In this document: one piece after another, positions 1-48,085 of the stretch
Position numbering within the stretch: the stretch's first letter is position 1
Layout: every line of letters begins with the position of its first letter
NCBI RefSeq assembly: GCF_015207035.1
Contig: NZ_JADEXQ010000046.1
Coordinates: forward strand, 1 to 48,085
Origin: Romeriopsis navalis LEGE 11480
GTDB taxonomy: Bacteria; Cyanobacteriota; Cyanobacteriia; Leptolyngbyales; Leptolyngbyaceae
DNA: 48,085 nucleotides
Direction of reading: 5' to 3'
Translations under genes and position numbers: made by a program
The notes under the pieces: generated by a model
The model's database searches: none
Told to the model about the DNA's origin: nothing
Seen by the model: the letters and a program-made list of their open reading frames with translations, nothing else

Positions 1-116
1 ATCACACACATCGCCAAAAAAAATCGGTTAGCATAGTTTACATAAGTTCATATTGAGCAGAAGTCATCCGGATTGGAGCTTTAGAGTCAATGGTGTAGCG
101 TTTAGAGGAGCCGGAA

Positions 117-377
117 ATGTTTGAGTTACTAGAAGATACAAAAACCTATTGGCAAGCGCTCAACGCCCTCGAACAGGCTTATCAGAATGGTGAGATTTCC
201 TTGGTGGAAGTCGATGCCCAAGTCAAAAAATTGGTCGCAGACTTAGGCCAATCGCGGCGTCAGGCGCTGCGTGATCTGTGGGGCGCCACTCAACATTTTG
301 TCCAACAGCATCGCGATGAAATCTTGGGCGTTTCCGGCATTATCCTCCTGAGCTATATTTGGCTGACGTTACACTAG
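117..377 (+). CDS. small hypothetical protein with C-terminal membrane segment
   Basis: An 86-residue protein preceded by GGAG (about 8 bases before the ATG). Residues 1-65 are mostly charged and helical. Residues 69-84 (around VSGIILLSYIWLTL) form one hydrophobic segment that could anchor it in a membrane with almost no tail. I do not recognise a named family and assign no function. It stands alone, followed by about 130 bases of non-coding sequence and a clear terminator, so it is probably monocistronic. The start is supported by the ribosome binding site. Confidence that it is a real gene is good; any role would be a guess. Confidence 0.7.
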   Translation: MFELLEDTKTYWQALNALEQAYQNGEISLVEVDAQVKKLVADLGQSRRQALRDLWGATQHFVQQHRDEILGVSGIILLSYIWLTLH

Positions 378-507
378 CGCCAGTTAAGGCCGGAATACCC
401 TCTAGTAGCCGCGGTCAAGGATGCACATCATGCAGTTTTTTTGATTTTGTCCGGAGCACTCTAACCCTTAGCGGATAGGGGTAACAGTAAGATGCACTCT
501 AACAGCG
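378..507 (+). other. untranslated segment with a 10-base direct repeat; possible 3' UTR or small RNA
   Basis: No ORF of note lies between the small membrane protein and the terminator at 508-537. GCACTCTAAC occurs twice, at 456-465 and 494-503, the second copy just before the terminator stem. The stretch may be a long 3' UTR or a small RNA with its own promoter; the sequence alone does not decide. Confidence 0.3.
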
Positions 508-537
508 CCCCCTAGTCAATGACTGGGGGTTTTTTAT
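508..537 (+). terminator. intrinsic terminator after the small membrane protein
   Basis: The arms CCCCTAGTCA and TGACTGGGGG (one G-T pair) form a GC-rich hairpin with a minimal loop, followed directly by TTTTTTATTTT. It terminates plus-strand transcription of the gene at 117-377 and anything transcribed from 378 onward. Confidence 0.85.
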
Positions 538-592
538 TTTTGGCAATCTTTGCAGCTAATTCGCCTGAGAATCGGCAAAATTCAAGTTAGCA

Positions 593-1096
593 CTAGATCC
601 GACGCAGGGCGATCGACACACCCCAGTCAGGATTGATGACGCTCGCCGAACCATCGGCGTCGAAGACCAGACGTACCTTACCGGATACCCAACCATCCGG
701 CAAACGGGTTTGGTAAGTGCCATTAAAAATTCCTTGCGGATCTAAACGGCCAATGATCTTCGCGGGCCGTCGATCGACCGCGCCCCCATATTGCACCTGA
801 ATAATTAGCTGATTACCCCGCACCATCGCGGCGATCACTTGCGCCACATTATGTTCACAGGCAAGTTGGAACTGTGTGGGGTGCGCCAAGAAATTAATGA
901 GGCCAACCAGTTTGCGTTCGATCGCCACGGTGGTATCCGGTGAGTGCGCCAACTGACGCGAAACTTGCAGCTCATAACTCGCCACCAAACTGGCACTCAT
1001 TAGGGTGATTGCTACCACCGATCGGCCCCACCGTAGTGGTGATAGCCAACCGCGGTGCCAGAGTTGCCAGGTGCGTTGCCACTGGAGCGACAGCAT
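593..1096 (-). CDS. hypothetical protein with N-terminal membrane segment
   Basis: A 167-residue protein read from the ATG at 1094-1096. Residues around 22-36 (VVAITLMSASLVASY) look like an uncleaved signal or single membrane anchor, and the rest is a beta-rich soluble region ending VINPDWGVSIALRRI. The frame stays open upstream to 1378, but beyond about 1256 that extension is antisense to a LysR remnant and so probably not coding; a start between 1097 and 1250 at a non-ATG codon remains possible. I do not recognise the family. The C-terminal part, with GRLDPQGIFNGTYQTRLPDG, suggests a small repeat-like barrel, but this is only an impression. Confidence 0.6.
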   Translation of the reverse strand: MLSLQWQRTWQLWHRGWLSPLRWGRSVVAITLMSASLVASYELQVSRQLAHSPDTTVAIERKLVGLINFLAHPTQFQLACEHNVAQVIAAMVRGNQLIIQVQYGGAVDRRPAKIIGRLDPQGIFNGTYQTRLPDGWVSGKVRLVFDADGSASVINPDWGVSIALRRI

Positions 1097-1257
1097 TGAA
1101 TACTTCGCCTTTTCGCGCAGCAAGAACGTCGCTAGCGTATGCAGCGATCGGTCATCAAAGAAATGTGATCGGTAGGTGCCCGAGCCGAGAAATCCCTGCT
1201 TCGGTCGCAAAAGCCTCGGACTCAGCTTTTGGGTGGGCAGGTGATTTTTGCCAGCTA

Positions 1258-1612
1258 AAACAGCACGAAATGCCTGCGGATTGGCTGGAATTCGAGTACG
1301 CTCTATCCTGACTGGGTACGCCAGAGTAACTTCCCGCATATGCCGATTCGCGGTCGTTTGAATAATCCGATGGTGCAAGTTGCCGCCGCTAAGGCGGGGC
1401 TGGGGATTGCGCGAATTCCTTGTTTTCTCGGGGATTTAGAGCCGGCCCTGGTGCGGGTTCCACCGGGGCAGAGTGCGCCTTGCCATGACGTTTGGATTTT
1501 GACGCACAAGGATCTGGTACCAACGGTGCGGATTCAGATTTTTATGGACTTTATGGCCGAGACATTTCGACGGCAGCAGGATTTATTGGAAGGGCGGTGT
1601 GCTCTGGGATAA
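1258..1612 (+). pseudogene. remnant of a LysR-family regulator (C-terminal part only)
   Basis: The reading frame ending at 1612 encodes about 117 residues starting after an in-frame stop near 1255. It matches the last third of a LysR-type effector-binding domain: an IGWNSSTLYPDWVRQS stretch, then RGRLNNPMVQVAAAKAGLGI and LTHKDLVP, finishing with FMAETFRRQQDLLEG. LysR regulators are about 300 residues; the helix-turn-helix and first effector subdomain are missing, and no upstream plus-strand frame restores them. The likely reading is a gene truncated by deletion or recombination beside the CRISPR island. Translation from the internal ATG at 1340 is possible but would give a non-functional fragment. 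Confidence 0.7.
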
Positions 1613-1616
1613 AAAG

Positions 1617-1656
1617 GCCCGATCGTTGGTTTTGCATGACCAAACGATCGAGCTTT
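1617..1656 (+). terminator. intrinsic terminator after the LysR remnant
   Basis: CCGATCGTTGGT and ACCAAACGATCG pair with one bulged base, and GAGCTTTTTTA follows. It is a normal plus-strand terminator, retained from the once intact regulator gene. It separates the remnant from the CRISPR array. Confidence 0.7.
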
Positions 1657-1729
1657 TTTATCCATGCTCAGATCGACAACGATCGGAAACATATGGTGGT
1701 ATCGCTTTCCGAATGAAGGCAGGTATCGT

Positions 1730-2581
1730 GTTCCCAACTAATCCGATCGCGAACGACCGGAATCAGGCGTAGCTGACGCATACAAGCCAGTTTCTTTCGC
1801 GTTTCCAACTAAGCCGATCGCGAACGACCAGAAACCAAATTGATGCAACCATTCCTTTGACAGCGACTCGTACGTTTCCAACTAAACCGATCGCGAACGA
1901 CCAGAGACTTGTGGCATAAGACATCGACGGCAAGGGCTACAAAGCTATATTTCCAACTACGCCGATCGCGAATGACCGAGAACTTTCATAGACCAATCCA
2001 TAGAAATTGACTACCGTCTTGCAGAGTTTCCAACTACGCCGTTCGTAAACGATAGGAGACCGTTGTATTGCATGAACAGTAAGACTCTTGAAGAAACATT
2101 TCCAACTACGCCGATCGCGATCGACCGGAACGACGGTGAAGGGTCAAGCCGCGAGCATGCGGCAATGGAGTTTCCAACTACTCCGATCGCGAATGACCGG
2201 AAAACGAACATCCTGAAGGGCAAAGCCGTTAAGATTTACGGGTTTTCAACTACGCCGATCGCGAACGATCGGAAATCAGAGATTATCACAACAGATCATC
2301 TTATGGGCGCTAATGACGTCTTTCCAACTAAGCCGATCGTGAATGACCGGAAACCGTTTCAACTTTCAATCGCCCATTCGACAAGCGGTTTGAGTTTCCA
2401 ACTAAGCCGATCGCGAACGACCGAAAACATTAGCCCTCTCCTTGATGGACTCTTTACGGCTGTTCCGTTGTTTCCAACTAAGCCGATCGCGAACGACCGG
2501 AAACTGCAGCGACAATCCGGATGCAGTTGAGTGACAAACTTCGAGGGTTTCCAACTAAGCCGATCGCGAACGACCGGAAAC
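1730..2581 (-). CRISPR. CRISPR array, 12 repeats of 35 bp and 11 spacers
   Basis: The plus-strand repeat begins GTTTCCAACTAAGCCG and ends GAACGACCGGAAAC, 35 bases long. Repeats start at 1730, 1801, 1874, 1949, 2026, 2098, 2170, 2242, 2320, 2394, 2470 and 2547. Spacers are 36, 38, 40, 42, 37, 37, 37, 43, 39, 41 and 42 bases, the variable length usual for type III. Differences from the last two (perfect) copies run 3,1,3,5,7,5,4,4,3,1,0,0 from left to right. The perfect copies at the right end suggest the leader lies at 2582-2770 and that the array is read on the minus strand, giving crRNA with a TTGGAAAC-type handle. Orientation is inferred. Reading frames through the array are not genes. Confidence 0.93.
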
Positions 2582-2770
2582 CCTTCCCATGGGAGGGCCT
2601 ACCACCATTGTATTTCAAAGCTCAAATCGACGCTGGTCATTTTTCAAGTCAATAAGCCCCACCGTATTCGCAATAAGCCTACTGATCCGCCGCCTAGAAC
2701 CCCTGCCCCATCAGCCATCGACGCATCTCCGCCAAAGAATGGGGTTTTCAGCGATCAGGCGACATGGGAT
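2582..2770 (-). promoter_or_regulatory. probable CRISPR leader
   Basis: These 189 bases separate the last cmr gene from the most conserved repeat and hold no convincing ORF. On the minus strand TACAAT (2612-2607) lies about 26 bases before the first repeat and could be a -10 box, without a good -35. A near-palindrome centred on CCCATGGG sits next to the repeat at about 2581-2596. The leader assignment rests on repeat conservation, not on a recognised leader sequence. Confidence 0.45.
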
Positions 2771-4453
2771 CTACGCCCCACCCCACAATCGCTCAAACTC
2801 AAATGGCCCATCTGCCAAAAACTCCAGAAACCGCTCCGACTCTGCCGATTCATCCGGGAAAATCGTCAACAACTCAATAAACTGCGCCGTCTTCACTGGC
2901 TTCGGCTTCTTCGGATCAGATGGGTCAGCCACCACCTTGATCCAGGGATACATCCGATGCCAAACCCGGCCCACCTGACTTACCTGACCCGTCAGACTGC
3001 TCTTATAAATTGAACCCTCCGGCACCCCCAGCTTGCGCATTGCCTGCTGATACGGCCCATGAAACCAGTGAATTGCCTCACTCTCCTCCCGGTCTGCCGC
3101 CATCCGGCCCCATACCTGCACATTCTGTGGATGCCATGCCTCTCGTAAAAAAGGTCGCTGCACCGTCTGTGGCTTCACTCCCTGCGTCGCCATCCAGGCG
3201 ATCGCCGCCTGCTGGGTCCGATCGATCAACACATGAAAATCCCGAATCCGGTGAACCTGCACATCCTGAATCCAATACCTCGGATCGGTCCATTGCCAAT
3301 GGCAGCCAATTAATCCCTTATAGCCATCCTCGTAATACTCATCAAAAAACAACCGATGGTCGGCCCGTCGCCACGACTTACCAAATCCACCGAGCACCAT
3401 CGCAAATTGCGTCAGCTTGCCAATCAACCGCTTCAGAGTCGCCAAATCACCATCGACCTTTTTAGCCAACAGCCAACTCAGTTGCCCTTCTACTTCATAG
3501 GTCGGCTGTGCATAACTGCCCGAACCAAACATATCCATTGACAACTTCGACGTCTGGAATTGCAAAATCACCAGACCCACCGTCCCTTTGCCTCGGACCC
3601 CACCAAATAGCGTCTCCACCAACCGCTGTGCTGTCCGCTCATCCGTCAATCCCGCAAAAATCCGCAGCGCATGACCGCGCACCGCTGCTCGGAAGATATT
3701 CGGGCGAAACTCGCCCTTACCATCCAGTCGCTTCGGGGCTTGTCCCTGACCTTTCAAAAACGTCGTATAGAGGAGCTTGGCGGCATCCCGCTTCGCCCCC
3801 TTCACCTGACCATAGCCCGCACAAACACGACCGCCTAAGCCAGTGGCGATCGCCTGCTCCCAAATCCCCCACACCTCATCCCAATCCACATCTGCTGCAT
3901 CACTGGAAATCCCAAACTGCATCGTCGGCTGATACAGCGAAATCTGGGCAAACGCTCCACCTTTTTTATCGCGGGTATTCGGCGTCTCCACCTGCCATGC
4001 TTGCTGCGGATGCACGATATCTACGAGGTTTTCCGTCCAGGTATCATCGATCGGATAACCGCCATGAAACCGCAAACTTCCCGGCTTAAAGTCACTCCGA
4101 CTCCCCACTGACCCGCAGTATTTCCGGGCCTGTGCTTCGTTGCAAGCCCGCCGGAAAATCCCTTTCATACTGCTACCGGGATAAAACGGCCACCCCCGCG
4201 CCCCAATCACTGGACGAATTGCAATATCATCCATTCCAGCATTCGTAATCAGCCGCCAATTGATCGTATATTCCCGCGTCTGGACATTCTCCGGCAGCGT
4301 TGGCAACTCCGGATAGGCTTTATCGACCCATTCATCGGTCCACTGCACTGCCTGTGGGTCGCTGTATCGTTGGAGCCGCTGAATCTGACAACGACCATTC
4401 GCCTGTGCCTGAAACATCAAAGGCACATGGTCATGGGGATTTTCAATTGTCAT
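2771..4453 (-). CDS. cmr6: type III-B RAMP protein, Cmr6-like with a second RAMP-like module (possible Cmr6-Cmr1 fusion)
   Basis: A 560-residue protein, about twice the usual Cmr6 length, from the ATG at 4451-4453. Module 1 holds PGSSMKG (about 92-98), the RAMP signature, and the glycine-rich loop GLGGRVCAGYG (about 205-215). Module 2 begins near RPNIFRAAVRGHALRIFAGL (about 250-269) and has LGGFGKSWRRADHR (about 354-367), reminiscent of the glycine/arginine loops of Cmr1. Cmr6 and Cmr1 cap the target-RNA end of the Cmr backbone, and no separate cmr1 is present, so a fusion carrying both roles is a reasonable inference. The gene overlaps the upstream cmr5-like gene by 11 bases and is last in the operon. 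The RAMP assignment is firm; the fusion is not proven. Confidence 0.8.
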   Translation of the reverse strand: MTIENPHDHVPLMFQAQANGRCQIQRLQRYSDPQAVQWTDEWVDKAYPELPTLPENVQTREYTINWRLITNAGMDDIAIRPVIGARGWPFYPGSSMKGIFRRACNEAQARKYCGSVGSRSDFKPGSLRFHGGYPIDDTWTENLVDIVHPQQAWQVETPNTRDKKGGAFAQISLYQPTMQFGISSDAADVDWDEVWGIWEQAIATGLGGRVCAGYGQVKGAKRDAAKLLYTTFLKGQGQAPKRLDGKGEFRPNIFRAAVRGHALRIFAGLTDERTAQRLVETLFGGVRGKGTVGLVILQFQTSKLSMDMFGSGSYAQPTYEVEGQLSWLLAKKVDGDLATLKRLIGKLTQFAMVLGGFGKSWRRADHRLFFDEYYEDGYKGLIGCHWQWTDPRYWIQDVQVHRIRDFHVLIDRTQQAAIAWMATQGVKPQTVQRPFLREAWHPQNVQVWGRMAADREESEAIHWFHGPYQQAMRKLGVPEGSIYKSSLTGQVSQVGRVWHRMYPWIKVVADPSDPKKPKPVKTAQFIELLTIFPDESAESERFLEFLADGPFEFERLWGGA

Positions 4454-4955
4454 CGTTGTCCCTCCCGACCTTATAGCGCTGTGTCCACCAAACAATACAA
4501 TCGCAAAGCTGCGTCAGCACTGCCAGCGTCACCCGCTGATCCGCAACGTTGAGTTCCCAAAGCTGCTTCGACATAGCTTTAATCTGACCCACATCATCAA
4601 TGCTGACTCGAGCATTGGGAATCTTCACTCCCGCTTTCTTCATGACTTCGACTAGCTCATCCCAAGTCGCCTTCCAAAAGTCTGCTTTGTCTTGTTCCTT
4701 CCCATTCAGCCGCAAATGCTCACCCCAGAAGCGCTCTAAGCCGTAGGACACAGCCATCCGCATTTTGTATGACTGGTTCAGGGATTTCGCATCTCGCTCC
4801 CTTGCATCCAGGACTAATCCTTGGGCAATCCGATCAAGTTCATAGGACTGCCAACCCGATTTGCTAGATATAGCTGACTTGGGTACCGGACTCGCTGACT
4901 GATCGCTTTTCTGTGGTGATTTCGAAGCTTGCTGCTGTTTATTTTTCTTACTCAC
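4443..4955 (-). CDS. cmr5: Cmr5-like small subunit of the type III-B complex
   Basis: A 170-residue protein. The first 45 residues are Lys/Gln/Ser rich and probably disordered. The remainder is helical, as expected for the Cmr5 small subunits that line the backbone filament, and the C-terminal helix carries LAVLTQLCDCIVWWTQRY. I place the start at the GTG (4953-4955) whose first base is the last base of the TAG stop of the upstream cmr4, a typical coupled arrangement; an ATG at 4988 would overlap cmr4 by 34 bases. Position between cmr4 and the cmr6-like gene supports the call. Sequence similarity to classical Cmr5 is weak to my eye. Confidence 0.72.
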   Translation of the reverse strand: MSKKNKQQQASKSPQKSDQSASPVPKSAISSKSGWQSYELDRIAQGLVLDARERDAKSLNQSYKMRMAVSYGLERFWGEHLRLNGKEQDKADFWKATWDELVEVMKKAGVKIPNARVSIDDVGQIKAMSKQLWELNVADQRVTLAVLTQLCDCIVWWTQRYKVGRDNDDN

Positions 4956-5779
4956 TACGCTTGCTCCTCGGATAAACTCACCTGACATCGCCCAAAACCG
5001 ATCGACTCCAAGCCCCCGAAATATAATTCCGCCGTTGAATCATCACCAAACGGTTTCCAGCCGGATTCTCGCAACGCGATCGGAAACACTAAAACACTTG
5101 CTTCTGGCAACGCTTCCACATTAAAAAACGCTCCACCATCAACCTTCTTTTCATCGTCCGCGAGCTTCACCCGACTCTGGCGATACAGGGCCATATCGTG
5201 AATCATGCCCATGTCATTGTTATCGACTACGACTAATCGATTTTTGTTTTGTGACTCCTGCGGACAGGTGCCATCGGGAACCCAAGCATCTAAGTCTGTC
5301 TCTGTCTCAATTTCCAAGAATCCCAGGTTAAAGAACAGCACTTTCTTATCCGTGCTGATGCCTTTATCCACTAATCCCGATGAAGCAGTATAAGGTGCGG
5401 GAATCTCTTCATCCTTCAAGTCCAGCTTAATCTGCTGATATCGCCGCAAGAGCCAAGGGCAAGTGACCCAGACGATCGGTTGTCCTGGACAAAATACCGG
5501 CAACCAAACCAACGATGCATATTCAAACTTCACTTTTGCTTCTGTGGTATCGGAGCTATCCGGCGTAACCGCCTGACCAAACCACTCGCTTTCTAACGCT
5601 CTATCTTGCCTGCGAATATCCGCACGAAATCGGCCTCGAATCGAGCTGCCTGGAACAATTCCGGTTTGGGTAAACTGATCCCGAAAAATCAGATTGAGGT
5701 TGCCGGTTTCTTCCCCTGCGCTAGCCCCCACATGCAATGGTGACTTGGTCTCCAAAATTCCATAACGTCGTTTGTACAT
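4955..5779 (-). CDS. cmr4: type III-B backbone protein Cmr4 (Cas7 family)
   Basis: A 274-residue RAMP protein. It opens with YGILETKSPLHVGASAG, a Cas7-family start, has VPGSSIRGRFRADIRR (about 42-58) where RAMPs bind crRNA, and ends with the glycine-rich loop FGGLESIGFGRCQV. Cmr4 forms the repeated backbone of the effector complex and cuts bound target RNA at 6-nt intervals; the catalytic residue is an aspartate in a loop in characterised homologues, which I cannot place with certainty here. An AGGA lies about 9 bases before the ATG. There is a 68-base gap after cmr3, the only gap in the operon. Length is normal for the family. Confidence 0.85.
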   Translation of the reverse strand: MYKRRYGILETKSPLHVGASAGEETGNLNLIFRDQFTQTGIVPGSSIRGRFRADIRRQDRALESEWFGQAVTPDSSDTTEAKVKFEYASLVWLPVFCPGQPIVWVTCPWLLRRYQQIKLDLKDEEIPAPYTASSGLVDKGISTDKKVLFFNLGFLEIETETDLDAWVPDGTCPQESQNKNRLVVVDNNDMGMIHDMALYRQSRVKLADDEKKVDGGAFFNVEALPEASVLVFPIALRESGWKPFGDDSTAELYFGGLESIGFGRCQVSLSEEQA

Positions 5780-5847
5780 TCTGGCGTTCCTAATTAGTAA
5801 TTTTCAGTGATGCGCGTTCAATACCTTAATATTCAATATCTGGGACT

Positions 5848-9002
<3,155 letters not shown>

Positions 9003-9446
9003 TTAACGATATGGTCGGGACAAACAGAAATCGTCAGTAATAGTCGTAGACTGATAACTGACTCCACCGGAAGAACGAGCAATGCCTCGGACTACCACCT
9101 CAGCACTAGCAGAGAACTTGCGGTGCTTCACTTCATATCGAGGAGATTTTCGGAAAATTTCAACAAACTTCCCCTTAGCTAACTTGAAAAGAGCTAGGAT
9201 AGAAGCCCATAATATACGAAAGAACAGAAACCGAATAGCAAGATTTGCTTCGGAAAATAACTTTACTATTTGCATTTGACTTGGAGACTCCATGTTTGAG
9301 GTACATTGCGACAATTGGCTGTACTCGACATTTGAGGTGCGTTGCACTAATGCATAACACCACGGTGAGCTCTCCATATTGTGTTCGACGGTTTGTAGCA
9401 ATTCATTAACGAATCTTGGTGGACTCGCATTTAGGATCCAAAGCAT
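9003..9446 (-). CDS. uncertain orphan protein with a membrane segment
   Basis: The frame is open for 147 codons. The more protein-like part starts at the internal ATG at 9273-9275 (90 residues), with a hydrophobic stretch AIRFLFFRILWASILALF and a basic then polar tail. The upstream third contains degenerate repeated TSN(V/M)E segments, encoded by repeated CCTCAAA-containing DNA, and may not be translated. I do not recognise the family. A hairpin terminator right after the stop argues for a real transcript. Its position just upstream of cas10, on the same strand, makes an accessory role conceivable but nothing in the sequence shows one. Confidence 0.35.
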   Translation of the reverse strand: MLWILNASPPRFVNELLQTVEHNMESSPWCYALVQRTSNVEYSQLSQCTSNMESPSQMQIVKLFSEANLAIRFLFFRILWASILALFKLAKGKFVEIFRKSPRYEVKHRKFSASAEVVVRGIARSSGGVSYQSTTITDDFCLSRPYR

Positions 9447-9626
9447 AAGATATACTTCTCCTGTATTTGATAGAACCTACTCTAAGTGGTAACACGGAAT
9501 TGCAAAAACTGCCATCTTGAAAAACAACTCAAAATTTGCTTTTAATAACAAGGCTGATTCATTACATCCTCGGCTACAATCTCCAATAACCACCGGTAAA
9601 TAAATCGGATTAGTTGGAATCGGCAT

Positions 9627-9663
9627 CTTGCTATCAACTGTTCGTAGCAAGTCATTTTTTATT
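9627..9663 (+). terminator. intrinsic terminator, first of two
   Basis: CTTGCTA and TAGCAAG form a 7-bp stem with an 11-base loop, followed by TCATTTTTTATTT. No annotated plus-strand gene lies directly upstream. Confidence 0.6.
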
Positions 9664-9668
9664 TATAT

Positions 9669-9710
9669 AGATCCCTATCTCAGAGCCAAAAGCCTATAGG
9701 GATCTTTTTT
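9669..9710 (+). terminator. intrinsic terminator, second of two
   Basis: AGATCCCTAT and ATAGGGATCT are perfect 10-bp arms around a 17-base loop, and the 3' arm runs into TTTTTT. It directly follows the first terminator. Confidence 0.75.
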
Positions 9711-9892
9711 GTGTTAATTCAACTAAATCAATGCTATTACCTGAGCACAGCCTGTTACGAAGAAGAGTAACGACTAATCTCATCGTTTGAACTCCTTTTT
9801 CGCTTATTCACGACTTAATCAGGGGCCTTTGAGCCGACCTGATTGGACTTTGAAAAATTTGCTGTCACTCACATTGAGGCATCTGTCAATGA

Positions 9893-10426
9893 CTATAAAA
9901 CCAAATCATCATAAATCGCAGAGATCGTCACCGTCACATCTACACTTTCCAACCGCACATCTCCCATTTCATCGGGTAAAAACGCCCAACTCCCATCGGC
10001 CATCCGTCGAAACACCTCAACCGTCTGAGTCTCTGACCCGACCAATACATATTCTTCAAGGCTCTCTAGCTGCCGATACAGGGCAAACTTCCCACCCCGA
10101 TCGTAAGCTTCGGTACTCGGCGACAGCACCTCAATAATCAACTTCGGATGCTGCGTAAATTGCGTCGCTGACTTATCGCGATCGTCACAAGTCACACTCA
10201 CATCCGGATAGGTAAATAGCCCATCCTCACTAATTCCTAATTTACAACCAGAACTCAAAACCCGATATCCACTACCCCGCAGTTGCGACTTCAGCGCCAT
10301 CGCAAAATTTAAAACAATATCGGCATGAGCCAAAGAGCCGCCCGCCATCGCATAGACTTCACCATCCAAATACTCATAACGCTGCTCCTGCTGCGCCTCC
10401 CACTTAAAGTATTCCGCCGGTGTCAT
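9893..10426 (-). CDS. Uma2 family protein (PD-(D/E)XK nuclease fold, DUF820)
   Basis: A 177-residue protein. It begins with the family's typical MTPAEYFKWEAQQEQRYEYL, followed by the G-rich MAGGSLAHADIVLN. The nuclease-fold core shows FTYPDVSV (about 91-98, with the conserved Asp) and KLIIEVLSPSTEAYDRGGKF (about 114-133, Glu and Lys of the active site). Uma2 proteins are greatly expanded in cyanobacteria; their substrate is not established, and many copies are mobile. This one stands alone with no partner. Length is normal for the family and the active-site residues look intact. Confidence 0.88.
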   Translation of the reverse strand: MTPAEYFKWEAQQEQRYEYLDGEVYAMAGGSLAHADIVLNFAMALKSQLRGSGYRVLSSGCKLGISEDGLFTYPDVSVTCDDRDKSATQFTQHPKLIIEVLSPSTEAYDRGGKFALYRQLESLEEYVLVGSETQTVEVFRRMADGSWAFLPDEMGDVRLESVDVTVTISAIYDDLVL

Positions 10427-10597
10427 CCGCGATCGATCAACTATCTACTTTCGCTCGCGACCCAATTTCCACCTCTAGCCTAGAGCGATCGCCAAAGACA
10501 CTTAATCATCCATAGCAATTGCTCCCACCCCACAAACAAAATATCCCCCCTGAGTGATTCAGAGAGGATCAACAACGTCAAAACCAAACCGGATAAT

Positions 10598-11047
10598 CTA
10601 ACGATTCTCACCTGGGACCATTGGATCTTCAAAGCTGCTCGCACAACCGACGTAGACCTTACCCTGCAGGATCACCGTCGAAGTAAACGGATACTTATTA
10701 TCCGACATACCATCATTACAAAAACCCGTGGATGTCTTATTCATAATCAACAACCCATAGGTCGATTTATTCTTCAACCGGTAAATCCGCGCTGCACTAA
10801 GCGGCCGACTTTGAGCTTTCACCGGAGCCGAATAGGGAAACTTAATCGGGTCCGCCCCAAGTGCCGAATACTCAATCCCCTGACGCGTCACGTTCACATG
10901 CCAAAACGGCTCCGTCCCACTCGCCTTGGCCAACACCGCCGAATCATCCGGACCACCGTGGGCCACTAATGTCGTAGCCGCCACACCGGACGCGACGATC
11001 GTCCCCATGAGCAAAACTGAGCGGGCCGCTTGTGTGAAACGCATCAT
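10598..11047 (-). CDS. exported COG3650-like protein
   Basis: A 149-residue protein with a signal peptide: a basic MMRFTQAARS start, hydrophobic VLLMGTIVASGVAATTLVAHG core. The mature part has ASGTEPFWHVNVTRQGIEY, the GTEPFW motif of a family of small periplasmic proteins of unknown function (COG3650-like). Two cysteines near the C-terminus (in GFCNDGM and VGCASS) could form a disulphide, as expected for an exported protein. It lies downstream of arsS on the same strand, separated by about 100 bases; co-transcription is possible but a functional link is not evident. Confidence 0.7.
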   Translation of the reverse strand: MMRFTQAARSVLLMGTIVASGVAATTLVAHGGPDDSAVLAKASGTEPFWHVNVTRQGIEYSALGADPIKFPYSAPVKAQSRPLSAARIYRLKNKSTYGLLIMNKTSTGFCNDGMSDNKYPFTSTVILQGKVYVGCASSFEDPMVPGENR

Positions 11048-11151
11048 CGCACTAAACCTCAGAGTGAAAAGCTGGCAGTTATCTTTAGCTGCTAGTTCTC
11101 TCTACCCGGATAATCACGCAGTTTCCCGAAAGTTTACACAAAATTACAGGC

Positions 11152-12249
11152 TTAAGCTTCCTCGATCGAGCCCCCACAAGAACTCCCCGCCCCCGCCGTA
11201 CAACCAAAACAATGCCGATCAGTGGCAATGCGTCGCTGGGCTAATTTCTGCGGATCAAAGTCCCGTAGATGCATCTTCGAAGCCACCGGCATCTCGAGCA
11301 TCTGATTAAAGTCGCAATCATACAGCGATCCATCCCAAGATACCGAAATCGTATTGCGACACATTAATCCCGCCACGGTTCCAGGATTGAACGAATTGAC
11401 CAACAACTCCATATACCCTTGCAAGTTATCCGATTTCTCTAACCATTCCAGGTAACGTGAGATTGGCATATTATTTAGCGTAATTAGCCGATCGAACGTC
11501 ACGCCCTGATGCTTCAGCAGACCATCCTTCCACTCCTGCTCCAGCTTCGCCTGACCACTGGAGAGAAACGCCCCCACCGGATTACTCATCAAGGTCAGTT
11601 GGCGCTTGGGATCGCCTTTGCCATAGCCCGCTGCATTCAGTTTTTCTAACGCTTCGATCGATTTCTCGTAGGTCCCTTTACCCCGTTGCTTGTCAGTATT
11701 CATCCGGCGGTAATGGGGCAACGAACAAACAATCTCAACCCCCCGTTCCGCAAACCACTCCGGCAAATCGGTTTTCCCAGGCAGCAACAGCACGGTCAAA
11801 TTACAGCGATCGATCACATGCTTGCCACGCTTAACGCATTCATCCACCAGATACCGAAAATGCGGATTCAGCTCCGGCGCACCCCCAGTCAAATCAACCG
11901 TATGGGCATTCGTTTTATCCAACGCCGCCAAGCACAGATCGATCATCTCACGATCCATATTTTCCTTGGTGCGATCGGGGCCAGAGTCCACATGACAATG
12001 CTGACAAGTCATATTGCACAACTTGCCAATATTGATTTGGAAAATCTCTAATTCCGCTGGCGACAGCTCGGACCAACCATGCTCCGCGATCGTCGCATCA
12101 AAATCGGCACCATGAGCAAGATTGGATAACTCCAGCTGATGCAAAACCTGTAACTGATATGCTGCTGCCGCCAATGGCTCACGACGACGGGATAGCGTCA
12201 GAGTCGGCTTGGGTCCAGCTTTCAGACTATCTAAATCAAAAGTTGTCAT
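11152..12249 (-). CDS. arsS: arsenosugar biosynthesis radical SAM protein ArsS
   Basis: A 365-residue radical SAM enzyme. The [4Fe-4S] motif CNMTCQHC (Cys78, Cys82, Cys85) is followed by HVDSGPDRTKENM, characteristic of ArsS, and VDLTGGAPELNP is the SAM-binding GGE-like segment. The C-terminal domain (DUF3641 type) ends with CFGCTAGAGSSCGG (Cys347, Cys350, Cys358), likely to hold a second cluster. ArsS is thought to transfer the 5'-deoxyadenosyl group to dimethylarsenite on the way to arsenosugars. The gene 164 bases upstream on the same strand encodes the peroxidase-like protein that usually accompanies it. The methyltransferase ArsM is not in the window. Confidence 0.93.
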   Translation of the reverse strand: MTTFDLDSLKAGPKPTLTLSRRREPLAAAAYQLQVLHQLELSNLAHGADFDATIAEHGWSELSPAELEIFQINIGKLCNMTCQHCHVDSGPDRTKENMDREMIDLCLAALDKTNAHTVDLTGGAPELNPHFRYLVDECVKRGKHVIDRCNLTVLLLPGKTDLPEWFAERGVEIVCSLPHYRRMNTDKQRGKGTYEKSIEALEKLNAAGYGKGDPKRQLTLMSNPVGAFLSSGQAKLEQEWKDGLLKHQGVTFDRLITLNNMPISRYLEWLEKSDNLQGYMELLVNSFNPGTVAGLMCRNTISVSWDGSLYDCDFNQMLEMPVASKMHLRDFDPQKLAQRRIATDRHCFGCTAGAGSSCGGSIEEA

Positions 12250-12413
12250 AGAAATAATGCGAAGAGTAGATTACGTTTGGCGCTTGGAGCCGATGGGCTA
12301 CAGAATTATTCGTCGTGAGGCATCGCAACCGCTACAGCCGCATTGGTCGCGTTACAGCCAACAAAACGGTAGCTGGATAGTCAGACGCTGCGACTCATTA
12401 CAGCAAAACCGCC

Positions 12414-12746
12414 CTACATCGATAATCGATCGACCTGATCCAGCATCTGTAACCCATGAATCAACGAGGCCCCGCCCCGAATTGCCGAGGCGACATGCAC
12501 CGCTTCGGTCATTTGCTCCAAATCCGATCCTTGCTGCAAACTCGCTTTCGTATAAGCATCAATGCAGTAAGGACATTGCAGCGCATGCGACACGGCCAAG
12601 GCGATCAACGCCTTCTCCCGCTTCGAGAGCGCCCCTTCCTCAAATACTGCGCCATAATACGCAAAAAACTTCTCCGCCAGCTCCGGACTACCTTCACTGA
12701 TCTTGCCAAAATTCGGCAAATGTTCGGACTTGTAATAGGAATCCAT
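12414..12746 (-). CDS. arsenosugar biosynthesis-associated peroxidase-like protein (AhpD/CMD fold)
   Basis: A 110-residue protein of the carboxymuconolactone decarboxylase/AhpD superfamily. The core has ALSKREKALIALAVSHALQC and the redox pair CPYC (Cys58, Cys61) followed by a conserved IDAYTKASLQQG stretch. The opening DSYYKSEHLPNFG is typical of the subgroup encoded beside arsS. AhpD-like CXXC proteins act as thiol peroxidases or reductases; the exact step in arsenosugar synthesis is not known. I choose the ATG at 12744-12746; a GTG two codons upstream is an alternative. It precedes arsS on the same strand and is probably co-transcribed with it. Confidence 0.9.
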   Translation of the reverse strand: MDSYYKSEHLPNFGKISEGSPELAEKFFAYYGAVFEEGALSKREKALIALAVSHALQCPYCIDAYTKASLQQGSDLEQMTEAVHVASAIRGGASLIHGLQMLDQVDRLSM

Positions 12747-13092
12747 CGTCACCCTACAAATGAATCAATTAAGCATCTGGCGATCGTGGCTGTGAGCCAT
12801 CATTCCAAGATACGAATAATCCCGCACTTTCACCCCCCAATCGCCAAGATTTCTTAAGCTACATCCATTTCAAATACAAAGCGACAGGGGCGATCGGATT
12901 GCCTTCCTCGTATTTTCACGGATTCAATTTCGCGGAAATTCACTTAAACGTCCGTATTTCTCCGGATATTGAGTCCGCCATTTGTAGTAGTTAGTGAACG
13001 CTAGGTTACATTTTTACAATCTTGTCGGAAGTCTTGTAAGGTTTGACGCACGAATTTCCCTATCGCTATACAGAATTTCTAAACTCCAAACT
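12747..13092. other. intergenic region between divergent genes
   Basis: No gene is supported. It must hold promoters for the minus-strand arsenosugar pair and the plus-strand repeat protein. The frame of the repeat protein is open back to 12994 but the segment before 13093 reads like non-coding sequence. Confidence 0.5.
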
Positions 13093-13728
13093 ATGCAACC
13101 AAACTCAGATTTGACACCCCTTCCAACTGATATATCCGCAATTATTCCACCTAGCCCCTTCGATTTGCCATCGACCACGCCACTAAGCCGCAGCACCACC
13201 AATCATGCTGCCACGGAATCAACCACAACCAGCGTTACACCAGAATCAACCTTATCGCCCCTGCCCAAAGCATTACAGGGGATAATCAAGCAACGCATGC
13301 CCCCATCCTGGGACCTCAGCGGTCTGGCCGATCGCCGCACAACAGCAACCAACGCCACACCAGACGCAACTAGCCGGGGCACCACCAGCACTGATGCCAC
13401 GCCAGACGCAACTAGCCGGGGCACCACTAGCACTAACGCTACACCAGACGCAACTAATCGCCGCACAACAGCAACCAATGCCACACCAGACGCAACTAGC
13501 CGGGGCACCACCAGCGCTGATGCCACGCCAGACGCAACTAATCGGGGCACCACTAGCACTGACGCTACACCAGACGCAACTAGCCGAGGCACTACCAGCA
13601 CTAGCACCAATGCAATAGAAGCAATCAACCGCGCAATGGCAAGAATTGACCGGCAGACAACCGTAACTCGTGCAAATCCCGCACCAAATCGCCGCACAAC
13701 CACAACACCAGCGAGTTTCAAACCCTAG
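13093..13728 (+). CDS. Thr/Ala-rich tandem-repeat protein of unknown function
   Basis: A predicted 211-residue protein from the ATG at 13093. Residues 1-80 are Pro/Thr/Ser rich without a signal peptide. Residues 81-164 are six head-to-tail 14-residue units of the form R(R/G)TT(A/S)(T/A)(N/D)ATPDAT(S/N), encoded by 42-bp DNA repeats. The tail (INRAMARIDRQTTVTR) is basic. I do not recognise a family. Because the repeat length is a multiple of three, other frames are also open, including a 172-codon minus-strand frame, so the coding assignment is provisional. The plus frame is favoured by a bidirectional terminator right after its stop and a plausible N-terminal region. Confidence 0.5.
   Translation: MQPNSDLTPLPTDISAIIPPSPFDLPSTTPLSRSTTNHAATESTTTSVTPESTLSPLPKALQGIIKQRMPPSWDLSGLADRRTTATNATPDATSRGTTSTDATPDATSRGTTSTNATPDATNRRTTATNATPDATSRGTTSADATPDATNRGTTSTDATPDATSRGTTSTSTNAIEAINRAMARIDRQTTVTRANPAPNRRTTTTPASFKP
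13333..13584 (+). repeat. six tandem copies of a 42-bp unit
   Basis: The units are nearly identical, share ACACCAGACGCAACTA-type cores, and differ at a few third-codon and serine/asparagine positions. The pattern alternates RRTT and RGTT variants, which suggests block duplication. A seventh partial copy follows. Confidence 0.9.
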
Positions 13729-13771
13729 ACCTCGGCTGATTTAGACATAGACTTTTTGTACAGGCATAAAC

Positions 13772-13807
13772 AAATCAGCCATCAATCCGTGGATTGATGG
13801 CTGATTT
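13772..13807. terminator. bidirectional hairpin terminator
   Basis: AAATCAGCCATCAATCC and its exact complement form a 17-bp stem around GT. It lies between the convergent repeat-protein gene and nblB. The trailing U tract is weak on both strands. Confidence 0.75.
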
Positions 13808-13828
13808 ACAATTTAATCCGCAATCGTT

Positions 13829-14485
13829 TTAACCCAATGCCTGCTGTGCCTGCTCCGAAATATGGGACTCAGAATCCTGGGCCAACGTCTGAATTGCTGC
13901 TTTAGTTTCCGGTGTATCAAAGTGCAATAGCGATTGCAATACACGATGACGAATTTGCCAGTCCTCATCGCTCACATAGGGCAGGAGAAATTTGATCGCC
14001 CTTGGATCACCCAACTCCCCCATCGCGCCGATCGCCGCTGGCACCAACAATGCGTCCTTCGTTTGAATCGCATGCTCCAAAATCTCAAAGCCCCGTGGCT
14101 CACCCAGTTCCCCCAGAGCCGCAACGATACTAAATCGAATAATCCAGTCCGTTGTCTCTTGATACAAATCACGCAAATCATCGTAAGCTTCGCGCAATTT
14201 CAGTCCGGCGATCGAGTCTGCCGCCGCCGCCTTCACATCCATCTCCGAATCTTGCAGGCCAACACGCAATAGCTCCAGGGATTTCACCAAGTCAACTTGG
14301 CCAACCGTCGCCAACAAACTAATCGCCGCATAGCGCACCCGCTCATTCCCATCTTGCAGCACCAATTGCACCAGCTCAAAGGCTTCGATCGCGGGCAATT
14401 CGCGTAATTCATTGATGCCACGAATCCGCGCACCGTAGTCCTCAGCACTCAAAAGGGCTTTGGCGGACTCTGGAGTAATGCTCAT
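13829..14485 (-). CDS. nblB: HEAT-repeat protein, NblB-like (phycobilisome turnover)
   Basis: A 218-residue all-helical protein built from PBS-lyase/HEAT repeats: successive helices such as NERVRYAAISLLATVG, SEMDVKAAAADSIAGL, WIIRFSIVAALGELGEPRG, LLVPAAIGAMGELGDPRA and WQIRHRVLQSLLHFD. Length and repeat layout fit NblB, which is required for phycobilisome degradation and binds or removes bilins in cyanobacteria. Related E/F-type bilin lyases share the fold but are usually longer or paired with phycobiliprotein genes, absent here. It ends convergent with the repeat-protein gene. The fold is certain; the NblB name is likely. Confidence 0.82.
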   Translation of the reverse strand: MSITPESAKALLSAEDYGARIRGINELRELPAIEAFELVQLVLQDGNERVRYAAISLLATVGQVDLVKSLELLRVGLQDSEMDVKAAAADSIAGLKLREAYDDLRDLYQETTDWIIRFSIVAALGELGEPRGFEILEHAIQTKDALLVPAAIGAMGELGDPRAIKFLLPYVSDEDWQIRHRVLQSLLHFDTPETKAAIQTLAQDSESHISEQAQQALG

Positions 14486-14589
14486 TGTAGTAACAGATTA
14501 ATTAAGGGACAGGTCAATACGATGCGCCGACAAGACACATTAATTATTCTCGCACTGTATTCGTCACCTGTCCTCACTCCACACGGGAT

Positions 14590-15060
14590 TTATGCCGGTT
14601 GCATCTCCGCCGCCATGGCTCGGATAATATCGCCCCGTGTCAAGATGCCAATCAACTGGTGATCATCATCTAACACCGGCAGACTATGCACCTTACGATC
14701 GTTCATCATCCGGGCCGCTACCGCTAATGGCTGATCAGCCGTAATCGTTACAGGCTGCGGTGTCATGACATCTTGAACCGTCTGGCCCAGCGCCTTATGC
14801 AACGATTTCTGGTACTTCTTGGGATCTTGGAGATAAATCACACTATCCAGCAGCATGATGTACGCCGGGGGGGTCACACCCGTTTCTTGCCACATCAAAT
14901 CCGTTTCTGACACAATTCCGACTAAATGTCCTTGCTGATTCACGACCGGCAGACCACTAATATGCCGATCGGCCAAGATTTGCACGACTTCCGCAATGGG
15001 CATTTCTGGATGCGCCACGATCGGATTATGGGCCATGACCTCGTTAACCAGTCTATTCAT
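14590..15060 (-). CDS. CBS-domain pair protein
   Basis: A 156-residue protein made of two CBS domains. The first (about 1-57) has VNEVMAHNPIVAHPE and HISGLPVVNQQGHLVGIVSETDLM; the second (about 95-152) has VQDVMTPQPVTITAD and VHSLPVLDDDHQLIGILTRGDI. A linker with DPKKYQKSLHKALG joins them. Paired CBS domains bind adenine nucleotides and act as energy sensors; in chloroplasts and cyanobacteria similar stand-alone pairs are proposed to regulate thioredoxin-linked targets. No catalytic domain is attached, and the neighbours do not point to a partner. Confidence 0.88.
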   Translation of the reverse strand: MNRLVNEVMAHNPIVAHPEMPIAEVVQILADRHISGLPVVNQQGHLVGIVSETDLMWQETGVTPPAYIMLLDSVIYLQDPKKYQKSLHKALGQTVQDVMTPQPVTITADQPLAVAARMMNDRKVHSLPVLDDDHQLIGILTRGDIIRAMAAEMQPA

Positions 15061-15243
15061 AAAGCCTCCTGCATGAGTGAAGCGTAACTAAGTCGCAAAC
15101 TACATTAATCGCACTGAAGTGAAGGGATCATAGGGCTTGAAAGCAGTTCGCCCTACCTCCATTATTACTGCGAAGTTCTAGCGTTCACCGGCTTTTGTAA
15201 TAGGTCTTCATCTGTCTCATAGAGGAATGTTAACGTTACGGCA

Positions 15244-16131
15244 TCAGGACTTCGCATAGCCACGTTTGATCAAAAACTGGCGTAAATCCGCAAAAAACGT
15301 CGCCTTATCAGACCCTCGATAAACCTGATCCATCAGCGCCCAACCCGCTTTTTCCTGTCCCAGTAGGTATTTTGTTGCCATATAAGCCGCGATCGGGCCA
15401 CGGGCATACTGCGGTTCATTCGGGTAGTCTTTTTGGGTCCGTTGAATCTGCAACCAGTTACGATAGGCACTGTTGTAGATCAGCTTGGGATATCGCCGTG
15501 TCACATCGACGATTTTGCCCTGTTGATATTCCCAAATTTGCACGGGATAGCCGGAAAACGCATAGGCCGTAAACGCATAGGCAAAGCCGACATCCCGGCT
15601 GACCAATTGCAACGCCTGACGCTGAGGATCAAGCTGGCGCAATTCAAACGTGGCCGCCGCATCCCCCCAACCTAATACCGTTGGCTTATAGGACTTGGCC
15701 GCTGCGTCATAACGATAAATTGCTGAAGATACGCAGCAGTGTGCACCTCCGCTATAAAATTCCAAGATAATTTCTGGCTCCTGATCGCCATCAAGATCAC
15801 GAATCAGGAAACTATTATTGGCCAATCCTTTGAATTTCCGATCGGCCATGACCCAGAAATCCTTCAGCCCTTTGGTCGCAGCATCATCTAGTAGAGGCCG
15901 ATCGTAAGCCGTTTTATCACCGCGCTGCACCTTCAATTGCACATTTTTGTACTGCGTCCAAGGCTTCGCAACGACATCAAAGGATAATTCCGCTTTGATT
16001 GCCCCGGCGCGCCGCACTACCGTTTGAGACTGGGGTTTGGCGGATACCTCATTCGCCTGAGCGATCGGTGTCATCGTCAGCCCAGCCAACAGGCCCAGCC
16101 CAACACCATAAGAAAATCGACGCAACAACAT
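15244..16131 (-). CDS. exported hypothetical protein with a DxDGD calcium-binding-like motif
   Basis: A 295-residue protein with a signal peptide (MLLRRFSYGVGLGLLAGL, cleavage probably after AQA). The mature part contains LIRDLDGDQEPEI, a DxDxDG-like loop also found in FG-GAP proteins, then FYSGGAHCCVSSAIYRYD with adjacent cysteines. Such secreted proteins with a single calcium-type loop are common in cyanobacteria and mostly uncharacterised. The ATG at 16129-16131 is preferred to a TTG three codons earlier. It is monocistronic by appearance. I assign no function. Confidence 0.72.
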   Translation of the reverse strand: MLLRRFSYGVGLGLLAGLTMTPIAQANEVSAKPQSQTVVRRAGAIKAELSFDVVAKPWTQYKNVQLKVQRGDKTAYDRPLLDDAATKGLKDFWVMADRKFKGLANNSFLIRDLDGDQEPEIILEFYSGGAHCCVSSAIYRYDAAAKSYKPTVLGWGDAAATFELRQLDPQRQALQLVSRDVGFAYAFTAYAFSGYPVQIWEYQQGKIVDVTRRYPKLIYNSAYRNWLQIQRTQKDYPNEPQYARGPIAAYMATKYLLGQEKAGWALMDQVYRGSDKATFFADLRQFLIKRGYAKS

Positions 16132-16242
16132 AGCAAGCAAGTCCTAGTGGGATAAATCTACTTCTTGCTAAAGGATTCACATGCCAACGGACAATTCCCG
16201 CAAACCAACTGCGGTAATTTTGCAGCATTCAGCCGTAATTAT

Positions 16243-17319
16243 CTAGTCCCAATCATCATCCCAAGGGTCTTGATCCGTAGGGGGAGCAGCATCACGGGGA
16301 CGAGTTGCATAGGGTGATGGCGGCCGTTCCGACGATCGCGGCGCAGAAGTCGATTTCGGTTCAAGATTTAATGGGGCCCGCTGCACGGGTTCTGATCGTC
16401 GCTGAGGACGCGGTACGGGCGGCGATTGTCGAGGTGGGGCTGATCGCGGGGCATCTGATCGTGGGGCTGCCTCGGATGATTGATCCCACGGCGCATCAAA
16501 GTCAAAGTCATCATCATCGTAGTCATCCATCCGACCTCGATGATAGGGGTCACGGCGATCGTCTTCGTAGTAGCCACCATCCTCTAAAAATTCGTCCCGC
16601 AGGTCACGGGCGCGATCACGGGCGACTTCCGTCGTTTCTAGTAGCTCATAGCTCAACTCTTGCGCACGCTCTTTTGCTTGCTCCGCTAAAATCTGCGCTT
16701 TCGACTTCGCCCGTTTTGCTTTATTTTTCGCCCGCTCCATCACCGACTGCAACCCCTGCCCTGCCTGGGCAGTTTCCTCGTTAAAGGTTTCGGCCAAGCG
16801 CGAAATCTTATCCTGCACACCCGGTTCATAGATTTCTAGCTGGTCAGCAATTCCGGCTGAAACCACAACACGGCGACTCCCCCAGCCCAATACCTGAGTG
16901 GGATACAAGGCGTAAACGGGACCCGCCAACCGCCTCAACCCACCGGGACTAAACAGATAAACCTTGACCATGCCGGTTTTCAGCTCAAATACATGGTCAT
17001 TGATCCGGCCCAGGCGACTGCCCATATCCGTCCAAACTTCACTACCCACCAATGACTCAATCTGCCGTACACGATCGGCATCGGTCTCAACGGGGGCAGA
17101 GTTTACAAAAATGCCATTTTCACCGATCGTATCAAGTTGATCGAGATTAAATGCTGTTTTCGTTCGATCGAAAGCACCGGATTTACAGATAAATCCTAGA
17201 ACGCGATGGGCTTGGGGATATTCCCACAGCACTTCCACCCGACCAAGCTCGTCCATCGTGCTGCGATTCAGCACGATTTGATTGATCAGGTCACTGTAAC
17301 GAACAGACTCAGAAGCCAT
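16243..17319 (-). CDS. PRC-barrel-like protein with an acidic, proline-rich C-terminus
   Basis: A 358-residue protein from the ATG at 17317-17319. It begins SVRYSDLINQIVLNRSTMDELGRVEVLW, typical of the PRC-barrel domains found in cyanobacterial proteins and in the H subunit of purple-bacterial reaction centres. A second barrel-like segment follows at about 90-160 (SEVWTDMGSRLGRINDHVFEL). Residues 180-250 are a Lys/Arg/Glu/Ala-rich coiled coil (KNKAKRAKSKAQILAEQAKE), then a very acidic stretch (MDDYDDDDFDFD) and a Pro/Ser/Arg-rich disordered tail ending DPWDDDWD. It could be a scaffold or membrane-associated organiser; function is unknown. Confidence 0.72.
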   Translation of the reverse strand: MASESVRYSDLINQIVLNRSTMDELGRVEVLWEYPQAHRVLGFICKSGAFDRTKTAFNLDQLDTIGENGIFVNSAPVETDADRVRQIESLVGSEVWTDMGSRLGRINDHVFELKTGMVKVYLFSPGGLRRLAGPVYALYPTQVLGWGSRRVVVSAGIADQLEIYEPGVQDKISRLAETFNEETAQAGQGLQSVMERAKNKAKRAKSKAQILAEQAKERAQELSYELLETTEVARDRARDLRDEFLEDGGYYEDDRRDPYHRGRMDDYDDDDFDFDAPWDQSSEAAPRSDAPRSAPPRQSPPVPRPQRRSEPVQRAPLNLEPKSTSAPRSSERPPSPYATRPRDAAPPTDQDPWDDDWD

Positions 17320-17554
17320 AAGAATCAGACAGACAAGTAGGAATGCGAGTTGCGGTTGGAACCGACACTGTAATCTACTTACCAGTTTAGCCGCTCGCGG
17401 AAGATCCTTGACAGCCGCCACAAGGTAGAGGTTGCCGAATCAATCAACATTTTTTTGATGAAGCAGCGAACCGGATTTGACTAGAATGATTGAGGCCATA
17501 ACCAACGGCCCGATTATTGCCCCATCGTTAAGATCCCCCCAGGAGCACCATCAC

Positions 17555-18313
17555 ATGCAAGGCTTCAACTATTTCAATCAACGGGTAGCGCGCCAATCTC
17601 TGATCGGGATGCTGCTCTTGATGGTGGCCCTGACGAGTTGCTCAAATCCCGTCAACGCCGACAATCCGGTGAATAGTGATTTGGAGAAGCAAGTCCTCGA
17701 AATTATTCGCAAAAATCCCGAAGTGATTCTGGAATCAGTTAGTAAATACCAGCGCGAACAGCAAGAACAACAATCAAAAGCCCGCGAAAACGTCATTAGT
17801 CAAATCACTAGCAAACCTGCGGCGATTATTGGCAAATCCCCCAAACTTGGCCAAGGCAAAACCCTACTGATTGAGTTCTCCGACTTCCAATGCCCCTTCT
17901 GTGCCGAGGCGCATAAGAATATCAAACAGTTTGTCAAAAAGCGATCGGGTGAGGTGACGCTGGTCTACAAACATCTGCCACTCGAACAAATTCATCCCGA
18001 GGCAGTTCCTGCGGCTCAAGCGGCTTGGGCCGCCCAGCAACAAGGCAAATTTTGGGAATTCCATGATGCCATGTTTGAAAACCAGGATCGGATCAACCCC
18101 GACTTTTACCAAGAAACTGCGAAGCAGCTTGGCCTCGACCTAGAAAAATTCGAGCGTGATCGCAAAAGCAAAACGGCGCAAAAAGCCGTTGAAGATGACT
18201 TAAAACTCGCCCGTTCCCTCGAAATTAGCGGCACCCCCACCTTCATCATGAACGGGCAATTATTCTCTGGCGCGGTGCCAGTTGAGGAGTTGGAAAAACG
18301 GTTGGCGCAGTAA
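17555..18313 (+). CDS. DsbA-family thioredoxin-fold lipoprotein
   Basis: A 252-residue protein from the ATG at 17555, with AGGAG about 9 bases before it. The signal peptide ends in a lipobox, ALTSC (Cys29), so it is probably lipid-anchored at the periplasmic face. A helical linker rich in Gln/Glu (about 60-80) leads to the thioredoxin fold, with IEFSDFQCPFCAEAH (active-site Cys113 and Cys116) and the cis-proline loop SGTPTFIMNG. The helical insertion with FWEFHDAMFEN is typical of DsbA/DsbG-like proteins. The predicted role is disulphide formation or isomerisation outside the cytoplasm. It stands convergent with rluD. Confidence 0.88.
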   Translation: MQGFNYFNQRVARQSLIGMLLLMVALTSCSNPVNADNPVNSDLEKQVLEIIRKNPEVILESVSKYQREQQEQQSKARENVISQITSKPAAIIGKSPKLGQGKTLLIEFSDFQCPFCAEAHKNIKQFVKKRSGEVTLVYKHLPLEQIHPEAVPAAQAAWAAQQQGKFWEFHDAMFENQDRINPDFYQETAKQLGLDLEKFERDRKSKTAQKAVEDDLKLARSLEISGTPTFIMNGQLFSGAVPVEELEKRLAQ

Positions 18314-18349
18314 ATTAGCGCGCAGTCTCACGTTACAGCCTGCACCACA

Positions 18350-19288
18350 CTACATCCGCTGCCGCAACACCATTAGTAACTTCTCGATCGATGGCGGCAG
18401 TGGGGCAGTCGCTTCTAGCACTTCCCCAGTCATGGGATGAATCAACCGCAATCGCCAAGCATGCAGCGCCTGCCCCGGCAATTTCACCTTCACCGATCGA
18501 CGTTTCGGCGTATAGGTTGGATCGCCAATGACGTGAAAACCCATATGTGCGGCATGAACGCGAATTTGGTGGGTTCGACCAGTTTCCAAGTCAAACTGCA
18601 ATAGCGCATGATTGCCGATCCGTTCCTGCACCGACCAATGAGTCACAGCATGGCGACCTTTTGACGCGTCTACGACGGCCATTTTTAAGCGATCGACGGG
18701 ATGCCGTCCAATCGCGGCATCGACTGTGCCAGAATCCTCACGGGGCGAACCGAACACTACCGCCAGGTAGGAGCGCCGCGCCGACTTGACCCGAAACTGC
18801 TCCTGCAAATGCACAAACGCTTGCTCAGTTTTCGCCACGACGATCGCGCCAGTCGTATCTTTATCCAGGCGATGTACGATCCCCGGACGTTGTACCCCAT
18901 TGATCCCTGGGAGGGTCTCTCCCTGTGCGGCACAATGCGCGAGTAAAGCATTAACCAACGTGCCCGATGTATGACCGATCGACGGATGCACCACCATGCC
19001 CGCCGCTTTATTCACCACAATTAAATGCGGATCTTCATACAGAATATCGAGGGGAATCGCCTCGGGAATCAGAGTCATGGGCTCTGCGTCGGGAATCGTA
19101 ATTTGGATCAAGTCACCCAAATCGACACCCGCTTTTTTCGAGCTGCACACGGCCCCATTGACCGTCACCTGACCATCACCAATCAGCTTTTGCAATCGCG
19201 ATCGCGACAAATCCACCAATTGCTGGGCCAGATAGGCATCAAGCCGATTGGCGGACGATTCTGCTTCTAGTTCAATCAAAGCGGTCAT
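18350..19288 (-). CDS. rluD: 23S rRNA pseudouridine synthase, RluD family
   Basis: A 312-residue protein. An S4 RNA-binding domain occupies about residues 12-68 (SRSRLQKLIGDGQVTVNG). The catalytic domain carries the RluA/RluD motif HRLDKDTTG with the nucleophile Asp142, and LETGRTHQIRVHAAHMG downstream. RluD makes pseudouridines in helix 69 of 23S rRNA; assignment to RluD rather than RluC rests on overall length and the S4 domain and is likely but not certain. The start codon directly follows the stop of the squalene/phytoene synthase gene (TAAATG), so the two are translated from one message. Confidence 0.9.
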   Translation of the reverse strand: MTALIELEAESSANRLDAYLAQQLVDLSRSRLQKLIGDGQVTVNGAVCSSKKAGVDLGDLIQITIPDAEPMTLIPEAIPLDILYEDPHLIVVNKAAGMVVHPSIGHTSGTLVNALLAHCAAQGETLPGINGVQRPGIVHRLDKDTTGAIVVAKTEQAFVHLQEQFRVKSARRSYLAVVFGSPREDSGTVDAAIGRHPVDRLKMAVVDASKGRHAVTHWSVQERIGNHALLQFDLETGRTHQIRVHAAHMGFHVIGDPTYTPKRRSVKVKLPGQALHAWRLRLIHPMTGEVLEATAPLPPSIEKLLMVLRQRM

Positions 19289-20104
19289 TTACACCTTTAA
19301 ACCAGTCACCTGCGCCACCAATGCCATCACCTGTAGGCGGCTTAGCTTACTATGGCCATCCACCATCGTATCCAAGGTCGCATGGGCTAAAGCTAAGGGC
19401 AGTTTACAAAAGTCTTTCGCGGGGCCTTTCGGCAAGGAATCGGTATAGGCATCGGCTAATGCCAGATTCCGCCGGGCATAGCGATCGACATCTTCATCAG
19501 TCCAACCATCGGGGTAAAAATTCACCCCACGGGTCAGATCTTCCTGGTGATTGCGCAGGATATTCACCGACTGCAATCCCCGCCCAAACCCGATCGCTTC
19601 GAGGCGATCGGTCTTGGTGCCGTCATGCCAAGCCCACAGGTCCGAGAGCAATAATCCCACGGATCCAGCAACACTAAAGGTATAACGGTCGAAATCGTAC
19701 TCAGTTTGAATTTCCCAGTTGCGCAACGACCAATAAGCCATACGATCGCTCATTGCCGCCGTTGCTTCCCAAATCCGGGGGCCAATCGACGGTGGCGCAT
19801 AGGAAGCCCATTCCCCAATTCGCAGTGAAACTTCCGGCAGTTGATCACGGTAGGCGCCAAAAGCGCGGTTAAAATCCTCGTTTGTAAACTTCGCAGTCCC
19901 GGACTGCAAAACTTGGCTAATCTCCGTCAGAATCTGGGCCTTCGCCTCCGCCGGGAGGTTTGGATCATCTTCAACTTCATCGATCGCCCGCATGCACAGA
20001 TAACCCGAAGTAACAGCTTCCAGCAGTCCCTTTGGCAATCGGCTAATGGGGATATAAAACGTCCGGCTCGTTTCCTTTAGGACAGTCAGGGCATCGTGGC
20101 TCAT
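19289..20104 (-). CDS. squalene/phytoene synthase family protein
   Basis: A 271-residue trans-isoprenyl diphosphate synthase. The first aspartate-rich motif is DEVEDD (42-47) after TFYIPISRLPKGLLEAV; the second is NILRNHQED (181-189). Both motifs needed for diphosphate binding are present. Length is shorter than classical squalene synthases (about 350), closer to the HpnC/HpnD and CrtB-like group. Head-to-head coupling of farnesyl or geranylgeranyl diphosphate is predicted; which product is not clear from sequence. The ATG at 20102-20104 is chosen because GGAG lies 11 bases before it and overlaps the alternative GTG at 20116. It is directly followed by rluD. Confidence 0.8.
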   Translation of the reverse strand: MSHDALTVLKETSRTFYIPISRLPKGLLEAVTSGYLCMRAIDEVEDDPNLPAEAKAQILTEISQVLQSGTAKFTNEDFNRAFGAYRDQLPEVSLRIGEWASYAPPSIGPRIWEATAAMSDRMAYWSLRNWEIQTEYDFDRYTFSVAGSVGLLLSDLWAWHDGTKTDRLEAIGFGRGLQSVNILRNHQEDLTRGVNFYPDGWTDEDVDRYARRNLALADAYTDSLPKGPAKDFCKLPLALAHATLDTMVDGHSKLSRLQVMALVAQVTGLKV

Positions 20105-20387
20105 GCCAATCTTCACTCCTCATCCGTGTGACCCAATCTCCAGCATAGTCAATCGATTGCGAAACCGCTGACCGTGGGGCAATTATCATAGTTCCTTAGA
20201 GTAAAGCCTCAAGCCCACCCCATGACAAGGTTTTTCTGAACAGTTAGATTTGTTTGTATCCAAATAATTAGGTCACAGCCATAAGAATTGCTGATGTCAA
20301 TCGCAAAATCGCTCCGGATTTAGCTTAGGATTTACCCCACAGTTACTTCATCCAAGGCACGGCAATAAGGGCGATCGGAGGTTAGTA

Positions 20388-20855
20388 ATGGCATATTGGT
20401 TAATCAAGTCAGAACCCGATGTCTATGGCATCGAAGCCATGCGTCAGGAAAACATCGGCATCTGGGATGGCGTCCGTAACTATCAAGCCCGCAACTTTCT
20501 GAAGTCGATGAAATCTGGCGATCTGGTGTTTTTCTACCATTCCAATACAAAGCCCCCCGGCATCGCGGGTCTGGTGCAAGTGGTCGAAACAATGGTTGTG
20601 GATCCCAGTCAATTTGAAGTGGATGGTGAATATTACGACCCCAAATCAACGCCGGAGTATCCCCGTTGGCATACCGTCAAAGTGCAATTTCTCGAAGCCC
20701 TACCGGAATTGCTTGAATTGAATACGCTACGTGAGCAGTTTGAACCGGAGGAACTGCTGCTGGTGAAGCGCGGCAGTCGTCTATCCGTGATCCCGATCGC
20801 CGACAATGTGGCGCAACGCCTATTCAAACTTGGTGGCTTTAAGCACTCTGCATAA
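20388..20855 (+). CDS. EVE-domain protein (thymocyte nuclear protein 1-like)
   Basis: A 155-residue single-domain protein. The signature YWLIKSEPDVYGIEAM, WDGVRNYQARNFL and SGDLVFFYHSNTKPPGIAG covers the first 65 residues, and VKRGSRLSVIPI lies near the end. EVE domains share the PUA-like fold and are proposed to read modified bases in DNA or RNA. GGAGG sits 7 bases before the ATG. It is a single gene, with no modification enzyme beside it; the Mrr-type enzyme 2.2 kb away is separated by typA. Confidence 0.92.
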   Translation: MAYWLIKSEPDVYGIEAMRQENIGIWDGVRNYQARNFLKSMKSGDLVFFYHSNTKPPGIAGLVQVVETMVVDPSQFEVDGEYYDPKSTPEYPRWHTVKVQFLEALPELLELNTLREQFEPEELLLVKRGSRLSVIPIADNVAQRLFKLGGFKHSA

Positions 20856-21094
20856 AATAATGCAATACCCCAACCCATATTTTATGCAACTCAAACTCAA
20901 TTAGGCCCGACGTTGGCACCCATCCAACAGCCGGCATCGGGCTGAAGCATGCATATATCAAGCCTCGATGAGCATTGACATTTATCCCCCGCTTTCAGTC
21001 ACAGTAAGCTAGAATTGTTAACGCTTCTTAATAACGGAGTTAGTCATTTTTCTTCAGCGAGGAGCCAACATATCTTCTTACCTAGTGAATCACT

Positions 21095-22888
21095 ATGTCT
21101 CTTCCGATTCGGAACGTTGCCATCATTGCCCACGTTGACCACGGTAAAACTACGCTCGTGGACGAGCTACTAAAACAATCTGGTACGTTCCGCGAGAACG
21201 AAGAAGTCCCGGATTGTGTGATGGACTCCAACGATCTTGAACGAGAGCGTGGTATCACGATTCTTTCGAAGAACACTGCCGTTCGCCACCACGGCACCTT
21301 AATTAATATTGTTGATACGCCGGGACACGCGGACTTCGGTGGCGAGGTTGAGCGGGTACTGGGTATGGTGGATGGCTGTCTGCTGATCGTTGATGCGAAC
21401 GAAGGCCCGATGCCGCAGACACGCTTCGTGCTGAAGAAAGCCCTAGAAAAAGGTCTCCGCCCGATTATCTTCGTCAATAAGATCGATCGTGCCCGTCAAG
21501 ATCCGAACATCGCCGTTGATAAGGTGCTTGACCTATTCATCGAGCTAGGTGCGGACGACGATCAGTGCGACTTCCCTTATCTGTTTGGTTCTGGCCTCGG
21601 TGGTTATGCCAAGGAAACACCGGAAGACGAATCCGACAATATGGAGCCACTATTCTCGGCAATCTTGCGCCATGTTCCACCGCCAGTCGGTGACCCCGAG
21701 AAGCCGTTACAGTTGCAGGTAACAACCCTTGACTACTCGGATTACTTGGGTCGGATTGTCATCGGTCGCGTCCACAACGGTACAATTCGCGCCGGTCAGC
21801 AAGCGGCTTTGGTCAAAGACGATGGCAAAATCGTGAAGACCAAAATCACGAAGCTGATGGGCTTTGAAGGTCTCAAGCGGGTGGAAATCGAGGAAGCGGC
21901 TGCCGGTAACTTGATTGCCGTTTCCGGTTTTGGCGATGCCAACATTGGTGAAACCATTACTGACCCCAACGACCCCCAGGCGTTGCCACTGATTAAAGTG
22001 GATGAGCCGACATTGCAAATGACCTTTATGGTGAATGATTCGCCGTTTGCGGGTAAGGAAGGCAAGATGGTCACTTCCCGTCAGGTGCGCGATCGCCTGA
22101 TGCGTGAGTTGGAAACCAACGTCGCGCTGCGGGTTGAAGAAACTGATTCCCCCGATAGGTTCTCGGTTTCGGGCCGGGGGGAATTGCACTTGGGGATCTT
22201 GATTGAAACCATGCGCCGTGAAGGCTATGAGTTCCAGGTGTCGCAGCCACAGGTGATCTTTCGTGAAGTGAATGGTCAGCCCTGTGAGCCATTTGAAACC
22301 TTGGCTCTCGATGTCCCGGATGCCGCAGTTGGCGCTTGTATCGAGAAGCTCGGTACTCGCAAAGCCGAAATGCAAAACATGGAAGCGAATGGCATGGGCC
22401 GAACGCAGCTTGAGTTTGTAGTGGCCGCCCGCGCCCTGATCGGTTTCCGGGGTGAGTTCATCCGCATGACGCGCGGTGAAGGCATCATGAACCATAGCTT
22501 CTTGGATTACCGCGCGATGGTTGGTGAGATCGAGTCACGCTACAACGGTGTAATTATCGCTTTCGAAGAAGGTACGGCAACTTACTATTCCTTGCAGAAT
22601 GCGGAAGATCGGGGTTCGTTCTTCATCACGCCGGGTACCAAGGTGTATAAGGGCATGATCATTGGTGAGCACAATCGCCCACAGGATCTTGACCTAAACA
22701 TCTGTAAGTCGAAGCAGTTGACTAACCACCGAGCTTCGGGTGGTGAGGAACTGGTGCAGTTGAAGGCACCGGAAGAGATGAGCCTGGAGCGCGCACTAGA
22801 GTACATCGGACCGGGTGAATTGTTAGAAATCACACCTGAGTCGATTCGTCTGCGAAAGCTAGCGAAGAAGAAGATGGCACGCCGCTAA
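21095..22888 (+). CDS. typA: translational GTPase TypA/BipA
   Basis: A 597-residue GTPase of normal length. The G domain has the P-loop [14 protein letters not shown], the switch I region [20 protein letters not shown] and NKIDRA. Domains II and III follow, and the C-terminal TypA-specific domain contains [14 protein letters not shown]. The protein binds 70S ribosomes and assists subunit assembly and stress adaptation. The gene is apparently monocistronic, with a clear terminator 40 bases after the stop. Confidence 0.97.
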
Positions 22889-22926
22889 TTTTTAATCGTT
22901 TCAAAGTTACTTAAATGCTACATATC

Positions 22927-22955
22927 AGGAGGTTTTTCGGAGCCTCCTTTTTTTA
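22927..22955 (+). terminator. intrinsic terminator of typA
   Basis: AGGAGG and CCTCCT pair around a 10-base loop and the 3' arm leads into TTTTTTT. It separates typA from the Mrr gene. Confidence 0.85.
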
Positions 22956-23048
22956 TGACCAAAAGGATATGCCAACGGAAGTATTTTTACGCCAGACTAG
23001 ATTTATGACTTAATTATGTCTAGTAATCGCTAAATTTCTACATAACCC

Positions 23049-23966
23049 ATGTCTGTACCCGATTATCAGAGTTTTTTGTTGCCCCTCCTCGAATTTCTTC
23101 ATGATGGCTCAAAACATTCGATTCGGGAAGCATATGAAACATTGGCAACTCGACTCAATCTCACAGAGGAAGATCTCAACGAATTACTACCTAGCGGTCA
23201 ACAGACAAAATACGAAAACCGTGTTGGCTGGGCCGCACAGCATTTGAAAAAAGCTAGTCTTATCGATAAACCAGCAAGAGGAACACTCCAAATCACTGAA
23301 CGTGGAGTTGAAGTCCTTGCACAAAAGTTATCCAGTTTAGATAGCAAATTTCTACAACAATACCCTGAGTATCTAATCTTCATAGGTCGATCACCCCGAA
23401 CAAACCAACCCTCAAACAATGACGTAGGACAAGCATCAATCTCTCAAACCCCCGAAGAAATCCTGCAAGAGAGTTACCAAGCCCTACAAGCTGAACTAGC
23501 AGAAGAACTTTTACACAAGCTCAAATCTTCCTCCCCAGCTTTTTTCGAGCGCGTGGTAGTCGACTTGCTAGTAGGCATGGGTTATGGCGGTTCACGCAAA
23601 GAAGCCGGAAAAGCGATCGGACGCAGTGGTGATGGTGGAATTGATGGAATTATTAGTGAAGACCCACTCGGACTCGATAACATCTATATTCAAGCAAAAC
23701 GTTGGGAAGGAACCGTCGGCCGCCCCGTCATTCAAGCATTTGCAGGCAGTTTAGAAGGATTTCGCGCACGTAAAGGCGTTGTCATAACGACCTCTGGATT
23801 TTCCAAAGAGGCCAAGGAATACGTGACGCTTATCGAGAAGAAAATCATTCTGATTAACGGTGAAATGCTGGTCGATTTGATGATTGACAATAATATCGGC
23901 GTTGATGAAAAGGAGCGTTTTGTGCTCAAAAAGATCGACTCAGATTATTTTGAAGACGACGCCTAA
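23049..23966 (+). CDS. mrr: Mrr-type restriction endonuclease
   Basis: A 305-residue protein with an N-terminal winged-helix Mrr_N domain (about 5-100: FLHDGSKHSIREAYETLATRL, GRVGWAA-type core NRVGWAAQHLKKASLI) and a C-terminal Mrr catalytic domain. The PD-(D/E)XK motif is seen as SGDGGIDGII (Asp199) and IYIQAKRW (Gln215, Lys217). Mrr is a type IV enzyme that cuts methylated DNA in E. coli. Length and both domains are complete, so it is likely active. It is a stand-alone gene, convergent with a tiny zinc-ribbon ORF. With the CRISPR island and the Uma2 gene, it is one of the defence-type genes here. Confidence 0.92.
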   Translation: MSVPDYQSFLLPLLEFLHDGSKHSIREAYETLATRLNLTEEDLNELLPSGQQTKYENRVGWAAQHLKKASLIDKPARGTLQITERGVEVLAQKLSSLDSKFLQQYPEYLIFIGRSPRTNQPSNNDVGQASISQTPEEILQESYQALQAELAEELLHKLKSSSPAFFERVVVDLLVGMGYGGSRKEAGKAIGRSGDGGIDGIISEDPLGLDNIYIQAKRWEGTVGRPVIQAFAGSLEGFRARKGVVITTSGFSKEAKEYVTLIEKKIILINGEMLVDLMIDNNIGVDEKERFVLKKIDSDYFEDDA

Positions 23967-23968
23967 AT

Positions 23969-24082
23969 TTAGTAATCGCAGCCACACCGATCGTAACTAT
24001 CCACCACCTCACCACAGTCCTCACAGTGAGGAATTGCCGATTCCTCCAACACGCAAGCAGCAAACTTCGATAAATCAAACAT
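23969..24082 (-). CDS. 37-residue zinc-ribbon-like miniprotein
   Basis: A complete short ORF from the ATG at 24080-24082 to TAA. The N-terminal half (MFDLSKFAACVLEE) is a short helix; the second half carries HCEDCGEVVDSYDRCGCDY, with a CxxC pair and a CxC pair spaced like a zinc knuckle or mini zinc ribbon. It is convergent with the Mrr gene and the stops are separated by two bases. The motif quality and acidic composition argue that it is translated. I do not recognise a family. A role as a small metal-binding partner is only a guess. Confidence 0.6.
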   Translation of the reverse strand: MFDLSKFAACVLEESAIPHCEDCGEVVDSYDRCGCDY

Positions 24083-24472
24083 TGCTCTAGGACCTCAGAT
24101 TGATTAGGACAATTCAGTTGGTAAATTCATCCTAGACAATCAGCAAATAGGTAGCCATCAAAGAATTTTAGTTTCGTCAAAAGTTCATCCGATCGACCGT
24201 AATTCAAAGTTTTCTCCCACGAATTACGGAGCACATGATCGCGATCACAAGTCTTCCCGGATCAAATCACACACCTATTTACGTAAATTCGCTGAGTAAA
24301 TTGTGAGATTTGCACAATCACTGACAAATGCACCTGGATTTTACGGAGGGGAAGCCAGCAACACACTCCGTAAACCTACGGGCATCAGCGAATCATACCA
24401 GCAACAGGAATTGTTACTGGTATGATAAATCTGCGTAAATTGACCCTAAATCACCTATCTGCCCCCTCTGCC
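24083..24472. other. structured intergenic region upstream of the CNNM/CorC gene
   Basis: No gene is seen. Three inverted repeats occur in a row: CCGTAATTC/GAATTACGG (24197-24229), TTTACGGAG/CTCCGTAAA (24340-24374) and TCATACCAGCAACA with its near-complement (24393-24425). All would lie in the 5' leader if transcription starts near 24190. No known riboswitch consensus was recognised. Confidence 0.5.
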
Positions 24473-25783
24473 ATGCCATCCTCGGCTTTCAACCTGTTTA
24501 TTGTCTTGCTGCTGATTATTGCCAACGCGATTTTTGTCATGTCCGAAATGGCGATCGTTTCCGCCCGCAAGGTCAGACTGCAACAAAACGCCCAGCAAGG
24601 CGATCGACGAGCCAGAGCGGCCCTCAAGCTAGCCAACAATCCCAATAACTTCCTCGCCGCCGTCCAAGTTGGCATCACCATGATTGCCATCGTCTCCGGT
24701 GCCTTTGGCGAAAAAACGCTCTCCGAAATTCTCCAACCACTGCTCAACAGCATCCCCGGTTTAACCAACTATAGCCAAGCCATCGCCTTTGTCCTATCGA
24801 TTATCACCATCACCTACCTCACCCTGATTGTCGGTGAACTGGTGCCAAAACGCCTCGCCCTCAACTCCCCAGAATCGATCGCGGGGACGATCGCCGGTCC
24901 CATGAGCGTGATCGCCAAGATTGCCGCGCCGATCGTCTATCTCCTCAGCAACTCCACCGATATCGTGATTCGGCTCCTCGGCATTCGACCATCCGATGAG
25001 CCACAAGTCACAGAAGAAGAAATTCGGGTCATGATCGAACAAGGCACCGAAGCCGGCATGTTCGAGCAAGCAGAAGAAGACATTATGAAGCGTGTCTTCC
25101 AACTGGGCGATCGCCGCGTTAGTTCGATCATGACCCCGCGCCCCGAAATTATCTGGCTCGACCTCGACGATAGCGATGACGAAAATCGTCAAACCCTGCG
25201 CGAGCAATCTCACGCTCGCTACCCAATCTGCCGCGACGGACTCGATACAATTCTCGGCATCACCCAGGTTTACGACTTGCTGCGCGACAGCATGGACGAG
25301 CAACCATTAGATTTCACTAGCAAAATGCTGCCACCGCTGTTTGTCCCAGAAAGTACGCGGGCGCTTAAGGTCCTCGATCAATTCAAGCAGACCGGGAATC
25401 AAATGGCCTTTGTGGTCGATGAATATGGCGTCATACAAGGTCTGGTCACCTTAACCGATATTTTGCAAGCACTGGTGGGGGATCTCCCCTCAGCGGAAGA
25501 ACTCGCCGAACCCCAAGCAATCAAACGGGAAGACGGGTCTTGGTTATTCGACGGAATGCTGCCCATTTATGAATTCAAAGCGTTACTTGACATTGAAGAC
25601 GAAGAGCTCCCTGGCGAACAGCGAGGCAGCTTCCAAACACTGGGGGGCTTTGTTGTGATGCATCTGGGGAAAATTCCCATTTCAACGGATCACTTTACTT
25701 GGAACGACTATCGCTTCGAAGTCATGGACATGGATGGCAACCGGGTCGATAAAGTCTTAGTGGGACCCGCTGAGATTCTCTAG
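24473..25783 (+). CDS. CNNM/CorC-family (HlyC/CorC) transporter-like protein
   Basis: A 436-residue membrane protein from the ATG at 24473. The CNNM/DUF21 domain (about 5-180) has three or four membrane helices and the conserved FVMSEMAIVSARKVRL and ANNPNNFLAAVQVGITM. A CBS pair follows (about 195-325; VSSIMTPRPEIIWL, GLVTLTDILQALVGD), then a C-terminal CorC_HlyC domain with WLFDGMLPIYEF and QTLGGFVVMHLGKIP. The family is linked to Mg2+ or Co2+ export and divalent-ion homeostasis; the old name hemolysin is misleading. An upstream ATG at 24422 lies inside a hairpin and is less likely. The stop overlaps that of the convergent oxoprolinase gene by CTAG. Confidence 0.88.
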   Translation: MPSSAFNLFIVLLLIIANAIFVMSEMAIVSARKVRLQQNAQQGDRRARAALKLANNPNNFLAAVQVGITMIAIVSGAFGEKTLSEILQPLLNSIPGLTNYSQAIAFVLSIITITYLTLIVGELVPKRLALNSPESIAGTIAGPMSVIAKIAAPIVYLLSNSTDIVIRLLGIRPSDEPQVTEEEIRVMIEQGTEAGMFEQAEEDIMKRVFQLGDRRVSSIMTPRPEIIWLDLDDSDDENRQTLREQSHARYPICRDGLDTILGITQVYDLLRDSMDEQPLDFTSKMLPPLFVPESTRALKVLDQFKQTGNQMAFVVDEYGVIQGLVTLTDILQALVGDLPSAEELAEPQAIKREDGSWLFDGMLPIYEFKALLDIEDEELPGEQRGSFQTLGGFVVMHLGKIPISTDHFTWNDYRFEVMDMDGNRVDKVLVGPAEIL

Positions 25784-28700
25784 TTCGCCGCCCCAAATCC
25801 ACCTCCACCTGGCGTTTCGATCGTAAAGACATCACCGGGATGCACCACAACTTGAGCCGTTCCAGCAAGTGGCTCGATCGTCCCATCTGATCGCTCAATA
25901 TAGTTAACCCCAGGTTTACCCGGTAACCCCTGAGCTAAGCCAAAGGGCGCAACTCGGCGGTGCCCCGAGAGAATATTGGCCGTCATTGATTCAAGGAATT
26001 GAATCTTGCGCACAACACCATTACCACCGTGATATTTACCACCTCCACCACTCTCAGGACGCAGCCGAAATTCCTTGAGTAACACCGGAAAGCGCGATTC
26101 CAAAACCTCTGGATCAGTTAATCGCGAATTGGTCATATGCGTCTGTACAGCCGCAGCTCCATTAAATCCATCGCCGGCACCCGCACCACCCGCGATCGTT
26201 TCATAATATTGATACCGCTCATTCCCAAACGTAAAATTATTCATTGTCCCTTGTGATGCCGCGAGTGTTCCCAATGCGCCATACAAAGCATTTGTCACCG
26301 CCTGTGAGATTTCCACATTACCCGCAACTACTGCCGCTGGATAACGTGGATTCAATAAACAACCAACTGGCACAATCAAATTCAACGGCTTTAGGCAGCC
26401 AGCATTCAGTGGAATATCATCATCAACCAAAGTTCGAAACACATAAACCACAGCCGCTTTCACAACTGATAGTGGCGCATTAAAATTCGTTTCTGACTGG
26501 GGCGAAGTCCCTGTAAAGTCGATTGTGGCCGCCCGTTGTTGCGGATCGATCGTAATTTTTACCCGGATTTGACTGCCGCCATCCAAGGGATACACGAACT
26601 CACTATCTTGCAACGACTCAATGGCCTGACGGACCGCGGCCTCCGCATTTTCCTGCACAAAGTGCATATAGGCAGTCACCGTCATCGGCCCGTATTGCGC
26701 AACCATATTGCGCAGTTTCTGAACACCCTTTTGATTCGCCGCGACCTGGGCTTGGAGATCAGCCAAATTCTGACTTAAGTTCCGCACTGGGTAGTCCCCT
26801 TGCGTGAGCAAATCACTCATCGCATCCGTCTGGAATACACCGCGATCGACGAGTTGAAAATGATCAATCAAAACCCCTTCTTGCTCAATCCGGCGACTAT
26901 GGGGTGGCATCGAACCCGGCGTCATGCCCCCGAGATCGGCATGATGCCCCCGAGCCGCAACGTAAAAAGTGGGCTGCAGCGCCTCAGCCGTGAGAAATAC
27001 CGGTGTCATCACGGTCACATCCGGCAAATGCGTCCCTCCGTTATAGGGATTATTCATCACATACACATCACCCGGGCGCAAATCCTTCCCCCGCGACTCA
27101 ATAAGGCTCCTGACACTCTCACCCATCGAGCCTAAATGCACCGGAATATGCGGCGCATTTGCAATCAGTTCACCCTGTCCATCAAAGATCGCACAGGAGA
27201 AATCCAAGCGTTCCTTGATATTGACTGACGAGCTGGTCTGCTGCAAGGTAATCCCCATCTGCTCTGCGACCGACATAAACAAATGGTTGAAAATCTCTAA
27301 TCGAATCGGATCAGGAGTGCTGGGCAAGGCCACATCCCGGACTACATTCAGCGTCGGTGCGGCAGTCGTCCGTTGCAAGACAAGGTTCCCTGCCGCATCG
27401 ACAATCGCACTCCAGCCAGGATCTAACACATTTGTCCCCGTTGCTTCCACAATCAACGCTGGCGCCTCAATCCGATCGCCCACTTGGAGATCAGCCTGCT
27501 GATACACTGGCACCGCCTGCCACCCGGAGGCCAGATACATCTCAACCATCGACACCGGCTGTAATGCCTCAGTACGGGAAGCAACAGCGCTATTCGCCAC
27601 CGGCACTTGACTGGGTAAAATCAGCTCAACTTCCACCATCGCAACAATCAATGTTTTATGTTCAGCAATGAATCCATAGCGTTGTTGATATTGCTGCTCA
27701 AATGATTGCTGAATTGTATCAATTGCATTGGTCCCATCAGCATCACCATAGGGCACCACCAACGTTGAATCGGTTCCCTCATAACGCAGATGCAAGCGCA
27801 ATTCAGTTTGAATATCGGCGGATTGAATCTCCACGAGCTGTTGCACAATGCACTGCTGCGCTTCCTTGATTAATGCCTGAATTACGGGTTGCATCAGGGG
27901 TAAATTTGGTGCCACTAAAGGGAGCTCGACCGATTGTTGGCGAACCTCACGCCGATCGGCCAATCCCATGCCATAGGCCGACAGGACACCCGCTAGGGGA
28001 TGCAGCAAAATTTGGCGCATGCCTAACGCATCCGCAATCATGCAGGCATGTTGCCCCCCCGCTCCGCCAAAACAACAAAGTGTATAGGTCGTCACGTCAT
28101 ACCCCCGCTGCACGGAGATTTGCTGAATGGCCGTTGCCATCTTTTCCACCGCGATCGCCAGAAACCCCTGGGCAATCGATTCCGGCGTCATTGCGGCGGT
28201 GCCCAGCATCGACTGCACTAACTGACCAAACTGGCGTTGCACAATCTGATGATCGAGGGGTTGATTCGCCTCAGGCCCAAATACCGCGGGAAAAAATGCG
28301 GGCTGAATACGCCCCAACATGACATTACAATCCGTGACAGTCAGTCCACCGCCTTTGCCGTAGCTGGCCGGACCCGGATTGGCCCCCGCCGACTCCGGCC
28401 CGACCCGGAACCGAGCACCATCAAATTGCAATAGCGATCCACCCCCAGCGGCCACCGTATGAATTGACATCATCGGCACGCACACACGCACACCGGCGAT
28501 TTCCGTTTCTAGGGATCGTTCATATTCCCCGGCAAAATGCGCCACATCCGTCGACGTCCCGCCCATATCAAAGGTAATAATTTGCCTAAATCCCGCAGCT
28601 TGAGCGATTTTAACCGCCCCAACAATTCCCCCAGCCGGTCCCGAGAGCAAACTATCCTTACCTTGAAACGTATCAGCGGGCGTCAGCCCACCATTCGACT

Positions 28701-29454
28701 GCATAAATTCTAGCGATATCGCCTTGGGGACGACTTGGCGGTTAGTCGTAACTAAAGCTGTGGCGACTTGGTTCACATAGCGTCGCAGAATTGGCGATAA
28801 ATAGGCATCGGCAACCGTTGTATCACCACGACTGACCAACTTCATGCGCGGACTCACTTGATGCGATACCGAAATCTGAGCAAAACCGGCAGCTTTAGCA
28901 ATGGCAGCCACCTGCTGTTCGTGCAGCGGAAAGCGATAACCATGGAGTAAGACAATTGCACAAGCCACAAATCCATCATCCCTGGCGATTTGCAACTGCG
29001 ATCGTAGCCGTTCCTGTTCATCCGGCATAATGCCTTGGCGCGTTTGCCCAGTTGCATCAATGCGCTCATTGACCTCAATCACACGGCCATACAACATCTC
29101 TGGCAGCACAATCTGGCGGGCAAAGATCTGGGGCCGGTTTTGATACCCAATGCGCAGGGCATCCCCCAAGCCCTGAGTAATCAATAACACCGTCGGGACG
29201 CCTTGGCGCTCAAGCAAAGCATTTGTCGCAACGGTTGTCCCCATTTTAATCGCCGCAATTTGCTCCCGCGGTAGCGGCAGCGGTTCTGGGCAATTGAGTA
29301 AGGCGCGAATCCCGGCGATCGCCGCATCGGCATACTGCTCTGGATTTTCCGACAGCAATTTATGCACAACTAAGCGACCATCGGGCCGCTGCGCCACAAT
29401 GTCGGTAAAGGTGCCCCCGCGATCGATCCAAAATTGCCAATTAGCATCAGCCAT
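25780..29454 (-). CDS. 5-oxoprolinase / hydantoinase A-B fusion
   Basis: A 1224-residue protein in which both subunits of the hydantoinase/oxoprolinase family are fused, as in ATP-dependent 5-oxoprolinase. The N-terminal HyuA-like half starts [20 protein letters not shown] (ATPase-like nucleotide fold) and includes [11 protein letters not shown] and [15 protein letters not shown]. The HyuB-like half (from about residue 690) begins [14 protein letters not shown] and includes [20 protein letters not shown] and [14 protein letters not shown]. The reaction would be ATP-dependent opening of 5-oxoproline, returning glutamate from the glutathione cycle; hydantoin substrates cannot be excluded. Start at the ATG 29452-29454. 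It is monocistronic, convergent with the CNNM gene. Confidence 0.9.
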
Positions 29455-29948
29455 AGTGCAGATTCCCAAGGATTGTTTGCAGTGCAACAATTACACCAGT
29501 GGATATGTTTGTTGATCATGACACCAAACACCGCCCAATGGCTGCAGCCAGGGATTATCCACAAAAACTCGACGGTCATTGCCCCCGACCGCTTAATTCC
29601 CCCTTCTTCTGAGTTTTTCTACCATTTGACAGAGGTCAGGCCTCTACATCAAGGCATACGATCAATGACTAGGACAGTCTAAACTGACGCATTTCGACGA
29701 CAGCACCATCACAATTATCGCCAAGCGCCATCCAGGGAAGTTGTATCCATCCAGCATGTGCTTTTACTTTGGTGCCAGTGGCGGGTCAGTTAGTTATGCA
29801 GTTGAACATTTCTAAATCGCGCCAGCATGCCTTGCAAACAGGCAGTTGCTCACTATTTTTGTCCCTAGTCACTCGAATTAATTGTGACTGGACGGTGTTG
29901 CATTGCGATCAAATAGCCACTCATTAAAACTAGGTGTGAATTGAGTCT
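29455..29948. other. intergenic region between divergent genes
   Basis: About 490 bases with no supported gene; short frames here have no recognisable content. It should hold promoters for the oxoprolinase gene (minus) and the FecR-like gene (plus). I see no strong repeats or hairpins apart from a small AGAGG/CCTCT pair near 29630. Confidence 0.5.
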
Positions 29949-30440
29949 GTGAAACGATTTTGGTTAGCTTTAGGGCCAGCGATTATGCTGGTTCCCCCTT
30001 GGGCTGCGGCAAGTTGGGCCGATCGGCCCCTGATTTTTCGCGTCAAGCAATCTTTCATAGTTCAGACGGTCAAGGGTAAGGGCTACGTATTAGACCAGCA
30101 TGAGGCCCAGATTGCCCATCGCGGCGATCGCCTAAATCGCCTCAAAGCGGGGGTTCAAACCCGCAATGGCACGATGAGCCTCCGCTCTGATACGCAAACC
30201 AGTGAACTCCAGCTCGCACCCCATACCGTCCTCCGCATCACCAAAATTCAACCCGATCCCGCCGGCGGCAGTCGGATATACCTCAAAGTCGAGCAGGGCA
30301 GTGTCAAAATCAACCTCTTACCCCGCAACTTCGTCCCCCCCAGCCCAACCAATCCACCGCCAACTCAACTCAACGGCGTCCGAGCCAGTCTTATCCCGAC
30401 TTGGCAACACCCCACATTTAAGGCAACACCCCACATTTAA
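29949..30440 (+). CDS. exported FecR-like domain protein
   Basis: A 163-residue protein from a GTG start. A signal peptide (MKRFWLALGPAIMLVPPWAAA) precedes a FecR-type beta domain: RGDRLNRLKAGVQTRNGTM, SLRSDTQTSELQLAPHTVLRI and IYLKVEQGSVKINLL. FecR-like proteins in cyanobacteria often lie directly before CHASE2 sensor genes, as here (27 bases), so the pair may form an extracytoplasmic sensing unit. Its 3' end carries a 19-bp tandem duplication that shifts the frame and changes the last residues (the unduplicated form would end TFNLL). Such proteins are usually longer, so this may be a reduced version. Confidence 0.7.
   Translation: MKRFWLALGPAIMLVPPWAAASWADRPLIFRVKQSFIVQTVKGKGYVLDQHEAQIAHRGDRLNRLKAGVQTRNGTMSLRSDTQTSELQLAPHTVLRITKIQPDPAGGSRIYLKVEQGSVKINLLPRNFVPPSPTNPPPTQLNGVRASLIPTWQHPTFKATPHI
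30403..30440 (+). repeat. 19-bp tandem duplication at the 3' end of the FecR-like gene
   Basis: GGCAACACCCCACATTTAA occurs twice with no base between the copies. Because 19 is not a multiple of three, the second copy is read in another frame and supplies the TAA stop. Confidence 0.95.
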
Positions 30441-30467
30441 TTTGTTATAGGAGTACGGTTACTGGTT

Positions 30468-32096
30468 ATGAACTGGCGACGTCAATCCCGCCTCGATCGA
30501 TGGAAACATTGGCAAACTTGGCTTCCAAGTCTATTGGCAACGCTATTTGTGGCTGGTTTATTCTGGCTAAAAATGCTCCAACCGCTGGAACATTTAGCTT
30601 ACCAATGGCTATTTCAATGGCGAGGCCATTTGGCCTGGGACGAACGGGTCGTCTTGGTCAAAATCGATGAACCCAGTCTCAAACAATTGGGCGCTTTTCC
30701 TTGGAGCCGCGATCGCTATACTCAATTGCTCAATGTCATCAAATCATCGCAACCCAACACCGTCGTTTTCGATCTCGTATTTTCCGAACTGAGTCCAGCG
30801 GATCAGCGCTTTGCTGAAGCAATCCGCCAACATCGCCAGATCGTCATCGCTGGGGCCTGGAACCAACCGAATCGGACATGGCAACCCAACCCCATGCTAC
30901 GCAAAGCCGCAATTGCCACCGGACATATTCTCCAAACCGCCGACGCCGACGGCATCGTCCGCCGCATCCCCACCTATGTCGATCGGGCCGCCACACTCAG
31001 CCTACCGAGCCTACAAACCTATCAACTATTTGCCAATATCCCAGAAATGCCGCTGGCACAGTCCCATCTCTGGCCTAATTGGATTGCCCCCACAGAGCAA
31101 ATGCCGCAGTATTCCTTCATCGATCTATTAAATGGTCAAGTCACCCCCGCCGCCCTCGAAAACAAAATTATCTTAGTGGGCGCAACTGCCGCTGGCTTCA
31201 ACCCACTCATGACCCCCTTTGACGAAGAATCATCAGCGAGCGGCGTTCATCTACATGCCACATTACTGAATAACTTACTCCAACAAAACTTACTCCAGCC
31301 AATTCATGGCAAACGATGGATGGGCTTACTGCTGCTCAGCAATCTGATTTGGAGTCATTGGCTACGGCAAGTTCGCACATTCCAACAATTAGTTGGTAGT
31401 GGGATTTTAGTCAGCGGTTGGTGGTTGCTCGCCTTGCTTGCCTTACACCAGAGTTACTGGTTACCCGTCGCTGTACCAGGGATATTGTGGCTGACGACCA
31501 GTATGATGCACTGGATTATGGGCAATATCCAATTAGAAGCCAAAAATCAACAACTCAATCATCTAGCGAATATCGATGAGCTGACTCAAATTTCAAATCG
31601 CCGTGCGCTTGAACAATATCTCCAGCAAGAATGGCAGCGATCGCGCCGGGAGCAACAACCCATCTCACTGCTTCTCTGCGACGTTGATTTCTTCAAACAA
31701 TTCAACGACTGCTACGGTCATATCGCTGGGGATGAATGCCTTTACCAGATCGCCCAAGCCTTAAACCTCAGTACAAAACGTCCCACCGATCTAATCGCTC
31801 GATATGGCGGAGAAGAATTTGCCGTTGTGCTACCCAACACTGATGCACAAGGTGCAGAGAATCTCGCAACGGCGATCTTGAGTCAAGTCCGCGCAAAATT
31901 GATTCCCCATCAGAAATCGCCAATCAGCCATTACGTCACACTCAGTTTGGGGCTAGTCACCGTCGTCCCCGATGCCCAAATTGACTGGCTGGACATGATT
32001 GATGCCGCTGATCGTGCCCTCTATCAAGCCAAATTCCAAGGCCGCGATCGTGCCTGTAATGCCGTTATCAAGTCACCCACTGCAGAATTTGTCTAA
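30468..32096 (+). CDS. CHASE2-GGDEF diguanylate cyclase
   Basis: A 542-residue membrane protein. An N-terminal helix (about 20-36) is followed by an extracytoplasmic CHASE2 domain (about 45-280; ERVVLVKIDEPSLKQLGAFPW and VVFDLVFSE), then three membrane helices (about 285-365) and a GGDEF domain. The active site is RYGGEEFAVVLP (GGEEF at 447-451), and RPTD (438-441), five residues before it, is the inhibitory I-site. It is therefore predicted to make c-di-GMP with product inhibition in response to an external signal, perhaps with the FecR-like protein encoded just upstream. The domain order is complete and no EAL domain is present. Confidence 0.93.
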   Translation: MNWRRQSRLDRWKHWQTWLPSLLATLFVAGLFWLKMLQPLEHLAYQWLFQWRGHLAWDERVVLVKIDEPSLKQLGAFPWSRDRYTQLLNVIKSSQPNTVVFDLVFSELSPADQRFAEAIRQHRQIVIAGAWNQPNRTWQPNPMLRKAAIATGHILQTADADGIVRRIPTYVDRAATLSLPSLQTYQLFANIPEMPLAQSHLWPNWIAPTEQMPQYSFIDLLNGQVTPAALENKIILVGATAAGFNPLMTPFDEESSASGVHLHATLLNNLLQQNLLQPIHGKRWMGLLLLSNLIWSHWLRQVRTFQQLVGSGILVSGWWLLALLALHQSYWLPVAVPGILWLTTSMMHWIMGNIQLEAKNQQLNHLANIDELTQISNRRALEQYLQQEWQRSRREQQPISLLLCDVDFFKQFNDCYGHIAGDECLYQIAQALNLSTKRPTDLIARYGGEEFAVVLPNTDAQGAENLATAILSQVRAKLIPHQKSPISHYVTLSLGLVTVVPDAQIDWLDMIDAADRALYQAKFQGRDRACNAVIKSPTAEFV

Positions 32097-32125
32097 GGCG
32101 CAATCGTTGTTAACGCAATCACCCC

Positions 32126-33043
32126 TCAAACAAATTGTCCCTGCGCCACCAGCATCACGACCCCACCCACATCAATCTGAATCAGCTTAGTGGTTTTACA
32201 CCGCGCAGCACGCAGGGATAAGACCGAAGGCCGACCAATCGATTCACCTTGCGATACTTGAATATCAATCTGATCGCAGCCCAAATAACGGTGTTCCACC
32301 AGATATCCCGCAAAACAACCATTCGCACTACCGGTGGCTGGATCTTCAGGGATTCCCAGGGCATCCGCAAACATGCGCACCGTAAATTGGCACTCCCCCG
32401 ACCGTGCTTCCGGACAAAATACAAAAATTGCCTGGGCTTCAATCCGCTCAATTAATTGGTAGTACAAGGGCAAGTTAATCTGCAGACTTTGCAGGGTATT
32501 CAGCGATCGTAGCGGCACAATGATAAATGGCAAACCCGTCGAAACGGATTGAATCGGCACACTCGGATCAATCTCAGTGGGTGCAATTCCGAGCACCGGC
32601 GCCAAATCACCAGGGGTGAGAACGGCTCCGAATTGGGGCGGATTTTGACGCATCCATAGCCGTTCTGGAAAAGCTGAAGCGGCAGCAGCATAATCAAATT
32701 TCACCGGGATTACGCCACCTTGAAAATTCAGGGTTAGGGTTTCGATCGGTGCACCAATGACCTGACGTTGCAACACATAGGCTGTCCCCAAGGTGGGATG
32801 GCCCGCAAATGGCAACTCCGCCACTGGCGTAAAAATGCGCACATCATAACCACCACCAGCCGCCTCACCCAAAATAAACGTGGTTTCTGAGAAATTGAGT
32901 TCTTGGGCAATTTGCTGCATTTGCATCGGCGTCAGATCGCGCGCTTGCGTGAACACCGCTAACTGATTACCGGTATAGCGAGTCTGCGCGAATACATCCA
33001 CAAGACAAAAATCGAGCGGCTGCGCCAAATTCGAGTCATGCAT
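32126..33043 (-). CDS. PhzF-family isomerase/epimerase
   Basis: A 305-residue protein from the ATG at 33041-33043. It shows the PhzF fold in two halves: LVDVFAQTRYTGNQLAVF, then LNFSETTFIL (with the catalytic Glu), RIFTPVAELPFAGHPTLGTAYVL, and in the second half VRMFADALGIPEDPATGSANG. PhzF enzymes act as isomerases of trans-2,3-dihydro-3-hydroxyanthranilate in phenazine producers; most homologues, like this one without a phenazine cluster, have unknown substrates. It is convergent with the CHASE2-GGDEF gene and divergent from rlpA. Length is normal. Confidence 0.88.
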   Translation of the reverse strand: MHDSNLAQPLDFCLVDVFAQTRYTGNQLAVFTQARDLTPMQMQQIAQELNFSETTFILGEAAGGGYDVRIFTPVAELPFAGHPTLGTAYVLQRQVIGAPIETLTLNFQGGVIPVKFDYAAAASAFPERLWMRQNPPQFGAVLTPGDLAPVLGIAPTEIDPSVPIQSVSTGLPFIIVPLRSLNTLQSLQINLPLYYQLIERIEAQAIFVFCPEARSGECQFTVRMFADALGIPEDPATGSANGCFAGYLVEHRYLGCDQIDIQVSQGESIGRPSVLSLRAARCKTTKLIQIDVGGVVMLVAQGQFV

Positions 33044-33536
33044 CAGAGAACCCCTCCAAACATCAAACCTGCGCCAGGAGCATAACACCAATTAGCTGGC
33101 CCATAAATTGATGACAACTGACACAACCACCCTTCAATTGTCATGAATTTCTGACAATTGCCACATTGTAAACTTTATGCAAACGTTCCTGATTCAGCAC
33201 TCTTAGCAAAGAAAAACTTTGATTAAGGGAAAATTGTTAGTTCTTGGCGCATTCGGGGCACCCTAAGAGAATTGGAATCGCTGCATTTCAACTAGGGAAG
33301 AAAATTTGGGCGTTTCAGTGCATCATTTCTCCGTCAAAAAAATATAACGGAAGATTAAGTATCGTTGTGGATCCACGATGATTTTAGATTGCGATCAAAT
33401 CACACAAATCACACCTAAAGCGGAATGAAATTCCTGCGGAAATCATCACGCTTGGGGAAATTTGCTCGTTTATCTAGGCTTTATAATTCTGGGTGCTGAA
33501 AACTGTATCGCATCTTACAAATTTCAATACTCTCTC
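33044..33536. other. intergenic region between phzF-like and rlpA with palindromic sites
   Basis: About 490 bases without a supported gene. CAATTGTCA/TGACAATTG (33135-33143 and 33152-33160) is a perfect 9-bp inverted repeat, and GTGGATCCAC (33367-33376) is a perfect 10-bp palindrome; either could be an operator for the divergent promoters. The rlpA frame is open from 33462, but the ATG at 33537 begins the signal peptide. Confidence 0.5.
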
Positions 33537-34637
33537 ATGACCATCAACAAAATGGCTTGGGTCGCATCTGGTGTGGGTTGCCTAGCAATTGCTAGTGCCA
33601 ATCCGATCAGCACGGCCTCACGTGTCTGGCAGTCGATGGATCAGATTGATCGGCATACATCGACGGAACAATCGCCGATGTATGCGACCAACCTGGTCGA
33701 CGAAGCATTGGAATATGCCGAAAATTCACCGGCGGGTACAACACTTAATGCCGTGTCAGTCGATCGCCTCAACAGCGACCCCCTTGGGGAATTAGTCGAT
33801 CATTCAGCGACAGCATTCGCGACGCCACAAACCCACTCCGCACATTTGGTCACAGACCAAATCCCCCATCGAATTGCGCTCAATTCAACGCAAGAAACAT
33901 TTTGGCGGTGTCCCAACGTTCAGACACCACGCCAACCTCAAGCCTTATTTGCAGTCAAGATGCAAGGTTGCACCATTGGCTATCTCAGCAATGAGCGCGG
34001 CGCACAGCGGTTATCCCAGAAACTCGATCGCCAACTCCAAGATCCGAGCACTGACTGGACAAGTGTCATGCCCCAATTGTTGGGCGATCAGATGGCCATC
34101 CAACAGGGGAAACAGATGCTTATGAGTATCACCCCTGCGGTAACCAGCCAATTTGATCAACATCCGCATCGGCTGATTGCCAATTGGGCCAATCATATTC
34201 GGATGGTCGCAGGGGCCGCACCGCTAGCGCTAGCCCAGGCCCAAAAGCATATGTACAAAGTCATTGAGACCTCTGACGTCGATCGAGGCACAGCTTCTTG
34301 GTACGGTCCTTATTTCCATGGACGGTTGACCGCGAATGGTGAAATCTACAATCAATACGATTTGACCGCAGCACACCGAACATTGCCACTCGGTAGCTTT
34401 GTCCAAGTTACCAACCGTGAAAATGGTCGCAGTATCGTTGTTCGGGTTAATGATCGTGGCCCCTACTACGACGAAGACAGTCGAATTATCGATCTATCTT
34501 ACAAAGCAGCCCAAATCCTGCATGGTGAAGATCGAGGAGTGATGCCGATCGAACTCGTTGTGCTGGAGGCAAGACCAGCATTTCCGACAACCCGACCGAT
34601 CGCGCCCCAAACAGTCGCACTCAACAATACATTTTAA
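33537..34637 (+). CDS. rlpA: RlpA-like protein (double-psi beta-barrel, cell wall)
   Basis: A 366-residue exported protein. The N-terminal signal peptide is MTINKMAWVASGVGCLAIASA. Residues about 30-270 are low-complexity to weakly folded. The C-terminal double-psi beta-barrel of RlpA spans about 275-360 with RGTASWYGPYFHGRLTANGE, LTAAHRTLPLGSFVQVTN and VVRVNDRGPYYDEDSRIIDL. RlpA in other bacteria is a septal lytic transglycosylase active on denuded glycan; the catalytic Asp and His positions of that family seem kept. No SPOR domain is seen at the C-terminus. It is a single gene, followed by a clear terminator. Confidence 0.87.
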   Translation: MTINKMAWVASGVGCLAIASANPISTASRVWQSMDQIDRHTSTEQSPMYATNLVDEALEYAENSPAGTTLNAVSVDRLNSDPLGELVDHSATAFATPQTHSAHLVTDQIPHRIALNSTQETFWRCPNVQTPRQPQALFAVKMQGCTIGYLSNERGAQRLSQKLDRQLQDPSTDWTSVMPQLLGDQMAIQQGKQMLMSITPAVTSQFDQHPHRLIANWANHIRMVAGAAPLALAQAQKHMYKVIETSDVDRGTASWYGPYFHGRLTANGEIYNQYDLTAAHRTLPLGSFVQVTNRENGRSIVVRVNDRGPYYDEDSRIIDLSYKAAQILHGEDRGVMPIELVVLEARPAFPTTRPIAPQTVALNNTF

Positions 34638-34702
34638 AAAAGTTGTCGATCGTTGCTCGACCACAAGGGCATTGCAGTGCAACCACAGATAGATTACAGA
34701 TC

Positions 34703-34730
34703 AAAGCGTGAGTCGACGACTCACGCTTTT
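34703..34730 (+). terminator. intrinsic terminator of rlpA
   Basis: AAAGCGTGAGTC and GACTCACGCTTT are perfect 12-bp arms around a 3-base loop, ending in TTTT. It lies about 65 bases after the rlpA stop. Confidence 0.85.
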
Positions 34731-34925
34731 CAATTGGACGGGTTTTACTGCCAATGCATCGTGGTCATGCAAGTGCATCACTCAAACCATGCAACAGAAT
34801 GTCGCAATCCCTCACTTTGACTCAAAAATTAACTGATAATAATGAGCAAGTCCGGTCTTTGAGCCAGCTTGATTGGCAATTTGCTCGACTAACACGTCCA
34901 TATTGCACCGCCAAGATTTGTCCCT

Positions 34926-35600
34926 GTGGCCGAAAAATCAACACAGCAGCCAAACCCAACCCGTCAGCAACCGTTGACCCAGCCGAACCATTACACCTTA
35001 ATGGGATTACAGCCGTCCGCCGATGTCCAACAGATTCGCCATGCCTACCGTGAGCAGAGTCGGCTCTATCATCCCGACACAACAGAATTACCGCTGTTGA
35101 CTGCAAAACAAAAATTTCAACAGTTAAATGAAGCCTACGCCACACTCAGTACCCCCGAACGGCGCAGTCTATACGATTTGAGTCTGGGCTATTCGCAGTT
35201 TGCGGTCGTCATGCCCCATGCCATGAATTCTCCGCCCAACTCCATCAGTCCGCCCACATCTATCACGGAACAATATGAACGCTCGGCATCGGCCTACCTG
35301 GATGCAAACGATCGACCATTATCGCCGGGTGAGCTATTTGCATTGTTTATAATGCTGATCACATTTATCGGTTGCTTACTATTGGCCATCATTGTGGGTT
35401 GGCAACAGGAAAAACCCTCCATCAATCCAGGATTTGCGGCAGAACTCGGCATCAGCACGCCAACATTCAGTGCAAAATCCCAAAGCAGTACTGAACCTCA
35501 GAATAATAACCACTCAACAAACAATCAGTTTGAAGAACCTGTTAGGCTAGAGAGAAGTAACTCAGTCGCCCCACAGTTGTCGAACAATCAAGGTGCGTAA
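34926..35600 (+). CDS. J-domain protein with one membrane helix
   Basis: A 224-residue protein from a GTG start. The J domain covers about residues 20-88: NHYTLMGLQPSADVQQIRHAYREQ with the HPD motif at 49-51 and AYATLSTPERRSLYDL. A linker follows, then one membrane helix (about 138-158; FALFIMLITFIGCLLLAIIV), and a polar, Asn/Ser-rich tail. It would recruit a DnaK-type chaperone to a membrane. The DUF3143 gene 54 bases downstream on the same strand is a common neighbour of this protein in cyanobacteria, and the two are probably co-transcribed. The exact start is uncertain because the first 18 residues are unstructured. Confidence 0.88.
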   Translation: MAEKSTQQPNPTRQQPLTQPNHYTLMGLQPSADVQQIRHAYREQSRLYHPDTTELPLLTAKQKFQQLNEAYATLSTPERRSLYDLSLGYSQFAVVMPHAMNSPPNSISPPTSITEQYERSASAYLDANDRPLSPGELFALFIMLITFIGCLLLAIIVGWQQEKPSINPGFAAELGISTPTFSAKSQSSTEPQNNNHSTNNQFEEPVRLERSNSVAPQLSNNQGA

Positions 35601-35654
35601 AACGTCAGATATGCACCATATCGCTTCATTTCCGCTGAAATCATCTCCCATAAC

Positions 35655-35936
35655 ATGCAAGCATCGAACCTTCCATCAGCCGATACGGCGCTATATAATC
35701 ACCCGCTACCCCTCATCGAAGCCTGGCTGACGGCCCAAGGCTGTAAGCGGGATACTGAGTCACTCCATACTTGGCGAATTCAGCAAGCGCCATGGCAAGC
35801 GGAAATCGAATTAGATGTTGACCAAATTACGGTGCGCTATCTGAATGCCGATGCCAGTGGCCAAGATCTGACCCGTGCGTTTAAGTATTCACTCAGTCGC
35901 GAAGATATCGAAGCAGCCATTTTTGCGGGTCCTTAG
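35655..35936 (+). CDS. DUF3143 family protein
   Basis: A 93-residue soluble protein recognised as DUF3143: LPLIEAWLTAQGCKRD, then HTWRIQQAPWQAEIELDVDQITVRY, and a helical end with FKYSLSREDIEAAIFAGP. The family is nearly confined to cyanobacteria and plants and has no known function. It follows the J-domain gene closely, so a link to that membrane chaperone function is possible. Confidence 0.82.
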   Translation: MQASNLPSADTALYNHPLPLIEAWLTAQGCKRDTESLHTWRIQQAPWQAEIELDVDQITVRYLNADASGQDLTRAFKYSLSREDIEAAIFAGP

Positions 35937-36072
35937 GCAATTAGTTGCAACTTAGGAAGCAGCTTATGACGCAAAAGGTCATTTCAAGCATGCCTATACA
36001 CAACGATCGCAATGGCTGATCGCGGCACGCTGGCAGATCGTGGGTGGATTGATGATTGACACTCGGCGATGA

Positions 36073-36843
36073 TTAAGGCGTTGGCACTGTTGGCTTGACT
36101 TTCCCGAACCGGCGTTCGCGCTGCTGATAGGAACTTAAAGCACGATGAAATTCCGTACGATCGAAATCCGGCCAAAACGTTTCGGTCACATAGATCTCAG
36201 AGTAGGCCATCTGCCATAGCAAGAAATTACTAATCCGCAGTTCACCGCTCGTCCGAATTAATAAATCGGGGTCACAGATACCGGCAGTATAAAGATGCCG
36301 CTCAAACACAGACTCATCAATATCATCGGGCTGAAGCTGGCCGGACTGAATTTTCTCCGCAATCATTTTGCAGGCATTGACAATTTCCTGACGGCCACCG
36401 TAGTTTGTGGCGATCGTGAACTCGATCCCTTGATTGTGCTGTGTTGATTCAACGGCTTTACTAATCTGATTCTGTAAGGAGGCCGGCAATGCTTGCAAGT
36501 TACCAACAAATCGGATCCGAACATCTTCTTCCATCATTTCTTTGAGTTCGCGCCGTAGCACCCGCTCAAACAACAGCATGAGAAATTCGACTTCTTCACT
36601 GGGACGTCCCCAGTTCTCGGTGGAAAAGGCATAGGCCGTCAAGGCTTCAACGCCCCAATCCCGACAGCAACGCAGTAAATCTTTGAGCGCATCGACACCA
36701 CGACGGTGGCCCATAATGCGTGGCATCCCGCGACGCTTCGCCCAACGACCGTTACCATCCATAATGACAGCAACATGGCGGGGTAAGCGCTCGACGAGCA
36801 GGTCGTCTGGAAGGTCTTGAAAAGTAATTTGCTTGGCGGTCAT
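36073..36843 (-). CDS. uppS: isoprenyl (undecaprenyl) diphosphate synthase
   Basis: A 256-residue cis-prenyltransferase. The opening [24 protein letters not shown] contains the catalytic Asp29, and the C-terminal [22 protein letters not shown] with FWPDF is diagnostic. It makes the C55 carrier lipid for peptidoglycan and other glycans. It lies third in a minus-strand series lysA, cdaA, uppS, separated from cdaA by about 290 bases, so it may be partly independent. Length and residues are normal. Confidence 0.96.
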
Positions 36844-37129
36844 ACGCTTCTATGCAACCGTGGGGGGCTGTCAGGTCGGGGGACGTAGGCAAAGCCAAAA
36901 CTATAGCCTACAGGAGTGTAAATTACACTGCCCAGATTTGTGCAGAAAATCACTACCTAATTTGAAATCATTCATCGGCCTGAACTTACCCTAAGCTACG
37001 CTAAATCACGACAGATAGCGCATTTAAAGCGATCACAATTGCCTGAACCACAACGAACAGGTTCGCACTAGCTCCTTATCTAATGAGTGATCCACCACCA
37101 CAATCCAGGCTTACAGCATTCGCTTCCCC

Positions 37130-38062
37130 TTAACGATGTGGCGGCTTTTTGGGCGTAGGAAAGGCTAATAACCGCGAAAATTCCATCAGCATCTGGCGCA
37201 GCAGACCCCGAATATTACTGGGACGGACTTCCCGATCGCTTCGATCGATAAATTTATCTTCCAAAATTTCCTTCAATTTACTGCTCGTCAAAGGACGATT
37301 CAGGAGTCCATTTTCTGCCACTGAAATGGATCCCGTCTCCTCGGAAACCACAATACAAATGCAGTTTTCCACCCGCTCAGTAATACCCATGGCTGCTCGA
37401 TGGCGGGTTCCTAACTGACGTGAAGCAGATCGTTCCGACAAAGGCAGAATCACGCCTGCCGCCACAATCCGCGCATCCCGAATCAACATTGCCCCATCAT
37501 GCAACAAGGTCGATGTTTGAAAAATCGTTTGGATTAGCTCTTTCGAGACCTCAGCGTCCAGCTCCACCCCCGGCACCGAGAAGTCACGCTCATCGATAAA
37601 TCCTTCCATTTCCAGGATCATCAATGCGCCGGTGCGTTTCTGGGACAACTCTTTGACTGAATCCACAATTTCATCGGTGAACGTGGTCGATCGAGGTTGG
37701 TTCCGCCGCGTCGGCCGCAGCAGCTGCAAAATTTCGCCGCGGCCCAATTGTTCTAAAAACCGGCGAAATTCGGTTTGGAGAATCACAGACATCGCGACGG
37801 CCGCACCAATCACCAAGTTCTTCAGCACAAAGTGCAGGACATCGAGCTTTAGCCAACCACTGAAGACCGTCGCCAACATCAGCACAATAAAACCACGCAG
37901 CATCCAGAGCGTGCGCCGCTCCCCAATCACCAGCAACATGACATAGATCAGTAAAAGAACAAAACCAATGTCAATTAGGCTTCTGATGTTATCTGGGGTA
38001 AAGCGAAGCACGGATCTGATCCAGTCAATGTTTATCATCCATTGGGTTGCGGATAGTCCCAT
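37130..38062 (-). CDS. cdaA: diadenylate cyclase CdaA
   Basis: A 310-residue membrane enzyme. Three membrane helices lie in the first 95 residues (IDIGFVLLLIYVMLLVI and two more), followed by the DAC domain with LLHDGAMLI (DGA 189-191) and LGTRHRAAMGI (RHR 220-222). It makes c-di-AMP from two ATP. In cyanobacteria c-di-AMP has been linked to osmotic control, potassium uptake and night survival. It lies 81 bases after lysA and before uppS on the same strand, a neighbourhood that places second-messenger synthesis among cell-wall precursor genes. The CdaR/GlmM partner genes of Firmicutes are not present. Confidence 0.94.
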   Translation of the reverse strand: MGLSATQWMINIDWIRSVLRFTPDNIRSLIDIGFVLLLIYVMLLVIGERRTLWMLRGFIVLMLATVFSGWLKLDVLHFVLKNLVIGAAVAMSVILQTEFRRFLEQLGRGEILQLLRPTRRNQPRSTTFTDEIVDSVKELSQKRTGALMILEMEGFIDERDFSVPGVELDAEVSKELIQTIFQTSTLLHDGAMLIRDARIVAAGVILPLSERSASRQLGTRHRAAMGITERVENCICIVVSEETGSISVAENGLLNRPLTSSKLKEILEDKFIDRSDREVRPSNIRGLLRQMLMEFSRLLAFPTPKKPPHR

Positions 38063-38143
38063 TATGCTGGCGGTGCTCCGTCAGGAAAATACGATGAGTG
38101 CTCAATCGCGGCCCTCCATTGTGGTCGGCAATGGAGTAAACAG

Positions 38144-39523
38144 CTACTGGGCCGCCAATAAATGGTCAGGTAAGCGATCGTGACGCAACAAATCATCGAG
38201 AGTTTCACGCTCTAGGATTAAGCTTGCGTTGCCATCCCGCACCAACACTGCTGCCGGACGCGCAATTCGGTTGTAGTTGGACGACATACTGTAATTGTAG
38301 GCACCCGTATCCGGAATGACGAGAATATCTCCCGCTTGCGTGGGCGGGAGTGACGCATCTTTAATTAGCACGTCACCCGATTCACAATGTTTACCCGCAA
38401 TCGTCACAGTTTCGGTCATCGGCTGCGACATATGATTCGCGACTACGGCAAAGTAGAGCGACTGGTAGGTAATTGGGCGGGGATTATCTGACATTCCACC
38501 ATCAACACTCAAATAAGTCCGCACATCCGGAATCGTCTTATGGCCGCCTACAGTATAGGCCGTGACACAAGACGTCCCAACTAAGGAACGACCCGGCTCG
38601 GCAATTAGCTTCGGTAGAGGCACATCTTTAGACTTGCAGGCCGCCGCAACAGATTCACAAACGGTCTTAGCCCAAGCATCAATACTGGGTGGATCATCCG
38701 ATTCGGTATAGCGAATCCCCAGTCCACCACCAATATCGAGCTGTTCGATCGATAGGCCATGCTGTTGGGCTTTGGTGAGCCAATCCACCATGACAGCACC
38801 CAAATCTTCATGGGGCTTCAGCTCAAAAATTTGGGAGCCAATATGGGCATGCAGTCCAACAAAATTTAGGCCTTTATTTTGGGCCACAAATTCAAAGACC
38901 TGCTCAACTTGGCTCGGGTCAAAGCCAAACTTACTGTCGATACAGCCAGTTTTAATATATTCGTGGGTATGGCACTCAATCCCCGGCGTCAGACGCACCA
39001 TAATCCGGGCGGTCTGCTGTTGCGTCATTTGGGCTAAGGACCTGAGCTCCGACCAACTATCGACAACGATCGTCGCTCCCTGATCGATCGACATCTGCAG
39101 CTCTTCAGAGGACTTGTTATTCCCGTGAACGTAAATCTTATCGCCTTTGAATCCAGCCTTAGTCGCAGTGTAAAGCTCACCCGCCGACACTACATCAATA
39201 CCTAAGCCTTCACTATTCACGATCGCATCAATCGCCAGACAGTTCCAAGCCTTCGAGGCGTAAATCACCAAAGACTCGCCTGGATAATGCTGCTTGAAAG
39301 CATCGCGATACTGTTGGCAAGCAGTCCGCAACGTCACCTCGTCTACGATATACAGTGATGTACCGAACCGCTGCGTCAATTCCACGACATCACAACCACC
39401 AACTTCCAGATGGTCTTGAGCATTCACTTGAGCCGTGAGGGGAAGCAGCGATTGATTCGGAGAGTCTGCCTCAATTAAATAATGCCGTCCAGATTTTTGG
39501 GTATTTACAGGAGTCGCAACCAT
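38144..39523 (-). CDS. lysA: diaminopimelate decarboxylase
   Basis: A 459-residue PLP enzyme, slightly longer than many because of a polar N-terminal extension of about 40 residues. LVIYASKAWNC contains the PLP lysine (Lys91), IDSKFGFDPSQV and LHAHIGSQI follow, and the second domain has AEPGRSLVG and GAYNYSMSSNYNRIARPAAV. It converts meso-diaminopimelate to lysine, the last step of lysine synthesis, and draws on the same pool used for peptidoglycan. It heads the cluster lysA, cdaA, uppS and is divergent from rimI. No lysine riboswitch is recognised in the 191-base upstream gap. Confidence 0.96.
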   Translation of the reverse strand: MVATPVNTQKSGRHYLIEADSPNQSLLPLTAQVNAQDHLEVGGCDVVELTQRFGTSLYIVDEVTLRTACQQYRDAFKQHYPGESLVIYASKAWNCLAIDAIVNSEGLGIDVVSAGELYTATKAGFKGDKIYVHGNNKSSEELQMSIDQGATIVVDSWSELRSLAQMTQQQTARIMVRLTPGIECHTHEYIKTGCIDSKFGFDPSQVEQVFEFVAQNKGLNFVGLHAHIGSQIFELKPHEDLGAVMVDWLTKAQQHGLSIEQLDIGGGLGIRYTESDDPPSIDAWAKTVCESVAAACKSKDVPLPKLIAEPGRSLVGTSCVTAYTVGGHKTIPDVRTYLSVDGGMSDNPRPITYQSLYFAVVANHMSQPMTETVTIAGKHCESGDVLIKDASLPPTQAGDILVIPDTGAYNYSMSSNYNRIARPAAVLVRDGNASLILERETLDDLLRHDRLPDHLLAAQ

Positions 39524-39714
39524 TCCAGCCTCGAAGGTTTGTACATTTTCTCAGTGTACTATTGCAAGGGCGATCGCGACTCTACTGATCATCACAGAAT
39601 TCAGTCAGATTTAGCCATCAGGCAAAACCCGCAAGCGGTGGCACCTGGGCTGAATCACCCCAAGTTGCGCCCCGAACAATCTCCCCCCACCGGGATCAAA
39701 CCTCACTCCGATCA

Positions 39715-40296
39715 ATGCACCTATCTCTAGAACATCTCACCACTGATTTTCTACCTGAAATTGTGGCCCTCGATCGCGCCTGCTTTGGCAAACTTTGGTC
39801 AACCGAGCAATACCAGCGAGAGTTTGATAGCCCCAACAGCGACATCCTGACATTATTGCGAGTTGATAGCCGGGAGATTTTAGCCTACGGCTGTGTATGG
39901 GAAATTGTGGATGAAGCACATATTACGATCGTCGCCGTCCATCCCGCACAACGACAACAAGGATTTGGAAAACTGATGCTGTGGGGGTTACTACAAGCGG
40001 CAATTATCCGCCAGCTTGCCCGAGCCACCCTCGAAGTCCGCGCAACGAATACCACTGCCATCCAGTTATACGAACAGTTCGGCTTCGAAACCGCTGGCCG
40101 TCGCAAAAAGTATTACGCCGATACCGGTGAAGACGCCTTAATTCTCTGGAAAGGCGGATTACGCAACTCAACTTGCCATAAGCAATTGACTGCGGTTAGG
40201 CAAAACCTATATCAGAAATTTCAACAACAAAGTTTCGATTTAATAGTTTCTTTAGATACAGCAGGGAATACGGAGATCGGCAGTGCTGCCTCCTAG
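39715..40296 (+). CDS. rimI: ribosomal-protein-alanine N-acetyltransferase RimI (GNAT)
   Basis: A 193-residue GNAT acetyltransferase. The acetyl-CoA loop VHPAQRQQGFGKLMLWGLL and LEVRATNTTAIQLYEQFGFETAGRRKKYYADTGEDALIL cover the RimI-type core. The last 40 residues (from about 153) are an unusual tail beyond the normal 150-160 residues. RimI acetylates the N-terminal alanine of ribosomal protein S18 in E. coli, and other alanines elsewhere. It is divergent from lysA and precedes clpC with a 168-base gap. Confidence 0.88.
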   Translation: MHLSLEHLTTDFLPEIVALDRACFGKLWSTEQYQREFDSPNSDILTLLRVDSREILAYGCVWEIVDEAHITIVAVHPAQRQQGFGKLMLWGLLQAAIIRQLARATLEVRATNTTAIQLYEQFGFETAGRRKKYYADTGEDALILWKGGLRNSTCHKQLTAVRQNLYQKFQQQSFDLIVSLDTAGNTEIGSAAS

Positions 40297-40464
40297 CAAA
40301 AATTGATTGAAAGTTTACGGTGAGACGAATCCTAGACACCATCGCAACCGCACAGATTTGGTACGGTAATCGACCCTCCTTTAGGTACTCACACCCTACG
40401 GACGCCCCGAAAATACTGTGTTAGGATTGATTTCAACGGCACGCAGCAGGTGATCCAGAACGCC

Positions 40465-42951
40465 ATGTTTGAACGCTTCACAGAAAAAGCCATTAAGGTA
40501 ATCATGCTCGCCCAAGAGGAAGCTCGCCGCTTGGGTCATAACTTTGTGGGCACTGAGCAAATCCTCTTGGGTTTAATCGGCGAAGGAACAGGCGTTGCAG
40601 CCAAGGTTCTGAAGTCCATGGGGGTCAACCTCAAGGATGCACGCATCGAAGTTGAGAAGATTATTGGTCGAGGCTCCGGCTTCGTCGCCGTCGAGATTCC
40701 CTTCACCCCACGGGCTAAACGAGTCTTGGAACTCTCCCTGGAAGAAGCTCGGCAGTTAGGACACAATTACATCGGAACGGAACACCTTCTTTTAGGTTTG
40801 ATTCGCGAGGGTGAAGGCGTTGCCGCACGAGTTCTTGAGAACTTGGGCGTTGATCTTTCCAAAGTGCGGACACAAGTTATCCGGATGCTGGGCGAAACAG
40901 CAGAAGTTGGTGCTGGCGCTGGTGCGTCTGGTGGTCGGACTAAAACCCCAACGCTAGACGAGTTTGGCGTCAATCTGACGCAGCTTGCGGCGGATAGCAA
41001 GCTTGACCCCGTGGTCGGTCGTCAAAAAGAAGTCGAACGTGTGATCCAGATTCTGGGTCGCCGGACGAAAAATAACCCTGTCCTCATCGGGGAACCCGGC
41101 GTGGGTAAAACGGCGATCGCGGAGGGTTTGGCTCAACGGATTTCCAATGAAGATGTCCCAGATATTCTTGAAGGCAAGCGCGTCGTCACCTTGGATGTGG
41201 GTCTGCTAGTCGCGGGCACCAAGTACCGGGGTGAATTTGAAGAACGCCTGAAGAAGATCATGGATGAGATTCGTCAGGCGGGGAACGTCATCCTCGTGAT
41301 TGACGAAGTCCACACTTTGATTGGTGCCGGTGCGGCTGAGGGCGCGATCGATGCAGCCAATATTTTGAAGCCAGCTTTGGCCCGGGGCGAGCTGCAATGT
41401 ATCGGTGCCACAACCCTAGATGAGTATCGCAAGCACATTGAGCGAGATGCCGCTTTAGAACGGCGTTTCCAGCCGGTCATGGTGGGTGAGCCTTCGGTTG
41501 AAGAAACAATCGAAATTCTCCACGGTCTCCGCGAGCGCTATGAGCAGCATCATAAGCTCACAATTTCGGATGAAGCCCTTGAGGCTGCCGCAATGCTGGC
41601 CGACCGGTATATTTCGGACCGTTTCTTGCCGGATAAGGCAATCGACTTGATCGATGAGGCCGGTTCCCGCGTTCGCCTGTTGAAATATCAGCGTTCGCCC
41701 GAAGAAAAGGCAATGGACGAGAAGCTACGTCAAGTCCAAAAGGATAAGGATGAAGCCGTCCGTAACCAAGACTTCGACAAAGCTGGTCAGCTACGCGACG
41801 AGGAAATGGAAGTCAAGGAACAGCTGAAAGCACTGGGCCAAGACCGCAAGGCGAATGCCGCTGCGGAAAATGCACCAGTTCCAGTCGTTGGCGAAGAGGA
41901 TATTGCTGAGATTGTCGCTTCTTGGACTGGGGTTCCAGTCAATAAGTTGACTGAATCTGAATCCGAAAAGCTCCTACATATGGAAGATACACTTCACACT
42001 CGCCTGATTGGTCAGGATGAAGCGGTGAAGGCTGTTTCCCGTGCGATCCGCCGAGCCCGAGTCGGCCTGAAGAACCCCAACCGACCAATTGCTTCCTTTA
42101 TCTTCTCCGGTCCCACTGGTGTTGGTAAAACCGAGCTGACAAAGGCCTTAGCAACTTACTTCTTCGGTTCTGAAGAAGCGATGGTGCGTTTGGATATGTC
42201 GGAATTTATGGAGCGCCATACCGTATCTAAACTCGTTGGTTCACCTCCTGGATACGTGGGTTACAACGAAGGTGGTCAGCTGACAGAAGCAGTGCGACGT
42301 CGGCCTTATACAGTTATCCTTTTCGACGAGATTGAGAAAGCACACCCCGACGTGTTCAATATGATGTTGCAAATCTTGGAAGATGGTCGGTTGACCGACT
42401 CCAAGGGGCGCACCGTTGATTTCAAGAACACCTTGATCATCATGACTTCCAACATCGGTTCGAAGGTGATCGAGAAGGGTGGCGGTGGCCTTGGTTTCGA
42501 CTTTGGCTCCGAGAATGCCGCCGAGTCGCAGTACAACCGCATCCGTTCCCTGGTCAACGAGGAACTGAAGCAGTACTTCCGACCGGAATTCCTCAACCGT
42601 CTGGACGAAATTATCGTCTTCCGCCAGTTGCAGCGCGATGAAGTGGAGAAAATCTCCGACATCCTGCTGAAAGAGGTATTCCAGCGCTTAATCGAGAAGG
42701 GCATTGAACTGGACGTAACAAAAGCGTTCAAGGCACGCCTACTCGATGAAGGTTATAACCCCAGCTACGGAGCGCGTCCGCTCCGTCGGGCAATTATGCG
42801 CCTGCTGGAGGATTCCTTGGCAGAAGAAATTCTGTCGGGACGCTTAGGCGATGGTGATGTTGCAGTTGTTGATTGTGATGAAGCCGGTAAAGTTCACATC
42901 AAGAAAGGTGAATCGAAGAAAGAATTACTTCCTTCCGGTGCCGCTGAGTAA
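40465..42951 (+). CDS. clpC: Clp protease ATP-binding subunit ClpC
   Basis: An 828-residue Hsp100 from the ATG at 40465 ([26 protein letters not shown]). It has two Clp_N repeats, a first AAA domain with [13 protein letters not shown], a middle domain with a UVR-like segment ([14 protein letters not shown]), a second AAA domain with [13 protein letters not shown] and the C-terminal D2-small domain. Walker B motifs ([22 protein letters not shown]) are intact. It unfolds proteins for the ClpP/R protease of cyanobacteria and chloroplasts. A strong terminator follows. Confidence 0.98.
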
Positions 42952-43323
42952 TTGATGCTTGGCTGAGTGGCTGAGCCGATTAGCCCAAATCGAACCGTAA
43001 AAAAGCCGGGTGCAACGATCGTTGCACCCGGCTTTTTGTTGACTCAACAAGACTAGCGACCTCAGCAATCATCTACGGCGGGTCAAAATGGTGAATCCAG
43101 AATGCAACAGCACTTCAGATTTAGCCACACACAATTTAGTCAGCCTTCCACAGTACGCAATAACACTTAGGGATTTAACAACGCAAATATCAAAAAATAA
43201 TTAAATTAAGTGTTTCTACGCTTTTTTCGCGGATAAATCTATCATGAGGCATATTCCCAGGATAGGAGTAGCCGATATAATTCTGGGAAGTTAGTTTTCA
43301 TATTCATAAGGGGAAATTCGGAA
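42952..43323. other. intergenic region between clpC and mscL
   Basis: Apart from the clpC terminator at 43001-43037 I see no gene or RNA. The last 150 bases are AT-rich and probably hold the mscL promoter. Confidence 0.5.
43001..43037 (+). terminator. intrinsic terminator of clpC
   Basis: AAAAGCCGGGTGCAAC and its exact complement form a 16-bp stem with a GATC loop, ending in TTTTT. It is close to symmetric, so it could also act on minus-strand transcripts. Confidence 0.92.
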
Positions 43324-43758
43324 ATGGCAGGAATCGTCAACGATTTTAAGAAGTTTTTAATGCAAGGGAATGTCGTTGACCTTGCAGTCGCGGTTGTCAT
43401 TGGTGGCGCATTTGGCAAGGTTGTCAGCTCACTCGTTGAAAATATTGTGATGCCACTTGTTTCCATGGTGATGCCCGGTGGCGATTGGAAAAACGCGGGT
43501 ATTGTTTTAGGTCAAGTTGCTGACCCCGCTGATCCAACGAAAACAATTGATAACGTTTGGAAATTTGGTGCGTTCTTCGCCTCAATTCTTGACTTTGTGA
43601 TCATTGCCTTGGCAATTTTCTTAATCGTTCGCTTACTCGAAAATGCGAAGAAGCGGTTTTCCCGCCAACAAGCAATTGCTGAGGCGGAAGGCCCAAGCAC
43701 TGAAGAGCGCTTGGTTGATACACTTGACCGCTTGAATGCAAATCTAGAGCGCCGCTAA
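43324..43758 (+). CDS. mscL: large-conductance mechanosensitive channel MscL
   Basis: A 144-residue channel protein. The N-terminal helix FKKFLMQGNVVDLAVAVVIGGAFGKVVSSLVENIVMPL is the pore-lining TM1 and FASILDFVIIALAIFLIVRLL is TM2; the C-terminal bundle (TEERLVDTLDRLNANLERR) is helical. It opens under membrane tension to release solutes on hypo-osmotic shock. Length is normal. It is a single gene followed by a long hairpin. Confidence 0.96.
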   Translation: MAGIVNDFKKFLMQGNVVDLAVAVVIGGAFGKVVSSLVENIVMPLVSMVMPGGDWKNAGIVLGQVADPADPTKTIDNVWKFGAFFASILDFVIIALAIFLIVRLLENAKKRFSRQQAIAEAEGPSTEERLVDTLDRLNANLERR

Positions 43759-44162
43759 GTCATTGCTCACTAACCCTGATTTTCAACTAACTTGCCCTTA
43801 ATACTGTCGGCAAGTCGTGTGTCCTTTACGCAGCAACCCCTGAGCCAGATTTGGTTCAGGGGTTGCTGTTGATCAGGTATCTAACACAAATAGTGAAAAA
43901 TTTGAGTTTGAAAATATTAGTTGACGATTTACAAATTCCTGCGCTAACGTCGTAGGTAAGAAATTTATTTCCGCCCAACGAGGCAATTATGCTTTCTGAA
44001 AAATTCTATTTTTGGTTTAACAGTGCTCACAGGTCATGACGTCTCTCGACAACATGATGCTAGTGAGCCGTGGACCTGAACAGTCTGCGGCTTTTGGTTT
44101 GAAGGGCGAACTACCGTTAGCACCTGCTATCTGAGATCAACACTCGTGATTCACACAATCCG
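43759..44162. other. intergenic region between mscL and the aroF leader
   Basis: About 400 bases with one hairpin (43831-43868) and no supported gene. The aroF promoter should lie here, before the leader peptide at 44163; no canonical -35/-10 pair stands out. Confidence 0.45.
43831..43868 (+). terminator. long hairpin after mscL
   Basis: CAGCAACCCCTGAGCC and GGTTCAGGGGTTGCTG pair over 16 bp (one G-T) with a 6-base loop. No U tract follows, so termination is likely but less certain than for the others. Confidence 0.65.
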
Positions 44163-44228
44163 ATGATGCAACTGCAATCCTGGTTTTATGGTTTTTATTT
44201 TTTCTGGCACCTCAGGCGTTCCGGATAA
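44163..44228 (+). CDS. aromatic leader peptide of the DAHP synthase attenuator
   Basis: A 21-codon ORF starting with two ATG codons and ending in TAA. Codons 7-15 read WFYGFYFFW (44181-44207): eight of nine residues are Trp, Phe or Tyr, covering all three products of the pathway. The last codons (LRRSG, stop) overlap one arm of a 13-bp inverted repeat. No strong ribosome binding site is seen, which is common in cyanobacteria. A run this rich in aromatics right before a DAHP synthase gene, coupled to competing RNA hairpins, is what attenuation leader peptides look like (compare trpL, pheL). Translation is inferred, not shown. Confidence 0.8.
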   Translation: MMQLQSWFYGFYFFWHLRRSG

Positions 44229-44258
44229 GTTGGCCATGCGACTTTTTTGCATCCTTCT

Positions 44259-44297
44259 AACCCGGAACGCCTGAAATGGCTTCCGGGTTTTCTTTTC
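44259..44297 (+). terminator. regulated intrinsic terminator upstream of aroF
   Basis: AACCCGGAA and TTCCGGGTT are perfect 9-bp arms, extended inward by GCC/GGC with one bulged C, and followed by TTTTCTTTTC. It ends 57 bases before the aroF start, so in this position it must be conditional if aroF is expressed from an upstream promoter. Confidence 0.85.
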
Positions 44298-44354
44298 GCC
44301 TAATTCAGGCGATTGACAACATCACTTCCAATATTCACTTCAGGAGCAAATTCC

Positions 44355-45212
44355 ATGAAAAATGCAAAACTCGTCGGCAAATCTGACCTAAACAAAAAGT
44401 CAGTCGTTCGGCTCAATGAGCGATTATCGATTGGCGATCGCGATATCTTGATCATCGGTGGTCCTTGTACGGTCGAAAGCCAAGCACAGATGGATACAAT
44501 CGCCCAACAACTCACAGGCTCAATCCAAGCATTACGCGGCGGCGTCTACAAACCCCGCACATCACCCTACGCTTTCCAGGGCATGGGGACAAATGGGATT
44601 GAGATCTTGGCAAGAACGAGCCGCGCATCGGGCCTGCCCGTCGTCACAGAAGTGATGGCAATCCAACAGATTGAGACCCTGGCCAATCAAGTTGATATGC
44701 TGCAAGTCGGTAGCCGTAATATGCAAAACTTCGATTTGCTCAAGGCCCTAGGAGAAGTTGATAAGCCTGTTTTACTGAAGCGGGGATTAGCCGCCACGAT
44801 CGAAGAATTCATCATGGCGGCAGAATATATCGTTAGCCACGGTAATCCCAATGTTGTGTTGTGTGAACGCGGTATTCGCAGCTTCGACAACTACACGCGC
44901 AACGTATTGGATTTAGGCGCCGTGTCAGCCCTAAAACATCTGACCCATTTACCCGTAATTGTTGATCCAAGTCATGCCGCAGGACGCCGGGAACTGATTG
45001 GGGATCTATCCCGCGCGGCGATCGCCTGTGGCGCAGATGGCTTAATTATCGAATGTCACCCTGAACCCGATCAATCTGTGTCCGATGCACAACAGGCCTT
45101 ATCTCTCCCAGCTATGGCCCAACTTGTGGAGAGTTTGCGACCAATCGCCACAGCCGTTGGCCGCCACTTACCACTGAGCCCCGTTCAGAACCCCGCATTA
45201 ATGGCTGCCTAG
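44355..45212 (+). CDS. aroF: 3-deoxy-7-phosphoheptulonate synthase (DAHP synthase, AroA/AroF type I-beta)
   Basis: A 285-residue enzyme. The ATG at 44355 is preceded at 8 bases by AGGAG; a TTG at 44313 in the same frame is less likely. Motifs of the KDO8P-synthase-like DAHP synthases are present: IIGGPCTVES, GGVYKPRTSPYAFQG, LQVGSRNMQNF, KPVLLKRG, LCERGIR and PVIVDPSHAAGRRE, plus IIECHPEPDQSVSD. It condenses phosphoenolpyruvate with erythrose 4-phosphate, the first step toward Trp, Phe and Tyr. No ACT or chorismate mutase domain is fused, so feedback control at the protein level is not obvious; the leader upstream may compensate by sensing all three products. Confidence 0.96.
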   Translation: MKNAKLVGKSDLNKKSVVRLNERLSIGDRDILIIGGPCTVESQAQMDTIAQQLTGSIQALRGGVYKPRTSPYAFQGMGTNGIEILARTSRASGLPVVTEVMAIQQIETLANQVDMLQVGSRNMQNFDLLKALGEVDKPVLLKRGLAATIEEFIMAAEYIVSHGNPNVVLCERGIRSFDNYTRNVLDLGAVSALKHLTHLPVIVDPSHAAGRRELIGDLSRAAIACGADGLIIECHPEPDQSVSDAQQALSLPAMAQLVESLRPIATAVGRHLPLSPVQNPALMAA

Positions 45213-45347
45213 GCAGGGTTTGTGAAGCAAAACAACTGCAAATTCTCACAGCAACACATCTACCAAGCGATACATTCTTTAAAACCATGGGCCCACTCCA
45301 GGAGTAAATAATATAGAACAATCAAACTTCTGGGATATGGTGATTAT

Positions 45348-45902
45348 GTGCTACTTACTCGGACGTTAGTGGGAGACAGGAAGATTTTGCAGCCGGAGAA
45401 TCACCCCAACCTTAGCGAACTGTACGACACCTATGGCGAAGCCGTTTACCGACTCTCGCTCAGGATGTTGAACAACGCAAGTGATGCTGAAGATTTGACG
45501 CAAGAGGTCTTTGTCGATTTCTGGCAAAAACAGAAATACGACCCAGACCGAGGCAGTCTCATCACCTTTTTGCTGATGATGACGCGATCGCGGGCACTCA
45601 ACCGCATCCGCAAACGCCAATCCAGGCAGCAACTAGTGCAACGCTGGGAAAAAGTCATGCCCATGAGCCATGCTGATGAATCTTTTGATCAAGCCGCTCT
45701 CTCCGAACTTTCCGTGCAAATCCGCAATGCGTTGCAAGAGATCCCCGAAGCCCAGCGTCAAGTTTTAGAACTGGCCTACTACGAAGGTCTGAGCCAATCA
45801 GAAATTACTGAACGGCTCGAGATCCCCCTCGGAACTGTTAAAACGCGATCGCGTCAAGGATTGCTCAAACTTCGCAAACTCCTACACAACCTTATGGACT
45901 AA
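45348..45902 (+). CDS. ECF-type RNA polymerase sigma factor
   Basis: A 184-residue sigma-70 family protein from a GTG start. Region 2 has NASDAEDLTQEVFVDFWQKQ and region 4 has EIPEAQRQVLELAYYEGLSQSEITERL with the helix-turn-helix IPLGTVKTRSRQGLLKLR. The absence of regions 1 and 3 marks it as ECF. The gene 17 bases downstream encodes a membrane anti-sigma factor, so it is probably held inactive until an envelope or redox signal arrives. It resembles cyanobacterial SigG/SigI-type factors, but I do not assign a letter. Confidence 0.92.
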   Translation: MLLTRTLVGDRKILQPENHPNLSELYDTYGEAVYRLSLRMLNNASDAEDLTQEVFVDFWQKQKYDPDRGSLITFLLMMTRSRALNRIRKRQSRQQLVQRWEKVMPMSHADESFDQAALSELSVQIRNALQEIPEAQRQVLELAYYEGLSQSEITERLEIPLGTVKTRSRQGLLKLRKLLHNLMD

Positions 45903-45919
45903 CCCAGTAAACGCTGATT

Positions 45920-46870
45920 ATGGATAAGTTGAATTGGTCTGATAACCCCGAATATTTAGAAGCACTGCTCGCTGGTTATGCTTTAGGTGACTTGTCACCG
46001 GAAGAAATGGATCAGGTGCAAAGTTACCTTGAACAAAACCCAGCATCCGCCGATGAATTGACCAAGCTCCAAACGACATTGGCCCTCTTGCCGCTGTCAC
46101 TGCCGGAAGCGCCGCCATCACCCGATCTGAAAAGTCGCATTTTGGCAGCAGCGGCACGGAGTGATATGCCGCCGGCAGTCATCCCGACGACAAACGATGC
46201 ATCGCGATCGACGCCCAACTCAACCGTTGAATTGCCATCGCTTCAACCACCCGCGCCCGGTGCACCAGCTGCACAGGCTGCACCAGCTGCACCGGCTGCA
46301 CCCGGGAAGAATAATGTGATCAGCCTCAGTGAACAGCGGCGTCGACCACGGACACAGCGCAGTACTTGGATGGTTGGCTCTATTGCCGCTGGGTTACTAG
46401 CAGTCCTGGGATTCCAGAACTACAAGCTGACCCAAGATATGGCTGAACTTAAACAAGCCGTCGTCGCCCAACAGAGCCAGCAAAATAATTACCAAACCCA
46501 ATTGGTGAAATACCAAGAAACGATCGCCATGCTGCGTCAGCCCAATAACCGGCTGATGGCCATGAAAGGCATGGAAGATAAGTCTTCTGGCAGCCTCGTG
46601 ATTGTGCCAAAGGACCAAAAGGCCGTCCTCACACTGCAAAACGTCCCCCCACTGCCCCAAGGACAGATGTATCGCCTCTGGGCCATGGTGAAAGGTAAGA
46701 AAGTTTACTGTAGCGAATTTAAACCGACAGCCGACGGCAGTGTATTCGTGAATATCCCATTGGATGATTTGGGTGATGCCAAATCAGTCGCCGTGACCAT
46801 CGACCCCCAAACCGCCGATAAGGCCAAACCGGTGGGTGATATGGTGATGGAAGGCGCAATCTCGATTTAG
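45920..46870 (+). CDS. anti-sigma factor with RskA-like C-terminal domain
   Basis: A 316-residue membrane protein. The N-terminal cytoplasmic part has the anti-sigma helical region LLAGYALGDLSPEEMDQVQSYLEQNP. A low-complexity Ala/Pro linker (about 112-130, encoded by GCACCAGCTGCACC-type repeats) is followed by one membrane helix (about 155-172; WMVGSIAAGLLAVLGFQNY), a coiled-coil-like stretch and an RskA-type beta domain (about 215-316; VLTLQNVPPLPQGQMYRLWAMVKG). It should bind the ECF sigma factor encoded just upstream and sense signals outside the cytoplasm. No HCC zinc motif is visible. A 16-bp tandem duplication spans its stop codon. Confidence 0.9.
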   Translation: MDKLNWSDNPEYLEALLAGYALGDLSPEEMDQVQSYLEQNPASADELTKLQTTLALLPLSLPEAPPSPDLKSRILAAAARSDMPPAVIPTTNDASRSTPNSTVELPSLQPPAPGAPAAQAAPAAPAAPGKNNVISLSEQRRRPRTQRSTWMVGSIAAGLLAVLGFQNYKLTQDMAELKQAVVAQQSQQNNYQTQLVKYQETIAMLRQPNNRLMAMKGMEDKSSGSLVIVPKDQKAVLTLQNVPPLPQGQMYRLWAMVKGKKVYCSEFKPTADGSVFVNIPLDDLGDAKSVAVTIDPQTADKAKPVGDMVMEGAISI

Positions 46871-46895
46871 CAGATCATAGATTTAGCAGATCATA
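46864..46895 (+). repeat. 16-bp tandem duplication across the anti-sigma stop codon
   Basis: GATTTAGCAGATCATA occurs twice in a row. The first copy contains the TAG stop, so the protein is unaffected. Confidence 0.95.
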
Positions 46896-46956
46896 CTGGC
46901 GATTAGAGGCTGGCGAGAACTTCGCCCAGCCAGCCTTCCGGCCAATCATGGCTAAC

Positions 46957-48085
46957 CTAAACTTCAACAGTCTGCCGCGCCTGAATCTCCAGATAGACCA
47001 GCAACGCGTTGACATCCGCCGGATTAACGCCACCAATGCGCGTCGCTTGCCCGATCGTCAATGGTTGGACCTTCGCTAACTTCTCACGCGCCTCTTTCGA
47101 AAGGGTATCAATGCTGTGGTAGTCGAGATCAACAGGCAGTTTTCGCTGACTTTGACGGGCAATCTGATCAATTTGCACCTGTTGGCGATGGATATACCCC
47201 GCGTACTTGATATCAATTTCTGCACCTTCTTTCTCGGCTTGATGCAACGCTTCATTGCCCAATCCAAACTGAGAAAGCTGCTCATAATGGAATTTCGGCT
47301 TGCGCAACAAATCAGCCAAGGTTACAGATCCCTTGATTTTCTGCTGGATATGCGCCGATATCGTCTTGCCTAAGTCGTCATGCTGCTTAACGCGAGTCGT
47401 ATGTAACCGCTCCTTTTCCGCCGCAATATTTTCTTGCTTGCGCGTGAATAATTCCCAGCGGCGATCGTCAATTAAGCCAATCTCCCGACCAAGTGGCGTC
47501 AAGCGTTGATCAGCATTATCCGATCGTAGAATCAGCCGGTATTCTGATCGGCTCGTCAGCATCCGATACGGCTCCCGCAAATCCTTGGTACAAAGATCGT
47601 CAATCAAAGTCCCAATATAGCTTTGCTCCCGTGGGAAAATCACCGGCTCCTCGCCCCGCACCATCCGCGCCGCATTCAGACCGGCCACAAACCCTTGGGC
47701 TGCGGCTTCTTCATAGCCCGTAGTGCCATTAATTTGTCCCGCGCAGAACAGACCGTTAATCTTTTTCGTCATCAAAGTCGGTAAACACTGGGTTGCTGGC
47801 AGATAGTCGTAATCCACCGCATAGGCCGGACGCAACATTGTGCATTGCTCTAGACCAGGCAACGTTCGGAGCATTGCTAGTTGCAGTCGCTCCGGCAGAC
47901 CAGTGGAGAAACCCTGGACATAGATTTCGGGGATTTCGCGGCCCTCTGGTTCAAGAAAAATCTGGTGGCTTTCCTTATCGGCAAACCGGACAATTTTGTC
48001 TTCAATACTTGGACAGTAGCGGGGACCCTTTGAATCCACCCAGCCGCCGTAAACCGGCGATAGATGCAAGTTATCACAAATAATT
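46957..48085 (-). CDS. mnmG: tRNA uridine-5-carboxymethylaminomethyl(34) synthesis enzyme MnmG, 3' part (cut by window edge)
   Basis: The reading frame stays open to the right edge, so about 376 C-terminal residues of an enzyme of about 630 are present. [12 protein letters not shown] and [19 protein letters not shown] near the edge, [16 protein letters not shown], and [23 protein letters not shown] are diagnostic of MnmG (GidA), the FAD enzyme that with MnmE modifies wobble uridine of tRNAs. The N-terminal FAD-binding part lies outside the window. The C-terminal domain ends normally with [15 protein letters not shown]. It is convergent with the anti-sigma gene. Confidence 0.95.

Follow-up and report, generated by a model that had tools for sequence, protein, structure and literature searches.

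A conserved tandem leader with two putative ribosome-mediated attenuators ahead of a cyanobacterial DAHP synthase gene

The trp, pheA and pheST leaders of Escherichia coli share with the locus described here a layout in which antiterminator and terminator are mutually exclusive and the position of the ribosome would decide between them. In classical leaders an additional hairpin serves the untranslated state; at the aroF leader it is not clearly seen. Codons for several products of a shared pathway are pooled in one leader, as here, in the ilvGMEDA, ilvBN and thr leaders of enterobacteria, which differ in that they concern branched-chain amino acids or threonine, not aromatic ones, and consist of a single element. 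T-boxes, unlike the aroF leaders, bind tRNA directly and do without a translated leader, and the E. coli enzyme AroF belongs to class I-alpha, unlike the type I-beta enzyme encoded at our locus. Tandem T-boxes of Firmicutes have been described as two amino-acid-responsive switches in series ahead of one gene, a feature that recurs here (PMC9413887, in the section dealing with them). The E. coli trp, pheA and pheST leader peptides are rich in the product concerned, like those at aroF, but in the account given by the relevant passage of PMC11802643 each serves one amino acid through a single element and stands before different genes. For E. coli aroF-tyrA, an attenuation hypothesis has been put forward (Camakaris 1980, as referred to in passages of PMC8632094 and PMC2659441), which likewise concerns a DAHP synthase gene and differs in that Tyr-tRNA is said to be sensed. 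In the aroR-aroF attenuator of Corynebacterium glutamicum (Neshat et al. 2014, as summarized in passages of PMC11802643 and PMC4046766), a short aromatic leader peptide precedes a DAHP synthase gene under ribosome-mediated attenuation, as proposed here, but the leader is single, carries Phe-Tyr-Phe, is reported to respond to Phe and not to Tyr, and belongs to another phylum; the passages of both articles that treat it mention neither Trp codons nor a second attenuator. The uORFC-13-1 motif upstream of aroF in Acholeplasma (PMC8632094) also combines a predicted uORF holding Phe codon(s) with a terminator and aroF, whereas the part of that article devoted to it names Phe only, describes no Tyr/Trp run and no second element, and restricts the motif to Acholeplasma and unassigned environmental sequences.

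As for cyanobacteria, a passage of PMC4833913 (2016) states that there were no reliable data on ribosome-mediated attenuation, and the openly licensed full-text literature holds, among the matches listed, no description of a tandem aroF leader element; no such leader appears in the excerpts of PMC5126843, PMC1242208, PMC3766115, PMC7007895 and PMC7693272 that were consulted. The statement of the initial annotation that no attenuator of this type has been described in cyanobacteria agrees with these sources as far as they were covered. The mechanism class is known, and the tandem layout, the reading of three amino acids and the phylum appear to be new in the open literature searched.

The locus lies in a window of 48,085 nt from Romeriopsis navalis LEGE 11480 (contig NZ_JADEXQ010000046.1), which is the whole stretch of DNA that was analysed. 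The initial annotation had placed one attenuator ahead of aroF; this interpretation is well supported and at the same time incomplete, as a second switch about 180 bases upstream had been missed. What had been reported forms the downstream half of a longer, tandem leader, which starts at a promoter-like site near 43921 (Table 1), and aroF is very probably controlled by two ribosome-mediated transcription attenuators in series. The DNA itself shows which parts are present, how they are conserved, that both helices of both elements carry paired changes, where the aromatic codons lie and that confident model matches keep to one branch of the enzyme, while we infer that transcription begins at the promoter-like site, that the leaders are translated, that ribosomes stall there on uncharged tRNA and that termination actually takes place.

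Table 1. Leader elements and the aroF gene in the window, in order of position.
Feature	Position	Strand	Evidence or remark
Promoter-like site, TTGACG - 18 nt - TAACGT	43921..43950	+	Layout conserved upstream of uORF1
uORF1, first leader peptide MLSEKFYFWFNSAHRS	43989..44039	+	In 143 of the 146 loci that have 600 nt or more upstream
uORF1 antiterminator arm A, over the last uORF1 codons	44025..44035	+	Covariation, folding
uORF1 antiterminator arm B	44062..44078	+	Pairing read from sequence; covariation, folding
uORF1 intrinsic terminator-like hairpin, 11 pairs	44065..44093	+	T tract weak, reaching to around 44099
uORF2, second leader peptide MQLQSWFYGFYFFWHLRRSG	44166..44228	+	Present in 141 of 146 loci
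uORF2 antiterminator arm A, TCAGGCGTTCCGG	44212..44224	+	3' end one base short of the stop codon
uORF2 antiterminator arm B, CCGGAACGCCTGA	44262..44274	+	Complementary to arm A over all 13 bp
uORF2 intrinsic terminator and T tract	44259..44297	+	Sequence; pairing kept across relatives
aroF, type I-beta DAHP synthase, catalytic domain only	44355..45212	+	NF006421 and TIGR01361 over cut-off; PF00793

The reported element itself has been found as described. The 21-codon ORF rich in Trp, Phe and Tyr is present at 44163-44228 (MMQLQSWFYGFYFFWHLRRSG), with an extra in-frame ATG at 44163, and relatives align with the second ATG at 44166; the stop codon occupies 44226-44228. The perfect 13-bp inverted repeat with its first arm over the end of this ORF is exact, the 5' arm of the terminator does overlap the second repeat arm, and the start codon of aroF indeed follows 57 bases after the T tract. 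In the terminator stem AACCCGGAA (44259-44267) pairs with TTCCGGGTT (44281-44289), with an inner GCC/GGC, and TTTTCTTTT comes next. The segment 44163-44297 folds with -43.2 kcal/mol (z = -3.75), a stability that is equalled in 0 of 200 shuffles, and the best 9-residue stretch among ORFs of 12-30 aa in the 400 bases upstream of aroF contains 8 aromatic residues, which two-mer shuffles of those 400 bases have reached in 0 of 2000 cases (7 being reached in one). A chance origin of uORF2 and its hairpins is ruled out by conservation together with these shuffles. The bulged stem of this terminator has been missed by a simple terminator scan, whose single match is the upstream 44065-44093 hairpin; as one match stands against 2.2 expected by shuffling, the scan alone is no evidence.

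The upstream element follows the same design as the downstream one, namely a leader ORF, an antiterminator arm on its last codons and a terminator with an overlapping 5' arm. Its antiterminator pairs in two registers, GCTCAC (44025-44030) with GTGAGC (44063-44068) and CAGGTC (44030-44035) with GACCTG (44073-44078). Covariance models have been built from the uORF2 element (R1, 35 sequences including the window) and from the uORF1 element (R2), and R2 finds 44001-44101 at 49.7 bits, the window being among its 35 source sequences. Upstream of uORF1, a promoter pattern of TTGACN and TANNNT with 16-18 nt allowed between them, searched within 130 nt, has been observed in 134 of 142 loci with spacers of 17 or 18 nt; shuffling yields it in 1.5 of 141 on average. 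Neither between uORF1 and uORF2 (0 of 136 loci) nor in the stretch that begins 50 nt past uORF2 and extends to aroF (0 of 136) has this pattern been seen. A general promoter scan has not reported the 43921-43950 site, and it is this consensus evidence that suggests transcription of the leader from there. A Shine-Dalgarno-like motif precedes uORF2 in 44 of 140 loci (13 in shuffles), and no excess of such motifs has been seen ahead of uORF1 (7 of 143, with 8 in shuffles).

For a first set of aroF orthologues, the best 80 of 564 relatives, the upstream region has been scanned over as much as 500 nt, and most of them carry two aromatic ORFs there, not one. From Cyanobacteriia genomes, 83 of which had a full-length match of the same aroF branch, 76 loci have been added; the window's own genome and six others (G024, G042, G068, G078, G413 and G543) were left out, and an R2 match is present in all six. 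Together with the window this gives 157 loci, or 150 distinct ones after subtraction of seven duplicates, and 146 of them have at least 600 nt upstream. The four shorter loci comprise L191 (323 nt upstream), where uORF1 is present, L027 (394 nt), where neither leader has been seen, and L038 and L068, where 102 and 47 nt are too short to tell. Leaders have been detected by dense aromatic codons and a terminator-like pattern with thresholds, and some assignments have been made by hand, the uORF2 start in L076 and L133 being set by hand or at the nearest start codon. Each of the 146 loci holds at least one leader: uORF1 occurs in 143 and uORF2 in 141, both in 138, where uORF1 always comes first with a median gap of 90 nt, uORF2 alone in three and uORF1 alone in five, two of which (L067 and L069) carry a longer, uncounted aromatic ORF at the place of uORF2.

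The peptides are diverse in sequence and uniform in make-up, 130 of 144 uORF1 and 124 of 141 uORF2 peptides being distinct, with 50 and 55 different orders of W, F and Y, respectively, within the last 15 residues. All three aromatic residues are found in 141 of 144 uORF1 and 137 of 141 uORF2 peptides, the uORF2 count fitting the earlier proposal of one switch for Trp, Phe and Tyr. A terminator-like hairpin with a T tract follows all 144 uORF1 and all 141 uORF2 leaders, a pattern that served as acceptance criterion for most of them. One locus with tandem aromatic leaders before aroF (L076:1700-4186) lies on a contig labelled Obscuribacterales, where the ORF after aroF reads by eye like a chorismate mutase-prephenate dehydrogenase fusion. 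Since the aroF branch is confined to the class in a 386-genome draw from the phylum (0 genomes outside it), a transfer or a mislabelled contig is likely in this case.

The initial annotation had suggested a comparison with aroF relatives, and both the aromatic codons and the pairing of both hairpins turn out to be conserved in them. Pairs have been counted for the named structures in 35 sequences per element, picked for diversity, and in these alignments terminator and competing antiterminator keep their pairing through two-sided changes in both elements. The uORF2 terminator has 92.2% of cells paired and two-sided changes in 7 of 11 pairs, a value that none of 500 shuffles attains. In the uORF2 antiterminator 85.1% of cells are paired, and 19 cells with two-sided changes compare with 6.9 in shuffles (0 of 500); its numbers of two-sided pairs (4) and of pair types (14) are not above shuffles, 121 and 77 of 500 reaching them, while cells paired and covariation score do exceed shuffles. 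For the uORF1 antiterminator with its inner hairpin, 87.0% of cells are paired and 11 of 18 pairs change on both sides (1 of 500 shuffles), columns 29-40 with 70-81 of this structure having 91.7% of cells paired and 6 of 12 pairs two-sided, and the uORF1 terminator reaches 95.1% of cells paired with 4 of 10 pairs two-sided (5 of 500 shuffles). When the partner is slid by 1-3 columns, pairing goes down to 11-59% in all four structures, where some excess over the slid versions is to be expected because the structures have been derived from the same sequences. As the outer terminator 5' arm is shared, terminator and antiterminator are mutually exclusive at the outer pairs.

Selection on the leader codons has been followed in nearest-neighbour pairs (54 for uORF1, 45 for uORF2) by ungapped comparison. 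In the set used here, as in the Shine-Dalgarno counts, the promoter shuffles and the whole-leader folding, two uORF2 peptides (L133 and L149) are read in a wrong frame. Changes from one aromatic codon to that of another aromatic residue make up 23 of 80 cases in uORF1 and 20 of 70 in uORF2, about four times more than the roughly 7% expected, and synonymous changes of aromatic codons account for 19 of 80 and 18 of 70, with about 13% expected. Exchanges of an aromatic codon for a non-aromatic one or the reverse, for which about 80% would be expected, are found in 38 of 80 and 32 of 70. Taken across the entire leader, synonymous changes have a share of 0.296 in uORF2 (expected 0.192) and 0.193 in uORF1, the latter as by chance (expected 0.189) in what is a weak test. 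These substitutions indicate that the aromatic make-up is kept more than the exact peptide, the order being free to drift, and a reading of codons therefore fits better than an arrest peptide or a small protein.

The geometry of the proposed switch has been modelled by masked folding, in which a ribosome stands on the first aromatic pair and covers 13 nt beyond the A site and the RNA ends before the terminator 3' arm. With the ribosome halted in this manner, the terminator 5' arm is held by arm A with a mean probability above 0.5 in 144 of 144 uORF1 and 135 of 141 uORF2 leaders; with the ribosome at the stop codon this happens in none, and outer terminator pairing is obtained in 142 of 144 and 139 of 141. 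For the window, the probability of the outer terminator pairs is 0.00005 halted and 0.92 at the stop in uORF2, and 0.47 and 0.94 in uORF1. The earlier suggestion that a stalled ribosome frees arm A, and that a ribosome at the stop hides it, is thus supported by masked folding. In the finished RNA at equilibrium with a halted ribosome, no more than 97 of 144 uORF1 and 45 of 141 uORF2 leaders keep their outer terminator pairs below a probability of 0.5, and because this equilibrium often favours the terminator despite the halted ribosome, the switch would need the antiterminator to be formed first, as classical attenuators are likewise understood to act. Shuffled arms pair above 0.5 in 1371 of 2880 (uORF1) and 1428 of 2820 (uORF2) trials, and only in 104 of 144 and 71 of 141 leaders does the real arm score at least as high as every one of its 20 shuffled versions. 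Equilibrium folding of the whole structure lets only 20 of 143 uORF1 and 42 of 140 uORF2 leaders switch, and it has been dropped as a switch test since it gives the contested outer pairs too little weight and takes no account of the order in which the RNA is made. Folding of the whole leader has given no clear hairpin for the untranslated state; with no ribosome, the terminator-stem probability is 0.26 (uORF1) and 0.14 (uORF2) in the window, with mixed values over the loci (medians 0.63 and 0.96).

The aromatic codons are concentrated 7-12 codons before the stop in uORF1 and 7-14 in uORF2, which is close to where a ribosome has to halt if arm A is to stay free. At least 90% aromatic codons are seen 8-12 codons before the stop in uORF1 and 7-10, 13 and 14 codons before it in uORF2; position 11 of uORF2 is mostly not aromatic (0.19), and within the last six codons no position is aromatic in more than 8% of leaders. 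In uORF2, W, F and Y codons are all effective in 130-132 of 141 loci with footprints of 9 to 15 nt. In uORF1, positions 7 and 8, often Trp, fall outside the arm-A-free zone with the 13-nt footprint, and the Trp codon is effective in 151 of 167 cases at 9 nt and 147 of 167 at 11 nt, against only 22 of 167 at 13 nt and 7 of 167 at 15 nt. A reading of Trp by uORF1 thus depends on the footprint assumed.

Under the proposed mechanism, one promoter would give rise to a leader of about 400 nt, in which the terminator 5' arm of each element could alternatively be held by the antiterminator arm over the last leader codons. When charged Trp, Phe and Tyr tRNAs are plentiful, the ribosome would reach the stop codon and cover the antiterminator arm, and the terminator would form; when one of the three is scarce, the ribosome would halt on the aromatic run, the antiterminator would form and RNA polymerase would continue. 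Both terminators would have to be passed before aroF is transcribed. If this holds, classical ribosome-mediated attenuation would exist in cyanobacteria as a widely kept device, and it would explain how a DAHP synthase without a regulatory domain follows the demand for all three end products. A tandem Trp/Phe/Tyr switch of this kind sits at the entry of the shikimate pathway and could be useful for the engineering of aromatic compounds in cyanobacteria.

That only the downstream element works and uORF1 is a relic of duplication is very unlikely. The window's R2 score of 49.7 bits, against up to 113 in relatives, its poor T tract and the three loci with uORF2 alone speak in favour of such a relic, but five of the 146 loci and genome G116 keep uORF1 alone, the uORF1 element has kept its pairing no less well than the uORF2 element, and the promoter-like site precedes uORF1. 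It appears very unlikely that the leaders act as arrest peptides, with the nascent aromatic peptide itself halting the ribosome, perhaps by binding a free aromatic amino acid in the exit tunnel, as in TnaC, and thereby controlling the terminator. The recurring cores WFYGFYFW (with Gly or Ser in the middle) and YFYFW and the mostly non-aromatic codon 11 before the uORF2 stop would suit this idea; arrest peptides of the TnaC kind need particular residues, however, and the many W/F/Y orders (e.g., FYFNGFFYW, WWYGFYFW and WLFSFYFFW) and the frequent swaps between aromatic residues argue against it. Halting by a high level of the amino acid would moreover turn the gene on by plenty, which is odd for a biosynthetic gene.

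Two conserved and covarying alternative structures suit any terminator switch, including a riboswitch or a leader bound by a protein or tRNA (T-box or TRAP-like) in which the ORFs are incidental, a reading that we regard as highly improbable. Ahead of the hairpins, conservation lies in the run of aromatic codons, which stands in frame with a stop codon overlapping or adjoining the antiterminator arm, and none of 4227 Rfam families reaches its gathering score in the window, neither the amino acid leader families nor the T-box; a permissive Rfam search of 43900-44360 (E up to 10) has returned four matches far below gathering scores. Finally, class-wide conservation of the peptides might point to small functional proteins, or the ORFs might serve only for re-initiation at aroF. 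Both are extremely improbable, given that nonsynonymous changes in uORF1 are as common as by chance, that neither the competing helix nor the terminator separating each ORF from aroF would have a role, and that 126 bases separate the uORF2 stop from aroF in the window. Control by two ribosome-mediated attenuators in series is the preferred reading.

With regard to specificity, in the genome of the window R1 picks out the reported site alone, and the match after it has E = 1.23. Across the 386-genome phylum draw, R1 has matched 37 genomes at E < 1e-7 and a protein search has placed the aroF branch in 38 at E <= 1e-95, with all 37 contained in the 38, and in 36 of the 37 the R1 site ends 16-175 nt before the aroF match. 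The thirty-eighth genome, G116, has uORF1 alone. In the remaining R1 genome (G382) the site lies ahead of a split aroF with the C-terminal part 6.3 kb away. At this locus (L228, G382:C1:3950300-3957900), the leader and the first part of aroF are seen about 5.7 kb from the rest of the gene, and a 425-aa recombinase-like ORF, named by eye, stands right after the break, an arrangement reminiscent of excisable elements in heterocyst formers. Weak R1 matches (E from 2e-5 to 1e-2) occur in 27 of the 386 genomes and have been regarded as background; 20 of these are small genomes of family f31, elsewhere in the phylum, where T-rich sequence is the probable source. R2 has matched 85 genomes of a 242-genome class draw, 81 of which possess a full-length aroF of the same branch. 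In the four others the aroF copies are cut or decayed: in G415 aroF is cut by the contig end, and in G455 and G469 contigs end close behind the leaders. In the fourth (L233, G030:C48:72300-74500), a well-kept uORF1 runs into an apparent decayed remnant of aroF, an arrangement that a deletion from the leader to mid-gene might have left. A full-length aroF without an R2 match is found in G537, which has uORF2 only, and in G414, where uORF1 is divergent. A search of plasmid records has found no similar DNA.

Confident model matches are seen only at one branch of type I-beta DAHP synthases, which lacks the regulatory ferredoxin-like domain. This domain (PF18152) is absent from the AroF of the window even with a longer start at 44313; the closest solved chains are 1vs1 and 1zco, and the match to 1rzm begins at residue 69 of the latter. 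The other cyanobacterial type I-beta branch, with about 50% identity, carries PF18152 in 3 of 3 tested proteins, and a leader with terminator has been found in 0 of 19 fetched upstream regions, one of which (L223) shows one short TTG-started ORF and no terminator. In a third DAHP synthase group (about 55% identity), a leader-like ORF (MKNSQFWYSFTFRSATGVRHRSG) and a strong terminator have been observed in one of four loci, L204 (G396:C15:366482-367342), where the leader-like ORF differs and the PF18152 regulatory domain is kept. The switch would do for AroF what feedback inhibition does for enzymes with a regulatory domain, and, uORF1 and uORF2 being kept together in most of the examined Cyanobacteriia that have an AroF of this branch, we tentatively consider a serial double lock possible, in which uORF1 might read mainly Phe and Tyr and uORF2 Phe, Tyr and Trp, sharpening the response and replacing feedback inhibition. 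The idea that the switch replaces feedback is appealing, yet it is not strict, because L204 has both a leader-like ORF and a regulatory domain.

The genome of the window holds one further DAHP synthase, of class I-alpha. In the stretches taken from the same genome for two chorismate-binding (trpE-like) genes and a prephenate dehydratase gene, no dense aromatic leader has been found, with at most 4 aromatics in 10 residues. Downstream of aroF, at 45348-46870 of the window, lie ORFs that resemble by eye an extracytoplasmic-function sigma factor and its anti-sigma partner.
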